Shown here one piece after another: positions 1 through 64,000 of a stretch of 64,000 nt of DNA. This DNA is from Nitrososphaerota archaeon (GTDB lineage Archaea > Thermoproteota > Nitrososphaeria > Nitrososphaerales > Nitrosopumilaceae). Location: the NCBI GenBank assembly GCA_028867595.1, contig JAGWGB010000006.1, positions 1 through 64,000 of the forward strand, in the 5' to 3' direction. The translations under genes were made by a program, and so were the position numbers. Position 1 is the stretch's first letter, and each line of letters starts with the position of its first letter. The notes under the pieces were generated by a model. The model was not told the DNA's origin. It saw nothing but the letters and a program-made list of their open reading frames with translations, and searched no databases.

Positions 1-110
1 CCTTCTTTGATTCTCTTGTATCTATATGCCCTCTCACCAAAGTAAATGGCAATAGTAATACCAAGAGAGACTGCAGTTGCGATGAATATTGTTATATCTG
101 CTTCTGCCAT
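1..110 (-). CDS. Small single-span membrane protein, cut by window edge
   Basis: An open frame starts with ATG at 110 on the minus strand and runs off the left edge. The 36 visible residues begin MAEADITIFIATAV, form one hydrophobic helix (about residues 6-23) and then a basic stretch (RAYRYKRIKE). This looks like a small N-out membrane protein of a kind common in Thaumarchaeota. It is divergent from the ammonium transporter. Function is unknown and the C-terminus lies outside the window. Confidence 0.55.
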   Translation of the reverse strand, partial: MAEADITIFIATAVSLGITIAIYFGERAYRYKRIKE

Positions 111-248
111 GCCAGAGATACTATGTAGCTTGTATAATAATTTTTTTTAAAATTTTTTGAAATTTTATGATACCATGTCAACGATCAAAATGCAAATCTG
201 TTTTGATATCAAATAGTATCATAGAAAAATCTTTTTAGGATAAAATAC

Positions 249-259
249 CTTTTATAGAC
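249..259 (+). promoter_or_regulatory. TATA box of the ammonium transporter gene
   Basis: CTTTTATAGAC lies about 27 nt before the ATG at 281, the spacing expected for a leaderless or very short-leader archaeal transcript. A second A/T-rich candidate (GGATAAAATACC, 238-249) sits just upstream. Confidence 0.5.
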
Positions 260-280
260 GGGACTCATCTCTACGAAAAG

Positions 281-1786
281 ATGTCGGAAACAATCTCGAG
301 AATGCCATTACAGACAATATCTAAGCACAAATGGCCGCTCGTTTTTGCCGTAGCAGCTTTGGTCGTTACAATGTCAGGATTCACTGCTATGCAAGACGCA
401 CAGGCTCAATTTGGCCCAATTGGCAACCTTGCTAATCCACAGAAGACAAATGAAATTCACTGTGGTCAAGCAATGACTCCACCAGGAAATGGAACCTTTG
501 GTGGTAGTGAGGCACCATGTATTGATACTGGAGATACCACTTTCATGTACGCAGCAGCTGTCTTCGTCATGATAATGACTCCTGGAGGTGTAGGTTTCTT
601 GTATGGTGGTACCACACGAAGAAAACAAGCACTTACAGTAATCTTACAAAACTTCATGGTCTACTCTATTGTCAGTGTTCAATGGGTCGTTTGGGGCTAT
701 GCAATAATGTTCGGTCCATCTGCTGATCCATACGGTTTCATCGGAAACTTGGATTGGTTTGGACTCAATAACGTCTTTCATAATGCACCTGCCGATGTTT
801 ACGCACCAACAATTCCACATTTGGCCTATGTGATGTTCCAGCTCATGTTCGCTGCTATCACTCCTGCACTTGCAATTGCAGGTTATGCTGATAGGGTCAA
901 GATGAGTGCATTTCTAATTCATGTAGTATTATGGACTACATTTGTTTATGACTTTGTGGGACACGCAAACTGGTCACTTGGAAGTCAAGGCACGTCAGTG
1001 GGCTGGTTGGCAAAAATAGGAACTGAAGACTTTGCAGGAGGTACAGTCATCCACATTACTTCAGGTTTTGCTGGATTGGCTGCAGCAATGTTCCTTGGAA
1101 GAAGAATAGGTTATGGAAAAGCTCCATTTGAACCTCATTCAATACCGCTGATCATTTTAGGAGCTACAATCCTATGGTTCGGTTGGTTCGGATTCAACCC
1201 AGGAAGTGCAGGTTTTGCAGGTTTCCTTGAAACTCAAGCATTCCAAAACACAAACGTTGCAACAGCAGTTGCAGCAATATGGTGGCTGTTTCTGGCTTGG
1301 GCTCATACTGGCAAAGCAAGTGCAATCGGTGCTTGCAATGGAGCAGTAGCGGGACTTGTAGCAATTACGCCAGCGTCTGGATTCGTCGGTACGTGGGCGT
1401 CAATAATTATAGGCTTCGCTTGTGCGACAGTTTGCTTCTACTGTGTTCTGATAAAGAACAGAGCTAGAATAGACGACGCATTGGATACATGGGGTGTCCA
1501 CGGTATGGGTGGTGTAACTGGTGCACTCTTAACAGGAGCATTCAGTGAAACACGTATCAATCCATATGGCCACAACGGACTGTTCTTTGGAAACCCAATG
1601 CAGTTTGTGATAAACTGTGAAGGTGCAGGCTTTGGTGCAGCATGGTCGTTTGGTATAACTTACATCATATGGAGAATCCAGGACGCAATTTGGCCTGGTG
1701 GTGTAAGAGTAACTCCAAAAGAAGAAGAAATCGGCTTAGACTTGTCACAAGTCGGAGAACGAGCATACTCGCAATTTGCGGAGTAG
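281..1786 (+). CDS. amt: Amt-family ammonium transporter
   Basis: This membrane channel imports ammonia/ammonium, the energy and nitrogen substrate of the cell. The 501-residue protein has an N-terminal extension with a hydrophobic helix (about residues 17-42), probably a signal peptide or extra membrane span, and then about 11 membrane helices. The family signature is visible as EDFAGGTVIHITSGFAG. The twin pore histidines are probably those in VGHANW and WGVHGMGG. It lies beside the amo genes, so supply and oxidation of ammonia are clustered. The ATG start at 281 has a TATA box at the right distance. A T-rich stretch after 1786 could terminate transcription. Confidence 0.95.
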   Translation: MSETISRMPLQTISKHKWPLVFAVAALVVTMSGFTAMQDAQAQFGPIGNLANPQKTNEIHCGQAMTPPGNGTFGGSEAPCIDTGDTTFMYAAAVFVMIMTPGGVGFLYGGTTRRKQALTVILQNFMVYSIVSVQWVVWGYAIMFGPSADPYGFIGNLDWFGLNNVFHNAPADVYAPTIPHLAYVMFQLMFAAITPALAIAGYADRVKMSAFLIHVVLWTTFVYDFVGHANWSLGSQGTSVGWLAKIGTEDFAGGTVIHITSGFAGLAAAMFLGRRIGYGKAPFEPHSIPLIILGATILWFGWFGFNPGSAGFAGFLETQAFQNTNVATAVAAIWWLFLAWAHTGKASAIGACNGAVAGLVAITPASGFVGTWASIIIGFACATVCFYCVLIKNRARIDDALDTWGVHGMGGVTGALLTGAFSETRINPYGHNGLFFGNPMQFVINCEGAGFGAAWSFGITYIIWRIQDAIWPGGVRVTPKEEEIGLDLSQVGERAYSQFAE

Positions 1787-1891
1787 TGCTAAGACCCCTC
1801 ATTTTTCTGTTTATTTTTAATATTTTAGAAATATGAAAAAAGATGAATTTATCTTAGAAACGGTAAAAAGGATGAGAATTGAGACTCAAAC

Positions 1892-2104
1892 ATGGTCGAT
1901 AAATGGTTAGTATTTTGTGGTACGCAGTTTGTTAGTGCTGCAATTGGATTTTACTGGGGATTTGCGGCAAGGACTGATCCACATCATTACAATTTGATCT
2001 TCATGTATGTTGGAGGCTTTTTTTTCTCACTTGGTGTATTTGCTATAACAAGATGGGGCTTTGACAGATGGAAATCAAAGCAGAAACCAAGAAAACGCCG
2101 ATAA
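1892..2104 (+). CDS. Small two-span membrane protein
   Basis: The 70-residue protein starts MVDKWLVFCG and has two hydrophobic helices (about residues 4-24 and 33-52), then a strongly basic tail ending KQKPRKRR that should face the cytoplasm. No family is recognised. Its place between amt and the amo genes suggests only a conserved thaumarchaeal membrane protein. Confidence 0.6.
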   Translation: MVDKWLVFCGTQFVSAAIGFYWGFAARTDPHHYNLIFMYVGGFFFSLGVFAITRWGFDRWKSKQKPRKRR

Positions 2105-2192
2105 AATCATTCGTTTATTATCGTTTTTAAAATTAATTTTTTAGATCAGGTTTGTTTATATCAACCACTAATAGGACTAATCTTGATATTAT

Positions 2193-2885
2193 TTGTCAAA
2201 GGATAAAACCTTTCATTTATCAAGAAAGCGACGATACACAATATTTGCAATCATTACTGCAATAGGAGTCTCATTCGCACTTTACAATGCACTGATAAAC
2301 TATAATTACGTGCATACAAAAGACTGGAATTTTGATTCTTACCAAAATAATACTACACCGTCCGACTTGGCTGCTTTTCAATTAAATTCACCATCTGGAC
2401 TGTGGACTGTAAAAGCAGATGACTCAGCACCTTCAAAACCTAATGTATTCGCAGTACTACCGGCGGGGAATAGTTCTGGATATCACATGCAGGTGATGCC
2501 TGACTCGCCAGAAATATCTGACGCTCAAATTAGTGTGAAACTCAAGATAGTGCCTGGACATCAAGTAGAACAAGCAGGACTAGTGATTCGCTTCATTGAT
2601 GCGAGCCATTATTTTGTCCTGATGGCGGACCCACAAAACAATCGTGTCTCTTTATGCAAAGCCGACATTCAATTTCTAGTATGCAACTATGAAACAAACG
2701 CTCAGATTAGCACTGGACAGTGGCACACACTAGAAGCTACCATATCTTCGGAAGGTATAGGCGGATGGCTTGACGGCAAAGAAATTATCAAAGCAAACAA
2801 CGAATACTATCAAACGGGACAAGTAGGACTTTGGACTAAGGATGACACTGAAGCCTATTTCGATGATCTCCAAATTAAATACTAA
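2193..2885 (+). CDS. Membrane-anchored exported protein with a LamG/concanavalin-like beta-sandwich
   Basis: The 230-residue protein starts at TTG and has a basic N-terminus followed by one membrane helix (about residues 15-33), then an extracytoplasmic domain. The C-terminal half (about 90-228) has the rhythm of concanavalin A-like or DUF1080-type jelly rolls: ISVKLKIVPG, AGLVIRF, YFVLMAD, GQWHTLEATI, GWLDGKEI and GQVGLWTK, ending in EAYFDDLQI. Such domains bind or cleave sugars; no catalytic residues can be assigned. A TATA-like TTTATATC lies upstream near 2155-2164. Confidence 0.65.
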   Translation: MSKDKTFHLSRKRRYTIFAIITAIGVSFALYNALINYNYVHTKDWNFDSYQNNTTPSDLAAFQLNSPSGLWTVKADDSAPSKPNVFAVLPAGNSSGYHMQVMPDSPEISDAQISVKLKIVPGHQVEQAGLVIRFIDASHYFVLMADPQNNRVSLCKADIQFLVCNYETNAQISTGQWHTLEATISSEGIGGWLDGKEIIKANNEYYQTGQVGLWTKDDTEAYFDDLQIKY

Positions 2886-2962
2886 CAAGTGAAAATTTTC
2901 CTTGTTTTCATTTTACAAAGACAAATTGAAAGTTTAATTAAACGCTAATTAAAAATAAAATT

Positions 2963-3265
2963 ATGTTATTCGGAGTTTTCGCCGTACACAATCCAGAGTC
3001 ATGCCCGTTAAACAATACCAAAAGCAGGAAAATCTTCTTGGACCTTGAGTCTAAGATGAAAATAAATGCAAAAAAGCACGGTATAACAAAAATCAATGCA
3101 TTTTACATGTCAGTACTTGAACATGAATGGATAATAATCTTGGATGCAAAAAATGCGCACGATATAGAACAGTTTTGTATATCTGTTGGAATTTCAGCTA
3201 CTAGTACAGTGAAAATTGTGCCGATAAAGGACTTTAGAGACGTCGCAAAGACGCTAAAATCTTGA
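2963..3265 (+). CDS. Small ferredoxin-fold-like protein (DUF3303-like), unknown function
   Basis: The 100-residue protein begins MLFGVFAVHNPESCPLNN and shows alternating strands and helices, including HEWIIILDAKNAHDIEQF and a C-terminal VKIVPIKDF. This is the pattern of stress-responsive A/B barrel or DUF3303-type small proteins. The assignment is by resemblance only. A TATA-like TTTAATTAAA lies upstream of the ATG. Confidence 0.6.
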   Translation: MLFGVFAVHNPESCPLNNTKSRKIFLDLESKMKINAKKHGITKINAFYMSVLEHEWIIILDAKNAHDIEQFCISVGISATSTVKIVPIKDFRDVAKTLKS

Positions 3266-3323
3266 ATCTGGTAATACTTGGCAGTATAGTCAAGAATTAG
3301 TATCGGCAAGTCTTGAGACTGGT

Positions 3324-3614
3324 GTGAGCTCAAACAAGAACGGGGGGACTGAACGTGTCCCTTTTAGAAGCCAAATGATTTTGGCGTTGATTCCAAGTTT
3401 TGTCTCACAAATAATTGCCTTTTACAGAATTAAAAAATTAGTTTATGGGATAATGATTGAAGTTGTAGTCTTTTTCATTGATCTAATTATAACGTCTATC
3501 ATATCATGGCCTGTTGGAACAATAATTGCTCTGCCTATTACAGTGGGGATTCCAGTGTATTACATTCGCAAGTGGACTTTGGAATTTAATCAAATGCCAC
3601 GTGGAATGTTCTAA
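3324..3614 (+). CDS. Small two-span membrane protein
   Basis: The GTG-started 96-residue protein has two hydrophobic segments (about residues 17-32 and 42-80) split by a short basic loop (FYRIKKL). No domain is recognised. It ends about 50 nt before the convergent amoB gene. Confidence 0.5.
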   Translation: MSSNKNGGTERVPFRSQMILALIPSFVSQIIAFYRIKKLVYGIMIEVVVFFIDLIITSIISWPVGTIIALPITVGIPVYYIRKWTLEFNQMPRGMF

Positions 3615-3663
3615 GTCTGAGACTAGTGTAAAATAATAAAATGAAAAGAGAGGGTTGTGATTT

Positions 3664-4230
3664 TTAAATCACTTGCCACGGTCTTGTCGCAAATGTGACT
3701 GCGTATCCAACTCCAATGATTATTGATTGGTACATGATGTTTGTGTATGGAATTGGTTTTACGATTGGGTCACCAGTGACGACTATTGTCTGTCCTGGAC
3801 CGAGACCTGGACCGATGCTTGCTATGTTAAGCTGCGTATGCATGTGATATACTGCTGGCTCCAAAGCTCTGATTGTGAGTTTGTATGGGACCACACCGTT
3901 TGCTGGAATCGTGATTACGTTTCCTGGTGGATCTCTTGCTACAATCTCCCATCTGTTACCTGCGTTTGGAGAGTCACCGTATACTGTGTACCAGCCTCTG
4001 AGATCTCTATCTACCAGACTTGTAAATTTACCAGAGTCTGTTAGAGTATCGCCTGTTTGAACAGATTGTTTTGACCATGTCTCATCATCTATTCTAACGA
4101 AACGACTCTGCAGCTGTGCCTGTACACCGTGTGCTTCTGCGTGTTGGAACATTTGTGCAAATGATGGTCCAACTGCGCCAAGTGCTACTATCACACCTAT
4201 TGCAGCCACAATAAACTTCTTATCGACCAT
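3664..4230 (-). CDS. amoB: Archaeal ammonia monooxygenase subunit B
   Basis: This is the periplasmic cupredoxin subunit of ammonia monooxygenase. At 188 residues it is short, as usual for archaeal AmoB, which lacks the second cupredoxin of bacterial AmoB. A signal/anchor helix (about residues 6-25) precedes FQHAEAHG, and a later YHMHTQLN supplies the HxH pair. These three histidines correspond to the copper site of particulate monooxygenases. A C-terminal membrane helix follows (IIIGVGYAVTF). It is transcribed away from amoC-amoX-amoA, from the shared 4231-4495 intergenic region. Confidence 0.93.
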   Translation of the reverse strand: MVDKKFIVAAIGVIVALGAVGPSFAQMFQHAEAHGVQAQLQSRFVRIDDETWSKQSVQTGDTLTDSGKFTSLVDRDLRGWYTVYGDSPNAGNRWEIVARDPPGNVITIPANGVVPYKLTIRALEPAVYHMHTQLNIASIGPGLGPGQTIVVTGDPIVKPIPYTNIMYQSIIIGVGYAVTFATRPWQVI

Positions 4231-4495
4231 ATCGCTTAACTAATCCAACTGACAAACAACAATGATATATGTTTTGCCCTGTCTGTACGCGATCGTTGTT
4301 GAATGTGAGATGAATTATGATGATCATGGATGTTAATCATGATATTATTGATCTAACATGGCAAATTTAACACAAATATTGGTTATTCAACTTAAGAATT
4401 TTATATATTTATAATTTAGAATATGTAATAATTGGATGAAATATTGTAATACTCACAACTGATACTTTAAATAAACAAGAAACAACCTCCAATAC
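4231..4495. promoter_or_regulatory. Divergent amoB / amoC promoter region
   Basis: This 265-nt gene-free stretch drives both amo transcripts. On the minus strand an ACATATATCA box (about 4263-4272) sits 35-40 nt before the amoB ATG. On the plus strand CTTTAAATAA (4465-4474) lies about 26 nt before the amoC ATG. Between them is a cluster of TGATCA/TCATGA-type half palindromes (about 4316-4355) that could bind a regulator; this is weak and by eye only. Confidence 0.5.
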
Positions 4496-5059
4496 ATGGC
4501 ACAAATGCCAGCATTAATTCCAAAAGAAGTTGAAATCCAGAGACTGAAAAAAATCTGGATGATCATCATCGCATTGGGATCTATCGCTGCATCCGTAGAG
4601 GTCGACAACTTTGTAGATGGATCTCTACACCAGACATCAATCAGAGACAGTGCCTTCACACCAGCACACTGGTGGTTATACAGCCACTTTATTGCACTCC
4701 CACTCGGCTGGGCTGCGATATCGATGTATGACAGAAAGGTACCAATCCTGAGAGGTCCAAACAACTCAATGAACACCGGTCTTAAGATGACAATTCTAGG
4801 TTATCTAGCAACCATGTTTACAATCGGTGTAAACGAGTTATGGCACTTCTGGTATGTAGAGGAAATCTTTGCAGTTCCAAACCACTGGATGTTCAACATG
4901 GGTGTCGTCGTAGCATTCATGGGCGCACTTGCCTATGTAGTTAGAGTCTACGCACGTCTAGTCGAACTTGGCGCAGAAACACCAGGTGAGAACCCATATG
5001 TTGCAGAAATGTACAAGATGGCCTTAGAAGGCAAATTGTACAGCAGATCCATCCCATAA
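4496..5059 (+). CDS. amoC: Archaeal ammonia monooxygenase subunit C
   Basis: This is the integral membrane subunit of ammonia monooxygenase and carries one of the copper sites of the complex. The 187-residue protein has the usual archaeal length, with hydrophobic helices about 20-37, 57-77, 94-113 and 133-150. Conserved acidic and histidine positions are visible in EVDNFVDGS, PAHWWLYSH and NELWHFWY. The start is the ATG about 26 nt after its TATA box, so the message is essentially leaderless. amoX follows after 104 nt with its own promoter. Confidence 0.95.
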   Translation: MAQMPALIPKEVEIQRLKKIWMIIIALGSIAASVEVDNFVDGSLHQTSIRDSAFTPAHWWLYSHFIALPLGWAAISMYDRKVPILRGPNNSMNTGLKMTILGYLATMFTIGVNELWHFWYVEEIFAVPNHWMFNMGVVVAFMGALAYVVRVYARLVELGAETPGENPYVAEMYKMALEGKLYSRSIP

Positions 5060-5131
5060 ACAAGCGCACAAGCGCCTTTTTTCTTATTTTTAAAGATCTA
5101 ATGTAAAATTAACCGCTTTATTCAAGAAAAA

Positions 5132-5139
5132 CTTAAAAG
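5132..5139 (+). promoter_or_regulatory. TATA box of amoX
   Basis: CTTAAAAG lies about 28 nt before the amoX ATG at 5164, giving amoX a promoter of its own inside the amo cluster. Confidence 0.45.
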
Positions 5140-5163
5140 CAAATGCCTTTCTAATTAAGCCAA

Positions 5164-5526
5164 ATGACCTTACCAAAAGGATTCGGTTCAGGTGGCGGAG
5201 CCTCCAGTTCTGACGTTTCCAAGATGATTGGTAGACGTATTGAGGACCACTTTGGAATAATCACAGGCATGTTTGTTGCCTTGTGGTTAGGTACATGGGG
5301 AGGAGTTGCCGTTGCAGTTACGTACTATCCGTGGGCATACCCACCGCCAAGCGCACACTATGCATTAACTGTGCTTACAATCATTGAGGCTATCGGATAC
5401 ATGTTATGTGTTAAGGTAGCAACTGAAGGCACAAGCAAGGCAAAGACATACAATGGCGCTATTGCAGGTGTGATAGCAGCAATATCTGTAGCAGTAATAC
5501 TGACAGACTGCTTCTTCTTTGGATAG
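5164..5526 (+). CDS. amoX: AmoX, archaeal AMO-associated membrane protein
   Basis: The 120-residue protein encoded between amoC and amoA matches the small subunit-like ORF found in all archaeal amo clusters. A Gly/Ser-rich N-terminus (GFGSGGGASSSD) precedes three hydrophobic helices (about residues 36-55, 65-86 and 95-115). It is considered a probable structural subunit of the archaeal enzyme; no catalytic role is known. Confidence 0.9.
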   Translation: MTLPKGFGSGGGASSSDVSKMIGRRIEDHFGIITGMFVALWLGTWGGVAVAVTYYPWAYPPPSAHYALTVLTIIEAIGYMLCVKVATEGTSKAKTYNGAIAGVIAAISVAVILTDCFFFG

Positions 5527-5603
5527 AAGAAACACCCATTCCTTTCTTTTATTAAATACGAGATGTAGCGAAGGCTTTGATCCTGATCTCGTACCTCATA
5601 AAA

Positions 5604-5613
5604 TTTTATATAC
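5604..5613 (+). promoter_or_regulatory. TATA box of amoA
   Basis: TTTTATATAC lies about 28 nt before the amoA ATG at 5637. Confidence 0.5.
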
Positions 5614-5636
5614 ATCACACATATCATTAGTAGCTA

Positions 5637-6287
5637 ATGGTCTGGCTAAGACGATGTACTCACTACTTATTCATAGTAGTGGTAGCAGTCAACTCGACCT
5701 TGTTGACAATCAACGCGGGAGACTACATCTTCTACACTGACTGGATGTGGACATCATATGTGATATTCACTTTATCACAATCACTGATGCTCGCAGTCGG
5801 TGCAGCATATTACCTTACGTTCACTGGTGTACCAGGAACAGCAACCTACTATGCGCTGATAATGACAGTGTATACATGGATTGCAAAAGGTGCGTGGTTC
5901 TCTCTAGGATATCCGTACAGCTTCATCGTTGTACCAGTGTGGATTCCGTCAGCTATACTGATGGATCTTGCATATTGGGCAACCAAGAGAAACAAACACA
6001 TGTTGATCTTGGTCGGTGGTGTGCTGTGTGGAATGTCAATGTCAATGTTCAACATGGTCAATCTATTGACAATAGATGATCCACTAGAGACTGCTTTCAA
6101 GTATCCAAGAACAACATTGCCTCCATACATGACTCCAATAGAACCTCAAGTAGGAAAGTTCTACGACAGTCCTGTAGCGCTGGGTGCAGGTGCAGGCGCA
6201 GTTTTGACAGTTACAATGACTGCATTAGGCTGCAAATTAACAACCTGGACTTACAGATGGATGGCCGCTTGGTCAAAGTGGGATTAA
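5637..6287 (+). CDS. amoA: Archaeal ammonia monooxygenase subunit A
   Basis: This is the membrane subunit of ammonia monooxygenase, which oxidises ammonia to hydroxylamine. The 216-residue protein starts MVWLRRCTHYLFIVVVAVNS and contains NAGDYIFYTDW, TGVPGTATYYALIMTVYTW and LPPYMTPIEPQVGKFY, all hallmarks of thaumarchaeal AmoA, and ends MAAWSKWD. Length and the visible conserved blocks agree with group I.1a-type AmoA. A TATA box 28 nt upstream and the separate amoX promoter suggest that each amo gene can be transcribed alone. Confidence 0.98.
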   Translation: MVWLRRCTHYLFIVVVAVNSTLLTINAGDYIFYTDWMWTSYVIFTLSQSLMLAVGAAYYLTFTGVPGTATYYALIMTVYTWIAKGAWFSLGYPYSFIVVPVWIPSAILMDLAYWATKRNKHMLILVGGVLCGMSMSMFNMVNLLTIDDPLETAFKYPRTTLPPYMTPIEPQVGKFYDSPVALGAGAGAVLTVTMTALGCKLTTWTYRWMAAWSKWD

Positions 6288-6427
6288 TCCTCCCTTTTCC
6301 TTTTACTTTATTTTACTTGCTATCATCGTGAGATTTACTTCCGTCTCATTTTGATTAAAAAAAACAACACAATGTGTGATCTTTTGTTATCATATCACAG
6401 AAAATAATATTCTGGAATTAGCCTGTA

Positions 6428-7288
6428 TTGAAGCAAGAATACAGCTTAATATCATCAGCACCAAAGCCCTTTGTAAAATGGGCAGGCGGAAAAAGACAAC
6501 TCTTGCCTATCATAACAAAACATGTACCTCAAAAATTTGAGAGGTACTTTGAACCGTTTTTGGGAGGTGGTGCAGTATTCTTCAATCTAGCCTACAAAAG
6601 AAGAGATACCAAGTGGCTCCTGTCCGACCTAAATTCTGATCTTGTCTTGTCTTATGTTACAATTAGAGATAGAGTAAAGGAATTGATCTCTGCTTTAGAA
6701 TCGCACTCTACAAGTTATTTCAAAAATCAAAGTTCATACTATTATAAAATTCGAGAGAGCGAACCAAAAGGTCAGATTGAGAAGGTATCGAGGCTTCTCT
6801 TTCTTAACAAAACTTGTTTTAATGGACTCTATAGAGTAAACAGCAAAGGCAAATTCAACGTACCTCTTGGCAAATATGTCAATCCAAATATTGTAAGTAA
6901 AGAAAATTTAATTGCCGTAAGCGAAATTCTCCAGTCAAGAGACATATCTATAAAATGTCAGGATTTTGAAGGTGCACTAAAAAATGCCACTGAAGGTGAT
7001 TTTGTGTACCTGGATCCTCCATATCACCCAGTTAGCGAAACTTCAAACTTTACAAGCTATACAAATGGCAGCTTTGACTATGGTGATCAAGAAAGACTAT
7101 ATGCAAAATTCAAAGCACTCGACAAAAAAGGTGTCAAGATTCTACTGTCAAACTCCAAGTCTGAAGAAATAATAGATCTCTTCAAAGAATTCTCTGATAA
7201 TGTGATAGAAATAAACGCAAATCGATTCATAAACTCTGTATCGCAGAGAAGAACCGGGCATACTGAGCTTTTAATTAAAAACTACTAA
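6428..7288 (+). CDS. Dam/DpnM-type (D12 class) DNA adenine N6-methyltransferase
   Basis: This enzyme transfers a methyl group from S-adenosylmethionine to adenine in DNA; Dam relatives usually act on GATC, but specificity here is inference. The 286-residue protein has motif I as FVKWAGGKRQLLP and FEPFLGGGAVFFNL near the N-terminus, catalytic motif IV as DFVYLDPPYHP (about residues 191-201), and RFLFLNK-like and C-terminal RRTGHTELL elements of the D12 class. It starts at TTG (6428). No restriction endonuclease gene is adjacent, so it is an orphan methylase or part of an accessory module with the next gene, 56 nt downstream on the same strand. Confidence 0.9.
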   Translation: MKQEYSLISSAPKPFVKWAGGKRQLLPIITKHVPQKFERYFEPFLGGGAVFFNLAYKRRDTKWLLSDLNSDLVLSYVTIRDRVKELISALESHSTSYFKNQSSYYYKIRESEPKGQIEKVSRLLFLNKTCFNGLYRVNSKGKFNVPLGKYVNPNIVSKENLIAVSEILQSRDISIKCQDFEGALKNATEGDFVYLDPPYHPVSETSNFTSYTNGSFDYGDQERLYAKFKALDKKGVKILLSNSKSEEIIDLFKEFSDNVIEINANRFINSVSQRRTGHTELLIKNY

Positions 7289-7344
7289 AATTAGTACTTC
7301 CTTCTTTAGATAAGGTAAAATCAAAGATATTTTACAGATTCCAA

Positions 7345-7887
7345 GTGGACAATACGAATAGAAAGGAAATTTTGCGTCTAGCAGAAGCGACAAGTGTTGA
7401 TCTCTTGGAGGAGAAAAAGTCGTTGCATGACATACTGTTAACATGCAAAAACATTGCAAAAACATTGCAAATTTCTGATGAAAACTCGTGGATAGATCTG
7501 GAGCTCAATGGATATGTAGTCAAATACAAAACTAGAGAACAACTCTATGACAACCTACCAAGCTATAGGAAGACAATCTGGAAGTTCTACGATCTTTACG
7601 GAAACCCTATCTCACTGCCTGTTGATATAATGAGTATCTTTGGAAAATCCACTGTATACCATTCCGTCAAAGAACTTGAAAATAGTAGCCAAGTTGTAAT
7701 TGGAAGTCAGCTCTTGGAAACTTTTAACAAATTCATATCTGAACATGGAATGGATTATGCGTCAAAAAATGTACGAATACATGAAGCAAAAATTTCAAAA
7801 AACGAGATAAACCAAGTGCTAAGTGGAATTAAGAACAAGGCGCAAGAATTTCTTGATATCGTAATATCACTTCTTGAATTTGATTGA
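7345..7887 (+). CDS. AbiTii-domain protein, putative phage-defence component
   Basis: The GTG-started 180-residue protein has an N-terminal helical region (about residues 7-75) with the pattern of the AbiTii family: a long helix, a second helix with ICKTLQ-like spacing, then SWIDLELNGY and a following LPSYRK. AbiTii was named from an abortive-infection system; its mechanism is not known to me. The C-terminal half is predicted helical with no recognised motif. It follows the adenine methylase closely in the same direction, and the two may be one unit. The family call is from motif memory and needs a profile search. Confidence 0.6.
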   Translation: MDNTNRKEILRLAEATSVDLLEEKKSLHDILLTCKNIAKTLQISDENSWIDLELNGYVVKYKTREQLYDNLPSYRKTIWKFYDLYGNPISLPVDIMSIFGKSTVYHSVKELENSSQVVIGSQLLETFNKFISEHGMDYASKNVRIHEAKISKNEINQVLSGIKNKAQEFLDIVISLLEFD

Positions 7888-7934
7888 TTTTTAGCTGATT
7901 TGATGAAAAGTTAATCTTCTTGTTTCACCATTAT

Positions 7935-7959
7935 CTTACCATTGCAAGGGGTTGGTAAG
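7935..7959 (+). promoter_or_regulatory. Inverted repeat just before the kinase start
   Basis: CTTACCA and TGGTAAG form a perfect 7-bp inverted repeat with an 11-nt spacer, ending 8 nt before the GTG start at 7968. It could be an operator or an RNA hairpin affecting translation of the kinase gene. Confidence 0.4.
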
Positions 7960-7967
7960 AGGAAGGC

Positions 7968-9299
7968 GTGAGCTCATTTGGCTCTGTAGGTGGCTTGCTA
8001 CTTGGAATTTTGGGTCTATTAGCCGCTGCTTATGGGTTGAATTCTACCGTACCTTATGCAAATCATGCATTCGCAGTAGGTGTTGTAGGTGCAGCATCGG
8101 GCGGAATTATTGTTTGGTTAAACAGCAGAAAGACGGGAAAAAACATTCTCACCCAACAATATGAAGTAGCATCAACAAAGAATGATTCCACACTGGAACT
8201 GATAAAATACAAGAATCTTTATGAAGGATCTCCTGTTATGCAGCGAACTGTTAACACTGACGGAATAATAATAGAATGTAACCAAATGTATGTAAAGAAT
8301 TTTGGAAACGAAAAAAGTGACATTATTGGAAAATCTCTCTTTGAGCATGTTGCCGAATCCAATAGGGAGAATATGCAGAAAACATTTGAAAACTGGAAGA
8401 AAAGTGGCAGGGTTGAAAATGAGGAAATTTGGCTCAAACGAAAAGATGGTAGTACATTTCCGGCCTTGCTTAGTGCAAATAACATATACGACAACAAAGG
8501 CAAGTTAATTGGAAGCAACACGCTGATACGCGATATTTCTGAGACCTATCGTGCACATAAAATAGTAGATGATCACGAAAGACAGAAAATCCAACTTGAT
8601 GAATTAAAGAAGATGGATGCACTAAAAGAAGAATTCTACATGATGGTTTCAAAAGAATGCCAAATACCAATAGAAGCAGTAAAAAAATACTGTGACATCT
8701 TAAAAGACTCCGTAGCAGGCAAACTAGACTCCAGACAACTTGATGCAGTAAATGAGATTCACGATAACGCTGGAAAACTGGAACAAATGATACAGGATAT
8801 AATAGATGTGCAAAAACTCAATAGCAAAAAAATGGAATTCAAAAAAGAGTCGTTACAGGTTGATGAATTTATGCATAATTTGGATGATGCATTTTCTCCA
8901 ATGATGGAGGAAAAGAAGATCGAGCTTGTCACACAATCCTCTACTAGATATATGCTCAAAAGTGACAAAGCACGTATAAAGCAGGTATTTTACAATTTGG
9001 TGCAAAACGCAGTTGATTTTGTACCAAGCCAAGGAGGAAGAATAGAAATATCTGCAAGAGATGAAGGAGATTCCATATTATTTCATGTTAAAGACAACGG
9101 AATAGGAATATCTGAGAAAAGAAAAGAATCCGTCTTTAAGAAATTTTACCAAGTAGATCTCTCCTTTAAAAGAAAATATGGTGGAAGTGGATTTGGATTG
9201 GTTATCTGCAAAGGAATTGTAGAAAATCTTGGTGGGAAGATTTGGTTTGAAAGCAAAGAAGCCGAAGGGACTACATTTTATTTTTCAATTCCAAAATGA
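7968..9299 (+). CDS. PAS-domain histidine-kinase-like membrane protein lacking the phospho-acceptor histidine
   Basis: The GTG-started 443-residue protein has two membrane helices (about residues 5-25 and 31-51), a PAS sensor domain (about 80-192), a dimerisation/HisKA region (about 210-290) and a HATPase domain (about 325-442). The ATP-binding boxes look intact: NLVQNAVDF (N box), DNGIGIS (G1), FKKFYQVD (F) and GGSGFGLVICKGI (G2). The H box reads EFYMMVSKECQIPI, so the histidine expected after MVS is lysine (K229, codon AAA at 8652-8654). It may therefore sense and bind ATP without autophosphorylating, or act with another kinase. No response regulator gene is next to it. Confidence 0.85.
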   Translation: MSSFGSVGGLLLGILGLLAAAYGLNSTVPYANHAFAVGVVGAASGGIIVWLNSRKTGKNILTQQYEVASTKNDSTLELIKYKNLYEGSPVMQRTVNTDGIIIECNQMYVKNFGNEKSDIIGKSLFEHVAESNRENMQKTFENWKKSGRVENEEIWLKRKDGSTFPALLSANNIYDNKGKLIGSNTLIRDISETYRAHKIVDDHERQKIQLDELKKMDALKEEFYMMVSKECQIPIEAVKKYCDILKDSVAGKLDSRQLDAVNEIHDNAGKLEQMIQDIIDVQKLNSKKMEFKKESLQVDEFMHNLDDAFSPMMEEKKIELVTQSSTRYMLKSDKARIKQVFYNLVQNAVDFVPSQGGRIEISARDEGDSILFHVKDNGIGISEKRKESVFKKFYQVDLSFKRKYGGSGFGLVICKGIVENLGGKIWFESKEAEGTTFYFSIPK

Positions 9300-9325
9300 T
9301 AGTGAAATTATCATAAAACACTATA

Positions 9326-9399
9326 AGCTTCGAACGGGATTCGATCCCGCGACCTTTACCTTACCAAGGTAACGCTCTACCAGGCTGAGCTATCGAAGC
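9326..9399 (-). tRNA. tRNA-Thr (GGT)
   Basis: The minus strand folds into a full cloverleaf. The acceptor stem is GCTTCGA/TCGAAGC, and the anticodon stem TTACC/GGTAA encloses the loop TTGGTAA, giving anticodon GGT. The T arm is GCGGGATCGAATCCCG. U73 is the discriminator usual for archaeal Thr tRNAs. There is no intron and the CCA is not encoded. Confidence 0.95.
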
Positions 9400-9497
9400 A
9401 TGAAATGCTCGCCCTTCTGAATCCTTATTAATCTTACTTGGTTTCAAAATTTTTTTTCATAAAACGTTTAATTTCTCCAGACTTGCGCTAATAAAAC

Positions 9498-9622
9498 GCA
9501 GGAGTCGCCGAGCCTGGCCAAAGAAGGCAGTCAATGGCCTTTGGACGCGCGGGACTTAAGATCATAAAAAATGGGTGATCCCGTCTCTTAGGGGTTCGTG
9601 GGTTCAAATCCCACCTCCTGCA
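9498..9622 (+). tRNA. tRNA-Leu (TAA) with two introns
   Basis: The ends pair as GCAGGAG/CTCCTGC with A73. Removing 17 nt (9561-9577) after anticodon-loop position 37 and about 23 nt (9524-9546) from the D arm restores a standard Leu tRNA. The restored parts are D stem GCC/GGC, anticodon stem CGGGA/TCCCG around CTTAAGA (anticodon TAA) and T arm GTGGGTTCAAATCCCAC. Without the D-arm excision the D stem cannot form, so a non-canonical intron is inferred; its exact borders are from folding only. AAGGC/GCCTT can pair inside it. Confidence 0.88.
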
Positions 9623-9626
9623 CTTT

Positions 9627-10013
9627 TTACCTTTGATGTTTTATTCCCTTGGAATTTAGAACTTCATACACTTCAGAAAGTGAAAACACATACCCGACAT
9701 GAACGCAGTTCTTCTCTTCACATAACAAACAGTAAAGCTCACCATTTTGAACTGCTACTTCTGCAATTCTATTTTTGATATTGTCTTTTATCACTACTCG
9801 GTTGTCATCAGCTGAAATTTTTTCTAATTTAGGCGCATATCTTGCAAAGGTCTCATCTTTCTGCATCAGATCTTCCATCATGTAAGTGATGTATCCTGCA
9901 AAACTGTTGATACCTTTCATTGCGAGATCTTGTTTGTTTTTCCTGTAGATGTCGTGGAATCTATTGTATACTTCTTCTGAAACAGTTATTGATTTGAAAC
10001 CTGCTTTTGGCAA
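9627..10013 (-). CDS. RHH-like N-terminus fused to a cysteine-rich C-terminus, putative DNA-binding protein
   Basis: The 128-residue protein starts MPKAGFKSITVSEEVYNRF, a strand followed by a helix typical of ribbon-helix-helix DNA-binding proteins. Its C-terminal part has LYCLLCEEKNCVHVGY, a CxxC...C.H arrangement that could bind zinc. It is probably a small regulator. Its own promoter contains a 14-bp palindrome over the TATA position (see 10030-10043), which suggests autoregulation. Confidence 0.6.
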   Translation of the reverse strand: MPKAGFKSITVSEEVYNRFHDIYRKNKQDLAMKGINSFAGYITYMMEDLMQKDETFARYAPKLEKISADDNRVVIKDNIKNRIAEVAVQNGELYCLLCEEKNCVHVGYVFSLSEVYEVLNSKGIKHQR

Positions 10014-10029
10014 ATTATGTACCTATACC

Positions 10030-10043
10030 GTACTTTAAAGTAC
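10030..10043. promoter_or_regulatory. Palindrome over the TATA position of the RHH-like gene
   Basis: GTACTTTAAAGTAC is a perfect 14-bp palindrome. Its TTTAAA core is centred about 24 nt upstream of the minus-strand ATG at 10013, where a TATA box is expected. A dimeric regulator binding it would block TBP, so it is a candidate autoregulatory operator. Confidence 0.5.
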
Positions 10044-10310
10044 TAATATTTAACGTTTCTGAACGCGACTCTGTTAAGTTCTTGTCAGCTATTCTCTCTG
10101 TTAAATCCGTCACTTGCAATGCAAAATTTGGTGTCTTAATTGGTGATGAAGAATATTTCGTAAGAAAGAATTCTTGATCAAACTTAAGCATTTAGTATCA
10201 ATGATGCGTGTTTTTTATTTACTTTTTCTGTGTTTATACTCTCAATAGTGCGCTTGTAATTCAGACACAAAACTGCACTGGACCATCAGACCATACCAAA
10301 GTACCTATTG

Positions 10311-10337
10311 GCGGGGATCTGTATTTCAGATCCCTGC
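10311..10337. promoter_or_regulatory. 11-bp inverted repeat upstream of the CarH-like regulator
   Basis: GCGGGGATCTG and CAGATCCCTGC pair over 11 bp (one G-U in RNA) around a TATTT loop. It lies 14 nt upstream of the TATA-like box at 10351. It could be an operator, or a terminator hairpin for a transcript not seen here. Confidence 0.45.
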
Positions 10338-10382
10338 TGATTTTAATAATTCTATATACCGGCAAAACTAGATTAGAAATTA

Positions 10383-11279
10383 GTGACGCGAGGATACAAT
10401 CCAGAGCAAATAAGAGAAAAATTAATTGATGCACTAAGTCAGTCAAAAACTGGTCTTACTGGAATTGAAATCGCGGAAAAACTTCGTGTAAACCGAGTGA
10501 CAATGGCAAAATATCTCAAAGTTTTTGCTGCTGAAAGTCTCATTAAACAAAAAAACATTGGAAGCGTAAATCTTTGGTTCATTGAGAAAGGTGTAGATCA
10601 ACTAAGTTTTCCTGCAGATCTCTTTCAGGTAAAAAATCGCTATTTGGAATATGTGCTATCTGCGGCAAGCCAAGAAGTTCACAATCTGGTAAGAACATCA
10701 CTACATTCCGGCGCGAATCCTTCCAAATTGATAAGTGAAGTCATTGTATCGGCAATAGAGGCTGTAGAAAATTCGTATAAAAATGGGAAAATAGGCAAAT
10801 CAGAAAAGAACTTTCTTGACGAACTGATTACTTCATCGCTGTATTTGATTAAACTGTATGAAAAAGAAGTGGATACAAAAAAGAATGTAGTTATTCTTTC
10901 AACTGATCACAAAAATTCCCTTCTTGCACTTGCTGCTTCTGCCGCGTTTCAGACAGAAAAATGGAGAGTATCGCTTTTGGGAGACATGTCTTCTGCAATA
11001 GACGTAATGTTTGATATTGATCTGCAGAGATTCTTAAACAAAGCCTGGCCTAAAAGAGAGGGAATAATGATAATTGTCATATTCTCCTCAACAGAAGGTG
11101 AGACCAAATTTTTTTCTCAGGCAGTTGATACAAGTAGAGCAAAGTTTGGCAAGGGCTTGTATCTAGCATTATGCAGTGAAGTTATAAAGAAAACAAAAAA
11201 CACAGCTGATTTTGTCTCAGATGATATTGAACAACTACTGCAATGGTCTCAAACTGTATTTGAAAGCTCACTGAATTAA
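10383..11279 (+). CDS. HTH regulator with CarH-like corrinoid-binding-type sensor region
   Basis: The 298-residue protein starts at a leaderless-type GTG. An N-terminal winged HTH (about residues 8-68, TGIEIAEKLRVNRVTMAKYL) is followed by a helical bundle (about 85-165). The segment SLHSGANPSKLISEVI...SYKNGKIGKSEKNF resembles the cap domain of B12-binding proteins. A Rossmann-like C-terminus follows (about 170-290; VVILSTDHKNSLLALAASAAF, WRVSLLGDMSS). This order matches CarH/LitR-type photoreceptor or corrinoid regulators. The usual DxHxxG/ExH motif is degenerate (STDHKNS), so cobalamin binding is not assured. Confidence 0.6.
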   Translation: MTRGYNPEQIREKLIDALSQSKTGLTGIEIAEKLRVNRVTMAKYLKVFAAESLIKQKNIGSVNLWFIEKGVDQLSFPADLFQVKNRYLEYVLSAASQEVHNLVRTSLHSGANPSKLISEVIVSAIEAVENSYKNGKIGKSEKNFLDELITSSLYLIKLYEKEVDTKKNVVILSTDHKNSLLALAASAAFQTEKWRVSLLGDMSSAIDVMFDIDLQRFLNKAWPKREGIMIIVIFSSTEGETKFFSQAVDTSRAKFGKGLYLALCSEVIKKTKNTADFVSDDIEQLLQWSQTVFESSLN

Positions 11280-11626
11280 TGAGACAAGATTTTTAGCACT
11301 TTGAATGGAATCTCTGAAAAATTAACTCCTTTTTCAGCAGAAATTAGAAGAACGCTATCTTTTAGGGGGAAACTCATTATGATGACTTTCTCTCTATATG
11401 ACATTGCAAACTGTACTGGCCCTAGAACTTTGTCAAACTCACGTCTCATTTTTGCTCTGAGAACCAATTCCATGTATAGCATTTCATCATCTCTCGAGTC
11501 CTCAAGAGACTTGAGCCCCTCTCGCATCCCTCCGCCAATTAATCTTCCTTTTTCATTTATCAGACCTGCAAATCTTATCTTGGGATCAAGCTCCATCACT
11601 TTCTTGCATATTTTTTCATATTCCAT
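11276..11626 (-). CDS. DUF6659-type, roadblock-like conserved thaumarchaeal protein
   Basis: The 116-residue protein reads as an alternating alpha/beta domain (KIRFAGLINEKGRLIGGG, FAMSYREKVIIMSFPL, SVLLISAEKG), the pattern of roadblock/LC7-like small proteins that are numerous in Thaumarchaeota. Function is unknown. Its 3' end overlaps the convergent regulator gene by 4 nt. Confidence 0.65.
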   Translation of the reverse strand: MEYEKICKKVMELDPKIRFAGLINEKGRLIGGGMREGLKSLEDSRDDEMLYMELVLRAKMRREFDKVLGPVQFAMSYREKVIIMSFPLKDSVLLISAEKGVNFSEIPFKVLKILSH

Positions 11627-11741
11627 TACTTGTCACCCTATTGCCTTGTGCTGAAAGATTGTTTCTTGGCAACAAGGATGATAGCATGTACGACTATTTA
11701 TCGAGATCCCTTCTCGAAATAATCATAGTTTAAAACAAAAA

Positions 11742-11829
11742 TGGGCCGAATGGGATTCGAACCCACGACCTTTCGATATCTGAATAATTTTATCAGTCGA
11801 ACGCTCCAGCCAAGCTGAGCTATCGGCCC
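11742..11829 (-). tRNA. tRNA-Ile (GAT) with a 13-nt anticodon-loop intron
   Basis: The acceptor stem is GGGCCGA/TTCGGCCC with A73. The anticodon stem TTCGA/TCGAA encloses 20 nt; removing 13 nt (about 11778-11790) after position 37 leaves the loop CTGATAA with anticodon GAT. The T arm is GTGGGTTCGAATCCCAT. The intron sits at the canonical archaeal site. Confidence 0.93.
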
Positions 11830-11855
11830 AAGAAATTTTCCGATTCAACTGTCAT

Positions 11856-12416
11856 TTAAGTCTGCTGGCTTTTCCATTTGATGGAGCAGCCCATGGATGG
11901 GTCAAAGTCTTTCTCTATCTTTTTTCCAGCAAGTATTTTCTCTATATTTGCAATCATTGTTTTCTCAGTAGGGGTGTCTTCTGGTTTCATAGCGTTGTCT
12001 ATTCTACCGTGAAAAACAAGATTTTTGTTATTGTCAAAGAGGAATGGATCTGGAGTACACACAGCACCGTATTTCTTTGCTACTTGCTGCGTTTCATCTA
12101 CAAGATATGTGAATTTTATGCCTTTTTCTTCTGCAAACTTTTTCATGTTCTCAAAACTGTCATCAGGATAATTTGTCGGGTCATTGCTGTTTATCCCTAT
12201 CATTGCTATCTTTCCATTGAATTTTCCATAAATCTCATTCATGGCAGATACTTTGGCTTGAACATATGGACAGTGGTTGCACATGAAAATGACTAGTGTT
12301 GCTGGATAATCCTTGAATTCTGACAAGGAATGTCTCTTGTCATCAATTCCAAGCAAATTGAAATCGGGTGCCTTGTCGCCTGCTTTTAAAACAACCTCAG
12401 ACTTGAGCAAGACCAT
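11856..12416 (-). CDS. Redoxin of the AhpC/TSA-thioredoxin family
   Basis: The 186-residue protein has a thioredoxin fold with the active-site motif CNHC in FMCNHCPYVQA, the preceding APDFNLLGIDDKRHSLSEFK strand-helix of peroxiredoxin-like proteins, and GAVCTPDPFLF with the cis-proline region. It probably reduces disulfides or peroxides. The ATG at 12416 is preferred. A longer reading from 12497 adds a hydrophobic N-terminus but would enter the region of the divergent tRNA-Ala promoter and stop at the tRNA itself. Confidence 0.85.
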   Translation of the reverse strand: MVLLKSEVVLKAGDKAPDFNLLGIDDKRHSLSEFKDYPATLVIFMCNHCPYVQAKVSAMNEIYGKFNGKIAMIGINSNDPTNYPDDSFENMKKFAEEKGIKFTYLVDETQQVAKKYGAVCTPDPFLFDNNKNLVFHGRIDNAMKPEDTPTEKTMIANIEKILAGKKIEKDFDPSMGCSIKWKSQQT

Positions 12417-12498
12417 GACAATTTTGATGAATAATATCAATAAAATCTTTGCCACGAAGAGAACAATTAAAATCCACGCACTTTTGAGTTCATACAAT

Positions 12499-12570
12499 GG
12501 GCTGGTAGTTCAGCGGTAGAATACCCGCCTTGCACGCGGGGGGTCTGGGGTTCAAATCCCCACCAGTCCA
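12499..12570 (+). tRNA. tRNA-Ala (TGC)
   Basis: The acceptor stem is GGGCTGG/CCAGTCC (one G-U). The anticodon stem CCCGC/GCGGG surrounds CTTGCAC, giving anticodon TGC. The T arm is CTGGGGTTCAAATCCCCA and the discriminator is A73. There is no intron. Confidence 0.96.
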
Positions 12571-12668
12571 TTCCTATTGTTGGTTCAATCAGATCGCTTT
12601 CTGAATACAATTTTTGTCTTGATAAATATGGTATTCTTTATAGTATGGCATACAGTGGGCATCATTAA

Positions 12669-12836
12669 ATGACGTGGGATTTTGATTTTGAGATGCTATT
12701 TTATCTTGCCATGATTACAGCAGGCTTTTTCATGGCTCCGATGGAATCTACTCCGCCTTATTTTCTTGTTGCAGGAGTTGCTCTTGTTGGGGCAGGCTTT
12801 GGTCTAGTGTATCGTAAAGTCAAAAAGAAAAAATGA
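12669..12836 (+). CDS. Small two-span membrane protein (55 aa)
   Basis: An ATG frame at 12669 encodes MTWDFDFEMLFYLAMITAG..., with two hydrophobic helices (about residues 9-22 and 31-48) and a basic end (YRKVKKKK). A TATA-like TCTTTATAGT (12635-12644) lies about 28 nt upstream, supporting a leaderless gene. No family is recognised. Confidence 0.6.
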   Translation: MTWDFDFEMLFYLAMITAGFFMAPMESTPPYFLVAGVALVGAGFGLVYRKVKKKK

Positions 12837-12842
12837 CTCTGA

Positions 12843-13205
12843 CTATGCCTTAAATTTAGATCCTGTTTTTAACTTGGCTGCAAGCTTGCTGAATATCTCG
12901 TTATGACTAACGTCTGTAAAGTTTACTGCACCGCCCTCTCTTATTACTTGACGTTCAAACTTTTCCTTTATGGCAAAAGTCACTGAGGAATAATGAATTC
13001 TTCCTTTTAGTTTCTCCTGGACTGTAGTCTCAGTATCTGGGAAGGTAGAAAAATGAAATGCAATTCCGCCCGCCCAAAAAATTGTAGGTATACCTCCACC
13101 AGCTGATCGTGCAGTCGCAATTACTTGAATAATCCAATCTTCAAACTTTAGCTCAAGCACTTCATGTATGACTAGTTCTTTCCATGGATCTACTATTATC
13201 TCCAA
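12843..13205 (-). CDS. Conserved hypothetical protein
   Basis: The 120-residue soluble protein starts MEIIVDPWKELVIHEVLELKFEDWI and alternates strands and helices, with a GGGIPTIFWAGGIAFHFS centre. No motif points to a function. It converges on the small membrane gene with only 6 nt between the stop codons. Confidence 0.6.
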   Translation of the reverse strand: MEIIVDPWKELVIHEVLELKFEDWIIQVIATARSAGGGIPTIFWAGGIAFHFSTFPDTETTVQEKLKGRIHYSSVTFAIKEKFERQVIREGGAVNFTDVSHNEIFSKLAAKLKTGSKFKA

Positions 13206-13338
13206 ATCTAGTTTGAACTCGTGACATCATTTATTTAAAAAGAATGTTCTATTGTAAAGATCGTCCTAGCGTTAAAGGCATTCCTGAAAGATGGATTTAA
13301 ATAGTATAGCAGGTTGTGATTAGCTAGGTAATTAAGAA

Positions 13339-13443
13339 ATGCAAGATTGGAGTCAAGCAGGCGTATACATACCATTGGCCGTTGGTTTAATCCCCGGTTT
13401 CGTATATTGGTGTGTTATCACCGCAATGAAGAAACACAAGTAA
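13339..13443 (+). CDS. 34-residue single-span membrane protein
   Basis: The frame encodes MQDWSQAGVYIPLAVGLIPG followed by FVYWCVITAMKKHK: one hydrophobic helix with a short acidic N-terminus and a basic C-terminus. ATTTAAATAGTA (about 13294-13305) is a plausible promoter element. Tiny proteins of this type occur in many Thaumarchaeota; this is a family impression, not a search result. Confidence 0.6.
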   Translation: MQDWSQAGVYIPLAVGLIPGFVYWCVITAMKKHK

Positions 13444-13569
13444 GTTACCACCTTTTATTCTTCTTTTTATAATTCATTAAATGTAATTTTTTGGTAAAAG
13501 CTTCTCATCCACGTTGTATAGATTATGATATGTCGCATATGATTAATCACCTACGCAGATTTAGGATGT

Positions 13570-14649
13570 ATGAAACTTGCAATCTTCTCTGTTTTGCTGA
13601 TCATTACACTATTCTCAACTGATGCTGCGTGGATAGCAGATGGAGATATGCAACAACCATGTCAGCCTACTGCAGCACCAGGGGGAGAAAACTTGCCTCA
13701 GCCAAGTTCGATTCAAGTTTTTATCTGTTCATCCTACAGCTACAAGGCACCAGACGGCACAACAGTTGTACTTGGCGAGGTTCAGAACAATATGGATACT
13801 CCAATAACCGCAGTCAAGGTGGGAATTACTTTTGAGGATGCCAATCATAACGTACTTGAATACAAGACTGGTACAACACTTCTTCAAGTTATTGCTCCGA
13901 AATCTCTGGCTCCATTCTCTATATCTTCTACAAAACCTAATCCTTCAATTACGCAGGTATCTGTAAATTTGGCAGGATTTGCACCTGCATCATCAAGAGA
14001 TCAAGTCCTAGTAATATCTCCCGGATCACTTCAGGTATCTGACAATATGATGCTACAGGGTACAATAAAGAACGAGGGGACATCTACTTCTACTAACACT
14101 AGAATCTACTTGCTATCATATGACGCATTTCAAAGAGTAGTTTCAGTTGGTACTGCTACAATACCTATCATTGGTGCAGGCAGCACAGCAAACTTTACTA
14201 TAGCATCTGCACCAAGCAGTCGAGCTAAAACATTCCAAGTTATTGCAGAATCTGACAGCTACCAATCATTACCAACAGATGTATCTAATATTGTCGCATC
14301 GCTTCCAGTAATCATAGGTAACACAAACGTCACAAACCCATCTGGAAGTTCATATTCTTCAATACCAGTATATGCACCAGTTAAGATTAGTAGTGACATG
14401 ACATACCTTCTCAACAATCCCCAATCCTATGTCTATTATGTGCAGATAAAGAAATTTGGAGGAGAGGTTGCATTTATTGGAAATTCGACTGGTGTATTTT
14501 TGGGAGGGACAGATCAAACGCATACCGAGTCTGTATCATGGACTCCTGATACAGCTGGTTCGTATTATGTGGAGACTTATGTGTGGGACTCTAACGGTGT
14601 TCCTCTATCCTCTGCAGGAACTCGAATCAATATAGTGCTTGTGAAGTAA
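13570..14649 (+). CDS. Secreted/cell-surface protein with FxLYD-like beta domains
   Basis: The 359-residue protein has a cleavable-looking signal peptide (about residues 1-20, MKLAIFSVLLIITLFSTDAA). It then has two or three immunoglobulin-like beta domains: VVLGEVQNNMDTPITAVKVG (about 65-85) and LQGTIKNEGTSTSTNTRIYL (about 160-180) carry the FxLYD-type pattern, and a C-terminal Ig-like domain contains WTPDTAGSYYVETYVWD. Such proteins sit outside the cell or in the S-layer. The substrate or partner is unknown. Confidence 0.7.
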   Translation: MKLAIFSVLLIITLFSTDAAWIADGDMQQPCQPTAAPGGENLPQPSSIQVFICSSYSYKAPDGTTVVLGEVQNNMDTPITAVKVGITFEDANHNVLEYKTGTTLLQVIAPKSLAPFSISSTKPNPSITQVSVNLAGFAPASSRDQVLVISPGSLQVSDNMMLQGTIKNEGTSTSTNTRIYLLSYDAFQRVVSVGTATIPIIGAGSTANFTIASAPSSRAKTFQVIAESDSYQSLPTDVSNIVASLPVIIGNTNVTNPSGSSYSSIPVYAPVKISSDMTYLLNNPQSYVYYVQIKKFGGEVAFIGNSTGVFLGGTDQTHTESVSWTPDTAGSYYVETYVWDSNGVPLSSAGTRINIVLVK

Positions 14650-14685
14650 TAATATCATATAGCACTAATTAACATCAATATCTTG

Positions 14686-15162
14686 ATGAAAAAATATTCA
14701 TTAGCAGCTCTTGGTGGGACATTTGATCTTTTGCACAAAGGTCACATGGAACTTTTACGTAGTGGATTTGAAATATCGTCCAAAGTGATTATAGGATTAA
14801 CCAGTGATGAGTTTGCTAAAAGAAAAGGAAAGAAACTCATCCATGATTACGCACAAAGATACAACACATTGGAAAGCACAATCAAGAAAAATTTTCCAGG
14901 TGAAAAATACGAGATAAGCAAACTTGAAAATGATTTTGGTCCTGCAGTTTTAGAAAAAGAAGTAAAAGCCTTGGTTGTAAGCGAAGAAACTGCATTTCAA
15001 GGAAATGAACTGAACAAGCTACGAAGACAGAGAAATTCGCCCGAAGTGGAGGTAATCGTGGTACCAATGGCCCTTGCAAAAGACGGCAAACGCATATCAA
15101 CCTCAAGAATTCGAAACTCTGAGATTGATTCTGACGGAAATATTCTTGCTGTTGACAAATAG
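14686..15162 (+). CDS. coaD: Phosphopantetheine adenylyltransferase, archaeal type
   Basis: This nucleotidyltransferase converts 4'-phosphopantetheine and ATP to dephospho-CoA, the fourth step of CoA synthesis. The 158-residue protein has the TFDLLHKGH (T/HxGH) nucleotide-binding motif at about residues 13-21 and ISTSRIR (the ISSTxxR counterpart) near residue 140. The ATG at 14686 is preferred over a TTG one codon earlier. Confidence 0.9.
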   Translation: MKKYSLAALGGTFDLLHKGHMELLRSGFEISSKVIIGLTSDEFAKRKGKKLIHDYAQRYNTLESTIKKNFPGEKYEISKLENDFGPAVLEKEVKALVVSEETAFQGNELNKLRRQRNSPEVEVIVVPMALAKDGKRISTSRIRNSEIDSDGNILAVDK

Positions 15163-15199
15163 CTTTCCTATATTTGAGTAATCGCTCTAAAACCCCGCA

Positions 15200-15547
15200 A
15201 TGCCTTGTACATCATTGAAAGAAATAACAAATGCCATGCTAGGCAAGATGTCTTCAGACATTGCTAGTCTAAAGGACGGGCTTGATCCTGAAAACATTGC
15301 ATTTTGGTACAAGAAGGTAATTGCAGAAGCAAAAGATATGGCTCCGCCGTGGCTTGTAGACAAAATAAATGTCAAACAAGACCCTATACTGTATCTCAAG
15401 TTTAACTTGGATGTCTCAAAACGAGCAGTGCGATATCTTATGATTGCAATAGCAAATAACATTGATGACATGCCATACTCTACAAAGCTGTATTTTCTTA
15501 AAGTACAGGAAATCGTATCTCAAGAAATGGACAGGTCACTAGTGTGA
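15200..15547 (+). CDS. Conserved hypothetical protein
   Basis: The 115-residue, mostly helical soluble protein starts MPCTSLKEITNAMLGKMSSD, and a later segment is KRAVRYLMIAIANNIDDMPY. No known domain is recognised. It converges on the next hypothetical gene with a 2-nt gap. Confidence 0.55.
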   Translation: MPCTSLKEITNAMLGKMSSDIASLKDGLDPENIAFWYKKVIAEAKDMAPPWLVDKINVKQDPILYLKFNLDVSKRAVRYLMIAIANNIDDMPYSTKLYFLKVQEIVSQEMDRSLV

Positions 15548-15549
15548 AA

Positions 15550-15831
15550 CTATTCTTTTATTATTTCTACCACGTTTTCAGCAACCGTAGTGTCTAAAAG
15601 TTTATCCGTATTTTCTATCACAGACTGGATAAAATCTGCAAAAGACTCTGCCTCTTTTCTATCCTTCAAAAGTATACTATGGGCAGATTTGTCCTTCAGT
15701 GATATCACAAGCTCGTTTTCAATTATCTCAAGTATTCCAGTAATGAATGTCTCTTTGTCATCTTTGATGTAGATTAAACTTGCAAGCTTTTGCGCCTCGT
15801 ACGCATCTTCACAAATTATTCTTTTTTTCAT
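15550..15831 (-). CDS. Conserved hypothetical protein
   Basis: The 93-residue protein begins MKKRIICEDAYEAQKLASLI and reads as a small alpha/beta domain. It sits 9 nt downstream of trpS on the same strand and may be co-transcribed with it. Function is unknown. Confidence 0.55.
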   Translation of the reverse strand: MKKRIICEDAYEAQKLASLIYIKDDKETFITGILEIIENELVISLKDKSAHSILLKDRKEAESFADFIQSVIENTDKLLDTTVAENVVEIIKE

Positions 15832-15840
15832 TTCTAAAGA

Positions 15841-16956
15841 CTAGTCAAAGAGAAACTTGTCAACTTGATCCTTTGCTTTTTCTCTTTTCTTCTTAAAATC
15901 GGCAATGAAAGGCTTGGTAGCATCCTTTAGGTTGCATTTGCATTCTCCACATAAAAGCTCACCTGACCTACATTTTCTTGCCCGCTCGTCTGATTCTTTT
16001 TCTGTATCGAAAAAGTATCTTAGGTACCAGAAAACTGGACAGATGTTGAAGTTTGCTCCAAGTTTTCTTTGCAGGTCTACAGTAGGCTGCCCACCCGTAA
16101 AAGTATTGGATATTTTTTTGTCTATTGCCTCATCGGTATCTGTTGTAAATATTGCAGTATCAGGAATGGATGATGACATCTTTCCCTGCATCCCAAGACC
16201 TGGCAAGAACTTGGAGTGAATCTGTGTTGGTTTTGGATACCCTATCTTTTCAGCAATATCTCTTGTCACACGCCAGTATGGATCTTGGTCTATTGCAGCA
16301 GGTATTAGCACAGGAGTTGGCCTGCCTTCTATAACAGAGGGAAGGAAACATGGAGCAGCTTGTATTGGAGGAAAACCTATCATGCCTATGTTAGTGGAAT
16401 TTTGGAATCCAAAAACTGCCTTGACAGTTGAAAATGTAATTCGCTTTGCTATCTCAAGTGCTATTGGATAGATTCTTTTGATGTCTTTTGTATCTATCAA
16501 AATTTTTGTTTTTTTGGGATCAAAGCCCACTGCGATAATATCGTAGATGTTCTCTTTTGTATACTTGGATACGTCATCAAAAGACTTTTCATCATTGTAC
16601 AAGAACTTTTCATCGTCTGTTATCTGGAAAATTAGATTTGCGCCAAATTTTTCTTGGAGATACTTGGTAAAAATCCAAGGGAGAAGGTGTCCCATATGGA
16701 TGGAACCGGATGGACCTCTGCCTGTATATAGATAGAACTTGTTGCCTTTTTCATACTCTGTCAAAATTTTATCAAAATCTCTATGGCTGAAAAAATACCC
16801 AAGTTTGATCATCGGGTGAATCTCGCCTGTGATCTTCTCTATGCGTGCCTGTAACTGCTCTGAAATTTTTTCCGTGCCAAACTTTTGGATTAATTTGTCA
16901 TAATCAATGTCACCTTCTACACTCCATGGGGTTACTGTGAAGTCCTCAGATGACAT
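15841..16956 (-). CDS. trpS: Tryptophanyl-tRNA synthetase
   Basis: This class I enzyme charges tRNA-Trp. The 371-residue protein has the HIGH-type motif SIHMGH (residues 85-90) after YTGRGPSG and the KMSKS counterpart GKMSSSI near residue 260. FQNSTNIGMIGFPPIQAAPCF matches archaeal/eukaryotic TrpRS. The gene is divergent from pheS, so two aromatic synthetases share one intergenic region. Its cognate tRNA gene is also in this window. Confidence 0.96.
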   Translation of the reverse strand: MSSEDFTVTPWSVEGDIDYDKLIQKFGTEKISEQLQARIEKITGEIHPMIKLGYFFSHRDFDKILTEYEKGNKFYLYTGRGPSGSIHMGHLLPWIFTKYLQEKFGANLIFQITDDEKFLYNDEKSFDDVSKYTKENIYDIIAVGFDPKKTKILIDTKDIKRIYPIALEIAKRITFSTVKAVFGFQNSTNIGMIGFPPIQAAPCFLPSVIEGRPTPVLIPAAIDQDPYWRVTRDIAEKIGYPKPTQIHSKFLPGLGMQGKMSSSIPDTAIFTTDTDEAIDKKISNTFTGGQPTVDLQRKLGANFNICPVFWYLRYFFDTEKESDERARKCRSGELLCGECKCNLKDATKPFIADFKKKREKAKDQVDKFLFD

Positions 16957-17008
16957 TCATGTTTCAGTTAGGTTAAGGTTTAAAAAGTCTTTTTGGTTGT
17001 TTGTCATA

Positions 17009-18436
17009 ATGTCACAAGTTTTGCATCCGATAGAGCAAAAGATTCTGCGGTCATTACTTGAAAAACAAAACGTGACACCTGAAGAACTAGTAGAAAATAC
17101 ACAGCTGTCTATAGACCAAGTGAGACGAGGAATAGAATGGCTCAAGTTCAAGGACCTGATTCGAGTAACCGAATCGGAAAAAAGTTTTGTCAAACTTGGA
17201 GCAAGAGGAAAAGAGGCACTAGAAAAAGGATTGCCAGAAAGACAGCTTGTAGGCTACCTCAAATCGATTCCTGTCTCATCATGCGAAATGAACCAGGCAA
17301 AAGACTATCTGAAAAATGAATTTAGTCCAGCAATTGCAAATGCAAAGAAAAACAAATGGATAGAAATTTACGAAAATAGAATCTTACTTAAAGGATATCA
17401 TGATGCAACTTCAGAAGAGAGAATCATCAAAACTATTGCCTCAAATCCTAATGCAACAGCAGTAGATAAGATAGACGACAAAGAAGCACTTGATTCGCTT
17501 AAAAAAAGACCAGGATTTCTTGACTTTGCATCTACCAAGTATACCACTGTAAACATTACTGAAAAGGGAATCTCAGAAGCACAGAACACAAGCCAAGTTG
17601 CAGATGATTCTACAAAAAGGGCAATTGATGTAGAAGCACCTGCCCCTATTGCGTTTGCTGCAAAAAGTCATCCATTGGCAGATGTGATAGACGAGGTCAG
17701 AGAGATATTTGTCAGCTTGGGATTTGCCGAACTTGTTGGTAACAGCGCACAGTCATGTTTTTGGAATTTTGATGCTCTGTTTATTCCGCAAGATCATCCA
17801 GCGCGAGAGATGCAAGATACTTTTTACCTAAAAGATATGAATGCCAAGTCAGTTGCAACTCCAAAACAAATCAAACAAGTTTCCATGGCGCACAAAAATG
17901 GATGGCACTATGACTGGAGAGTTGATGCTGCAAAGAAGATGGTTTTGAGGACTCATACCACATGTGTCACTATCAGAGAGCTTGCAGACAAGAAATATGA
18001 TGAAGCAAGACTATTTTCAATAGGACGAGTGTATCGAAATGAAAAGGTAAGCTACAAGCATCTTGTTGAGTTCAATCAGGTAGAAGGAGTAGTTGTTGGA
18101 CAAAACGTTACCTTGAGAGATCTTATGGGTCTGCAAATGGAATTTTATCGTAAAATGGGAATTAAAAAAGCCAAATTTTGGCCTACATTTTTCCCCTACA
18201 CAGAACCGTCGCTACAATCAATGATTTATAATGAAAGACTTGGAAAATGGGTAGAACTTTTTGGCATGGGTATATTCAGGCCAGAAGTTACACGACCTCT
18301 TGGCATAAAGAATCCAGTCCTTGCATGGGGTGGAGGAATTGAAAGAATAGCGATGCTAAGATATGGTCTTGATGATGTACGTGAATTATACAATAACAAA
18401 TTCAGTTGGTTGAGGAGTGTACCGAAATGCCAGTAG
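17009..18436 (+). CDS. pheS: Phenylalanyl-tRNA synthetase alpha subunit
   Basis: This is the catalytic subunit of the heterotetrameric class II enzyme. The 475-residue protein has N-terminal winged-helix repeats (about residues 1-190) for tRNA binding and a catalytic domain with LVEFNQVEGVVVG (motif 2 region) and GGGIERIAMLRYGLDDVREL (motif 3). The start at 17009 (MSQVLHPIEQ) is preferred because earlier in-frame starts run back into the divergent trpS gene. The end overlaps pheT by 10 nt. Confidence 0.95.
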   Translation: MSQVLHPIEQKILRSLLEKQNVTPEELVENTQLSIDQVRRGIEWLKFKDLIRVTESEKSFVKLGARGKEALEKGLPERQLVGYLKSIPVSSCEMNQAKDYLKNEFSPAIANAKKNKWIEIYENRILLKGYHDATSEERIIKTIASNPNATAVDKIDDKEALDSLKKRPGFLDFASTKYTTVNITEKGISEAQNTSQVADDSTKRAIDVEAPAPIAFAAKSHPLADVIDEVREIFVSLGFAELVGNSAQSCFWNFDALFIPQDHPAREMQDTFYLKDMNAKSVATPKQIKQVSMAHKNGWHYDWRVDAAKKMVLRTHTTCVTIRELADKKYDEARLFSIGRVYRNEKVSYKHLVEFNQVEGVVVGQNVTLRDLMGLQMEFYRKMGIKKAKFWPTFFPYTEPSLQSMIYNERLGKWVELFGMGIFRPEVTRPLGIKNPVLAWGGGIERIAMLRYGLDDVRELYNNKFSWLRSVPKCQ

Positions 18437-20061
18437 TAACACTGTACTTTAACAGGATTTCAAAGATGCTTGGCCGCAAGGTCTCAAAAGAAAAGATCAT
18501 CTCTACTTTGCCGTTTTTGGGACTTGATATTGAAGAAGAAACATCAGATCACATTAATGTGGAATACAGCCCTAACAGACCCGACTTTTCAACAGATTAT
18601 GGAGTAGTGACAGGTCTGCAAGGCCTTTTGGAGATAAAGCTTGGAATGCCTTTACTCAAAATCAAAAAGGGAAAGAATACAATAAAGGTTGATTCATCTG
18701 TTGGAAAAATCCGTCCTTATGTTGTTGCAATTGAGGCCATTGGCGGAAAGCTAGATGATGAAACAATAAGGCAGATAATAACGATGCAGGAAGACCTACA
18801 TAACGGAATTGGAAGAAGACGCAAAAAAGTATCTATAGGCATACATGATTTGGACAAGATAAAATTTCCACTCGTATACAAGGCAGTAGAGAGAACTCAT
18901 CGATTTGTACCATTGAATTCACAAAACGCAATGGCCATATCAGAAATACTTGAAAAAACGGAGACTGGAGTGACGTACAAGCATTTGCTTGAATCAAACA
19001 AAGTTCCAATCATAATGGATTTGGCAGGAAACACAATATCCTTCCCGCCTATAATCAATTCAAAACTCACCGAAGTTACATCCAAAAGCAAAAACCTCTT
19101 GGTAGAGGTCACTGCCAACGACAAAAATGCAGCAGATGATGTGCTTGCCGTAGTTGCATATGCATTACAAAATGCAGGGTTCAAACTGCATTCTGTTCGC
19201 ATACTGGGCCCTCGTAACTCTACTCCAAAGTTGGAATCTAGAAAGATGTTGCTTGATCCTGTTTTGGTCAATGGCATGCTTGGGTTGGACTTGACCTTAT
19301 CGATAATGATAAAATCATTAAGAAAAAACAGACTTGATGCCAAAGTAAAAGGAAAACAAATTCTTTGCCTAATCCCGAGATACAGGACAGACATATTTGG
19401 ACCAATTGATCTAGTTGAGGAAGTTGCACTAGGATATGGAATTGAAAAGATGGAATATACAATACCGCCCGCAAAATCTGCTGGTCAAAAAAATAAGACA
19501 ACTGTAGCGTTAGAAGCTGTAAGAGATACAATGATTGGGCTTGGCTGCCTAGAAGTGATGAATTTTGGATTAGTGGGAAAGCAAACACAGTATGACATGA
19601 CAAAAAGGGACTCGTCTGGCATCATATCTGTGGCAGACTCAAAAAGCCAAGAGCACCAGATCTTGCGTGACATGATTCTTCCAGGACTGATTGATACTTT
19701 GTCAAGAAACATTCATGAACCGTACCCTCAGAAAATTTTTGAGACAGGAACTGTATTTCACAGGGGAAATCCAATCCATGAAGAAATTCATTTGGCATGT
19801 GCAAGTGCGTACAATGAAGTAAGCTATACTGAGATAAAGTCTGTCCTGCAGTCTCTTTTAAAATCTGGATTTGATATTGCATGCACTACAAAAAACTCGC
19901 AGAATTCATTATTTATTGAAGGAAGGACAGCCGACATACTCGTCAATGGTAAGATGATTGGCACGATTGGAGAGCTGTCCCCTCAAGTACTGGATAATTT
20001 CAAGATGAGAGTGCCTGTGGCTGGTTTTGAGATAAAACTCACTGGATTAATATTTGACTAG
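18427..20061 (+). CDS. pheT: Phenylalanyl-tRNA synthetase beta subunit
   Basis: This is the non-catalytic and editing partner of PheS. The 544-residue protein starts MPVVTLYFNRISKMLGRKVS and contains B3/B4 (about residues 80-270) and B5 domains. YSPNRPDFST and PRYRTDIFGPIDLVEEVALGYG are typical of archaeal PheT. The 10-nt overlap with pheS implies translational coupling. Confidence 0.95.
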   Translation: MPVVTLYFNRISKMLGRKVSKEKIISTLPFLGLDIEEETSDHINVEYSPNRPDFSTDYGVVTGLQGLLEIKLGMPLLKIKKGKNTIKVDSSVGKIRPYVVAIEAIGGKLDDETIRQIITMQEDLHNGIGRRRKKVSIGIHDLDKIKFPLVYKAVERTHRFVPLNSQNAMAISEILEKTETGVTYKHLLESNKVPIIMDLAGNTISFPPIINSKLTEVTSKSKNLLVEVTANDKNAADDVLAVVAYALQNAGFKLHSVRILGPRNSTPKLESRKMLLDPVLVNGMLGLDLTLSIMIKSLRKNRLDAKVKGKQILCLIPRYRTDIFGPIDLVEEVALGYGIEKMEYTIPPAKSAGQKNKTTVALEAVRDTMIGLGCLEVMNFGLVGKQTQYDMTKRDSSGIISVADSKSQEHQILRDMILPGLIDTLSRNIHEPYPQKIFETGTVFHRGNPIHEEIHLACASAYNEVSYTEIKSVLQSLLKSGFDIACTTKNSQNSLFIEGRTADILVNGKMIGTIGELSPQVLDNFKMRVPVAGFEIKLTGLIFD

Positions 20062-20137
20062 CAGATAATTTACTACGCCCCAAAATGCACGCAGACGGAC
20101 TATGAAGATAAAATATGATTTTTGGTCCACCCAGCCG

Positions 20138-20240
20138 TGCGACATGGGCACCCCGGTATGAGAACAAGATGAGGGTTTTGGCTAAAATCACCAATGATTC
20201 TCTGTGAGTCAGAACCGGGGAACATTTTATTTAATTTTTT
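20138..20240 (+). ncRNA. Candidate structured small RNA, H/ACA-like
   Basis: A TATA-like GATAAAATAT (20107-20116) is followed about 25 nt later by a segment that folds well. CCCCGGT (20151-20157) pairs perfectly with ACCGGGG (20214-20220). Inside is an imperfect 11-bp stem, GAGGGTTTTGG (20171-20181) with CCAATGATTCTC (20191-20202), leaving a two-sided internal loop. The lower stem is followed at once by AACA and then a T-rich run (20225-20240). Stem, pocket, stem and ACA is the layout of archaeal H/ACA guide RNAs, but the ACA spacing (19 nt from the upper stem) is longer than usual, so the class is uncertain. Confidence 0.5.
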
Positions 20241-20375
20241 AAAAAATGCTGTCAATCCCAACCATTTCTGTGTTTTTGAATGCAAAATAGTATTTTTCAT
20301 TGTGTAGCTCTGGCAAATATTGCAAAAGGCGAAAACGATAGATCTATTGATATATTTGCCTTGTATAGATATACT

Positions 20376-20615
20376 ATGGCAACTGCATATGTGTTAATAA
20401 ATTGCGAACTTGGTTCAGAAGAGGCAATTATTTCGCAGCTGAAAGCAATTAATGGCGTAAAAGAAGTTCATGGCACATTTGGAGCCTACGACATCTTGGC
20501 CAAAATTGAATCTCCAACAGTAGAAGCACTCAGGGAGATCATAACTTGGAAAATTCGTAAAATAGAGAAGATTCGTTCGACTCTAACTTTGATGGGAATC
20601 GAAGGTCAAAGTTAG
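20376..20615 (+). CDS. Stand-alone Lrp/AsnC ligand-binding (RAM) domain protein
   Basis: The 79-residue protein (MATAYVLINCELGSEEAIIS) is the alpha-beta sandwich sensing domain of Lrp regulators without an HTH; GTFGAYDILAKIES is its typical motif. Such RAM-only proteins form oligomers and may bind amino acids or modulate full-length Lrp proteins. TATA-like elements precede the ATG at 20376; the longer in-frame reading from 20280 is not needed. Confidence 0.88.
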   Translation: MATAYVLINCELGSEEAIISQLKAINGVKEVHGTFGAYDILAKIESPTVEALREIITWKIRKIEKIRSTLTLMGIEGQS

Positions 20616-20705
20616 TCGCCTTATTTTCCCAACCTTTCATCTTTTCAAGACAAGAATATTTTTTCATGCAAAGACCTTTTAATTGTGCAGTATCCTTGAG
20701 CAAAC

Positions 20706-21272
20706 GTGCTTCTCCATTTCATATTCCTCGTAAAGGAAGAAGAACTGGAATCGAGAAAGTGGGAATTCCAGTATGTGGAAAAGATGGCAGATTTTTATAA
20801 GACATGGATAGAAAGGACGTTTTCCATAAAGGTTGATGTCAAGTCAGATGAGATGATAGTAAGATCTGGCGGTAGATTCAGACTAATGGATACTCCGGTG
20901 ATCCTAGAAGATCACGTGAGCAGAGGAGAGGATATTTTTCATTTCTATCTGACATACTTTAGACCTATGTGGACAGACTGTACATGTGAAGGGTATTTTG
21001 CAGAAAACTTTGGTATGATATGGTGGCAGAAAAGCCCTCAAAAAGACGATATTAATTTTCTGAGGGAAAAAAACTGTACCAAAGTATCCCATGAACTCGC
21101 TCACGAGTTCCTCAGACAATTAAGATACAAAAATTACAAAGAGCTAGTGCACGAAATATGGGACAAGCACCTATTTGCATCTCTGCCTTTTGAGTATTAT
21201 GATACTAATCATAAAAAGACAGAAAAGAACCCTGTTTTTGCAACGCTTGATACAACAAGCTTGAAACTATGA
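20706..21272 (+). CDS. Putative zinc-metallopeptidase-like protein with HELAH motif
   Basis: The GTG-started 188-residue protein carries KVSHELAHEFLRQL (about residues 126-139), an HExxH zinc-binding and catalytic motif in a predicted helix. The rest is aromatic-rich (HFYLTYFRPMWTDCTC) and no third zinc ligand can be assigned with certainty. It may be a small unassigned metalloprotease; otherwise the motif is fortuitous. It overlaps the convergent next gene by 6 nt. Confidence 0.55.
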   Translation: MLLHFIFLVKEEELESRKWEFQYVEKMADFYKTWIERTFSIKVDVKSDEMIVRSGGRFRLMDTPVILEDHVSRGEDIFHFYLTYFRPMWTDCTCEGYFAENFGMIWWQKSPQKDDINFLREKNCTKVSHELAHEFLRQLRYKNYKELVHEIWDKHLFASLPFEYYDTNHKKTEKNPVFATLDTTSLKL

Positions 21273-21566
21273 CATTGTAATTTGATAACTTGAATTTGAC
21301 TTGGCATTAAGCAAGCTAGAACAACTCTGACAAATCTTGTGTTTGAAGAGATTATTCATGTCGGTAAAACGAACGTGTGCCATGTCTGATGGCTCTACAG
21401 TGTGATTGCCACACAGGGTCTGCCACTTGCCTGGTGGCAGATAGTGATTCTTTACCACTCCAAAATATCTGCCTCTTTTGTAATAGAACCATCCAAATGT
21501 CCTTGCATCTTCCGTGCTTTCCATTGTCATCATGTCGCCAATTTGTAAATAATGATTGAAATACAT
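21267..21566 (-). CDS. Small cysteine-containing hypothetical protein
   Basis: The frame gives up to 99 residues; an internal ATG (MMTMESTEDARTF) may be the true start. It contains WQTLCGNHTV and KICQSCSSLL, so C...H and CxxC could form a zinc site. No function is recognised. Confidence 0.5.
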   Translation of the reverse strand: MYFNHYLQIGDMMTMESTEDARTFGWFYYKRGRYFGVVKNHYLPPGKWQTLCGNHTVEPSDMAHVRFTDMNNLFKHKICQSCSSLLNAKSNSSYQITMS

Positions 21567-21650
21567 TGCGTAGCTTTTCTACTGTTTTGCTCTCATAGCA
21601 TGCTTGCAAATGTTCTAAAAGACTATAAGTGAGTGTTTTAGAGTTTTTTC

Positions 21651-21767
21651 ATGCCTCAATTCGTTTGCCCTGACTGTGGCACGAAAATGTTTCATGAAAA
21701 CGAAACAACGTTAGATGTAGAAAAACAAGTCCACGGAAAATTCTGTCCTGCTAAGAAGAAGCACTAG
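21651..21767 (+). CDS. 38-residue zinc-binding protein
   Basis: ATG at 21651 encodes MPQFVCPDCGTKMFHENETT, followed by a segment ending KFCPAKKKH. CPDC with the later H and C suggests a compact zinc knuckle. It resembles the small zinc proteins common in archaea. Its 3' end overlaps the convergent gene by 4 nt. Confidence 0.6.
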   Translation: MPQFVCPDCGTKMFHENETTLDVEKQVHGKFCPAKKKH

Positions 21768-22396
21768 CACTTGGTGACAGAATAAATCTTATTTTCAAAA
21801 CTTGCAGTCTTAAAATCAATCTTATTTTGTGGGTCTTTTTTGCGAGCTTTGCTTAATTTTTCTAGACCGACAAGTGCCTCGCCATCAAATCCCACTGAAG
21901 ATCCGAACACTCCTTCTGAGAGCTGGTTTCCATGCTCTCCCTTTTTGATGTCATCAACAATTTCATAGAATTTGATTGCCTCTCTCTTTGAAATTGGACC
22001 GCCGCTTGATTTGTTAAAACCAACAGCAATGTACATGCCGTTGTTTTTTACTGCTATTGGAACTTTGTGAACCTTGCCCGAATGGCCTGGAATCTTTTCA
22101 TTTAGAAGGATTTCACATTTGTGAAACATGCTTGAAATATATGCAAAAAAGCGATAATCCGCATAAGTACCGTCAGAATTTTCCTCACAATCGACAAAAA
22201 CCTTGTGAAGCAGTGCAAGAGCAGCATCGTTCATGCTTTGCAGCCGTTCTTCAATTCTTCCCTTTCTAACCAGGTCAGAATTGCAGTCAGTTGCTATTCT
22301 TTCAAGGATGAAAGGAGGCAGATTGTAGTTTTTCAGCGTGGAAACATATGTTCCAGTTTTGGAAGCGCCAAATGTTGGAAAGTTACCACGACTCAA
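21764..22396 (-). CDS. Hypothetical protein, 210 aa
   Basis: The TTG-started protein begins MSRGNFPTFGASKTGTYVST. It has alternating helices and strands (KVHKVPIAVKNNGMYIAVGF), and its centre is faintly reminiscent of restriction-endonuclease-like folds, but no catalytic motif is convincing. Function is unknown. Confidence 0.5.
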   Translation of the reverse strand: MSRGNFPTFGASKTGTYVSTLKNYNLPPFILERIATDCNSDLVRKGRIEERLQSMNDAALALLHKVFVDCEENSDGTYADYRFFAYISSMFHKCEILLNEKIPGHSGKVHKVPIAVKNNGMYIAVGFNKSSGGPISKREAIKFYEIVDDIKKGEHGNQLSEGVFGSSVGFDGEALVGLEKLSKARKKDPQNKIDFKTASFENKIYSVTKC

Positions 22397-22506
22397 ATTT
22401 CTTTTCTCCCTTTGTAATAATTAATAGAAATCATCCCCACTTGATCAGTATAATATTGATGCTTTTTCCTTATAACTGTTCTCTAAAGTTAACGATCTAA
22501 AGATGG

Positions 22507-22660
22507 TGGGGCCGACCGGAGTTGAACCGGCGACACACGGGTCACTACAGCTCCAAACTGTACATCATCCTTTCGTCAGTGAAGCTAGTTGAACCACTGG
22601 AGCCCTTAGCGGTGATCATGTGATGTATCCTGTCGCCATGCCTGGCTAGGCTACGACCCC
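22507..22660 (-). tRNA. tRNA-Trp (CCA) with two introns
   Basis: The acceptor is GGGGTCG/CGGCCCC with A73, and the T arm is GCCGGTTCAACTCCGGT. A normal Trp tRNA forms only if two pieces are removed: 26 nt (22606-22631), which interrupts the 5' strand of the anticodon stem between positions 28 and 29, and 54 nt (22543-22596) after position 37. The product has anticodon stem ACGGG/CCCGT, loop CTCCAGA (CCA) and a total of 74 nt. The long intron holds CTGA and GATGATG, which resemble D'/C' boxes, and TGGAGC, complementary to the anticodon region. Archaeal Trp introns are known to carry box C/D guides. Confidence 0.9.
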
Positions 22661-22818
22661 ACGTTTGGTCAATAAATGCACTTGAATTTTAATTTACTTA
22701 ACTTCTGAAGATTTATTGCAGCCATGAGAATCTAATTCATTGGTGTGCACGATCTGAATTTTGCCAAATTAACACAATTCTCTTTCATTTGTATCGCACA
22801 AAACACAGATGAGGATTC

Positions 22819-23352
22819 ATGGTAAAACCAATAATGCTAATCTTAGGAGCAATCCCAATACTTGCAGCTATTTTCATAGTTGTTCCACAATTGACAAGGC
22901 CTGAGATTCCAAGTGCGGCAGTAAATTCCGAAGATGTGATGACGATACAGTATACAAAAGAGCATTTACAAAAGATCTCATTTGGTCTAACGCAAAGCAT
23001 AGGAGCAGATACTGCCGAAGTCTTGACCATACAAAGTGATGGCTCTACAGTCTACAGCCTTACAAAAAACGGCTATTCTAATCCTGATATAAAGTACCAA
23101 ATGTCAAAAGATGAATTTGCCCAACTAGAGTCTATGATCAAAGAAACTGGCTTTATAGGCATTCCAAATACCGTATACCAAGTCAAACCAGATGCTCAAA
23201 GTTATGAAAAGTACGGCCTACAAGTTACACTCAATGGAAAAACTGTAAATCTACAGTGGGCAGACCAGAACGCAAGCCAAGAATTTATTCCACCTATTAT
23301 AACTCAAGTACAATCAAACCTTGATAGCATAATCACTGAAATAATAAAATAA
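22819..23352 (+). CDS. Membrane-anchored extracytoplasmic hypothetical protein
   Basis: The 177-residue protein has an N-terminal hydrophobic helix (about residues 4-24, LILGAIPILAAIFIVVPQ) acting as signal or anchor. A domain follows with EVLTIQSDGSTVYSL, EFAQLESMIKETGFIGIP and YGLQVTLNGKTVNLQWAD. It is probably exposed outside the membrane. No family is assigned. Confidence 0.6.
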   Translation: MVKPIMLILGAIPILAAIFIVVPQLTRPEIPSAAVNSEDVMTIQYTKEHLQKISFGLTQSIGADTAEVLTIQSDGSTVYSLTKNGYSNPDIKYQMSKDEFAQLESMIKETGFIGIPNTVYQVKPDAQSYEKYGLQVTLNGKTVNLQWADQNASQEFIPPIITQVQSNLDSIITEIIK

Positions 23353-23377
23353 ATAGATCTCGAAGCGATCAAACTAT

Positions 23378-24346
23378 ATGATTCCTCTCTCAGGTGATCT
23401 TGGCAATGCAAAAGGAATAGTTCGAGAGAATTTGGGTTCTCTTGAAACTAGAAGAGGTACTTCTACTCTCAAACGTGGTTTTGCTCACATGTTGAAAAAT
23501 GGTGTTGTAATGGATGTCACAACTGTAGAACAAGCTCAGATAGCAGAAGACGCTGGTGCAGTGGCAGTAATGGTGCTGGACAAGCTTCCATCTGATGTGC
23601 GAAAAGCTGGAGGAGTAGCTAGAACTGCTAGCATTAGAATTATTGAAGAAATAATGGACTCTATTACAATTCCTGTAATGGCAAAATGTAGAATTGGTCA
23701 TGTTTACGAAGCCAAAGTTTTGGAAGAAACTGATGTTGATATGATTGACGAGTCTGAAGTTCTTACACCAGCTGATGAATTTCATCACATATGGAAATGG
23801 GATTTCACAACTCCATTTGTTAACGGTGCAAGAAATCTGGGAGAAGCGCTTCGAAGAATTGAGGAAGGTGCGGCAATGATAAGGACCAAAGGCGAGCCAG
23901 GAACTGGAAATGTAGCCGAGGCAGTAATTCATATTAAAAATGTCAACACTGAACTAAGGCGCATAAAATCAATTTATGACGCAGGTGATGAGCAAGATTT
24001 AGTGAGCGTTGCACGTGAGCTTAAAGTGTCATACTCACTTGTAGAAGAAACTGCAAGTCTTGGTAGGTTGCCTGTAGTAAATTTTGCAGCAGGAGGAATT
24101 TCAACTCCTGCGGATGCTGCATATCTCATGACACTAGGATGTGATGGAATTTTTGTTGGTTCTGGAATTTTCAAGGCTGATGATGCAAAGGAAAGGGCTC
24201 AAGCTGTAGTGCTTGCTACTACATTCTGGGAAGATCCCGACAAAGTAAAGGAGGCGCAAAAGATGATAGATGAGAGGCAATCAATGTTGGGACTTGACAC
24301 CAAAAACTTGGAACTTAGAATGCAAGAAAGAGGAAGTACAGCATGA
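23378..24346 (+). CDS. pdxS: Pyridoxal 5'-phosphate synthase subunit PdxS
   Basis: This is the synthase subunit that builds PLP from ribose 5-phosphate, glyceraldehyde 3-phosphate and ammonia. The 322-residue TIM barrel has [39 protein letters not shown] with the catalytic lysine, [10 protein letters not shown] and a [14 protein letters not shown] phosphate site. It overlaps pdxT by 4 nt (ATGA), so the pair is coupled. Confidence 0.97.
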
Positions 24347-24960
24347 GCGGCATAAGTATTGGTGTTCTTGCTGTACAAGGTGATGTTGCAGAAAACATTT
24401 CTGCTACAAGAATGGCAATGGATGAGCTTGGTGTAGAAGGAATAGTATCTGAAGTAAAAACTCCTGAACAAATTTCTGATCTTGATGGATTAGTTATTCC
24501 TGGTGGGGAGAGCACTGTAATTGGAACATTATCACTAATCAACGGTTCTCTGAAAAAGATAAAAGAAAAAATTGCTTCTGGCATGCCAGTTCTTGGTACT
24601 TGTGCTGGAATGATTCTCTTGTCAAAGAAGGCAAAAGACAGAGTTGTAGGGGATATGGAACAACCTCTGCTAGACTATCTTGATATCAAGATTGAAAGAA
24701 ATGCTTTTGGAAGGCAGAAGAACTCATTTGAAGCAGATGTCTCGCTTGAAAAGATTGGCATACCAAACTTTCGAGGTGTCTTTATCCGGGCTCCATCTGT
24801 AGTTGATGCGGGCAAGACAGTAGAGGTTCTTTCAAAGATTGACGAAAAAATAGTTGCAGTAAGACAGGGAAACATCATTGGAACTTCATTTCATCCAGAA
24901 CTCACAGAAGATCTGTCACTGCACAAGTACTTTGTCAATCTAGTCCAAAAGAAAAACTAG
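24343..24960 (+). CDS. pdxT: Pyridoxal 5'-phosphate synthase glutaminase subunit PdxT
   Basis: This class I glutamine amidotransferase feeds ammonia to PdxS. The 205-residue protein has the nucleophile elbow [10 protein letters not shown] (Cys near residue 87) and the catalytic His-Glu pair in [21 protein letters not shown] at the N-terminus is typical of PdxT. Confidence 0.96.
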
Positions 24961-25023
24961 CCATTTGGATTTTTTCTGATTTATTACTCTATTGAGGACA
25001 ATTTATATTAAATTCAGATCATT

Positions 25024-27321
25024 ATGAAGATGTTTATTATGAATATAGAGACAACTGCTGAACTTGTTTCTGGAGTCTACAAAAAACTAGAAGATAATAT
25101 TTCAAAATATAGAAAGATAGCAAACCGTCCGCTGACTCTGGCAGAAAAAATCCTTGCTGGACACTTGGAAGACATAGACGCCGCAAAGAACCTGGAACCT
25201 GGCAAATCATATGTATTTCTCAACCCTGATAGAGTGGCATTACAAGATGTTACAGGTCAGATGGTAATCTTACAATTTATGCAGTCAGGACTAAAAAGAG
25301 TTGCACTCCCAACAACGGTCCACTGTGATCATCTTATACAAGCAAGAGTTGGAAGTGATGAAGACACTAAACTTGCTTTGGATGAAAACAGTGAGGTATA
25401 CAAATTTCTTGAATCTTCATCGCGAAAGTTTGGCATGGGATTTTGGAGACCGGGTGCAGGAATAATACATCAAGTAGTTTTAGAAAATTATGCATTCCCT
25501 GGAGGATTGATGATAGGTACAGACTCTCATACCCCAAATGCAGGTGGGCTTGGAATGATTGCAGTAGGTGTTGGAGGTCTTGATGCTGCTGAAGTAATGG
25601 CTGGGTTTTCTTGGGAACTTTTGTATCCAAAAAGAATAGGGATCAATCTAAAGGGTGAACTAAATGGCTGGACAGCACCTAAGGATATCATACTGTATGT
25701 TGCTTCAAAGCTCACTGTTTCAGGAGGAACAAATGCCATAGTGGAATACTTTGGACCAGGTGCAAGAACAATAAGCTGTACAGGTAAGGCAACAATAACC
25801 AACATGGGTGCAGAGATAGGGGCAACATGTTCACTATTTCCATACGACGAAAAAATGGACGCTTATCTGAGGGCAACTGGGCGTGAAAAAATTGCTGACA
25901 TTGCAAATACTCACAGAGAGACGCTTGTTGCAGATCCTGATGTTGAACAGCATCCTGAAAAGTATTTTGATAAAGTAATTGAGATTGATCTATCTACACT
26001 CGAACCGTATATAGTGGGGCCACACACCCCTGACCTTGCAAGGCCAATATCACAACTTGCAGATGATGTCAAGAAAAATAATTATCTTGATACAATCTCT
26101 GTTGCGCTAATTGGTAGCTGTACCAACTCTTCATATGAAGACATGACAAGAGCAGCAAATGTTGCAGAGCAGGCAAAGAAAAACGGACTAAAGGTGAAGA
26201 TACCACTACTAGTAACTCCAGGATCTGAACAAATACGTGCTACCATAGAAAGAGATGGCCAGATGGAAACATTGGTACAAACAGGCGCAACCGTATTGGC
26301 AAATGCATGTGGTCCTTGCATTGGACAATGGCGAAGACCAGAACTGAAAGCTGGTGAGCCTAACACTATAGTAACTTCGTTTAACCGAAACTTTCCGGGA
26401 AGAAATGATGGTAGAAGAGAAACAATGAACTTCATAGGAAGTCCGGAGCTTATAGTAGCCCTTGCACTAGGGGGGAGATTGTCATTTAATCCAATGAAGG
26501 ACCCAATAACTACTCCAGATGGGAAAAAATTCATGCTAGAGCCTCCAAAAAAGGCACCCGAAGTACCACTCAAAGGATTTCAAAACGTAAAAGATGTTTA
26601 CGTTCCACCCTCTGAAATTCCAGATCTTGTTGCAATAGCAATTCCGGGAAACAGTGACAGACTGCAAAAACTTGAACCATTTGAAAAATGGGATGGAAAA
26701 GACTTTGTGGAATTACCAATTCTATTGAAGGCAAAAGGAAAATGTACTACTGATCATATATCGCCTGCTGGTTCTTGGTTAAGGTTTAGGGGCCATCTTG
26801 ACAAAATAAGTGACAACATTTTCCTAGGCGCAGTAAATGCCTACAATAACGAGGTTGGAAAAGGAAAGAACCTTCTTACTGGAACCGTTGATACTTTTCC
26901 ATCTGTTGCAAGAAAGTACAAGGAAAAGGGATTCAAGTGGGTTGTGATAGGTGATAATAACTATGGAGAAGGAAGTAGCAGGGAACATGCAGCCATGTCT
27001 CCTAGATATCTTGGATGCGCATCGGTAATAGCGCGAAGTTTTGCAAGAATTCATGAAACTAATCTAAAAAAACAGGGAGTACTTGCATTGACATTTGCAA
27101 ATCCGGCAGATTATGACAAGATCCGAGAAACTGATAGGATAAGCATAGTGGGTCTATCAGACATACAACCAGGAAAACAGATACATGCTATAATAAATCA
27201 CGAAGACGGAACAAAAGAAGATCTTATGCTGAATCATTCTTACAACAAGTTCCAGATAAAGTGGTTCCAAGCAGGATCTGCCCTTAACATATTGCGTGAA
27301 AAAGAAAACCTGTTGCATTAA
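25024..27321 (+). CDS. acn: Aconitate hydratase
   Basis: This 4Fe-4S enzyme isomerises citrate and isocitrate in the TCA-type cycle. The 765-residue protein shows the cluster ligands GSCTNSSYEDM (about residue 363) and CGPCIGQW (about 429-432), plus GTDSHTPNAGGLGM, FNRNFPGRNDGR and the swivel-domain GDNNYGEGSSREHAA. ATG codons at 25024, 25030 and 25039 are all possible. TATTTATATTA-like sequence (about 25000-25010) places a leaderless start near 25030. Confidence 0.95.
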   Translation: MKMFIMNIETTAELVSGVYKKLEDNISKYRKIANRPLTLAEKILAGHLEDIDAAKNLEPGKSYVFLNPDRVALQDVTGQMVILQFMQSGLKRVALPTTVHCDHLIQARVGSDEDTKLALDENSEVYKFLESSSRKFGMGFWRPGAGIIHQVVLENYAFPGGLMIGTDSHTPNAGGLGMIAVGVGGLDAAEVMAGFSWELLYPKRIGINLKGELNGWTAPKDIILYVASKLTVSGGTNAIVEYFGPGARTISCTGKATITNMGAEIGATCSLFPYDEKMDAYLRATGREKIADIANTHRETLVADPDVEQHPEKYFDKVIEIDLSTLEPYIVGPHTPDLARPISQLADDVKKNNYLDTISVALIGSCTNSSYEDMTRAANVAEQAKKNGLKVKIPLLVTPGSEQIRATIERDGQMETLVQTGATVLANACGPCIGQWRRPELKAGEPNTIVTSFNRNFPGRNDGRRETMNFIGSPELIVALALGGRLSFNPMKDPITTPDGKKFMLEPPKKAPEVPLKGFQNVKDVYVPPSEIPDLVAIAIPGNSDRLQKLEPFEKWDGKDFVELPILLKAKGKCTTDHISPAGSWLRFRGHLDKISDNIFLGAVNAYNNEVGKGKNLLTGTVDTFPSVARKYKEKGFKWVVIGDNNYGEGSSREHAAMSPRYLGCASVIARSFARIHETNLKKQGVLALTFANPADYDKIRETDRISIVGLSDIQPGKQIHAIINHEDGTKEDLMLNHSYNKFQIKWFQAGSALNILREKENLLH

Positions 27322-27355
27322 GCAACTTAAAATGTTTTAACGTGCTATTGTATGT

Positions 27356-27592
27356 ATGATGAGCCATACATTTGATCCAAACGAACTGTATAACAGAGTG
27401 GTTCATTACTATATTGACAAAAAGGGATACTCTAAAGAAAAGGCAAACCAGATAGCGCAAAGAGTTGTACGGCGAGAAACTACTAGAAGAACATGTAAAA
27501 ATGTAAAATGCGGACACTCGATGGATGATCACATTAGAACAAAGGAGACATGTCTTGTCTTGGATTGTGAATGTAGGGAATTTGTCAGCTAG
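27356..27592 (+). CDS. Small cysteine-rich protein, putative zinc-binding
   Basis: The 78-residue protein has a helical N-terminus (ELYNRVVHYYIDKKGYSKEKA) and a C-terminus with CKNVKCGHSMDDH and CLVLDCECREF, a set of Cys and His residues suited to bind zinc. It lies 34 nt after aconitase. Function is unknown. It overlaps the convergent oxidoreductase by 8 nt. Confidence 0.65.
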   Translation: MMSHTFDPNELYNRVVHYYIDKKGYSKEKANQIAQRVVRRETTRRTCKNVKCGHSMDDHIRTKETCLVLDCECREFVS

Positions 27593-28583
27593 AAACTTTT
27601 AGTACTATCTTCCCAAACTGGGAGCTTTCTTCCATCTTTTGTTGTGCAATCTTGGCATCTTTTAGATCATACACACTGTCAATTATTGGCTTGATTTTCT
27701 TTGACTGCATAAATTTGTGCAGTGAAATCAACTGTGTTTTGGTTCCAAGATATGCCCCGATTATACTTGCTTCTTTGCTGTAGAATGCTCGGATGTTTAC
27801 GTTAGCCTCATTTCCGGTGGTAGTGCCACATGCAATCATTCTTCCTCCTGTTTTGAGAACTTCGATACTGATGGGCCATGTCTTTGCACCCACGTGATCT
27901 ATTACAGCGTCAACACCTTGGTCTTTAGTGTACTTTAAGGTCTCAGTTGCTACATCTGATTCGTTCCTATTTATGACAAAATGTGCGCCAAGTTTTTTTG
28001 CTGTCTTTATACTGTCTCTGTTTGACACAACTGTTATGATTCTGAGGCCAAGTGCGCTTGCAAGCAGTATTGCAGCAGAACCAACTCCGCTGTTTGCGCC
28101 CCAGATTAATACAGTATTACCTTTTTTACACTTTGATCTCTCAAGCATATTCCATGCAGTAAGATATGATACATTTAGTGCAGCTGCCTCTGCATCGCTG
28201 AACCAATCTGGCTTTTTAATGATATTTTCTTGTGGAACCTGTACTAGTTCAGCATAACCTCCTCGATACTTGCTGAACCCTCCAATGATGGAAAATGATA
28301 CACGTGGCACCCCGCTTGGTACTGATGGATGCACAACTACCTTGTCGCCTTTTTTGAATTTTCCAAAACTCTCTACAAGCGTACCAGAGATGTCACATCC
28401 CAAAATGTGGGGAAATGGTACTTGTTTGCCTGCCAGTCCGTTTCTAACCCAGATGTCAAGATGGTTTACTGCACAATAGTTGATTTTGACCATTGCATGT
28501 CCTTTGGCAGGAGTTGGGTCTGCAATGTCCTCATATGATAAAACATCAGGGCCACCGTGTTTTCTGATTACTATTGCCTTCAT
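27585..28583 (-). CDS. Zinc-type alcohol dehydrogenase / quinone oxidoreductase (MDR family)
   Basis: The 332-residue protein has an MDR GroES-like N-terminus (VKINYCAVNHLDIWVRNG, PHILGCDISGTLVE) and a Rossmann domain with the nucleotide motif WGANSGVGSAAILLA. It probably reduces quinones, enals or aldehydes with NADPH. The typical structural-zinc cysteine loop is not evident, favouring the quinone-oxidoreductase side of the family. The substrate is not predictable. Confidence 0.88.
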   Translation of the reverse strand: MKAIVIRKHGGPDVLSYEDIADPTPAKGHAMVKINYCAVNHLDIWVRNGLAGKQVPFPHILGCDISGTLVESFGKFKKGDKVVVHPSVPSGVPRVSFSIIGGFSKYRGGYAELVQVPQENIIKKPDWFSDAEAAALNVSYLTAWNMLERSKCKKGNTVLIWGANSGVGSAAILLASALGLRIITVVSNRDSIKTAKKLGAHFVINRNESDVATETLKYTKDQGVDAVIDHVGAKTWPISIEVLKTGGRMIACGTTTGNEANVNIRAFYSKEASIIGAYLGTKTQLISLHKFMQSKKIKPIIDSVYDLKDAKIAQQKMEESSQFGKIVLKVSS

Positions 28584-28653
28584 TTACATGCCTTAACCAA
28601 AAATCACTATTAAAGTACATATTTTTGAATCTGGAAAAGAAGCGATTTGTATT

Positions 28654-30972
28654 TTAAGACTTTAGGTTATGCATTGCCTGCAAGTCTTTTGCGAACTGTT
28701 GTAATTCCTGGGGAATATCCATCTCTAAAGTATCTTTCAAAGACAGGTTTTGTTCCTTTTTCTTGTTCCATACATTGGAGTTAAACTCAGTAATCGGTTT
28801 TGTAAATCGCGTCCAGTCTTCATGATTTTCTTGCTGGGGAAATTTTTCATTATGGATAGTCTTATCTGAATAAATGGTTTGCCAGAGATAGTCTGTGATA
28901 AATGGTGTTATTGGAGCAAGAAGCAGCAACAACGTGGAGAGAACCTTGTGCAGAGTAAATATTGCAGCATTTCTTTCCTCTTCGCTAAAACCTGTGCTAT
29001 ATGCACGGCCTTTCACCATCTCAATGTAATGTGCAGCAAACAGATTCCATGTAAACTCGCGAATACTAGTTGAGGGGACGAAAAAGTTGTAATCATCAAA
29101 ACCCTTCTTGCACTCGGCTACCATTTTATCTAACTCTGATAATATCCAGTTATCGGTAGGAGTGGTCTTGGCCGACTTGACTATTGGAAAACCTGAAAGA
29201 AATCTGGATATGTTCCAAAGTTTGCTTAGAAACTTCTTTGTGGTTTCAATTTTTTGTTCAGAGCATCTAAAATCATAGCCGAGATTTATCTCACTTGCAC
29301 TCCAAAATCGGAACGTATCTGCACCAAATTTCTGAATTATTGGAAGAGGATCTACAACATTTCCTTTGCTCTTGCTCATCTTTGCACCATGTTCGTCAAC
29401 ACCGTAACCCATAATCCATGCCTCACTCCACGGCGTCTTACCAGTAAGTTGTTCGCATCTCAAAATTGTGTAATACAACCAAGTTCGTACAATATCCTTT
29501 GACTGAGGTCTTAATGTTGTTGGATATGTCTTTTTGAAAAATTCGTTATCTCGATTATACTTTGAGACATACAAAGGTGATACACTAGAATCCATCCATG
29601 TATCAAACGTTCTCTCCTCTCCAACAAACTCTGTTGCACCACATTTAGTACATTTTGAGATGGGACTTGGGTCCTTCCATGGCTTGTAGTACTTGCCAGG
29701 CTCTGGCACGTGAGGCTCAGAGCATTTTTTGCAATACCATATGGGAATCTCTGTTCCGTAAAACCTTCTTCGTGAAATGGGCCAATCTATGGTTATGGAT
29801 TCTAGCCAGTTCATGAGAATCTGTTTGTGCATTGATGGATGAAATATGATCTTGGAGCCAAGGTCCTTGATCTTTTCTACGGATTCTTTTTGTTTTAGGT
29901 AATATTCCTCCATTGGGATTATCTCGATTGGAATCTTACTTCTCTCGGAAATTGGAGTTCTGTGATTGATGTTCTCGATTTTTTCTACCAAGTTTTGGTT
30001 TTGGAGATCTTCGATTATCTTTTCTCTTGCTTGTTTTACCTTGAGTCCTGCATATGGACCAGCAACTTCGGTCATCCTTCCATTTTTACCAATGGCTACA
30101 ATTTCTTCTAGCTTGAGCTCTCTGAACAAAGCCACATCGTTTTGATCACCATAGCTACAAACCATGACTGCACCTGAACCAAATTCCTTCTCTGCTGAAG
30201 GATGTGTCTTGATCTGAACTTCTCTATTTATCACAGGAATAATTGCACTCTTGTCTATGATGTCAGAGTATCTCTCATCTTCTGGATTTACAATAATTGC
30301 CTGACATGCACATAAAAGTTCAGGTCGTGTACTTGCTATAATTAGAACCATATCAGAATTTTTTATCTTAAATTTCATGTAAACAAGTTTAGTTGGTATG
30401 TCTTCGTAAATTATCTCAGCATCTGCAATAGTAGTGCCAGTTACCCAGTCGTAGTTGTTTGGTCTATTTGCAATGTATACCAATCCCTTTTTCCACAACT
30501 CTATGAATGTGGCTTGTGTAAGGGAACGATATTGCTCTGAATCTGTTCTATAATACTCTGAAAAATTACCGCTTAGACCCAAACTCTTCATTATTTGGAT
30601 CATCTCTGCTTCAAGATCGTCTAATGCTGTAGAGCATAACTTTAGAAATTCCGCCCTGTCTGTCTCATGCATCCTTATGTTGTGCTTTTTTTCTGTGTAC
30701 ATCTCAACAGGTAAACCATTTCTATCAATTCCTATGGGAAATAGTACATTTTTTCCTGTCATTCTTGCTGTTCTTGCAATCATGTCTATCTGTGCATAAT
30801 GTGCGGCAGCTCCTATGTGCCAAGGCCTTCCGGATGGGTATGGAGGAGGGGTATCAATCACAAAAACCTCCCCTTGTGGCTTGAATTCGTATATCTTCGA
30901 ATCTTCCCATTGTTTTAAAATCTGTTTTTCAATCTCGGGATTCCAAGCTGTTTCCTGTATTTTTGGTTCCAT
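28654..30972 (-). CDS. valS: Valyl-tRNA synthetase
   Basis: This class I enzyme charges tRNA-Val. The 772-residue protein has DTPPPYPSGRPWHIGAAAHY (HIGH region), GIDRNGLPVE, an editing domain, the zinc-type CKKCSEP and CTKCGATEF pairs, and GAKMSKSKGNVVDP (KMSKS). ATG at 30972 (MEPKIQETAWNPEIEKQ) is preferred because it begins 4 nt after the upstream gene stops; the longer reading to 31044 would overlap that gene. The arrangement resembles crenarchaeal-type ValRS. Confidence 0.92.
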   Translation of the reverse strand: MEPKIQETAWNPEIEKQILKQWEDSKIYEFKPQGEVFVIDTPPPYPSGRPWHIGAAAHYAQIDMIARTARMTGKNVLFPIGIDRNGLPVEMYTEKKHNIRMHETDRAEFLKLCSTALDDLEAEMIQIMKSLGLSGNFSEYYRTDSEQYRSLTQATFIELWKKGLVYIANRPNNYDWVTGTTIADAEIIYEDIPTKLVYMKFKIKNSDMVLIIASTRPELLCACQAIIVNPEDERYSDIIDKSAIIPVINREVQIKTHPSAEKEFGSGAVMVCSYGDQNDVALFRELKLEEIVAIGKNGRMTEVAGPYAGLKVKQAREKIIEDLQNQNLVEKIENINHRTPISERSKIPIEIIPMEEYYLKQKESVEKIKDLGSKIIFHPSMHKQILMNWLESITIDWPISRRRFYGTEIPIWYCKKCSEPHVPEPGKYYKPWKDPSPISKCTKCGATEFVGEERTFDTWMDSSVSPLYVSKYNRDNEFFKKTYPTTLRPQSKDIVRTWLYYTILRCEQLTGKTPWSEAWIMGYGVDEHGAKMSKSKGNVVDPLPIIQKFGADTFRFWSASEINLGYDFRCSEQKIETTKKFLSKLWNISRFLSGFPIVKSAKTTPTDNWILSELDKMVAECKKGFDDYNFFVPSTSIREFTWNLFAAHYIEMVKGRAYSTGFSEEERNAAIFTLHKVLSTLLLLLAPITPFITDYLWQTIYSDKTIHNEKFPQQENHEDWTRFTKPITEFNSNVWNKKKEQNLSLKDTLEMDIPQELQQFAKDLQAMHNLKS

Positions 30973-30976
30973 GTCG

Positions 30977-31798
30977 CTATGATCTTGGAATCTGCGAAAT
31001 AATATGAGCTCCCTTGTTGTATCCTTCGTAGATGTATACTCCAACTGCTTCTATGTTCTTTGGCATCTTAGGAACAAGGAGCTTTATTATCTCAGTTGAC
31101 AGGTTTTCAACTGTAGCTTCGCCTTCTAACAAATATGTGGTATTCTTTGGCATCTGCAGATCGAATTTGCCTTTAGGCCCATCAAATGCGATGTTAAAAT
31201 GCAGGTTGTCTTCTTTGACAAGGTATTTTTTGTTAATGAAGAACTTGTGGTCCAGAATTGAAATTACTTCTTTGATTATTTTTTTTGCCTCTCCAAAATC
31301 AACAAGTAAGTTATTTTTCATTTCACCTACAAGTTCTACCATGACAGATGATGTATGACCATGAAGAATGGAACATTTTTCCACTAGTGGTAGAATATGT
31401 GCATAATCAAATGCAAATGAAGGATCTTCGATGAATATTGAACCCGTTTGAACATCCTTTGTTTTGTAAAGTACTATGTCATCAAGCTCCTTTAGCTGAG
31501 CCGCAAGTTGCGGATGTCCAATTGCAATTAATTTTGTTTCTTGGTTATCTTGTTTTAGTTCTTTGTACTTTACAATGTCTTTTTCATCATCTATTACCTC
31601 TATGAGTCCTTTCTCGGTCTTAAAATCAACATGAGTTTTTTTTCCATTTTTTAAAGTGACACTATGATTGTATTCATATTCTATGCCAAGAAAGGAGAGC
31701 ATTTCAGCTATGGAAAGCTCTGTTCTACTCATCATGAGATTTCCTTTTTTATCGATATATCGAAAATCTGAATCCAGAATTGCCGAGCCGCTTGGCAT
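30977..31798 (-). CDS. Fusion: nuclease-fold-like domain + 6-pyruvoyl-tetrahydropterin synthase/QueD domain
   Basis: The C-terminal part (about residues 125-270) is a PTPS/QueD-family T-fold enzyme. FDYAHILPL, CSILHGHTSSVMVEL and LDHKFFIN supply the zinc histidines and catalytic Cys of a family that converts 7,8-dihydroneopterin triphosphate to pterin or 7-deazaguanine precursors. The N-terminal part (about 1-120) is not part of that family. LSFLGIEYEYNHSV, THVDFKTEKGLIEVID and IVKYKELKQ look like the core of DUF559/Vsr-type PD-(D/E)XK folds, with an incomplete active site. It lies 4 nt upstream of valS on the same strand. Confidence 0.75.
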   Translation of the reverse strand: MPSGSAILDSDFRYIDKKGNLMMSRTELSIAEMLSFLGIEYEYNHSVTLKNGKKTHVDFKTEKGLIEVIDDEKDIVKYKELKQDNQETKLIAIGHPQLAAQLKELDDIVLYKTKDVQTGSIFIEDPSFAFDYAHILPLVEKCSILHGHTSSVMVELVGEMKNNLLVDFGEAKKIIKEVISILDHKFFINKKYLVKEDNLHFNIAFDGPKGKFDLQMPKNTTYLLEGEATVENLSTEIIKLLVPKMPKNIEAVGVYIYEGYNKGAHIISQIPRS

Positions 31799-31859
31799 TT
31801 GAAAAATTTTAGATTATCCGTATATAAATTCTGTACAGGCTATTTTTGTTAGTAAAGCA

Positions 31860-32147
31860 CTATTTTGCCAAAGAGTTCAAGGTTCTTGCCAGATTGATAT
31901 CATTTTGTGTTATCCCGCCTGCATCATGAGTTACTAGCTCCACTTTGATCTTGTTGTACACGTTGAACCACTCTGGATGGTGATTCATCTTTTCTATGTT
32001 GATGGCAGCCTTGCTCATAAAACCAAATGCCTCCACAAAGTCTGCAAAAACAAAATCTTTGTGCAGCTTGCCATTGACAACACTCCATCCTTGTAAGTTC
32101 GCCAACTCCTTTTTGATTTGTTCATCAGTTAATTTGATTAATGTCAC
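31860..32147 (-). CDS. Pterin-4a-carbinolamine dehydratase
   Basis: This enzyme dehydrates 4a-hydroxytetrahydropterin and recycles pterin cofactors. The 95-residue protein has the signature NHHPEWFNVYNKIKVELVTH followed by GGITQNDINLA, with the expected active-site histidines. Its nearness to the PTPS/QueD fusion (60 nt, same strand) hints at pterin metabolism, although no aromatic amino acid hydroxylase is seen here. Confidence 0.92.
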   Translation of the reverse strand: MTLIKLTDEQIKKELANLQGWSVVNGKLHKDFVFADFVEAFGFMSKAAINIEKMNHHPEWFNVYNKIKVELVTHDAGGITQNDINLARTLNSLAK

Positions 32148-32204
32148 AATTTTTCCTAGCGAACCCTATATTTAACTCTCATAGAAAAATTAGTTAGTGA
32201 AAAA

Positions 32205-32966
32205 ATGACAAACCTTGTTACGAAATTGCACGAGCAGGTAATTCTTGCAGTAAAAAATACCATCACATCGCAAAAAATTGGTATCGCCTTTTCTGGAGGA
32301 GTTGACAGCTCTCTTTTAGCAAAAATTTGTTCTGATCTTGGATTTGATGTGACATTATTTACAATTGGATTTGATGGGTCCCATGATCTTGAATTTTCAA
32401 AAAAGATTGCTACCTTGTTAAAATTAAAACATTTTATCCACATTATATCTGAAAAATCATTTCCAGATGTAGCAAAAAAAGTCAGACTAGAAATAGAAAC
32501 AGACAATCTCTCTTGGAATGAAAACTGTATAGCTTTTCATTATGTATCAGAGCTTGCAAAAAAACATGATATTGCAGTTGTTCTCACATCCAACGGAATA
32601 GATGAGCTCTTTTGTGGATACAATGCTTACAGAGATGTTGTAGAGAATGGAGAGAAGGCAGTAATGGATCTCATGGAATCAAAACTTGAGAATGAAATTA
32701 AAATGATGAAAGCAGTAAACAAGATCTCTTCAAAATTTGGTGTAAAAATAGCACAACCATTTCTTTCAAAGGACTTTATTGTTTTTGCAAAGCCTCTTCC
32801 GATAGAAGAAAAAATAAAAAATAAAGATGATCTGGAAAGAAAACACATCATTAGACAACTAGCATTATCAATTGGAGTGCCAAGTGATTCTGCATTGAAA
32901 CGAAAAAAAGCGCTACAATACGGCTCTCTTATTCACAAAAACTTGATCAAAGTCAGGAAAACCTAG
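32205..32966 (+). CDS. Asparagine-synthase C-terminal (PP-loop ATPase) domain protein
   Basis: The 253-residue protein consists only of the synthetase domain of class B asparagine synthetases. IGIAFSGGVDSSLLAKIC is the pyrophosphate loop (about residues 27-44) and LTSNGIDELFCGYNAYRD is the conserved active-site loop. The glutaminase half is missing, so it must use free ammonia or a separate amidotransferase. It could amidate or adenylate an unknown substrate. It overlaps purB by 14 nt tail to tail. Confidence 0.85.
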   Translation: MTNLVTKLHEQVILAVKNTITSQKIGIAFSGGVDSSLLAKICSDLGFDVTLFTIGFDGSHDLEFSKKIATLLKLKHFIHIISEKSFPDVAKKVRLEIETDNLSWNENCIAFHYVSELAKKHDIAVVLTSNGIDELFCGYNAYRDVVENGEKAVMDLMESKLENEIKMMKAVNKISSKFGVKIAQPFLSKDFIVFAKPLPIEEKIKNKDDLERKHIIRQLALSIGVPSDSALKRKKALQYGSLIHKNLIKVRKT

Positions 32967-34314
32967 AACACGATTTTTTGACTATGTTGTAGACATTTCC
33001 AATTATCTGTTCAGATGCGCCAAGGTGATTTTCTGGAACAAATATTTTGTCTATCTCTTCTTCTGTCAGATGTGATGAGATTGCGTTATCGCTCTTTACT
33101 GCATCTCTGAAATCAATTCTGCTCTCAGACGCAGCAAACGCGACACGTTGTATATCTCTGTAGGCCTCAAATCTTGGAACTCCTTTTTTTATCAATGCCT
33201 CTAGAACAAACTCGGCAAAGATTTGGCCCATGGTAAACTCTAGATTGTTCCTTATTCTCTCTTCGTTGACATAAAGCTCTTTTAGAATTTTTGTCATTGC
33301 TTCAATCATCTCATCGAGCAGGATGGAAGTTGTGGGAAGGATGAATCTTTCATTGGCAGAATTTGAAAGATCTCGTTCGTGCCAAAGCGGAATGTTCTCA
33401 AATGCCACCGAGAGTTGACTACGCAATAACTTTGAAAGTGACGTGACACGCTCGCTTTTCACCGGATTTCTCTTAACTGGAACTGCACTGCTGCCCATCT
33501 GTCCCTTTCTGAATGGTTCTGCTACTTCGCCTATCTCAGTTCTCTGTAGATTTCTTATTTCAACAGCCAACTTTTCAAGCGTTGAACCAATTAATGCTAC
33601 AGAAAAGACATATTCTGCATATCTCTCGCGTGGTACTACTTGGGTTGTCACATCTGCAGGAAATAATCCGAGTTTTTTTGCAACTCTTTTTTGAACTTCC
33701 AAGGCCTTTGCTCCCATAAGAGAGCCAGTTCCAACTACTCCTAGAGTTTTACAAATTAAAATTCGCTTTTTTATCTCTTCAATTCTTTCAATGTGTTTTG
33801 ACATCTCAAGAGCAGAATTTGCAAATTTTAAACCAAATGATATTATGCTTGCGTGTTGACCATGAGTTCTGCCTACTGCTGGTACGTTTTTGTATTTTTT
33901 TGCCATTTCTGACAAAATCATTGCCATCCTTGCTATCTTAGGCTCTATGATACGTATGGCATCTCTCATCTGCAAAGAATTACTTGTATCAACAAGGTCG
34001 TTGCTTGTCAGGCCATAGTGGATCCATGGCCTTGCAGAAGCCTTGCATGTTTCGCTGAGCGCTTCAACCAAAGCTGCTGTATCGTGATCACTTTTTGCTT
34101 CCAATTGCTTTACTCTTTTTACAGTTATCTTTCCTGACTTTGCCATCTGTGCAATGTTTTGAGCTGCACTTTTTGGTATCATGCCTATTTCTGATTGGGA
34201 CAGAGCTACTGCAGCTTCAATTTCTAACTGATATGAGATCTTTTTTTGATCATCAAAAATTTCCTTCATGGCATCCGTTCCATAACGACCGGAATCAATG
34301 GGTAGTATTGGCAT
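32953..34314 (-). CDS. purB: Adenylosuccinate lyase
   Basis: This enzyme cleaves SAICAR and adenylosuccinate in purine synthesis. The 453-residue protein has the fumarase/ASL signature GSSAVPVKRNPVKSE and the catalytic TRHGQHA-like VGRTHGQHASI. purA for the AMP branch is also in this window at 51.8 kb, though not linked. Confidence 0.95.
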   Translation of the reverse strand: MPILPIDSGRYGTDAMKEIFDDQKKISYQLEIEAAVALSQSEIGMIPKSAAQNIAQMAKSGKITVKRVKQLEAKSDHDTAALVEALSETCKASARPWIHYGLTSNDLVDTSNSLQMRDAIRIIEPKIARMAMILSEMAKKYKNVPAVGRTHGQHASIISFGLKFANSALEMSKHIERIEEIKKRILICKTLGVVGTGSLMGAKALEVQKRVAKKLGLFPADVTTQVVPRERYAEYVFSVALIGSTLEKLAVEIRNLQRTEIGEVAEPFRKGQMGSSAVPVKRNPVKSERVTSLSKLLRSQLSVAFENIPLWHERDLSNSANERFILPTTSILLDEMIEAMTKILKELYVNEERIRNNLEFTMGQIFAEFVLEALIKKGVPRFEAYRDIQRVAFAASESRIDFRDAVKSDNAISSHLTEEEIDKIFVPENHLGASEQIIGNVYNIVKKSCSRFS

Positions 34315-34417
34315 ACCTAAAGGAAACTATACTCGCAAAATAAATCTACTTGAACAGACTGAATCTATTTTGTATTATGCCATCAATTTTTTTATACTAA
34401 TGTATGGACATGAATAT

Positions 34418-34552
34418 GTGGCTGACACCAAAAAAGAGGAGAAAAAAGACCTAGACGTAAATAATGTGGAAAATTGTGATATTGCAGATACTTCTCTTGA
34501 CGGTAAAGGGCTACACGACCTATATCGGCATACTACCAAGCTAATAAAATAG
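34418..34552 (+). CDS. 44-residue hypothetical protein
   Basis: A GTG at 34418 lies about 25 nt after TTTTTTATAC (34389-34396), which suits a leaderless start. The product begins MADTKKEEKKDLDVNNVENC (initiator GTG read as Met) and is charged, with no hydrophobic segment. A longer in-frame reading from ATG 34400 exists. Function is unknown. Confidence 0.5.
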   Translation: MADTKKEEKKDLDVNNVENCDIADTSLDGKGLHDLYRHTTKLIK

Positions 34553-34616
34553 AAATCAACACCTATTCCTTCTCATGATTTAAATTGTGCCCAAATGCCT
34601 TTTTTCGCAGAAAGAG

Positions 34617-36068
34617 ATGACTTCGTTAATTCCAAAAAAAATAGGAGATATGGAATATCGCATCGAAGCTGATTCTTCTAGAGGCATGAGGGTTCCTGTT
34701 ACAATCTATGCAGATGAAGGATTATTGCAAAAAATGATGACTGATAGAACTCTCACTCAAGCTATAAACGTTTCAACATTACCGGGAGTTGTAAAACACG
34801 TAGTGGTACTTCCAGACGGTCATGAAGGATATGGATTTCCTGTAGGTGGCGTAGCTGCAATGGACGCAGAAAAGGGAATGATTAGCCCTGGAGGCGTAGG
34901 CTATGACATCAATTGTGGTGTACGGCTAATTCGAACGAATCTAAACGAAAAAGACGTACGACCAAAACTCAAAGATCTAGTGCTTGAACTTTTCAAATCT
35001 ATTCCTTCAGGAGTTGGCTCAAAAGGTGCTGTAAGGCTTAGCTCATCTGATCTTGATGAAGTGCTTGTACGAGGAGTGCGATGGGCTGTAGATCATGGAT
35101 ATGGATCAAATGATGATGCTGATGTATGTGAAGAAAACGGGCAGATAAAAAATGCAGATCCAAGTAAAGTTTCACAAACTGCACGCAAACGGGGTTCTCC
35201 GCAACTAGGAAGTCTGGGATCAGGAAATCATTTCCTTGAGATTCAGCGTGTAGAGCAAATTCATGACAAGGAAGCCGCAAAGAGAATGGGAATTTACAAC
35301 GAAGGACAAATTACTGTGCTTATTCACTGCGGCTCGCGAGGATTTGGACATCAGGTATGCAGTGACTATCTTAGGACATCTGAGCAAGCACTTCAAAAAT
35401 ACAAGATAAATCTAGTAGACAGAGAACTTGCATGTGTGCCTAATTCTTCTGAAGAAGGAGAGTCTTACAGAAAAGCAATGTTTGCCGCATTGAACTTTGC
35501 CTGGAGTAATAGGCAAATGATCACACACTGGACAAGAAAAGCATTTGAACGAGTTTTCAAACAAACTGAAACCGACTTGGACATGAAACTTATCTACGAT
35601 GTAGCACATAATATCGCAAAAGTGGAAAAACACAAAGTTGATGGTGAGTTACGTTCACTAGTGGTTCACAGAAAAGGTGCAACAAGGGCATTTCCAAAAG
35701 ACAGAGAAGAGATACCTCAGAAATATCGAGACTTGGGACAGCCTGTCTTCATTCCAGGTTCAATGGGAACTGGCAGCTGGATTCTTTTGGGAAAACCAGG
35801 TTCGATGGACTTGAGCTTTGGTTCTACTGCTCATGGGGCAGGTAGGATGATGTCAAGGTCTGCCGCAAGACGCAGTTTCACTGAAAGTCAAGTTCAAAAA
35901 TCTCTTGGAGACAAAGGAATTTTCATAAAAGCTCTCACTAGAGAAGGCGTCGTAGAAGAAACACCAGAAGCATACAAGGATGTTGATGCAGTAGCTAATG
36001 TGTCTCACGAACTGGGAATAGCAACCAAAGTGGCCAAACTTGTTCCTATAGGAGTGATCAAGGGATGA
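34617..36068 (+). CDS. rtcB: RtcB RNA ligase
   Basis: This ligase joins 2',3'-cyclic phosphate and 5'-OH RNA ends and seals spliced tRNA exons in archaea. The 483-residue protein shows GGVGYDINCGVR (metal-binding Cys), GSGNHFLEIQ, HCGSRGFGHQ, VAHNIAKVEKH and TAHGAGRMMSR, all standard RtcB metal and guanylylation motifs. ATG 34617 (MTSLIPKKIGDMEY) is preferred to a GTG 10 codons earlier. Several intron-containing tRNAs in this window are its expected substrates. It overlaps the next gene by 4 nt. Confidence 0.95.
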   Translation: MTSLIPKKIGDMEYRIEADSSRGMRVPVTIYADEGLLQKMMTDRTLTQAINVSTLPGVVKHVVVLPDGHEGYGFPVGGVAAMDAEKGMISPGGVGYDINCGVRLIRTNLNEKDVRPKLKDLVLELFKSIPSGVGSKGAVRLSSSDLDEVLVRGVRWAVDHGYGSNDDADVCEENGQIKNADPSKVSQTARKRGSPQLGSLGSGNHFLEIQRVEQIHDKEAAKRMGIYNEGQITVLIHCGSRGFGHQVCSDYLRTSEQALQKYKINLVDRELACVPNSSEEGESYRKAMFAALNFAWSNRQMITHWTRKAFERVFKQTETDLDMKLIYDVAHNIAKVEKHKVDGELRSLVVHRKGATRAFPKDREEIPQKYRDLGQPVFIPGSMGTGSWILLGKPGSMDLSFGSTAHGAGRMMSRSAARRSFTESQVQKSLGDKGIFIKALTREGVVEETPEAYKDVDAVANVSHELGIATKVAKLVPIGVIKG

Positions 36069-36505
36069 GCGAGGAAGACAAAGAACTTGAACTTTTAAAA
36101 GCAAAACGACTACGCGAAATGCAAGAAAACATATCTCAAAAACAGAAAATTGAGGAACTAAAGACAAAGCCGAAACAGACCACATCTGTATCCCCGCGTG
36201 AGATAGTTGTCAAACAACTGGGATACAGGGGATTGGAGGTGCTTGAAAATGCTGAAGCGCAATTTCCTGCAGAAACTAGGATGGTTATAGAAAAACTTGC
36301 GGAATTGATACAGTCAGGTGACGTAACTGAGATAATTGATGGTGGAAAACTGCTTACTCTTTTTAGGTCTGTAGGAATACGAGTTAAAGTGCAAACTACA
36401 ATTAAGGTTGAACAAGATGGGAAATTGGTATCTTGGTCAGATAAACTAAAAGGAGAATCAAATCTCGGTAACCAAGATACTATGGAAAACAATTCTAGCT
36501 TATAA
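36065..36505 (+). CDS. PDCD5/TFAR19-family DNA-binding protein
   Basis: The 146-residue protein has a charged N-terminal helix (EEDKELELLKAKRLREMQEN) and a three-helix core ending in VKVQTTIKVEQD, the usual PDCD5 pattern. Archaeal members bind nucleic acid, but the role is unclear. It is longer than many homologues because of a polar C-terminal tail. Coupled to rtcB by an ATGA overlap. Confidence 0.85.
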   Translation: MSEEDKELELLKAKRLREMQENISQKQKIEELKTKPKQTTSVSPREIVVKQLGYRGLEVLENAEAQFPAETRMVIEKLAELIQSGDVTEIIDGGKLLTLFRSVGIRVKVQTTIKVEQDGKLVSWSDKLKGESNLGNQDTMENNSSL

Positions 36506-36590
36506 TATTAAAAAATCAAATTTTATAAATCCTAGAACAAAACTAAAAGAATGAAATGATTCATTTTGTACATTTTTGGAGACATCTAAA

Positions 36591-36914
36591 ATGAGTGGAA
36601 GATCAACCCTTTTGGAAATTGCAACTACTAATTATGAGACTGACATAGGACTGATCACTTCTGCAATGAATGACTTGCAGTCGCTATGTGAAATAACCGA
36701 TGGGTTTCTTATTAGTGAACCTGTGCATAGATTTGGCTGGACTTTTTTTAAAATATTATTGAAAAGTTCTCTCTGGAATGCTATGCCAATAAAGCTTGGA
36801 GAAAAGATACAATCATCAAAGGGAAAAAAATACGAAGAAAAACTTGTCAGCTTTACAACAAGTTTTTTTGAACAAAGTGGTGCAAAAGTAAAGGTAAAAT
36901 TTCTTGAAGTCTAG
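36591..36914 (+). CDS. Hypothetical protein
   Basis: The 107-residue protein starts at ATG 36591 ([20 protein letters not shown]); a TTG 5 codons earlier is also possible. It is soluble and predicted helical with a C-terminal VKVKFLEV strand. No domain is recognised. It ends 4 nt inside the convergent S11 gene. Confidence 0.5.
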
Positions 36915-37318
36915 ACTCTTCTTCCTCTTTTACCGCCCTTTTTACGGGTAGTATCATGAGGAATTGGTGTTACATCATCAATTCTTCCAATCTTAAATCC
37001 GCCTCTTGCTAATGCTCTGATTGCTGCTTGTGCTCCAGGTCCTGGCACTCTAGAACCAACTCCTCCAACAGCTCTTACTCTGATGTGAAGTCCTGTGAAA
37101 CCTTTGTCATGAGCAGCCTCTACTACTGCTGCAGTAGATTTCATTGCAGCATATGGTGACGATTCGTATCTGTCTGCGTTTACATGTCTGCCACCAGAAC
37201 TAATGGCTATTGTTTCGCCACCAGAAACATCGGTGATATGTACAATGGTATTGTTATAACTACTGTATATGTGAGCAATACCCCATTTCTCCTTAGCTTC
37301 TTGTTGTTCTGACAACAT
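36911..37318 (-). CDS. rps11: Small ribosomal subunit protein uS11
   Basis: This ribosomal protein lines the platform of the 30S subunit. The 135-residue protein has [34 protein letters not shown] and [20 protein letters not shown], with a basic GGKRGRRV tail. It is separated here from the usual S13-S4 cluster. Its promoter (TTTTTTAAACC on the minus strand, 37338-37347) lies within a repeated sequence described below. Confidence 0.97.
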
Positions 37319-37339
37319 CTCAGAACTCTATAACGGGTT

Positions 37340-37420
37340 TAAAAAACATTGTGTGCTTAGGCATGAATAGGTTCCGTTTGGAAGAATAACACAGTAAGAA
37401 AGTTACACCAATTTTTTAAA
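37340..37420. repeat. Leader repeat, copy A (overlaps S11 promoter)
   Basis: The sequence begins TAAAAAACATTGTG and shares CTTAGGCATGAAT, GAAGAAT and a terminal TTTTTTAAA with copy B (38352-38433); by eye about 70% of positions match over 80 nt. It serves as the S11 promoter on the minus strand and as the leader of the gene at 37447 on the plus strand. Confidence 0.6.
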
Positions 37421-37446
37421 GTTTGAAGAATGAATTAGGGTGTATT

Positions 37447-38319
37447 TTGAAAACTAAAACTATTGTTCGGATTTCTACGTTGTCACTTCTTGTGATTGGT
37501 GTAGTCTTTGCATTCTTGTTAATTTATGTAAGACCCACAAGTCAAGGACCGATTCCAGAACTCGTAGATAAGAACACGCTTATTATAATGATGAAAAAAC
37601 TTAACCCTGATCTGTCCAGCTATGATCTCAACAACATGGAATTGTTACACATACATAAAACAGGCCAAGTCTATCTAGTTAACCAAAACACGCTCCGAGA
37701 TACAGATTTGTACCAAGAGAATCTACCGAACTATCCACATGACCAATACGTGTGGAAAGTACCGCTCACAGAAGATGCAAGTGCTGGAGGGCAGGTCGGC
37801 AGTACAATTTATGATGCATCGAGCGGAACAAGACTTGGTAATGTTTTTCCCAGTGCCGATTGTCCGCTAGGAGGTCACGAACAATCAAACTATGGACATG
37901 AAATAGTTTACTTGGTCTACTATGCAGTATTGACAAATGGCAAAATGTCTTATGTCGACCCAACACTCAAAGGCACTTTTCTTGGAAACGAAGCAGAGTT
38001 TGAATTAATCAACAAGACGCAAAACTTTCCAGAAGTGTCGATGATGATGCATATGTATAGCCATGTATGCGTCAATTCGTTTCCAACTGATTGGTACCTC
38101 AAGAAAGATCCAAATTTTCCTAGTAGCAAAAATGATGTAGAATATCTAGCCATGGGCAGAGGAATCAACAACCAGATAATCATTGTAGACAAGTTTGATT
38201 CTGAAAACAGAAACATAGGGAGAATACTTTATTGTGGAACCGATGCGTCTCCTATATATCATGCAAGTATGAGGGAAGTTTTTGCTTGTTTTAATTCCAC
38301 GTCTTCCATTGCTTCATAG
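37447..38319 (+). CDS. Exported or membrane-anchored hypothetical protein
   Basis: The 290-residue protein starts at TTG 37447 (an upstream TTG at 37423 is also possible). It has one membrane helix (about residues 8-28, STLSLLVIGVVFAFLLIY), then a large extracytoplasmic domain with paired cysteines (SADCPLGG, HVCVNSFP, LYCGT, FACFN). No family is recognised. It is the first of two cassettes with similar leaders. Confidence 0.55.
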   Translation: MKTKTIVRISTLSLLVIGVVFAFLLIYVRPTSQGPIPELVDKNTLIIMMKKLNPDLSSYDLNNMELLHIHKTGQVYLVNQNTLRDTDLYQENLPNYPHDQYVWKVPLTEDASAGGQVGSTIYDASSGTRLGNVFPSADCPLGGHEQSNYGHEIVYLVYYAVLTNGKMSYVDPTLKGTFLGNEAEFELINKTQNFPEVSMMMHMYSHVCVNSFPTDWYLKKDPNFPSSKNDVEYLAMGRGINNQIIIVDKFDSENRNIGRILYCGTDASPIYHASMREVFACFNSTSSIAS

Positions 38320-38326
38320 TTTCAAG

Positions 38327-38362
38327 TTTAGACCACTGGATTGCAGTTGACTAAAAAACATT
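38327..38362 (+). repeat. 36-nt direct repeat, copy 1
   Basis: TTTAGACCACTGGATTGCAG and the following TTGACTAAAAAACATT match 34 of 36 positions with 38788-38823. The two copies flank the gene at 38455-38778. Confidence 0.8.
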
Positions 38363-38454
38363 GTGAGCCTAGGCATGAATGGAATTAGTTTTAGAAGAAT
38401 GTTAGGTCGGGAATCTACGCCAGTTTTTTAAATTATTATTAGGAAAGAACAGAT

Positions 38455-38778
38455 GTGCGAACTGCCTTCAAAGTAGGCATAATTTTGATAGTATGCGGAA
38501 TTATTTTTGGAGTTTTTAACTATCTTGTTTTTATAATAAATGGAGGAGGATCTTGTGTTGAATCATTTACCCTCTTTATGAAATCTAATGTAGCTATAAG
38601 AGATCGATTTGGATTTCCCTCAGTCTATGTTTGTCTTAGCAACCCATTCTACATCTCTGATGTTTCATTATCGTTGGATATTGTCATCACATTAATTGGA
38701 ATCGGTCTTGTATACTATTCTTTTTTGAGGAGAGGACAAAATCAACCACCAATTAACAATGTCAAAAATCAATCATAA
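38455..38778 (+). CDS. Small two-span membrane protein in a repeat-flanked cassette
   Basis: The GTG-started 107-residue protein has two membrane helices (about residues 6-27 and 72-90) with a loop containing two cysteines (SCVESFTL, VYVCLSN) that would lie outside the cell. It is bounded by the 36-nt direct repeats and preceded by a leader like that of the gene at 37447. Function is unknown. Confidence 0.55.
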   Translation: MRTAFKVGIILIVCGIIFGVFNYLVFIINGGGSCVESFTLFMKSNVAIRDRFGFPSVYVCLSNPFYISDVSLSLDIVITLIGIGLVYYSFLRRGQNQPPINNVKNQS

Positions 38779-38787
38779 TTTTACTAT

Positions 38788-38823
38788 TTTAGACCACCGT
38801 ATTGCAGTTGACTAAAAAACATT
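38788..38823 (+). repeat. 36-nt direct repeat, copy 2
   Basis: TTTAGACCACCGTATTGCAG followed by TTGACTAAAAAACATT; the end coincides with the stop codon of the convergent thiL gene (38822). Confidence 0.8.
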
Positions 38824-39778
38824 AGGATCTAAGATGAACCCAACCACATCTTTTGAGAGTTTTTTCTTGTTTTTTATCGACAAGAATGACATTCTTGCCA
38901 TTGGTAACGTATCCTATCTCAAAAAGTGGCACGTTAAGCTTTTTTGCAATATTTCTGACCATGTGTAGATTCTTTTTAGGTACTGTAGCTACCATCTCAT
39001 ATTCTTCACCGCCACAAAAAACAAGGTCTACTAGACTAATGTTCTTCTTTTTTGCAAACTCTTCCACATCTTTTTCAGTTGGAATTCTAGTCACAAAAAA
39101 CCTCTTTTTGCTCAGTTTGCTCATGTCATTTAGCGTAATGGATAGGCCATCGCTTGAATCCATTGAAGATGAAAAATACCTTGCTGCTTTTAGTCCAAAC
39201 TCCAATCTGGGCGTTGGAAGGAAAACAGATTTTTTGCATTTTTTAACAAATTTTGGATCTGCCTTTAGTTTTCGGAGTATTATCTTCAAACCTGATGAAG
39301 AATACCCGAAAGGTCCTGAAGTGACTATTATGTCGCCTTTTTTTGCTCCACCTCTTCGTACTAGTCTATCTCCAACTCCAAACATGGATACATCTATGAC
39401 AATCTCTTTTCCCTGGTTTACATCGCCGCCAATTATTTTTACAGCAAATTCTTTGGAAGCTTTGGCAAAACCTATTGCTAATTCATTTATCATTTTTCTG
39501 GTAAAACCTCGTGGAATGGCAAGTGAGATGATGGCATATCTTGGTTTGATTCCCTTGCACGCAAAATCGCTAACACATGAAACTAGGCTTTTTCTGGCAA
39601 CTTGATACAATTTCATGCCAGCCGGAACATCTGTGCTTTGGACTAGCATATCTGATTTGACTAGGAAATTTTGATTGGAGATAGACAAAACTTCCAAGTC
39701 TTCTGGAATAAACTTTGGTCCTTGCCCAAATCGGGACTGGAATATCTTAATGATTTCTATCTCGTCTGGCTTCTTCAT
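38822..39778 (-). CDS. thiL: Thiamine-monophosphate kinase
   Basis: This enzyme phosphorylates thiamine monophosphate to the active cofactor TPP. The 318-residue PurM-like protein has LVKSDMLVQSTDVPAGM, GGDVNQGKEIVIDVSMFG and MDSSDGLSITLNDM, the Mg-ATP motifs of ThiL. Its start overlaps the upstream phosphohexomutase by 32 nt. Confidence 0.92.
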   Translation of the reverse strand: MKKPDEIEIIKIFQSRFGQGPKFIPEDLEVLSISNQNFLVKSDMLVQSTDVPAGMKLYQVARKSLVSCVSDFACKGIKPRYAIISLAIPRGFTRKMINELAIGFAKASKEFAVKIIGGDVNQGKEIVIDVSMFGVGDRLVRRGGAKKGDIIVTSGPFGYSSSGLKIILRKLKADPKFVKKCKKSVFLPTPRLEFGLKAARYFSSSMDSSDGLSITLNDMSKLSKKRFFVTRIPTEKDVEEFAKKKNISLVDLVFCGGEEYEMVATVPKKNLHMVRNIAKKLNVPLFEIGYVTNGKNVILVDKKQEKTLKRCGWVHLRS

Positions 39779-41102
39779 AGCTCTTAGTAACCAGCTTGGT
39801 TATGCCGTGTTCGATGTTTTTTATCTTCCTTAGATTGTTTGATTCTGTAGAAACTCTAATGCTGTGCTCTGTATTTGATTGTCTCACTAAAACCCAACTG
39901 TCTTCATCAATTATTGCTTTGATTCCATCAATCGTAATTATATGGCTGAATTCCTTTTTCATTTTCTTGGCTAGTATCTCAATTGTCTTTTTGTGAAACT
40001 TTGAATCAACTTTAATCTTATTTCTTCTCTGACTGTATCCTTCCATGAATTTTATAATGTCTGAAAAATTTGCTGTTCCAATCATTGATGCAATAAAGCC
40101 ACTGGTAAGTAACCCATCTCTGCACATGTTGAATTCAGGTAAGATAAAACCTGCACTGCTTCCTTCTCCCCCCGCTTGAGATTTTGTCTTTAACATCACG
40201 TCAACAACATTTGCTTCTCCGACTTTGGATCTTTTTACTTGTCCACCTTCACCATTGATGAATTTCTCAATTGCTATGCTTGTATCGATGCTTAAGACAA
40301 ACTTTTTGTATCCAATTTCTAGCGCTTTTGCAACTCCTAGTCCTAGTGTGACGTCTGGTGTTTGTTTCTTGCCGTCTTTGACAACTACGAGCCTGTCTCC
40401 GTCCAGGTCGAATGCAAATCCAATGTCTGCATTCTTGGACAGTCTTGTCAGACCCGATAATCTGTCTGCAGTGGGATCAGGCCCACGCAAAGACTTGCCT
40501 GGAACGTGATTGATTTTTTTTACCTTACATCCAAGTTTCTCCAAAAGCAATGGAGCTACCTCAAACGCTGCTCCTCCTCCCACATCAAGTGCAATCTTTG
40601 GGTTGCCCTTGACTTTTCCAACCAATTTCACAGCTTCATTAACATATGTAGAACCAATTTCAGATTCCAGACCTATAGGTCCTTTTGGAAATTGTTTTTC
40701 TTCAAGTAAATGTCCAAGTTCTGTTTCATTGATGCCTCTTCCATCTATGATAAATTTTAGGCCATTCCATTCTAGAGGGTTATGAGACGATGTTATTATC
40801 AGGCCTGCTCCGTACCTTCTTGACTCTCTGAATGCCACTGGTGTAGGGGCTATTCCTAGATTGTAGACTGAGATGCCTCTTTCCATCAATGATGCTGATG
40901 CCACTTGAGAGAGAATCTCACTTGATGGTCTAGTGTCACGAGCCAAGATGCATTTTTTTGATTTTATAAGATATGAAAAATTACGACAAAAATGTATTAT
41001 GTCTTTGAGATTAAGATCATCTGCAAAAATTCCTCGTACTCCAGAAATTGATATTTTCAATGTATCCAAAGCACAAAGGCTTTTTATAAACTCTGATGGC
41101 AT
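39747..41102 (-). CDS. Phosphoglucomutase/phosphomannomutase family protein
   Basis: This alpha-D-phosphohexomutase moves a phosphate between C1 and C6 of a hexose or glucosamine. The 451-residue protein shows ISGVRGIF at the N-terminus, the phosphoserine loop LIITSSHNPLEWNG (about residue 100), metal loop FDLDGDRLVV and sugar loop GGEGSSAGFILPE. The substrate (glucosamine, mannose or glucose phosphate) cannot be fixed. ATG 41102 fits; a TTG 11 codons later is an alternative. Confidence 0.9.
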   Translation of the reverse strand: MPSEFIKSLCALDTLKISISGVRGIFADDLNLKDIIHFCRNFSYLIKSKKCILARDTRPSSEILSQVASASLMERGISVYNLGIAPTPVAFRESRRYGAGLIITSSHNPLEWNGLKFIIDGRGINETELGHLLEEKQFPKGPIGLESEIGSTYVNEAVKLVGKVKGNPKIALDVGGGAAFEVAPLLLEKLGCKVKKINHVPGKSLRGPDPTADRLSGLTRLSKNADIGFAFDLDGDRLVVVKDGKKQTPDVTLGLGVAKALEIGYKKFVLSIDTSIAIEKFINGEGGQVKRSKVGEANVVDVMLKTKSQAGGEGSSAGFILPEFNMCRDGLLTSGFIASMIGTANFSDIIKFMEGYSQRRNKIKVDSKFHKKTIEILAKKMKKEFSHIITIDGIKAIIDEDSWVLVRQSNTEHSIRVSTESNNLRKIKNIEHGITKLVTKSYEEARRDRNH

Positions 41103-41113
41103 TGCGAACCAAT

Positions 41114-41187
41114 GCCTCGATAGCTCAGCCTGGTAGAGCGAACGCCTCGTAAGCGTTAGGCCGCGGGATCGAATCCCGCTCGAGGCT
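41114..41187 (+). tRNA. tRNA-Thr (CGT)
   Basis: The acceptor is GCCTCGA/TCGAGGC with U73. The anticodon stem AACGC/GCGTT surrounds CTCGTAA, giving anticodon CGT. The T arm is GCGGGATCGAATCCCGC. There is no intron. This is the second Thr tRNA of the window, with a body very similar to that at 9326. Confidence 0.96.
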
Positions 41188-41245
41188 TTTAATGTTAAAC
41201 TGTATTCAAACTTGTAATTGTTTTTTCTGTAACGTTATGAAAAAT

Positions 41246-41344
41246 TCAAAATTGTTTGTTATTTTCTTGTACGTCATCAAGAGTTTCTATATCTAACTCC
41301 AACTCTTTTGCAAGTCCTTTCCACCATGCTGATACTTCAGTCAC
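41246..41344 (-). CDS. 32-residue hypothetical protein
   Basis: A GTG frame on the minus strand encodes MTEVSAWWKGLAKELELDIE followed by an acidic end. CTATAAGG (about 41378-41385) is a TATA candidate, and GGGGAG lies 6-11 nt before the start. The regular helical pattern favours a real micropeptide, but there is no family support. Confidence 0.4.
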   Translation of the reverse strand: MTEVSAWWKGLAKELELDIETLDDVQENNKQF

Positions 41345-41568
41345 AATACTCCCCTTATCATAGACCAAACTACGTCCTTATAGATCTGTCGGTTGTTTTA
41401 TACTAAGGCGTCTTTCTGTTTCTGATCCAACAACTTGTTAGTCTCAAATTGTTTTCTGTCATTTGTCACAGTCAATCTAAAAGATCATTTCTGTATGACA
41501 GAAAATCAAAAGGCAAAAATATTTTATAAATTGAATTTATTTTAAAATTAAAAAGTATGGAGAATTTT

Positions 41569-41850
41569 TTAGAGGTCCAGACCGAAGGAATCGGCTAGAC
41601 TTTGGAATTTTGTGTATGTCTCTAGATATTGCTTACCTTTTGGAGTTATAACAAATGTATTTTTGCCATCAAACTCTATCTTGTTTATAAGGCCTGCTCC
41701 AGTAAGGTTGTCGATAAATTTGGATAGTCTTGAATGTGATAAGTTTGCCTTTGTTAGAAGTGCTGTTACATTAATTCCACTGACACCACTTTCTTCTGTG
41801 ACAGTGAGCAGATCGCATACGATCTGCATGCTTGTTCTGTATACTACCAT
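41569..41850 (-). CDS. Winged-helix regulator, ArnR1-like
   Basis: The 93-residue protein (MVVYRTSMQIVCDLLTVTEE) has a winged helix with LLTKANLSHSRLSKFIDNLT as recognition region and a wing FVITPKGKQYL. It ends FQSLADSFGLDL, almost the same end as the paralogue at 49646. It probably regulates nearby genes by DNA binding. Confidence 0.8.
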   Translation of the reverse strand: MVVYRTSMQIVCDLLTVTEESGVSGINVTALLTKANLSHSRLSKFIDNLTGAGLINKIEFDGKNTFVITPKGKQYLETYTKFQSLADSFGLDL

Positions 41851-41953
41851 ATTCGGTACTTATAAGGCCGAGGTGATATAAGGGTATTACTCCTTTCTCA
41901 CAAATGTTACCCTCAAGCACTCAATGACATAGATTTTATCTCTTTTTGGCATA

Positions 41954-42520
41954 GTGATAACATTGGATTTTTCCTGCATAGAAGGGTGTTCTAAATGCTG
42001 TATTGAAAGAGAATACTATCCATCTGTAAAGTTTGGAAAAGTTGGCGTCTTGATATTGCCTGACGAGAAGCAAAAAATAGAGTCTTTTGCAAAAAAACAC
42101 TCTGTCAGTGTGGTAATTCTTCCTAGGATAGGAATCTCTGAAAAAAACACCAAACCTGATGAGATTCTTGCATACCAATTAATGGGAAGCGAGTCTAATG
42201 GAAATACGTGCCCTTTTCTTGATACTGAAAGTGATAGCAGATCCCCGCACGGAGGATACAAATGCAAGATATATCAAGATCGGCCACTTGCCTGTAGGGC
42301 ATATCCATTGATGGAATCTTCGCCACCGATTCTTGATCCTAAATGCAAATTCTGTGAAACATGTTCTACAGTTGATGGAAATATCAACTCTGAGCTTGAA
42401 TCTCTTGTTAAAATAAAGAACAAGATGGAAACTAGTGCACGATACATATGGCGTTATGCTACTGGAATAGGAGAATTGTCTGACAAGTCTGAAATCAAAA
42501 CTGGTTGGTTTTTAGTTTGA
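41954..42520 (+). CDS. YkgJ-type cysteine-rich metal/Fe-S cluster-binding protein
   Basis: The GTG-started 188-residue protein has the CxxxCxxCC pattern (FSCIEGCSKCCIERE) at its N-terminus, then YKCKIYQDRPLACRAYPLM and CKFCETC, the signature of YkgJ/UPF0153 proteins. These bind a metal centre; the role is unclear. Confidence 0.8.
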   Translation: MITLDFSCIEGCSKCCIEREYYPSVKFGKVGVLILPDEKQKIESFAKKHSVSVVILPRIGISEKNTKPDEILAYQLMGSESNGNTCPFLDTESDSRSPHGGYKCKIYQDRPLACRAYPLMESSPPILDPKCKFCETCSTVDGNINSELESLVKIKNKMETSARYIWRYATGIGELSDKSEIKTGWFLV

Positions 42521-42679
42521 TTTGTTGACTCTTTCATGAGTGCCTGGATAATATTCTGAAAGCTTTTTGGAGTAACACTTGCTGCATAAAGATCCCTTGA
42601 TGCCCCATGCTTCCATAGGTTGGTACGTGTGATCTAGAGTACCATTGCAGATTGAACATTTGTTACTTGTTTCTACCAC
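42512..42679 (-). CDS. 55-residue zinc-binding protein
   Basis: A leaderless-type GTG at 42679 (TATA-like TTTTTATAAC about 27 nt upstream) encodes a protein with CSICNGTLDHTYQPMEAWG and LCSKCYSKK, a clear CxxC...CxxC zinc ribbon. It overlaps the convergent YkgJ-type gene by 9 nt. Confidence 0.65.
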   Translation of the reverse strand: MVETSNKCSICNGTLDHTYQPMEAWGIKGSLCSKCYSKKLSEYYPGTHERVNKSN

Positions 42680-42749
42680 GTTGTTAAAACTTGATTTTTT
42701 CGTTATAAAAACGTACTATGTAATACTTGAGAATATATCATAATTACCT

Positions 42750-43952
42750 TTGTTTTTTAAGAAATCCATCTTTTTTGGTAACATTGTAAAAGTAACAAAA
42801 TGTGCATGGCAATATCATGATAAAAATGATGATCTTGGCCCAGTTTTTGATTATTATAGGTATTGTGCAAACGAGGCAATCCGAATTGGCATTGAAAAGA
42901 AGATTACATCAAAGTTCAAACTATATTACCAACTGTATCACAAATTACGTTTAGATTCACAATTCCATTGCAAGCATGTCTATGGTGCACTAGAATGCGC
43001 TGCTTCCAGGCTAAAGATATACAAAAAGACACTCAAGAAGAAACCTAATGCCAAAAGACCGTATATTTCAAAAAATCATTTGATACTTGATAATCAGTCA
43101 TACAAGATCGAGAAAAATATTGTTAGGATTCCAACGGAATCAGGAAAATATGTATTCATCAAACTAACTAATTATGTATATAAGAAAATCATGGATACTA
43201 AACTCGGCAATATTACTATTACCGATGACAAGATAATCATTTCATACTCGAGAGATATCAAAGAACAGAACCCAACTAATTCTGTGGGAATAGACAGAAA
43301 CTTGGAAAATGTTACAACGTATAATTCCCAAGGAAATTGTATTGTTTATGATCTAGCAAAGGCGCAGAGAATTGTTACATCTTATTGCAGAATAAAAAGT
43401 AAATTCAGACGTAATGATTCTAGAATACGAAAAAAGATATTTCAAAAATATGGTAAACTACAGAAGAATAGGGCTCATAGCATTTTACATTATACTTCAA
43501 AGAAGATTGTATCTGAAAATTCTGGAATCATCATGGAAAATCTAAAAGGAATCCGTAAACTGTACAAAAAGGGAAACTGGCAAGGAAGAAAACACCGACA
43601 AAAAATGAACTCATGGTCATTTTATGAACTACAAAGACAGATCGAGTACAAGGCAAGATGGCTTGGTCTTCCGGTAGAATACGTAAAAGCAAATGGGACG
43701 AGCACAAAGTGTGCGATATGTGGGTCAAGACTAGTACCCGAAGAGCACCGAAAGATGTTTTGTTCCATCTGCAAAAGTGGTGTTGACAGAGATGTCAATG
43801 CTGCCCACAACATCTTGCTTAGAGGCACACGGGTCGTGCCAAACGGGATTGCAGGTGAAGCCGTGATGGCAGAACTTGATAGTAAGGAACAAGTAATCTG
43901 TCGAGTCGATGCAGTCAAGTCATGTGATGGGATCAATCTTCCAATAACTTGA
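42750..43952 (+). CDS. tnpB: TnpB, IS200/IS605-type RNA-guided nuclease, solo
   Basis: The 400-residue protein has an intact RuvC-like active site: SVGIDRN (Asp about 182), IIMENLKG (Glu about 263) and GVDRDVNAAHN (Asp about 348), with a zinc finger KCAICGSRL...MFCSICKSG. TnpB proteins are omega-RNA-guided DNA nucleases that help IS200/IS605 elements persist. No tnpA transposase is adjacent, so the copy depends on a partner in trans or is domesticated. The TTG start at 42750 is the longest reading; the true start may be slightly later (VTKCAWQYHD). Confidence 0.88.
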   Translation: MFFKKSIFFGNIVKVTKCAWQYHDKNDDLGPVFDYYRYCANEAIRIGIEKKITSKFKLYYQLYHKLRLDSQFHCKHVYGALECAASRLKIYKKTLKKKPNAKRPYISKNHLILDNQSYKIEKNIVRIPTESGKYVFIKLTNYVYKKIMDTKLGNITITDDKIIISYSRDIKEQNPTNSVGIDRNLENVTTYNSQGNCIVYDLAKAQRIVTSYCRIKSKFRRNDSRIRKKIFQKYGKLQKNRAHSILHYTSKKIVSENSGIIMENLKGIRKLYKKGNWQGRKHRQKMNSWSFYELQRQIEYKARWLGLPVEYVKANGTSTKCAICGSRLVPEEHRKMFCSICKSGVDRDVNAAHNILLRGTRVVPNGIAGEAVMAELDSKEQVICRVDAVKSCDGINLPIT

Positions 43953-44065
43953 CAGTACCTAAAAAGCATGTTAAATACCACCAATATTGTACAATAAGAT
44001 AGCGGTAGACTGGATGGCCAGATGCGGACCTCCTGCAAGAGACCTATCGGTCACCCATCTGCCGC
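43940..44065 (+). ncRNA. Putative omega-RNA / right-end hairpin of the TnpB element
   Basis: In TnpB elements the guide RNA covers the end of tnpB and the right end. Here GCGGTAGACTGGATG (44002-44016) pairs with the segment ending CACCCATCTGCCGC (44052-44065), with an inner GG..CTC/GAG..CC hairpin around CTGCAA. Such a strong fold at this place is as expected for the scaffold. The guide would start just after about 44065, but the exact boundary is unknown. Confidence 0.5.
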
Positions 44066-44084
44066 CGTTCTTGATGAATTTTTG

Positions 44085-45839
44085 TTAGAAAAGATCTCGC
44101 ACTATGGCCTGAATACTGAGTATGTCTTCTTCTTCCTGTTTTATTTTCTTCTCAATGACGCGTATCATAGAATCGAGCCATACGTGATGTGAGAAGAAGT
44201 TGTGGTATGTGTTTGCCGCTGTCATTTCATCATCCACTACAGTATCCTCTAGAAACTTTGTCGCTACAGTATCTGTCAGCTTTAAAATTCTCTGGTTTAG
44301 CTTGACGCTCTTGAAGACAGGTTCTAGTTTTGCAATATCTTCCTTGAAATCTCCTTTGGAAAGGAGGATTTTTTCATGAAGAATTTTGAAATAGACTGCA
44401 ACAAAAAATAATGTTGCATATCTTTTTGTTTTATGGCCTCCCTTTTTTCCATAGTTCAAAGCCTTTTTTGCATATTCCTTTACAAGATATGGATACAACA
44501 ATAATCTGTAATCGTCTCTTAGCTTTTCATCAAACACTTCGTCATACTTGCTTCCTCTTGGCAAAAACTGCGCAGGAGAACTATACGACTCGGTTGGTCT
44601 CTGTTCGATTCCAGCTACAAAGGCCTGTATGGCGTCTTTTCCAACGATGACCTTTTTGTGATTATCCGGAAGATATTTGCTGTATATGGGATCGCCTACA
44701 AACTCTGACTGCTGTGATTTGGTCTTGCTATCAAACGATCCTGCCTGTATTTCGTAAAAATACCCAAGGCTTTCCATCTGAGACTTGATTGATTTATGAA
44801 AATCCATCAAGGAGACGAGGTCCTTTCCTCTTACTGCATTCTGCGAGTTTCTGTACTTTGTTATGTTGTTCTGATCCATCTCATCAGCTGCCTTGATTAT
44901 AGTAACCGTGATACTTCCTTCCAAGTTGTGGGTGCGTTTTGCATGGTCCAGTACTGAATTTGATGTCTGTGCACCGTTAACTATTTGGGGTGCATGCAAA
45001 AGTATTGAGTTGTCCTCATGCTCTTCAAAATCATTTACAACTATGGTTATGCCGTTATTGTAGTAGAAGAACTTGTTAGGAGATTCCTGCAAAGTCTCGC
45101 GCAGACCCTTGTTTACAGTTGTTTTAAACTGCATCCACTGCCTTATGTTTGACTCAAAAACATAATCTCTATTTTTTGTAACAAAGTTTGTCAGTTCTCT
45201 TAGCTTTAGGATTCCAAGCAAGGTATTTTGATATCGCAACTTGCTCTCAAGTCTAATTGCAGCTTTTTTGCCCACTGCGGGTTTTTTGATCCTATCCCAT
45301 AATTTTTGAATTATTGCATCAATGTCATATATCTCGACAGATTCATAGATCTCCTCGTCAATTTTTTGATCCGTAACGTAAATGCATTCTATCTTTAGGT
45401 GCCTTTCTTGTATCTGGGTTACAAGATGAGCAATTTCAGGTCGCATCTTTGCAATGTCTTTGTCAAGTAGACTCTGTACGTCATGTCTGAACTTGGCAAT
45501 TGCTTCCATGGAATGAGATGTCCCGTATTTTGACTGGAAAAGGTAGATCTTGTCTTCTGAAAAGTCAACTGGTAGATACGCATCTATGCCTAGATCATTT
45601 GGACCATCGATAATTGCATCTGTCGCATCGTCTTCTGTAGCTTCGAAAACTCTTGTTAGTACCCATTGAAGAAAATTATGTCCTTTTTCAACCTCATTTT
45701 GTGCACTTTCGGCATATTCTTTCACACTATCACGTACGTTCTGAACAAATCCTTCTAACGGCTGACCATTGGATGATTGCTGTAAAGGCGGTCTTGCACC
45801 TGGTATGTACTCTAACAATCCGTTACTTCTATCTGCCAA
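44085..45839 (-). CDS. AIPR-family (abortive infection phage resistance) protein
   Basis: The TTG-started 584-residue protein shows the AIPR core: FFYYNNGITIVVNDFEEH, HAPQIVNGAQTSNSVLDH and ITKYRNSQNAVRGKDLVSLM. An N-terminal restriction-endonuclease-like region is suggested by GIDAYLPVDFSEDKIYLFQSKYG (about residues 85-107), with D...QxK-type residues. The family is linked to phage abortive infection and to restriction loci; its action on nucleic acid is inference. It lies between the TnpB element and tRNA-Cys, pointing to an acquired island. Confidence 0.85.
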   Translation of the reverse strand: MADRSNGLLEYIPGARPPLQQSSNGQPLEGFVQNVRDSVKEYAESAQNEVEKGHNFLQWVLTRVFEATEDDATDAIIDGPNDLGIDAYLPVDFSEDKIYLFQSKYGTSHSMEAIAKFRHDVQSLLDKDIAKMRPEIAHLVTQIQERHLKIECIYVTDQKIDEEIYESVEIYDIDAIIQKLWDRIKKPAVGKKAAIRLESKLRYQNTLLGILKLRELTNFVTKNRDYVFESNIRQWMQFKTTVNKGLRETLQESPNKFFYYNNGITIVVNDFEEHEDNSILLHAPQIVNGAQTSNSVLDHAKRTHNLEGSITVTIIKAADEMDQNNITKYRNSQNAVRGKDLVSLMDFHKSIKSQMESLGYFYEIQAGSFDSKTKSQQSEFVGDPIYSKYLPDNHKKVIVGKDAIQAFVAGIEQRPTESYSSPAQFLPRGSKYDEVFDEKLRDDYRLLLYPYLVKEYAKKALNYGKKGGHKTKRYATLFFVAVYFKILHEKILLSKGDFKEDIAKLEPVFKSVKLNQRILKLTDTVATKFLEDTVVDDEMTAANTYHNFFSHHVWLDSMIRVIEKKIKQEEEDILSIQAIVRDLF

Positions 45840-45893
45840 TCTGAGATGTGTAGAATCTGGTGTATTTAGAAAAGTAGGTTATTATGATATCAA

Positions 45894-45965
45894 AGGTGAG
45901 GAAGGGATTCGAACCCCTATAGATTCGCTTTGCAGGCGAACGCATAGCCGCTCTGCCACCTCACC
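45894..45965 (-). tRNA. tRNA-Cys (GCA)
   Basis: The acceptor is GGTGAGG/CCTCACC with U73. The anticodon stem TTCGC/GCGAA encloses CTGCAAA, giving anticodon GCA. The T arm is AGGGGTTCGAATCCCTT. There is no intron. Confidence 0.96.
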
Positions 45966-46006
45966 GTAATCAAACAGGTTTCCTATGAACAATTAAATCT
46001 TTTAGA

Positions 46007-46228
46007 TCAGAATTTTGAAAACTGTTTTGCAGCTAGTCTAACATCTTCTGCTTTGATTGTTTTCCTACCAGCATGTGTTGACATTTCTACTGCATTTTTG
46101 GCAATGGACACGCCAACCTCTTCCAATATTCTTCTTAGTTCATTTGCTGACTCATCACTTACTCTGTCAGCTCCGGCCTTTTTTAGGATCCTATACATTA
46201 CAGAAAGACCAAATTCAGATGTTGTCAT
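46007..46228 (-). CDS. Archaeal histone
   Basis: The 73-residue protein has the histone fold without tails: VMYRILKKAGADRVSDES, ANELRRILEEVGVSIAKNAVEMSTHAGRKTIKAEDVRLAAKQF. It packages DNA as dimers and longer stacks. The HAGRKTIKAEDV segment is the conserved loop 2/helix 3. Confidence 0.96.
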   Translation of the reverse strand: MTTSEFGLSVMYRILKKAGADRVSDESANELRRILEEVGVSIAKNAVEMSTHAGRKTIKAEDVRLAAKQFSKF

Positions 46229-46323
46229 AATCTAACTCCAAACATCTGTGATAAAAGAATTAGAGTAGAAAAAAGACTAGCTGGGAATCGATTTATACAC
46301 ACTATTATGATTATGGTATACTC

Positions 46324-47079
46324 ATGAGTTGGCTAACTGATGCTCATATTCATCTGTCAGACGATGAATTCAAACCTGAACTGCCATTCATTTTGACAGC
46401 AATGGACAAGATGAAAATGCGGGCATGCTGTGTCTCCATGGACTATGCAAGCTCAAACACAACGCTTGCCATAGGCAAAAAAAGCAATCTTGTTTTGCCT
46501 TTTCTTGGAATACATCCAGAAAAGGCTAATGATGATCTGGAACCCGTAGAACGCCTAATTGTAGACAATTCAAACCAAATCTCGGGTATAGGAGAAATTG
46601 GTCTTGACAAGACATATGTCTCAGACGAGGATGGTTTCAAACGCCAAGTTCATGTCTTTGAAAAAATGCTATCTCTGGCAGAAAAGCTTGGAAAACCAAT
46701 ATCGATTCATTCAAGAAAAACATTAGACGAGATATTTTCTATTTTGCCGTCATATCGCCTTGGTGGTACATTGCTACACTGGTTTGCAGGAAATAAAAAA
46801 CAACTACAAAAAGCCATGGATATGGGATGTTTTGTTTCATATGGACCTGCCATGGTTTATTCTCAAGACAAGCAGATTCTTCTTTTGCAAACTCGACTTG
46901 ACAAGGTTTTGCTTGAGACTGATGGGCCAGTCAGGTTTTCGAAATGTTTTGGATACAAGACTGCACAAATAACTTTTCTTCCAAGCGTTCTCTTTTGTGC
47001 GTCAAACATTCTTAGAATGCAATATGACGAAACGCTTGGAATAGTGGAAAAAAACATGAATTCCTATCTTGGCATATAG
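46324..47079 (+). CDS. TatD-family metal-dependent hydrolase
   Basis: This putative deoxyribonuclease/hydrolase has a TIM-barrel with TDAHIHLSD (two metal histidines), GEIGLDKTY, ISIHSRKT and LLETDGP, which are the family metal sites. The 251-residue length is typical. Its 3' end overlaps nothing once S17e is started at 47111. Confidence 0.88.
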   Translation: MSWLTDAHIHLSDDEFKPELPFILTAMDKMKMRACCVSMDYASSNTTLAIGKKSNLVLPFLGIHPEKANDDLEPVERLIVDNSNQISGIGEIGLDKTYVSDEDGFKRQVHVFEKMLSLAEKLGKPISIHSRKTLDEIFSILPSYRLGGTLLHWFAGNKKQLQKAMDMGCFVSYGPAMVYSQDKQILLLQTRLDKVLLETDGPVRFSKCFGYKTAQITFLPSVLFCASNILRMQYDETLGIVEKNMNSYLGI

Positions 47080-47110
47080 GTATAAAATACCCCTTGTGCC
47101 AATCGGTAAC

Positions 47111-47368
47111 GTGAATAGAGTCAGACGAATTTCCACGGAACTGATGACTGCTTATAAAGGAAAATTTGGCGTCGACTTTAAACAAAATAAAAAAATCCTA
47201 GATGAAGTTGCAATAGTGAGATCAAAGGGATTGAAAAATGAGATTGCAGGTTATATCGCAACCCATTTGAAAAGAGAACTGGAAGAACAAAAAGAAAAAG
47301 AATCACTAGCACCACAAGAAGAAGCCATCGTCGAGACTGAAGAGATGGAAGAACAGCTAGTCAGCTAA
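47111..47368 (+). CDS. rps17e: Ribosomal protein eS17-like
   Basis: The protein matches archaeal S17e through NRVRRISTELMTAYKGKFGV, DFKQNKKILDEVAIVRSKGLKNEIAGYI. A TATA-like GGTATAAAATACC (47080-47092) is about 25 nt before the GTG at 47111, which supports a leaderless 85-residue protein. A GTG at 47096 or a TTG at 47069 would give longer forms. The C-terminus is Glu/Lys-rich. Confidence 0.85.
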   Translation: MNRVRRISTELMTAYKGKFGVDFKQNKKILDEVAIVRSKGLKNEIAGYIATHLKRELEEQKEKESLAPQEEAIVETEEMEEQLVS

Positions 47369-47426
47369 ACTTTCTCATATATACAAAACCAAAAATTCCA
47401 TATTGAACTGATTACTCTCTTAAACT

Positions 47427-48206
47427 GTGATAACAATCAAACTTCTTGGCGGCGCTAAAAGGTCTTTTTTGTCTGATAAACTCTCAGTCGAAAAAAATCT
47501 CATGTCTGTATCTGAGCTTCTTGCCTTTCTCCAGAACTTGGTTGAAAAAAACATGCCTCCATTTGACACAAAAAATATTCTTGTAGCAATAAACGGCGTG
47601 GATTCGTCTGCACTACAGGGAAATGATACATCTGTCAAGGACGGGGATACTGTTAGCATAATCCCAATAGTGCATGGAGGAAGCAAGACAACCGTTAACT
47701 TTAGAGTATCAAATTGTAACATAGTGCTAGTCAGGCTGGGAAAACTACTACCTGATCCAACAAAATTACTAGAATCACTGAGAGCCAAGTTTCCAGATGT
47801 CATTATTCAGGGAATTAGATCGAAATATGCCCTAAGTTTGCAACATGTCAGACGAGTTATCGAGATTTCCTTAGTTGCCAGCAAAGCTGGAACATTGCTT
47901 TCCAATAAAATTGAGACTGACATGCTTATGCGGTTTGCCGCAAGCAGGCAGATAAGTGAAGCAATCAGTAAAGTTGGTTTACAGAAAGGTGACGACTCTA
48001 TCTTAATTTTAATTGGAAAAATGCCTACAATCAACAAGCTTGTGACCGACCTTGGCCATGTGGTAAAACCCATGACACCATTTCCTAAAAATGATAATTT
48101 CTTAAAAAAAGAATTCAAAATAACAAAGAAAGAACTTGATTGTATAATGTCAAGAGAACCACTTGAGGATCTCTTAGTTGAGAGAGCCGCAGTTTTATTC
48201 CATTGA
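47427..48206 (+). CDS. Fusion: MoaD/SAMP-like ubiquitin fold + Cgi121 (KEOPS) domain
   Basis: The GTG-started 259-residue protein has an N-terminal beta-grasp domain (residues 1-85) with the MoaD/ThiS pattern: ITIKLLGGAKRSF, ILVAINGVDSS, VKDGDTVSIIPIVHGG. Its GlyGly (84-85) is where free SAMP/MoaD proteins end. The rest (about 95-245) matches Cgi121, a tRNA-binding and Bud32-activating KEOPS subunit: HVRRVIEISLVASKAGTLLSNKIETDMLMRFAASRQISEAISKVGL. KEOPS makes t6A37 in tRNA. The gene is beside sua5, the other t6A enzyme. The 3' end overlaps the THUMP gene by 12 nt. Confidence 0.78.
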   Translation: MITIKLLGGAKRSFLSDKLSVEKNLMSVSELLAFLQNLVEKNMPPFDTKNILVAINGVDSSALQGNDTSVKDGDTVSIIPIVHGGSKTTVNFRVSNCNIVLVRLGKLLPDPTKLLESLRAKFPDVIIQGIRSKYALSLQHVRRVIEISLVASKAGTLLSNKIETDMLMRFAASRQISEAISKVGLQKGDDSILILIGKMPTINKLVTDLGHVVKPMTPFPKNDNFLKKEFKITKKELDCIMSREPLEDLLVERAAVLFH

Positions 48207-48716
48207 ATCTCGTTTTACTTTCAAGGTGCTTATTATGTCGGATTCTTTTAGGATGGAAACCCCAACTATGTCACCTAAAATCTCAACTATGATATTCCAA
48301 TCATATTTTTCCAAAGACACCTTGTTTTTCACAACTCCTGCAATGGAATCGATGAGTTCTTTTGTGGATAGTTCAGAGCCTCGCTTTTCAATCGTAATTC
48401 TGTAAGAATCATCTGGTTGCATGCTGTGCATGTTATTTTGTACAGCTTTTACAATGTTATCTGGCGTAGCTTTTGCTGATTCCTGAATTGGTATGAATCT
48501 GTGACAATATCTGACACTCCAAGGCTCATCAAGAATTTTTGTTCTGATTTCATTGACAACCTGAAAAGGATCTAATGATGTGTGGACAGTAACTATACCT
48601 GAAAATCTACTGTGCTCCATTCTAGATTCATCATCCCCTAACATGGTAAGAATTTTTGAAATCTCATCAGATGCTTCCTCTTCCATGTGGCGACTGCATG
48701 TTACAATTAGATTCAA
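48195..48716 (-). CDS. THUMP-domain RNA-binding protein (Tan1-like)
   Basis: The 173-residue protein is a THUMP domain with its NFLD-like N-terminal part (MNLIVTCSRHMEEEASDEIS, SGIVTVHTSLDPFQVVNEI, DDSYRITIEKRGSELSTKEL). THUMP domains present tRNA to modifying enzymes; Tan1/THUMPD1 is the adaptor for ac4C12. No catalytic domain is attached. It overlaps sua5 by 4 nt. Confidence 0.85.
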   Translation of the reverse strand: MNLIVTCSRHMEEEASDEISKILTMLGDDESRMEHSRFSGIVTVHTSLDPFQVVNEIRTKILDEPWSVRYCHRFIPIQESAKATPDNIVKAVQNNMHSMQPDDSYRITIEKRGSELSTKELIDSIAGVVKNKVSLEKYDWNIIVEILGDIVGVSILKESDIISTLKVKRDSME

Positions 48717-49312
48717 ACTAGTGCAAGTAACTCCTTTTCGCTAATTCTTCCTTTACGCACTATGTGAAACCTATCTCCTGTGACTTGGACAATTGTAGAT
48801 TCCACAGAGTTTTGAATGGTTCCGCCGTCTAGCAGTATGTCATATCCAGTTAGTTTCTCTAATATCTCTGCAGGGTCTGAAGCAGGAGGTTGGCCCGATG
48901 GGTTTGCACTTGTTCCAACTAGCAACTTGCATTCTTTGAGAAGTTCTAGTGTACACGGATGATTAGGCACACGTACTGCTATTTTTTTATCTAGACCAAG
49001 AGATCTTGCTATCTTTTCTTCTTTTACATCAAGAATCAATGTTAGCGGACCTGGCCAAAATTTGGATGCAAACTTTCTTGATAACTCGTCAAAAACTGCA
49101 ATCTTTGATATCTCAAAAATCGAGGACCCAAGAACTGGAAGCTGCTTTGATTCTTGTCGCCCTTTGATTTTGTAAATTTTCTTGACTGCCTCTTCATTAA
49201 ATGGATCGCACCCAATGCCGTATACCGTATCTGTGGGAAAAACCACAATGTTGCCTTTCTTGACTGCCTTTGATGCAGTAGTAATTCCAGCATGGTCACA
49301 TGATACGATCAT
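48713..49312 (-). CDS. Threonylcarbamoyl-AMP synthase (Sua5/YrdC/TsaC)
   Basis: This enzyme makes threonylcarbamoyl-AMP from threonine, bicarbonate and ATP for t6A37 formation. The 199-residue protein has VFPTDTVYGIGCDPFNEEAV, KIKGRQESKQLP and LLVGTSANPSGQPPASDP, the YrdC active-site blocks. It lacks the Sua5 C-terminal domain. With the Cgi121 fusion and THUMP genes next to it, the locus looks devoted to tRNA modification. Confidence 0.94.
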   Translation of the reverse strand: MIVSCDHAGITTASKAVKKGNIVVFPTDTVYGIGCDPFNEEAVKKIYKIKGRQESKQLPVLGSSIFEISKIAVFDELSRKFASKFWPGPLTLILDVKEEKIARSLGLDKKIAVRVPNHPCTLELLKECKLLVGTSANPSGQPPASDPAEILEKLTGYDILLDGGTIQNSVESTIVQVTGDRFHIVRKGRISEKELLALV

Positions 49313-49386
49313 GACCTACTTGATGGGCAGTAGTAAATTATCTCTTGTTCTAAAAATGATATAAAGCTGAATGACGTATATCTTGT

Positions 49387-49497
49387 ATGGAAGAGGAAAT
49401 ACCTCAATGTCAGTGCCCGCCTGGCGGAGAAACATACGTAAATGAAGACGGTATGGATATCTGTGTTTCCTGTGGCGGCTGGGTAGCGCCTGCATAA
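49387..49497 (+). CDS. 36-residue zinc-binding protein
   Basis: ATG at 49387 lies about 25 nt after ATATAAAG (49359-49366), so it is probably leaderless. The product has PQCQCPPGGETYVNEDG and ICVSCGGWVAPA: four cysteines in two CxC/CxxC pairs, fitting a zinc knuckle somewhat like the N-terminal ribbon of TFB. Confidence 0.6.
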   Translation: MEEEIPQCQCPPGGETYVNEDGMDICVSCGGWVAPA

Positions 49498-49562
49498 CCT
49501 AATTTGCAAATAACTGCTCGTACCTGTAAATCTTTTATAGTAAAATATTTTCTCTGATTCTA

Positions 49563-49649
49563 ATGTCTGAAGATTTTGAAAATGAGTTTGAAGATGAATT
49601 CGATGATGATGTAGAAGATGACGAAGACGTTGAAGACGATTCCGACTAG
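49563..49649 (+). CDS. 28-residue highly acidic micropeptide
   Basis: ATG at 49563 is about 26 nt downstream of TCTTTTATAG (49531-49540). The peptide begins MSEDFENEFEDEFDDDVEDD and is roughly two-thirds Asp/Glu. Low complexity makes annotation risky, but the promoter spacing supports expression. Function is unknown. Confidence 0.45.
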   Translation: MSEDFENEFEDEFDDDVEDDEDVEDDSD

Positions 49650-49936
49650 ATTCTTAATCCAAAGGAATCAGCAAATTCTCTAAAACCGCGATACGCCTGA
49701 AGAAACTCTCTACCTCTGGAACTGATTCTATACTTGCAGGCCCTCTCTGATGTGTTCTGTTCTAGTAGACCTTGTTGAACTAGAGTGTCCAGTATTTTTG
49801 CAAGTCTACCATGTGATACATTGGCTTTTCGAATCAGATATGTTACGCTTGCACCAGATTCATCTGGAATCTCATCTCTGGCAGTAGCAAGAATGTCTCC
49901 TATGATGCTCATGTGAGTTCTATACACTGCTGCCAA
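49646..49936 (-). CDS. Winged-helix regulator, ArnR1-like (paralogue)
   Basis: The 96-residue protein (MAAVYRTHMSIIGDILATAR) has the winged helix YLIRKANVSHGRLAKILDTL and YRISSRGREFL, and ends FREFADSFGLRI. It is a clear paralogue of the 41569 protein. Its start overlaps the membrane protein gene upstream by 17 nt, suggesting coupled expression and perhaps physical pairing. Confidence 0.8.
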   Translation of the reverse strand: MAAVYRTHMSIIGDILATARDEIPDESGASVTYLIRKANVSHGRLAKILDTLVQQGLLEQNTSERACKYRISSRGREFLQAYRGFREFADSFGLRI

Positions 49937-50573
49937 ATTTCATACCTCCTCTTAAAGGAACTTGAGAGATTGGGACAAACAGGGCCCCAAGGCCTCCTAT
50001 CTTTGTAGAAAGCGAGATAAAGTAAAGTATTGATTTTGGAAATATTACTGAATACCAACCCAGAAATTCGCCCAAGGCAAGTAACCCTAGGCCTGTAGCA
50101 ACGAATATCGTGCTCCTATTCCTATTGTCCATATATGACATAATGGTCTCAATTGTGCCATATACCAATAGGATAAAAGAAATTGACCTTATAATATGCT
50201 CAAGTGAATTACCGGGTATGATGAAAAGAGGAAATATTATGGATTTGAAATACCGAGATTTTGGAAAAAATGACTTGATGCCATGTGAAAATGCAATGAA
50301 AAAGTATCCAACCGTCTGAATCCCTATTCCAAGTGTCTGAATCCAGCTATCTATTTGGCTGTAGTTTAGTACGAATAGCTCTATTAGGCATCCAAATCCT
50401 ACTACTCCAAAACCTATTCCAATTGAAAAAAAGGAAATGTTTAGTCTAAACAAAGTGGGACTACCAGTATTCTTGAATCCTATGTAGGAAAAAGTTCCTA
50501 ACAGCAGCCCGACAACAAATCCTAACAAGTTAAGAGCTGTTTCAAGAGTAGCCGTGTCAAACGCAGATATCAA
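49920..50573 (-). CDS. Multi-span membrane protein paired with a regulator
   Basis: The 217-residue protein has about seven hydrophobic segments (for example ALNLLGFVVGLLLGTFSYIG, ISFFSIGIGFGVVGFG and FVATGLGLLALGEFLG). No transporter motif is apparent. Overlap with the winged-helix gene suggests a membrane sensor whose partner is that regulator; this is inference. Confidence 0.6.
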   Translation of the reverse strand: MISAFDTATLETALNLLGFVVGLLLGTFSYIGFKNTGSPTLFRLNISFFSIGIGFGVVGFGCLIELFVLNYSQIDSWIQTLGIGIQTVGYFFIAFSHGIKSFFPKSRYFKSIIFPLFIIPGNSLEHIIRSISFILLVYGTIETIMSYMDNRNRSTIFVATGLGLLALGEFLGWYSVIFPKSILYFISLSTKIGGLGALFVPISQVPLRGGMKFGSSV

Positions 50574-50624
50574 CTAAGCGCACTAGTATTCTGAAATTAA
50601 TTAAGTCTTGTAGTTGTTTTTTTT

Positions 50625-50831
50625 CTACCAGTCATCAAGAGTTCCTGCTGCATTGCCATTGGTATCATTGGCATAATCTCCAAGTATATCAGAATATCGT
50701 GCATCTTTGAGTGTTAGAAATCTGACATATTCTCCATATGTCATGTCTAAGGAACACTTTGAACATTTGACATATGAAAAATCATCCCCCATCTCCGCTA
50801 TGTCGTTGCATTTGGGGCACTTGATCTTCAT
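50625..50831 (-). CDS. Small zinc-ribbon protein
   Basis: The 68-residue protein starts MKIKCPKCNDIAEMGDDF and has VKCSKCSLDMTYGEYVRFL, a CxxC...CxxC ribbon followed by a helix and an acidic tail. It is probably a small nucleic-acid or protein-binding factor. Function is unknown. Confidence 0.65.
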   Translation of the reverse strand: MKIKCPKCNDIAEMGDDFSYVKCSKCSLDMTYGEYVRFLTLKDARYSDILGDYANDTNGNAAGTLDDW

Positions 50832-50986
50832 ATCTTATTTTCTCTGATTTCCCTAATATCTTTTCTTAAAAGGGATCTTTAGAAAAGTAGGATTCAGGTC
50901 TTTTTTTACCTAAGATAATGTCATCTGTAACTCTTACTTTTATACGAGAATCAAGAATTAAATTGCTACATCCTGAAGGCCTTATT

Positions 50987-51259
50987 ATGGCAACTTGTAC
51001 CAAATGTAAAAAGGAAATTCCATCTGATATGCAGCTAGATCCAATAGCCGCAACGTATCCTTGCTGTAATCCTTGCTGGGAAGAATGGAAGACCTATAGG
51101 GTAATGGTCATGAATGAAATGAGACTTGACATGTCTATGCCTGAGCACCGTAAAGTGGTAAAAAGATATGAAAAAGTCTTTGTTGGAGTAATGACGCCCG
51201 AAGGCGATGTCATAAACTTTGCAGATGAGAATCAAAGAAAACCTGACAAGCCGCTCTAG
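50987..51259 (+). CDS. Putative Fe(II)-trafficking / oxidative-damage protection-like protein
   Basis: The 90-residue protein starts at ATG 50987 (MATCTKCKKEIPSDMQLDPI). PCCNPCWEEWKTYRVMVMNEMRLDMSMPEHRKVVKRYEKVF resembles YggX, which has an EW..WQ..LINE.RL pattern, here combined with an added CxxC...CCxxC zinc site. It may guard iron centres. An upstream in-frame ATG at 50918 would add 23 residues without homology. Confidence 0.65.
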   Translation: MATCTKCKKEIPSDMQLDPIAATYPCCNPCWEEWKTYRVMVMNEMRLDMSMPEHRKVVKRYEKVFVGVMTPEGDVINFADENQRKPDKPL

Positions 51260-51717
51260 ATTCCTATCTCCTTCTTTGCTCTCTCAGGAATCACAAGATA
51301 AATTCTCTTTTTTGAGTCGCTATCAAGCGAATCCACAATTCTCTTAATGCTGTTTGATATGGTATTTTTTTGTTCGTCCGTAAGTGTAAAGTAAATCTCC
51401 AAAATCCCGTCTAAATTAAATAATATGATCTTCTCTGGGTGGCTTGCTATCTCAGTAATGTATGCGCTAAACATTGTCACCCTCTGCTCTTCTGATAAAC
51501 TACACAATATCTCAAGCCATGTCTTAAACAAGGTGGAAAACCTATCAAACTGTATTGTAGGTCCTGCCTGAAGCGCATTGTTTATGATCTCCTGCTTGTC
51601 TTCCTTTGACATCGAAAAGAACTCTGATAATCTTTTTTGTAATATGGGCTTGCGAAGAAACTCAGGAAGATTTGCTAGATTAACAATGATGTTGCCAGCA
51701 TAATTTGGCTGTGACAT
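51256..51717 (-). CDS. Helical hypothetical protein
   Basis: The 153-residue protein (MSQPNYAGNIIVNLANLPEF) is almost entirely helical, with repeated LS/LT-x-EQ/EDK helix starts (SMSKEDKQEII, SLSEEQRVTMF, TLTDEQKNTIS). This suggests a tandem helical repeat. No family is known to me. It overlaps the convergent gene by 4 nt. Confidence 0.6.
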   Translation of the reverse strand: MSQPNYAGNIIVNLANLPEFLRKPILQKRLSEFFSMSKEDKQEIINNALQAGPTIQFDRFSTLFKTWLEILCSLSEEQRVTMFSAYITEIASHPEKIILFNLDGILEIYFTLTDEQKNTISNSIKRIVDSLDSDSKKRIYLVIPERAKKEIGI

Positions 51718-51796
51718 TCAAGTTTGATCTATTTTTCTTTGCTAAAATTGTATTGCTAAGACTTGGCTTAAATATGTCCGTCTATGCTCCTCCTTT

Positions 51797-52804
51797 ATGA
51801 CTTCTACAGTAATTGTTGGCGGTTTCTTTGGAGATGAAGGCAAAGGAAAGATTGTCTCCTATCTTGCCATGAAAGATAATCCAGTAATTGCTGTTAGGGG
51901 TGGAGCAGGTCCTAATGCTGGCCATACTATAGAACATGGGGGAAAGACCTACAAAGTAAGAATGCTTCCAAGCGCCTTTTTGAATCCTAACACGCGCCTT
52001 TTGATAGGGCCTGGTGTTGTAATAAGCCAAGAAGTACTGCAAAAAGAAATATCTGAGTTTGGTACGCAAGACAGAACTTTTGTTGATTACCAATGCGGCA
52101 TCATAGAAGAATCTCACAAGGCAACCGATTCTCAAGGAAGACTCAAGGAATCAATTGGTAGCACGGGAACAGGAACAGGACCCGCAAATGCTGACAGAGC
52201 CATGAGGACACTCAAACTTGCTAAAGACATAGACTCACTTGCATTATACCTTGATGACATTCCAAATGCAGTTAATTTTGCGTTAGAAAGGAAAGAAAAA
52301 GTTATGGTGGAAGGAACCCAAGGCACTTTTCTCTCATTATGGCATGGGACATATCCGTATGTTACTTCAAAAGATGTCACTGCGTCTGGAATTTGCGCTG
52401 ATGTGGGATTGGGACCAAAAAACGTTGATGACGTTATAGTTGTTTTCAAGTCATATGTTACCAGAGTTGGAGAAGGACCGCTAAAAAATGAACTAAGTCC
52501 AGAAAAGACGGCTGCAAAAGGATGGAAAGAAGTTGGCACTGTCACAGGTAGGACAAGACGAGCTGCAGAGTTTGATTTTGATCTTGCAAAAAGAGCTGTA
52601 ATGCTAAACAGTGCAACACAGATAGGAATAACAAAACTTGATGTGGTATATCCTGAATGTGCTCACATGCAATCGTTCTCTGACCTCAGCTCGCCTGCTA
52701 AATATTTTATAAAAACTATTGAGGATCAGCTTAAAGTGCCTGTAACTTTGATTGGTACCGGTCCTGACGTAAGCGATACCATAGATAGACGCGATGAACT
52801 GTAA
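51797..52804 (+). CDS. purA: Adenylosuccinate synthetase
   Basis: This GTP-dependent enzyme makes adenylosuccinate from IMP and aspartate. The 335-residue protein is the short archaeal form, with GGFFGDEGKGKIVSYLA, GGAGPNAGHTIEHGG, GSTGTGTGPANADRAMR and GTVTGRTRRAAEFD. It starts at ATG 51797. Confidence 0.96.
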   Translation: MTSTVIVGGFFGDEGKGKIVSYLAMKDNPVIAVRGGAGPNAGHTIEHGGKTYKVRMLPSAFLNPNTRLLIGPGVVISQEVLQKEISEFGTQDRTFVDYQCGIIEESHKATDSQGRLKESIGSTGTGTGPANADRAMRTLKLAKDIDSLALYLDDIPNAVNFALERKEKVMVEGTQGTFLSLWHGTYPYVTSKDVTASGICADVGLGPKNVDDVIVVFKSYVTRVGEGPLKNELSPEKTAAKGWKEVGTVTGRTRRAAEFDFDLAKRAVMLNSATQIGITKLDVVYPECAHMQSFSDLSSPAKYFIKTIEDQLKVPVTLIGTGPDVSDTIDRRDEL

Positions 52805-52850
52805 AATAACAAACGACTACTTTTAATGGGGTAGTTTTAGGAGTGATCGT

Positions 52851-53507
52851 ATGGCCAAACACCCGTATTATGTAGAACTCTATGACATGACTGAATTTTC
52901 AAGACTGGTATGTGCCTTGGAAAGAATTCCTCGTACGTGCTTTTCTTTCTCGATGGACGGAAAAGATGTTGTTTCAGTTCAGATGGATTTACTAAAAGAA
53001 AGGCCAGTGAGCTACTATGTGCCAAATACAAAATATGGCCACTATCTTTCATATGGTTTTAAAACTGGAAAAGAAGACTGCGATATAGTAAACACAATAA
53101 CCAATCCGACATATCTCTATTCACCGATTATACGAATAAAATCAATGCCAGAGTCGCTCAAACCAGAGGCTTTGACCGAATCTGATGCCATGTATGAACC
53201 GCTTGAACTTGAGGATCTTGCAAGCTTGCTGAAACTAAGCTATGGTTTTGAAGAATCTCCTTTTCCATTATTTGCGTTTTCTGATGGAAAAAATTGGCTT
53301 GTAGGCGTATTTATGAACTTTAACGAGTCTGATGAGGCATCGTACTTTTGTCACGTAAAGCTTGACTATGAACCAACAAAGCCATTTTTGAAATATTCTA
53401 GCAAAGATGGGATAGAACCGTCGTTTGTTAGCAGCATAAATGAACACGGGTATTCGTACCTAAAAGTAATAAAACTAAAAGGCAAACACCCTATAGTTAA
53501 ACTATGA
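52851..53507 (+). CDS. Conserved hypothetical protein, upstream of pyrF
   Basis: The 218-residue soluble protein (MAKHPYYVELYDMTEFSRLV) has mixed alpha/beta structure with no recognised motif. It overlaps pyrF by 4 nt (ATGA), so the two are probably co-translated. Function is unknown. Confidence 0.65.
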   Translation: MAKHPYYVELYDMTEFSRLVCALERIPRTCFSFSMDGKDVVSVQMDLLKERPVSYYVPNTKYGHYLSYGFKTGKEDCDIVNTITNPTYLYSPIIRIKSMPESLKPEALTESDAMYEPLELEDLASLLKLSYGFEESPFPLFAFSDGKNWLVGVFMNFNESDEASYFCHVKLDYEPTKPFLKYSSKDGIEPSFVSSINEHGYSYLKVIKLKGKHPIVKL

Positions 53508-54256
53508 TCGGTTTTAGACAAAGGATGGAAAAATCTTCGTCAAAAAAGGGCAGGATAATACTTGCCAATGACCTTGATGATGTCAATATCGAGAAATTGG
53601 AAAAGAAAACAATTTCGAACATAAAAAATCTTGGCAAATATCTTTGCGCAATCAAATTTAATTTTCATGTCATGCTTCCACTAGGTGAAAAAAGCCTATC
53701 AAAAATAAATCGACTTGCCCACAATGAGGGGCTGCAGACAATTGCTGACATGAAACTAAATGATATCGGAAACACAAACATGATTGCAATCAAGAGGCTC
53801 TGGAAGTGCGGGTTTGATGCAGTAATTGCAAATCCAATCATGGGGCCTGAGAATCTAAAAGAACTGGTCAAAGCTGCTCACAATGGAGGACATGGAGTGA
53901 TAACACTTGTACACATGAGCCACCCGGGAGCAAAATTGGGCTATGGCCTTAGTGTGCAAGACCCAAAGACTGGAAGAGCACAAAAACTTCACGACTTGTT
54001 TCTAAAATGGTCGTATTCTTCAAATGTTGACGGCATTGTAGTAGGGGCGACAGTACCTGATATCATAGCATATACAAAAAAGGTTGTCAGGGGACGCTGC
54101 GATATTTATTCACCTGGGGTTGGTACGCAAGGTGGCGATGCAACAAAGTCTCTACAGGCAGGATCTAGATATCTGATAGTTGGAAGGACAATTCTCAATT
54201 CCAAAAATCCCGTCTTAGAAGCAAAAAAACTACAGCAACTAAGCCTCGAATCCTAG
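53504..54256 (+). CDS. pyrF: Orotidine 5'-phosphate decarboxylase
   Basis: This enzyme makes UMP from OMP. The 250-residue TIM barrel has the catalytic lysine/aspartate motif TIADMKLNDIGNT (about residues 78-90), AIKFNFHVML at the N-terminal strand and a phosphate loop GVGTQGGDATKSLQAGSRYLIVGRTI. It overlaps the convergent Nudix gene by 18 nt. Confidence 0.92.
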   Translation: MIGFRQRMEKSSSKKGRIILANDLDDVNIEKLEKKTISNIKNLGKYLCAIKFNFHVMLPLGEKSLSKINRLAHNEGLQTIADMKLNDIGNTNMIAIKRLWKCGFDAVIANPIMGPENLKELVKAAHNGGHGVITLVHMSHPGAKLGYGLSVQDPKTGRAQKLHDLFLKWSYSSNVDGIVVGATVPDIIAYTKKVVRGRCDIYSPGVGTQGGDATKSLQAGSRYLIVGRTILNSKNPVLEAKKLQQLSLES

Positions 54257-54655
54257 CTTTCTTACTTTCTTCATTAAATTCTGAGCATTCTTGTATGTTA
54301 ATTTCTGCAACGCGTCATTGAATCCAAGCCAGATAAATCCAAGATGTTCATGCGATATTTCCACATGTTCTGTTGATGTCTTTGCCAAAAAGAAAGCAAC
54401 CTCTTTGTGCACCAATCCTTCTTCTCGTTGATAATGATACTCTACCTTGTCCTCAAAACCGTCTATGAAACTCACGTCTGTTATTCCAGTCTCCTCTCTG
54501 ATCTCCCTTAGGACTGTCTGTTTCAATGCCTCGCCTTTCTCAATATTTCCCTTGACAAAATCCCAATGGCCAGAAGGGTAATTCAAAAGCAGATAGAGCC
54601 TGCCTGTAGGTGACTCGCGATACAAAATTGCCCCGGCTGATCTTTCTTCAAGCAT
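54239..54655 (-). CDS. Nudix hydrolase, Ap4A-type
   Basis: The 138-residue protein has a full Nudix box, GNIEKGEALKQTVLREIREE followed by TG, in the order GX5EX7REUXEEXGU. The N-terminus (SAGAILYRESPTGRLYLLLN) is typical of diadenosine tetraphosphate hydrolases. It probably cleans up dinucleoside polyphosphates or related nucleotides. Confidence 0.9.
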   Translation of the reverse strand: MLEERSAGAILYRESPTGRLYLLLNYPSGHWDFVKGNIEKGEALKQTVLREIREETGITDVSFIDGFEDKVEYHYQREEGLVHKEVAFFLAKTSTEHVEISHEHLGFIWLGFNDALQKLTYKNAQNLMKKVRKLGFEA

Positions 54656-54689
54656 GTAGTTGTAGCTTTGAAACTAGTATTTTTCTTTT

Positions 54690-55472
54690 TTACTTGCCTA
54701 GCCTGCGGCCTCTTTTTTGAAACGTTCTGATGGCTCTCATAAGATCTATCTTTCTGAATTCTGGCCAGTAGACATCCATGAAAACAAGCTCGCTGTATGC
54801 ACTTTGCCACATTAGAAAACCGCTAAGCCTTTTTTCACCCGAAGTTCTCAATATCATGTCAGGTGAGGATTGTGGCAAATGTGATGTGTAAAGACACGAC
54901 TCGATAACATCTTTGTCTATTTGATTTACGTCAAGAGATCCTTCCTTAATCCTTGCACCAATCTTCTTTATGGCATCAACTAGTTCATTTTGTCCTCCAT
55001 ATGCTATTGCTATGTTTAGGTAGTGATTATCGTAATCTTTTGTAGTAGTTTCAAGCTTGTTTAGAATCTCTTTTAGGAAATCTGGCAATAGCTCAACACG
55101 CCCAATTGCTTTTACACGCATGCGGTTTTTGTGAATTCTAGGATCGTTGTACAGCTTTACCAATCTTTGATTAATCAAGTCATAGAGATATTGTAATTCT
55201 TCATCATTTCTGGTGAGATTTTCTGCTGACAGAACATAAAGGGTGATTATCTTGATGTTAAGTTCCTCACACCAATCTAGCAACTTTTCAACTGCGTCTG
55301 CTCCTATAAAATGCCCATTTGCCTTCATGACTAGGTTTCTCTTGGCCCACCTTCTGTTGCCGTCAAGTATGATTGCTATGTGTTTTGGAATCTCTCCACT
55401 TCGTATCTCTTTCTCAAGTTTCTTCGAGTAAAGACTGTAAAAACCGCCTAATTGGAAAGTTTTGTCTTTTAT
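54690..55472 (-). CDS. uppS: Cis-prenyltransferase (UppS-like), probable AUA start
   Basis: This enzyme extends polyprenyl diphosphates used as glycan carriers. The frame from ATG 55328 (MKANGHFIGADAVEKLL) lacks the essential first motif. Read upstream in the same frame, it gives KHIAIILDGNRRWAKRNLV, holding the catalytic Asp region, preceded by GFYSLYSKKLEKEIRSGE. No ATG, GTG or TTG occurs in that extension. ATA at 55472-55470 overlaps the TAA of the upstream gene (sequence ATAA), like the ATGA overlaps elsewhere, and gives a normal 260-residue protein. C-terminal SPDMILRTSGEKRLSGFLMW and VYWPEFRKIDLMRAI are family motifs. Confidence 0.85.
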   Translation of the reverse strand: MKDKTFQLGGFYSLYSKKLEKEIRSGEIPKHIAIILDGNRRWAKRNLVMKANGHFIGADAVEKLLDWCEELNIKIITLYVLSAENLTRNDEELQYLYDLINQRLVKLYNDPRIHKNRMRVKAIGRVELLPDFLKEILNKLETTTKDYDNHYLNIAIAYGGQNELVDAIKKIGARIKEGSLDVNQIDKDVIESCLYTSHLPQSSPDMILRTSGEKRLSGFLMWQSAYSELVFMDVYWPEFRKIDLMRAIRTFQKRGRRLGK

Positions 55473-56617
55473 TCCGATAGTACCTCGCCACCCTTCTTCT
55501 TTCTGTACCTGTGAAAGAGCAGCGACGCTGATATCAGTATTACTGCCAAACCCAAGAGCAATGGGGGTATAAGTGTGAAAGGACTCTCATCTTTTATTAC
55601 AACTGTTGTAAATTGTGCAACAATTGGATAGAGAGTTACAAGCACGATGATTCTGAGTATGTCGGTAATTGATCTAATGCTTCCTCTAAACCAACTGCTA
55701 AGCAATGATCCTCCAAACATACAGCCAATTCCCATCCAGAGAAACGGCAACATTCCGGAAACAAACATGCCAACTGTTTGCTTGTTGGCAAACAGTTTGA
55801 GTATCTCGTCTGGTTTTGCAGATGATATTTGTGGACTGACACTTCCAACTCCAGCTGTTATTGACGCAAGTATGAAAATAATTCCTGCCACTAGTGTGAA
55901 TACTCTGATAAATCCAGCAGGAGTTGGTTTTGTCCAATGTGACCATGCTCTGTCGATATCAAATGCTCTGATTAGAAATGCTCCACCAAGAACACTTACC
56001 ATCACCGCAAAAATTTCTTTAGTTAATCCAAGCACTGTTGCAATTCCGCCAATCACTAGCAAGATTCCAGGAACACCTAGAAAGAATTTAGAATACTTTG
56101 AATCAAAAGCAATTGCTTTCAGATATCTTCCAAATACTGCATAAGAATATTCAACACTTCTGCTGACTCGCATAACAACTCGTTTGACTGACACTATTGG
56201 CAAAACATTTTGAATTATTGGTATGACGCTTTCATCATCTTCTCCATCTGATACAATTACTGCACCATTGGCTGAAAATGCTTGTACTATAGTTTTTACT
56301 TGGGAAACAATTTTTTCATCGCCTTGCACTCCCTTATTTTCTGTTCCGGATACAATTGCTACCTCTGCTTGATATCCCTTGCTAACTAAATCTTCAAAGG
56401 TCTTGACAGCAGCAAAGATGGAATTAGAATCTGCATCTTCTGGATCCTCAAGAGCTAGTCGCTGTGCCGCCTCTATGCATGCATTACGTCCTACTACTGG
56501 TGTTGCAACCCCTGCCTTGCTTCCAATATCGTCATCCCTGTCAACACATATCACTAATAGCCTACTTGTTTTTGTCTCGGTATTTCCTTTCTGTAGGTTA
56601 GCTTCCTTGGTTGACAT
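55469..56617 (-). CDS. DUF373 membrane protein
   Basis: The 382-residue protein has a soluble N-terminal alpha/beta domain (about residues 15-165; RLLVICVDRDDDIGSKAGV, AVIVSDGEDDESVIPII) and about six membrane helices after that, the layout of the archaeal DUF373 family. The acidic loops suggest metal or nucleotide binding. It is coupled to the cis-prenyltransferase, so a role in lipid-linked or membrane chemistry is possible. Confidence 0.85.
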   Translation of the reverse strand: MSTKEANLQKGNTETKTSRLLVICVDRDDDIGSKAGVATPVVGRNACIEAAQRLALEDPEDADSNSIFAAVKTFEDLVSKGYQAEVAIVSGTENKGVQGDEKIVSQVKTIVQAFSANGAVIVSDGEDDESVIPIIQNVLPIVSVKRVVMRVSRSVEYSYAVFGRYLKAIAFDSKYSKFFLGVPGILLVIGGIATVLGLTKEIFAVMVSVLGGAFLIRAFDIDRAWSHWTKPTPAGFIRVFTLVAGIIFILASITAGVGSVSPQISSAKPDEILKLFANKQTVGMFVSGMLPFLWMGIGCMFGGSLLSSWFRGSIRSITDILRIIVLVTLYPIVAQFTTVVIKDESPFTLIPPLLLGLAVILISASLLFHRYRKKKGGEVLSE

Positions 56618-56701
56618 GATATACGAAAATCGTATTTCCTATTAATTAATCTAATTTATATAAAATATTGTCAAAATCTGAGAAAGTTTAGACTACAAGT
56701 C

Positions 56702-57199
56702 TCATGGCTTTGTCTCATTGGACTTGGCAATAAACGAGCTAGTGTCATTCATCAGTGAGTCTAGCTTTGATGTCTCATCTGACATGTCATTATCCGAGAT
56801 TCCGCTCTTCATCTTACTTGCCAATGCAATGCTCTCGGTGAGATAATCATTGTATTTTTTCAACGCCTCGGCGTAATTGAGGTAGCTTAGTTTCCATTCT
56901 GTAGGGGGGTTGCTCTCTATGAGCTCAGATATGAGAGAAGTGGTTTGAGCCGATGAGGTCTGTGCCATAGTTGTATAGTCGTCCGGTGAGAGAGTTTTGT
57001 TTAGCATGCTTTTTAGATTTGAGCTCATCTCAGTCATTATCAAAGCATGTTTTTCCTTGACGCCTTCAAGCTCATTTCCATAATCTGATACAACAATGGA
57101 CGATCCTCTATTTTGTGGAAGAAGCCATGTGACAGAACTGCCAGCTGCTATGGCTCCAAGTATGATCACTGTTACGATAATGCCTTTCTTGGTGGCCAT
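56702..57199 (-). CDS. Membrane-anchored helical hypothetical protein
   Basis: The 165-residue protein has an N-terminal anchor (about residues 7-27, IIVTVIILGAIAAGSSVTWLL) and then a polar, Ser/Met-rich helical region that may form a coiled coil outside the membrane. Function is unknown. Confidence 0.6.
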   Translation of the reverse strand: MATKKGIIVTVIILGAIAAGSSVTWLLPQNRGSSIVVSDYGNELEGVKEKHALIMTEMSSNLKSMLNKTLSPDDYTTMAQTSSAQTTSLISELIESNPPTEWKLSYLNYAEALKKYNDYLTESIALASKMKSGISDNDMSDETSKLDSLMNDTSSFIAKSNETKP

Positions 57200-57452
57200 T
57201 CAAATGACTCTTTTTAAGACGTTTAAAAGTATAACTCGAGTAGAACAATTTGACGATTCAATAACTCTATCTGTTAATTTCATCAAGTTGGATCATTTCA
57301 ACCTAAGAAATATCAAAAAAGTGCAATCATTTGTATAAATTCTTCACATATGATCTGAGAAGGTCATTGTAAAAATTTAACAGCCTCTAGCGTATAGTGA
57401 AATAATTTTTACAGCGTCTTGCTAAATACCACTTCTTTCGTAAGAAGATGAA

Positions 57453-57596
57453 ATGACTCAAGCCTACTGCGTCAAATGCAGGAAGAAAGTCGAGATCGCA
57501 AATCCAAAAGAAGTTAAGCTAAAGAATGGACGACCTGCGGTAAAGGGCCAATGCCCAAAATGTGGCACTAACGTCTTCCGAATAGGAAAGCCTTAG
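57453..57596 (+). CDS. 47-residue DUF5679-like zinc ribbon protein
   Basis: ATG at 57453 is about 26 nt after TGCTAAATACC. The product starts MTQAYCVKCRKKVEIANPKE and ends GQCPKCGTNVFRIGKP: CxxC...CxxC. This matches a small zinc ribbon seen in many archaea and sometimes in topoisomerase I tails. It leads the translation/Top6 gene cluster. Confidence 0.75.
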   Translation: MTQAYCVKCRKKVEIANPKEVKLKNGRPAVKGQCPKCGTNVFRIGKP

Positions 57597-57656
57597 GGGA
57601 CCACTTTCTTCTTTTTTGAAACATCAATATAGGCAGCAATGCTGCTAACAGAATAG

Positions 57657-58079
57657 TTGACAAAAACCGAGTACGAAAAATTACTAAAGAAAATACAGGA
57701 CAAGGTTTCTGAAATTAGAAAAGATTCTACATCTAGATTTGAACTTCCCAAAGTTGACATTATGTGGCAAGGAAATAGGACCTTTTTCCGAAACTTTTCA
57801 GAATTTCCAAAAGTCTTGCGTAGAGAGCCTGAAAAAATACTTCAGTATCTTTCTAAAGAATTTGCAACACCAGCTCAGTACGCTGGAGACAAAGCTGTAT
57901 TTGTAGGAAAAAAGGAACCTCACGAGTTTACATCTCTTCTGACTCGATATGTGAAAGAATACGTAGAATGCCCAATGTGCAAAAGCCCCGATACGAGAAT
58001 AGAAAAATCTAATCGTGTACATTTTCTTGTATGTGAGGCCTGTGGTGCCAAATCGTCTCTAAAAGGCCAATATGCGTAA
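57657..58079 (+). CDS. Translation initiation factor aIF2 beta subunit
   Basis: This subunit of aIF2 helps deliver initiator tRNA. The 140-residue protein (TTG start) has the N-terminal helix, an alpha/beta core with RTFFRNFSEFPKVLRREPEKI and LLTRYVKEYVECPMC, and a C-terminal zinc ribbon CPMCKSPDTRIEKSNR...CEACG. It overlaps the next gene by 1 nt (TAATG). Confidence 0.95.
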   Translation: MTKTEYEKLLKKIQDKVSEIRKDSTSRFELPKVDIMWQGNRTFFRNFSEFPKVLRREPEKILQYLSKEFATPAQYAGDKAVFVGKKEPHEFTSLLTRYVKEYVECPMCKSPDTRIEKSNRVHFLVCEACGAKSSLKGQYA

Positions 58080-58375
58080 TGGCTTTTGCTGTAAGAACCG
58101 TCAATTATCAACGCAACAAAATGCTAAACATGTGCGATTCTAGCTTAGTTGGCAGAGTCCTAACTGAAGGAGACCTAACTATGAACATAACTCCAAGTTA
58201 TTTTGCAGAGAGGATTGTTGATGAAACAGAAGCAGAACAACTACTGAGAAGTTCTTCTATTATCAACATGGTTGGCGAGGAAACAATTGCTCTTTCTGTA
58301 AAAATTGGAGTAGGATCACCAAAAGGAGTAAAAAAAATCAGCGGCATTCCATTCCTTTTAGTTTTCAAATTTTGA
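58079..58375 (+). CDS. DUF424 protein
   Basis: The 98-residue protein (MAFAVRTVNYQRNKMLNMCD) has NMCDSSLVGRVLTEG and SSIINMVGEETIALSVKIG, the pattern of archaeal DUF424. The family almost always lies beside translation genes, as it does here between aIF2-beta and aIF1A; its function is unknown. Confidence 0.85.
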   Translation: MAFAVRTVNYQRNKMLNMCDSSLVGRVLTEGDLTMNITPSYFAERIVDETEAEQLLRSSSIINMVGEETIALSVKIGVGSPKGVKKISGIPFLLVFKF

Positions 58376-58422
58376 AAATACAACGATTATATACGTACTG
58401 AACAGATCAAAGACTGAGAATT

Positions 58423-58734
58423 TTGGGAAAGCGCAAAGTACTAAATGAAAGCGAATTGAAAGAAATGAAAATACCTGAAGAAGGTGAAATGCTTGGCAGA
58501 GTCATCAAGTTATTGGGCAGTGATCATATTTTGGTAAGATGTACTGATGAAAAAACAAGAATGGGTAGAATTCGTGGCAAACTAAAACGAAAAATATGGA
58601 TCCGTGACAACGACATTGTTACTATAGCACCGTGGGATTTCAAAGCTGATGACAGGGGAGACATTACATGGAGATATACATTATCTCAAGTGGATTGGTT
58701 GAAGGAAAACGGATACCTGCCAAAAGATTTCTGA
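58423..58734 (+). CDS. Translation initiation factor aIF1A
   Basis: This OB-fold factor binds the small ribosomal subunit A site during initiation. The 103-residue protein (TTG start) shows GEMLGRVIKLLGSDHILVRC, RIRGKLKRKIWIRDNDIV and WDFKADDRGDITWRY, all typical of IF1A. Confidence 0.95.
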   Translation: MGKRKVLNESELKEMKIPEEGEMLGRVIKLLGSDHILVRCTDEKTRMGRIRGKLKRKIWIRDNDIVTIAPWDFKADDRGDITWRYTLSQVDWLKENGYLPKDF

Positions 58735-58771
58735 AAACGTAATCAATTTTACCAAGCCTGTTTAATTTATC

Positions 58772-59557
58772 ATGTTGACCGATGAACTTCAGAAAAAATT
58801 AGCAAAACGTATTGATGGCAAACTTTTAGAAAAAGACAGAGAAAGAAAATCTGAAAAAGATGGGTTTGACAAAAACAAAGTAATCGATGAAGTTTTTGAT
58901 AAATCGACAACCATGACTGTTTCAGAATTGAAAAATTCTGGAATAATTTCTTATGTGAATGGAGCAGTGGGCTCTGGCAAAGAATCAAAAACATTTTGGG
59001 CTGTGGGGCCTTCCGGAAACGATCTGGCGTTGAAGATATACCTTGTAGCAACCTCAAACTTCAAAAAGAGACATCCGTATTTGTTGGGAGACCCAAGGTT
59101 CTCAAAAATAAGAAAAGGCACGCGAAACTTGGTTGAACTTTGGGCACAAAAAGAGTTTTCAAACCTAACTCATTGTTTTGAAAGCAAAATACCGTGTGTC
59201 AGGCCAATAACTGCAATAAAAAATGTGCTTGTGTTGGATTTTGTAGGGAAAAATGGTGTTCCCGAGCCTACGCTGGTAGAAACTGAAGTTGATTACAACG
59301 ACTATGAGCAGGCAATTTCCATCATTGACGACTTGTATAACAAAGCCAAGATGGTGCACGCTGACTTTTCTGAATATAATATATTCAAGACAGAAAAGGG
59401 GCTTGTGGTATTTGATTTTGGATCAGCCGTAGATGTAAAACACCCAAATGCAATGGAGTTTCTTGAAAGAGACATTAAAAATATAACCAAATTCTTTGTT
59501 AAGAGGGGATTGACTGTCACAAACCCATCTGATGTGATAAAGAGGATAATGAAATGA
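58772..59557 (+). CDS. Rio1-type serine/threonine protein kinase
   Basis: This atypical kinase/ATPase acts in maturation of the small ribosomal subunit. The 261-residue protein has the flexible nucleotide loop SYVNGAVGSGKESKTFWAVG, catalytic loop VHADFSEYNIF and metal loop VVFDFGSAVD. It overlaps the KH-protein gene by 4 nt. Confidence 0.95.
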   Translation: MLTDELQKKLAKRIDGKLLEKDRERKSEKDGFDKNKVIDEVFDKSTTMTVSELKNSGIISYVNGAVGSGKESKTFWAVGPSGNDLALKIYLVATSNFKKRHPYLLGDPRFSKIRKGTRNLVELWAQKEFSNLTHCFESKIPCVRPITAIKNVLVLDFVGKNGVPEPTLVETEVDYNDYEQAISIIDDLYNKAKMVHADFSEYNIFKTEKGLVVFDFGSAVDVKHPNAMEFLERDIKNITKFFVKRGLTVTNPSDVIKRIMK

Positions 59558-60126
59558 TCTTTGAAAAAACCATTTTGATCCCATTAGAAAGAGTAGGGGC
59601 ATTGATAGGCAAATCCGGAAAAGTAAAGGCCAAGATAGAAAAGATTTGCTCAGTTTCTTTATTGATTGATGGTCAAACAGGTGAGATTATTATTAGAGGA
59701 AAAGATGATGTCGAAAACATGTTGCCGTTTAAAGCAGAAGAGATTGTCTTGGCAATAGGGCGTGGATTTTCTCCTGACAAGGCAATGCGACTTCTTGAAG
59801 GCGAAAACTCATTACACATAATTGATTTACGGGAATTTGTGGGCAAGTCAACATCGCAAATAGAACGAGTAAAAGGCAGAATAATAGGCGAAGGCGGACG
59901 AGTCAGGAAAAATGTTGAGGATCTAAGCGGTGCCAGCGTTTCAGTTTATGGACGTACAGTTGCCATAATAGGTGAAGGCAAGCAATTACGATCTGCTGTC
60001 CAAGCAATCACAGCTCTTTCAAATGGTAGCACGCATGGCAAGGTTTACAATGATCTCCAAGATTCAAGGAGACGACAAAAGATGGAAAGATTGCAACTCT
60101 GGGAGGGTGAAAACGTCTTTGAGTAA
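59554..60126 (+). CDS. KH-domain ribosome assembly protein (Dim2/Pno1-like)
   Basis: The 190-residue protein has two KH domains with LIGKSGKVKAKIEK (about residues 17-30) and RIIGEGGRVRKNVEDLSG (about 109-126), as in archaeal Dim2/Pno1, which works with Rio1 and 18S/16S end processing. Gene order Rio1-Dim2 supports this. Confidence 0.92.
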   Translation: MIFEKTILIPLERVGALIGKSGKVKAKIEKICSVSLLIDGQTGEIIIRGKDDVENMLPFKAEEIVLAIGRGFSPDKAMRLLEGENSLHIIDLREFVGKSTSQIERVKGRIIGEGGRVRKNVEDLSGASVSVYGRTVAIIGEGKQLRSAVQAITALSNGSTHGKVYNDLQDSRRRQKMERLQLWEGENVFE

Positions 60127-61954
60127 GGAAACTTTCAGCCAGATCTCACCCAGTGAGTTCTTTTACAGGAATAGAGATCTTGCTGGTTTTAGCAATCCAA
60201 CTAGGTCGCTGTACACATCAGTGAGAGAGTTTGTGGAAAACGCACTTGATGCATGTGACCAAAAGAAAATACTGCCTGATATTCATTTATCAATAAAGGC
60301 AGTAGATTTGGAACAATCTGATCCAAAATCTTACATTTTAACCGTAAAAGACAATGGGCCTGGAATAGACGCAAAACATGTACCACATGCATTTGGTACA
60401 GTCCTTTATGGTTCAAAATTTGGTCTCAAACAGGCAAGAGGAATGTTTGGTCTTGGTGCCACCATGGCAATACTGTATGGGCAAATAACTACAAACAAAC
60501 CAGTCACTGTGAAAAGTTGCTCTGATGGAAAAACTAGCGATGAATTTGTTATGCTGCTTGACATTCAGAAAAACAAGCCAGTAATTTTAAAACATAATAC
60601 AAAAGAGGCATCCAAGACGGGGCTTTCTGTAAGCATTGTACTTGAAGGAGATTATTCAAAAGCAGGCTCAAAGATACGCGACTATGTCTCTCAAACATCA
60701 CTTATCACACCTTATGCTTCAATAACATTTGAGGATCCGTCAGGAGAAAAGTTTCACTATCCAAGAATAGTAAAAGAAATGCCTCCGCCACCAACAATAA
60801 TCAAACCGCACCCGCATGGCGTAGATGTTGAAACAATCAGGAGAATGATAGTTGATACTCATTACCAGATTCCAACTGTTGACAACAAAATGATAGAAAA
60901 AATAAAAAAAGAACTGGGCAAGAAAAAAAATCTCACAAGCAAGGAAATACTGGAAAAAGCTCAGAAAAAATGGTCTGATCTATCACGACCGGTTAGAACA
61001 ATAGTTGCAGTAATGGCATTTTTGAATATTGATTTTGAAGGGTTACAAAAGATAAGAATTGATGATATCGATGTTGCCAACAAGAGGATTACTTACTGGG
61101 ATTTTGGTGAAGCACAATCTCATGGAATAGATCTTGACCCAGAAAGCCCATACTACAAACAACTTGCAAATACCGTCCAGGGAGATACATTGCTCACCTT
61201 TTTGACTAAACGATTTCAAAGAGTAGGCCCAACTACAGCAGAAAAATTCTGTGAGTTTGCAAAACTCAAGCCTGAGAAAAGAATAGGCAGCATGACAAAT
61301 GAAGAACTAGTCAGGCTAGCAGACGCACTACAAAAATTTGATGACTTTTTGGCTCCTGACCCAAGCTGTCTTGCACCATTGGGAGAAGAGCCTCTCTCTA
61401 AAGGCATTATGAAGTTCTTCAACCCTGAATTTGCCTCTGTAATACAGCGCAGCGCATCTGCCTATTCGGGTTTCCCGTTTGTTGTGGAGATGGGCATAGC
61501 ATATGGTGGAGATATACCGTCAGCTGGCCTCAAAGTATACAGATTTGCAAATAGGATACCTCTGCTTTATGACGAAGGAAGCGATGTTGTACTAAAGATA
61601 GTAAATGAGATGGATTGGAGTAGGTACAAGGTTAAAGGCGATCCTCCGCTTGTAATAGTTTCTCACATTTGTTCTACTAGGATACCATACAAGACTGTAG
61701 GAAAGGAAAATGTTGCAGACAGGCCTGAACTTGAACGCGAACTAAAAAATGCACTACAATTTCTGGCAAGAAAACTTGCCGTCCACATGTCAAGGCAGGG
61801 AGCTGCAGACATGGCAAAGAAAAGGGCCAATCTATACGCGAAATATGTTCCGCTCATTGCTCAGTTTGCAACAGAACTGTCAGGACAGAAAAAAGAGCCA
61901 AATTATAAACAGCTAATAAAGATGGGAAGTGAAATTGAAGACCAAATCCAATAA
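60119..61954 (+). CDS. top6B: DNA topoisomerase VI subunit B
   Basis: This GHKL ATPase subunit opens and closes the Top6 gate. The 611-residue protein has REFVENALDACDQKK (N box), TVKDNGPGIDAKHVP (G1), KQARGMFGLGATMAILYGQ (G2) and the transducer lysine region. TTG 60119 (MSKETFSQISPSEFFYRN) is preferred, with GGAGGG at 60102-60107 as ribosome-binding site; GTG 60107 is an alternative. It overlaps the KH gene by 8 nt or more. Confidence 0.95.
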   Translation: MSKETFSQISPSEFFYRNRDLAGFSNPTRSLYTSVREFVENALDACDQKKILPDIHLSIKAVDLEQSDPKSYILTVKDNGPGIDAKHVPHAFGTVLYGSKFGLKQARGMFGLGATMAILYGQITTNKPVTVKSCSDGKTSDEFVMLLDIQKNKPVILKHNTKEASKTGLSVSIVLEGDYSKAGSKIRDYVSQTSLITPYASITFEDPSGEKFHYPRIVKEMPPPPTIIKPHPHGVDVETIRRMIVDTHYQIPTVDNKMIEKIKKELGKKKNLTSKEILEKAQKKWSDLSRPVRTIVAVMAFLNIDFEGLQKIRIDDIDVANKRITYWDFGEAQSHGIDLDPESPYYKQLANTVQGDTLLTFLTKRFQRVGPTTAEKFCEFAKLKPEKRIGSMTNEELVRLADALQKFDDFLAPDPSCLAPLGEEPLSKGIMKFFNPEFASVIQRSASAYSGFPFVVEMGIAYGGDIPSAGLKVYRFANRIPLLYDEGSDVVLKIVNEMDWSRYKVKGDPPLVIVSHICSTRIPYKTVGKENVADRPELERELKNALQFLARKLAVHMSRQGAADMAKKRANLYAKYVPLIAQFATELSGQKKEPNYKQLIKMGSEIEDQIQ

Positions 61955-63035
61955 ACAAAAGACTGCAGAAACAAGAAAGGCAAATCTCCTTTCCTTGTTG
62001 CAAAAGCATGGACTTAACATATACGATGATCTTGACAAAGGCAAATTTCCGCAGTTTGTCATCCCAAGCAGATCTGTAAACAACATTGTTTATGACAAAA
62101 AAATTAGGCAGTATATACTAGGAAATGCAAGTGCTGTTAGAAGCGCAAGAAACATGTCGCAGCTTCGCTCTTACACACAGCTTGCATGGCTTGCCTTTTT
62201 TGTTAATAGATTGGTAAGAGAGGGAAAATCATCTACATTAAGAGACATTTACTATTCGTCTCAGGCATTTAGTATTGATTTTGAAGACCAGCCAGAATCA
62301 GACAACATCATAGTGGATTTGGAAGCTGTCACTTCAAGCCCTCGTGAAGAATTTCACATATTTCCTGAGGAGAGAAGCAGCGTGTTTGGAGACCTGACTA
62401 TAGAGTATACTGTACCTGGATATGAGGGCAAAAGAGTAAACCTGTCTGATCATCCAGATGGATATCTGATTGGGCCAAGTCTTAGCAGTGCAGAATTGGT
62501 AGATACTAGTGCTGAACTAGTCATTGCAATTGAAAAGGGTGGTCTTTTTACAAGGTTTGTAGAAGAAAATGTACACAAAAAATTCAAGGCAATCATTGTG
62601 GACACTGCAGGTCAAGCACCGCGTTCTACGCGAAGCCTTTTGAAGAGATTAAACAAAGAACTAAGCCTTCCAGTAGTAATTTTGGCTGACGGTGATGTGT
62701 ATGGAGAACACATAGCCATGGTAATAAAATCAGGTTCTGCAAATGCAGCTCATCTGCGTGAACTGACCGTACCTGATGCTAAATGGCTTGGGGTGTGGGC
62801 AACTGATATTGAAAAATACAAACTCCCGACAATACCGATGACAGAGTCTGACATTAAAAGAATCTATGACTTGCAAAAGGATCCTAGATATCAAGAAGGA
62901 AACTGGAAAAAACAACTAGAGGTCTTTCTAAAACTTAAGAGAAAGGCAGAACTTGAAGCGTTCTCAAAGTATGGTCTGACAAACATTACTGACAAGTATC
63001 TTCCAGCAAAACTAGAAGAATCAAAGAGTCTCTAG
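61929..63035 (+). CDS. top6A: DNA topoisomerase VI subunit A (Spo11-like)
   Basis: This subunit cleaves double-stranded DNA. The 368-residue protein has the active tyrosine in STLRDIYYSSQ (about residues 103-113) and the TOPRIM metal motif VVILADGDVYGEHIAMV. It starts at GTG 61929 inside the end of top6B (26-nt overlap), so the two subunits are made together. Confidence 0.95.
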   Translation: MKLKTKSNKQKTAETRKANLLSLLQKHGLNIYDDLDKGKFPQFVIPSRSVNNIVYDKKIRQYILGNASAVRSARNMSQLRSYTQLAWLAFFVNRLVREGKSSTLRDIYYSSQAFSIDFEDQPESDNIIVDLEAVTSSPREEFHIFPEERSSVFGDLTIEYTVPGYEGKRVNLSDHPDGYLIGPSLSSAELVDTSAELVIAIEKGGLFTRFVEENVHKKFKAIIVDTAGQAPRSTRSLLKRLNKELSLPVVILADGDVYGEHIAMVIKSGSANAAHLRELTVPDAKWLGVWATDIEKYKLPTIPMTESDIKRIYDLQKDPRYQEGNWKKQLEVFLKLKRKAELEAFSKYGLTNITDKYLPAKLEESKSL

Positions 63036-63491
63036 TTTCTTAATCCTAAGTGTAAGAACACCGTTTCTGTACTTGAAATCATGAATTCCCATGTCGGGAG
63101 TTGTCTCAATTGGAACTTCTTTTGAAAAGTGGCCCGACCCGCGTACATACAAGACTCCATTGATCAGCCTTACTGTCACTTGATCTTCAGGACCTGGCAC
63201 TTCGGCAACAAACACGATCTCGTTTTCACCCTTGATCAAGTCATATACCCAGTTTTTACTCTCAGATTCTTTTGGTGCATATTGGGGCTGCGTATCTCTT
63301 GTCATCTTCTTGAGCACCTTGACCCAGTAAATCATGATAACCGCAGTTATTCCAATTAAAATGAAACTGACATATCCTGCATCATTTCTTAATGAGAGAA
63401 CGTACACGACCCCCAAGAATAGAAGAACCATTAGCGGTATGATAAAGTCAAATGATTTGTCATTAGAATATCGGCTCTTGTAGCTGCTCAA
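63021..63491 (-). CDS. Membrane-anchored Hsp20/alpha-crystallin-like protein
   Basis: The 156-residue form from TTG 63491 (LSSYKSRYSNDKSFDF) has two membrane helices (about residues 17-32 and 41-56), then a C-terminal alpha-crystallin-like domain: NEIVFVAEVPGPEDQVTVRL, GVLYVRGSGHFSKEVPIE, FKYRNGVLTLRIKKL. A longer in-frame reading to 63611 would overlap ubiX by 34 nt. Small heat-shock domains held at the membrane are unusual. Confidence 0.75.
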   Translation of the reverse strand: MSSYKSRYSNDKSFDFIIPLMVLLFLGVVYVLSLRNDAGYVSFILIGITAVIMIYWVKVLKKMTRDTQPQYAPKESESKNWVYDLIKGENEIVFVAEVPGPEDQVTVRLINGVLYVRGSGHFSKEVPIETTPDMGIHDFKYRNGVLTLRIKKLETL

Positions 63492-63577
63492 TCTATTTCT
63501 GTATAAGCAACCATTTATCCAAATATAAACACTCGTAGAATTCCCTTGACCAATTCTGTATATGTTAGTGAATATTT

Positions 63578-64000
63578 CTAACTGCTTGTTGTAGGGTTTG
63601 CAGTATCCCATCTCTTGAAAAGATCGTGCTCTATACCAAACTGGTCAAGACATTTTCCAACTATGTGGTTTATCAAATCATCTACATTTTTTGGCCTATT
63701 GTAGAACCCTGGCATGGCAGGCAAGATGACTATTCCTATTCTTGCAAGCTTTAACATGTTTTCAAGATGTATGCTTGTTAATGGCGTTTCTCTTGGTACT
63801 ATCACAAGCTTGCGAGACTCTTTTATTGTAACTCCTGCTGCACGTGCAACAAGTGTCTCTTCATAACCATTGGCAATGCTTGATAGAGTTTTCATGCTGC
63901 ACGGTATTATGATCATTCCATCTGTTTTGTGAGTGCCGCTTGAAACATTTGCGGCCATGTTAGAATCTTCAGAATAACTACCAGCTAATGACTTGACATA
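63578..64000 (-). CDS. ubiX: UbiX-type flavin prenyltransferase, N-terminus beyond window
   Basis: This enzyme makes prenylated FMN for UbiD-type decarboxylases. The visible 140 residues show GTHKTDGMIIIPCSMKTLSS, VARAAGVTIKESRKLVIVPRETPL and IHLENMLKLARIGIVILPAMPGFYNRP, which are the core UbiX motifs. The frame stays open to the right edge (…YSEDSNMAANVSSG), so ATG 63958 is internal and the true start lies outside. Confidence 0.92.
   Translation of the reverse strand, partial: YVKSLAGSYSEDSNMAANVSSGTHKTDGMIIIPCSMKTLSSIANGYEETLVARAAGVTIKESRKLVIVPRETPLTSIHLENMLKLARIGIVILPAMPGFYNRPKNVDDLINHIVGKCLDQFGIEHDLFKRWDTANPTTSS

Follow-up and report, generated by a model that had tools for sequence, protein, structure and literature searches.

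The window analysed here, a stretch of 64,000 nucleotides from the genome of an archaeon of the Nitrosopumilaceae, holds at 47427-48206 (+) a single open frame of 259 amino acids, with a GTG start at 47427 and its stop at 48206, in which an N-terminal ubiquitin-like (Ubl) domain of the β-grasp fold is joined to the KEOPS subunit Cgi121 (Table 1). The gene is approached from downstream by two convergent genes, one of which encodes Sua5/TsaC, the enzyme that partners KEOPS in making t6A. Elsewhere in the window a protein of 584 residues, whose AIPR domain (PF10592) places it in a family linked to abortive infection, is encoded at 44085-45839 (-) and adjoined by an archaeal histone gene at 46007-46228.

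Table 1. Parts of the fused gene and its neighbours in the window.
Feature	Position	Strand	Remarks
TatD, ribosomal S17e			Upstream of fusion
Ribosomal protein S17e	47069..47368	+	PF00833, E 1.5e-16; same strand, upstream of fusion; true start uncertain
Ubl β-grasp domain (ThiS/MoaD/Urm1 type)	47427..47681	+	Residues 1-85; PF02597, PF09138; fold matches Urm1 and SAMP1
Gly84-Gly85, proposed cleavage site	47676..47681	+	Preceded by Ile-Pro-x-x-His; unchanged across 101 distinct fused proteins; lowest pLDDT at 83-85
Variable linker	47682..47756	+	About residues 86-110; 27.5 changes per column vs 19.8 on average
KEOPS Cgi121	47757..48206	+	About residues 111-259 and stop; NF011465 and PF08617 above cut-off; fold matches
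THUMP-domain protein	48195..48716	-	PF02926, E 3e-7; convergent neighbour
Sua5/TsaC, threonylcarbamoyl-AMP synthase	48713..49312	-	PF01300, E 1e-56; TIGR00057 above cut-off; downstream, convergent

The C-terminal part is a genuine Cgi121: it scores 112-114 bits against the NCBIfam profile for KEOPS Cgi121, NF011465 (cut-off 40, E 5e-33 to 2e-32), matches the CGI-121 family PF08617 with E 3e-10, and in a comparison of the modelled structure with the PDB finds the Cgi121 proteins of yeast, human, plant and M. jannaschii. The last of these contacts the CCA tail of tRNA via Gln71, Ile72 and Lys56 (PMC7718258); the Gln-Ile pair of this contact is invariant in the fused Cgi121 as Q175-I176, and the Lys56 column holds Asn in the fusion, with a Lys one residue later. 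No second Cgi121 was found in the genome, the fusion thus being the sole copy, and Bud32 and Pcc1 are encoded elsewhere in the same genome. A second Pcc1-like gene, a frame of 82 amino acids at locus L224 on contig C104, is possibly the KEOPS subunit Pcc2.

In the N-terminal part, residues 12-85 match ThiS PF02597 (E 4e-12, 46.8 bits, cut-off 22.5), the domain likewise matches Urm1 PF09138 (E 2e-6, 28.6 bits, cut-off 21.8), and the corresponding part of the model finds Urm1 and SAMP1 in the PDB. None of the NCBIfam equivalogs for SAMP1, MoaD, ThiS and Urm1-like proteins reaches its cut-off (best 30 bits vs 70), and the domain is therefore not filed as SAMP1, MoaD or ThiS proper. It ends in DGDTVSIIPIVHGG (residues 72-85; continued to residue 87, DGDTVSIIPIVHGGSK), and as encoded it lacks the free C-terminal glycine; the Ubls of other families are encoded with this glycine free. 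Modelled in full, the chain shows two folded parts, Ubl and Cgi121, at a mean pLDDT of 88.9, and falls below 50 in one stretch only, residues 83-85. The sequence-only reading had placed a MoaD-like Ubl and Cgi121 in one frame, with an internal GG at residues 84-85 and with sua5 and a THUMP gene as neighbours, and the profile searches uphold it on each of these points. It had also regarded a separate Cgi121 gene, or a fusion not conserved among relatives, as damaging to its proposal; neither was encountered, since the fusion is conserved across the family.

The architecture itself was already known. Makarova and Koonin described in 2010 a Ubl-Cgi121 fusion that lies beside S17e and was common to every thaumarchaeal genome available at the time, proposed that it might serve KEOPS regulation by sampylation or provide a link to RNA and protein turnover, and noted a Ubl-E1 fusion in Thaumarchaeota as well (PMC2948915). 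The juxtaposition is hence not new, and our searches found no later literature on this fusion. The protein described here agrees with the published one in architecture, archaeal group and the S17e neighbour; what is new is the evolutionary history of the fusion, in that the present analysis adds relatives with separate genes, splits at the GG and a link to JAMM1 and precursor processing, which the account in PMC2948915 does not contain.

In the Nitrosopumilaceae with Nitrosotalea (family f1) the two parts are fused throughout, apart from the splits described below. The other families of the order mostly encode the Ubl in a small gene of its own, which immediately precedes cgi121 and either overlaps it or lies within about 100 bases of it (in genome G215 the two are far apart), and these separate Ubls mostly end exactly in HGG-stop or else carry 1-5 further residues. 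Outside the order, a few families likewise have a Ubl just upstream of Cgi121, at 3 of 30 loci. The genus Nitrososphaera (g19, family f3) holds both fused and separate members; the linkers of the fused ones differ (HGGADYFF, HGGTDYY, HGGSSKKKW, HGGMEDNR, HGGSRALG and HGGSARRA), and separate ones read HGG-TAG in G452 and HGG-TGA in G463. A further arrangement is found at locus L134 (G404, family f73), where the Ubl is fused via FHGGTEEK to a phosphoribosyltransferase (PF00156) and Cgi121 is the next gene, such that another passenger stands behind an internal GG.

On a tree of the Cgi121 parts the fused and separate states change 7 times, at least four of these changes being required by well-supported branches, and a single origin of the fusion is accordingly rejected. 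Family f4 is probably misplaced in this tree by long branches, and we therefore count a minimum of two gains, with two or three losses. Comparison of the loci shows the fusion to have been gained once in Nitrosopumilaceae and at least one time in Nitrososphaera, via loss of the Ubl stop. It has been undone at least twice and probably three times, always 0-7 codons past the GG. Two splits inside fused clades leave both halves intact, namely HGGA-TGA-TTG in G061 and the HGG-TGA of Nitrososphaera L144/G463. A tentative third is that of G378, where one extra A soon after HGG gives a break seven residues further, again with intact halves; the change concerns a single base within a run of A, and a sequencing error could account for it. 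Three breaks would fall within 21 of 777 bases by uniform chance with a probability of about 2e-5, which is only a rough figure because selection would act against breaks that fall inside a domain.

Selection on the GG itself was assessed on a tree that comprises 101 distinct fused proteins, without the GG-less L109, and has a total length of 27.6. Not one change is counted on it at H83, G84 or G85 vs a mean of 19.8 changes per column, the residue directly after the GG shows 33 changes and ten different letters, and the linker behind it is the most variable part of the fused proteins. Furthermore, all four Gly codons are present at both G84 and G85, so that it is at the protein level that the GG is preserved. 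An invariant HGG would be superfluous in a permanent linker. The only fused member found without the GG is the divergent Ubl-Cgi121 protein of L109 (G408, family f77; genome 82% complete), in which the GG is replaced and the motif reads HCSA, and in this lineage the intact fusion may be in use.

A search with PF02597 finds two ThiS-family domains in the window genome, the Ubl-Cgi121 fusion and the N-terminus of an E1 (ThiF E 2e-75), and no free-standing ThiS-family Ubl, although a very divergent one could be missed. The other fused genomes searched give the same picture, and free forms are found in Nitrosopumilaceae only where one of the two fusions is split. The E1, a protein of 438 residues at L068:4620-5936 (contig C65), reads ...PAVAGG-SELSS at its joint, and the GG of this attached Ubl is also conserved; both ThiS-family Ubls of the genome are hence N-terminal fusions with a GG at the joint. 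At locus L242 (G576, about 1534-1812) an E1-type Ubl stands alone and ends in ...PAVAGG-stop, no E1 being found near it in about 28 kb of the same contig, which makes it a second Ubl fusion undone exactly after the GG.

The window genome has kept a tRNA thiolase of the NcsA/TtuA type, and the fused Ubl is a candidate for the sulfur carrier in thiolation. It should be mentioned that the NcsA of methanogens can use inorganic sulfide (PMC10067955), so that thiolation need not require a Ubl. In the relative G068 no E1 was found in a nearly whole assembly (loci L248-L331 and L334), and this genome retains NcsA, both JAB proteases and the Ubl-Cgi121 fusion with its GG. Either the GG has some role beyond this E1, or the loss of the E1 is recent or a gap.

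Two JAB proteases are encoded in the window genome; the nearest relative of one is P. furiosus JAMM1 and that of the other AfJAMM, and the listed JAB protease sequences carry HSHPDSAAYPSSTD and HSHPTGIAKPSVTD. In the JAMM1-type protein the motif is intact and the nearest relative in the PDB is P. furiosus JAMM1. Precedents for such enzymes acting at a GG joint exist, since HvJAMM1 cuts SAMP1-MoaE precisely after the Gly both in vitro and in vivo, this fusion being inactive until cut (PMC4443979), DRJAMM cuts a natural MoaD-MoaE (PMC8832034) and CsJAMM cuts the SAMP precursors of Caldiarchaeum (PMC6043591). We compared 71 genomes for which both the Ubl end and the protease class were known, the class being assigned by sequence at twenty loci and otherwise by clearly separated profile scores. 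Residues after the GG are present in 0 of 11 genomes without JAMM1 vs 13 of 23 with it when Nitrosopumilaceae are left out of the latter (Fisher p 0.001); as the genomes are related, the figure to trust is the modest one obtained after collapsing to families, 6 and 3 with JAMM1 vs 0 and 5 without (p 0.03). JAMM1 as a strict marker of the fusion was rejected, since several JAMM1 lineages keep separate genes and the link is one-way. At locus L138 (G479) a JAMM1-type protease gene adjoins separate Ubl and cgi121 genes divergently.

On this comparative basis it seems probable that the gene makes a Ubl-Cgi121 precursor which is cut after the GG, most likely by JAMM1. The notion draws on the adjacent Ubl genes ending in HGG-stop elsewhere, on the invariant GG beside a varying linker and the splits at the GG, on the lack of another free ThiS-family Ubl in a genome that keeps the E1 and the thiolase, on the presence of JAMM1 and its link to residues after the GG, on a pLDDT below 50 only at residues 83-85, and on the cleaved Ubl fusions known as precedents. 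Comparison shows that in an ancestral operon cgi121 was immediately preceded by a free Ubl gene whose end read His-Gly-Gly-stop, and that loss of this stop fused the two. A protease of the JAMM/MPN+ type, most likely the JAMM1-type protein of the genome, would then cut after Gly85; the freed Ubl, with its GG exposed, would be activated by the E1 as a sulfur carrier in tRNA thiolation and/or as a protein modifier, and the freed Cgi121 would, as is expected from its family, join Bud32-Kae1-Pcc1 for t6A synthesis. The fusion would thereby give equal amounts of both products, much like the ubiquitin-ribosomal protein and Ubl-MoaE fusions, and uncut chains might speculatively act as a reservoir or regulator. 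Against the precursor it must be said that the Ubl domain borne by the E1 could serve instead, that the GG persists in the E1-less G068 and that L109 has lost its GG. In addition, nearly all Nitrosopumilaceae have retained the fusion, which may therefore have a role beyond the joint production of two proteins.

The main alternative, which we hold to be unlikely, is that two forms exist, JAMM1 cutting part of the pool and the rest remaining fused in KEOPS as a regulatory form, so that cleavage switches KEOPS or reports its assembly. This would explain both the invariance of the GG and the long retention of the fusion, and the SAMP1-MoaE fusion is indeed inactive until cut (PMC4443979); a functional uncut form is however a postulate, and the lineages with separate genes manage without one.

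Of the two mechanisms offered by the sequence-only reading, comparison favours the precursor cleaved after the GG, and the other, in which the chain is never cut and its Ubl acts as a fixed cap or docking module regulating KEOPS or linking it to other machinery, is much less likely. Such a cap would agree with the retention of the fusion in nearly all Nitrosopumilaceae and with two well folded domains close together in sequence, but it leaves unexplained why the GG is invariant beside a freely varying linker, why splits fall at the GG and separate genes elsewhere end in HGG, and why another free-standing ThiS-family Ubl is absent. It is improbable, more so than the cap, that the E1 or another enzyme uses the GG within the intact chain or that the GG is conserved for structural reasons. 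The persistence of the GG in G068, where no E1 was detected, is in agreement with use within an intact chain, but the chemistry of E1 acts on a free C-terminal carboxylate, and a fixed structural role is argued against by the model being least certain exactly at residues 83-85. An assembly or annotation artefact, or a chance frame, is virtually excluded and was rejected, since the same frame without stops is found in more than 100 genomes, single-contig ones included, this conservation across the family rules out chance or an assembly slip, and nothing was found in its favour.

Among known systems, the putative precursor resembles the Ubl-MoaE and MoaD-MoaE fusions cut by JAMM enzymes (HvJAMM1 on a built fusion, and the natural Deinococcus DR2607 by DRJAMM), with which it shares an N-terminal Ubl, a GG at the junction, a partner behind it and a JAMM protease in the genome; the partner there is however a molybdopterin synthase and not a KEOPS subunit, and cleavage there is experimental whereas here it is deduced. 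In the ubiquitin and SAMP precursors of the related archaeon Caldiarchaeum a JAMM-family enzyme likewise removes the residues after the GG (PMC6043591), but these are short tails, whereas here a whole protein, Cgi121, follows. The eukaryotic ubiquitin-ribosomal protein precursors are like the fusion in carrying a modifier of the ubiquitin fold N-terminal to a translation-linked protein with a GG at the joint. They are cut by deubiquitinases of the cysteine protease type and not by JAMM enzymes, and their passengers are ribosomal.

The Ubl-Cgi121 fusion has stood unexplained since 2010. If it is cut after the GG, this would explain how globally abundant archaea without a free ThiS-family Ubl obtain a working one, and would provide a natural and evolutionarily repeated case in which a Ubl precursor is attached to a protein related to translation, comparable to eukaryotic ubiquitin. 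On balance we lean towards the view that most ammonia-oxidising archaea make their Ubl modifier or sulfur carrier only as a fusion to a KEOPS subunit from which JAMM1 would release it, an arrangement that would have arisen more than once and would be the archaeal counterpart of the ubiquitin-ribosomal protein fusions, tying the supply of the modifier to the t6A machine.
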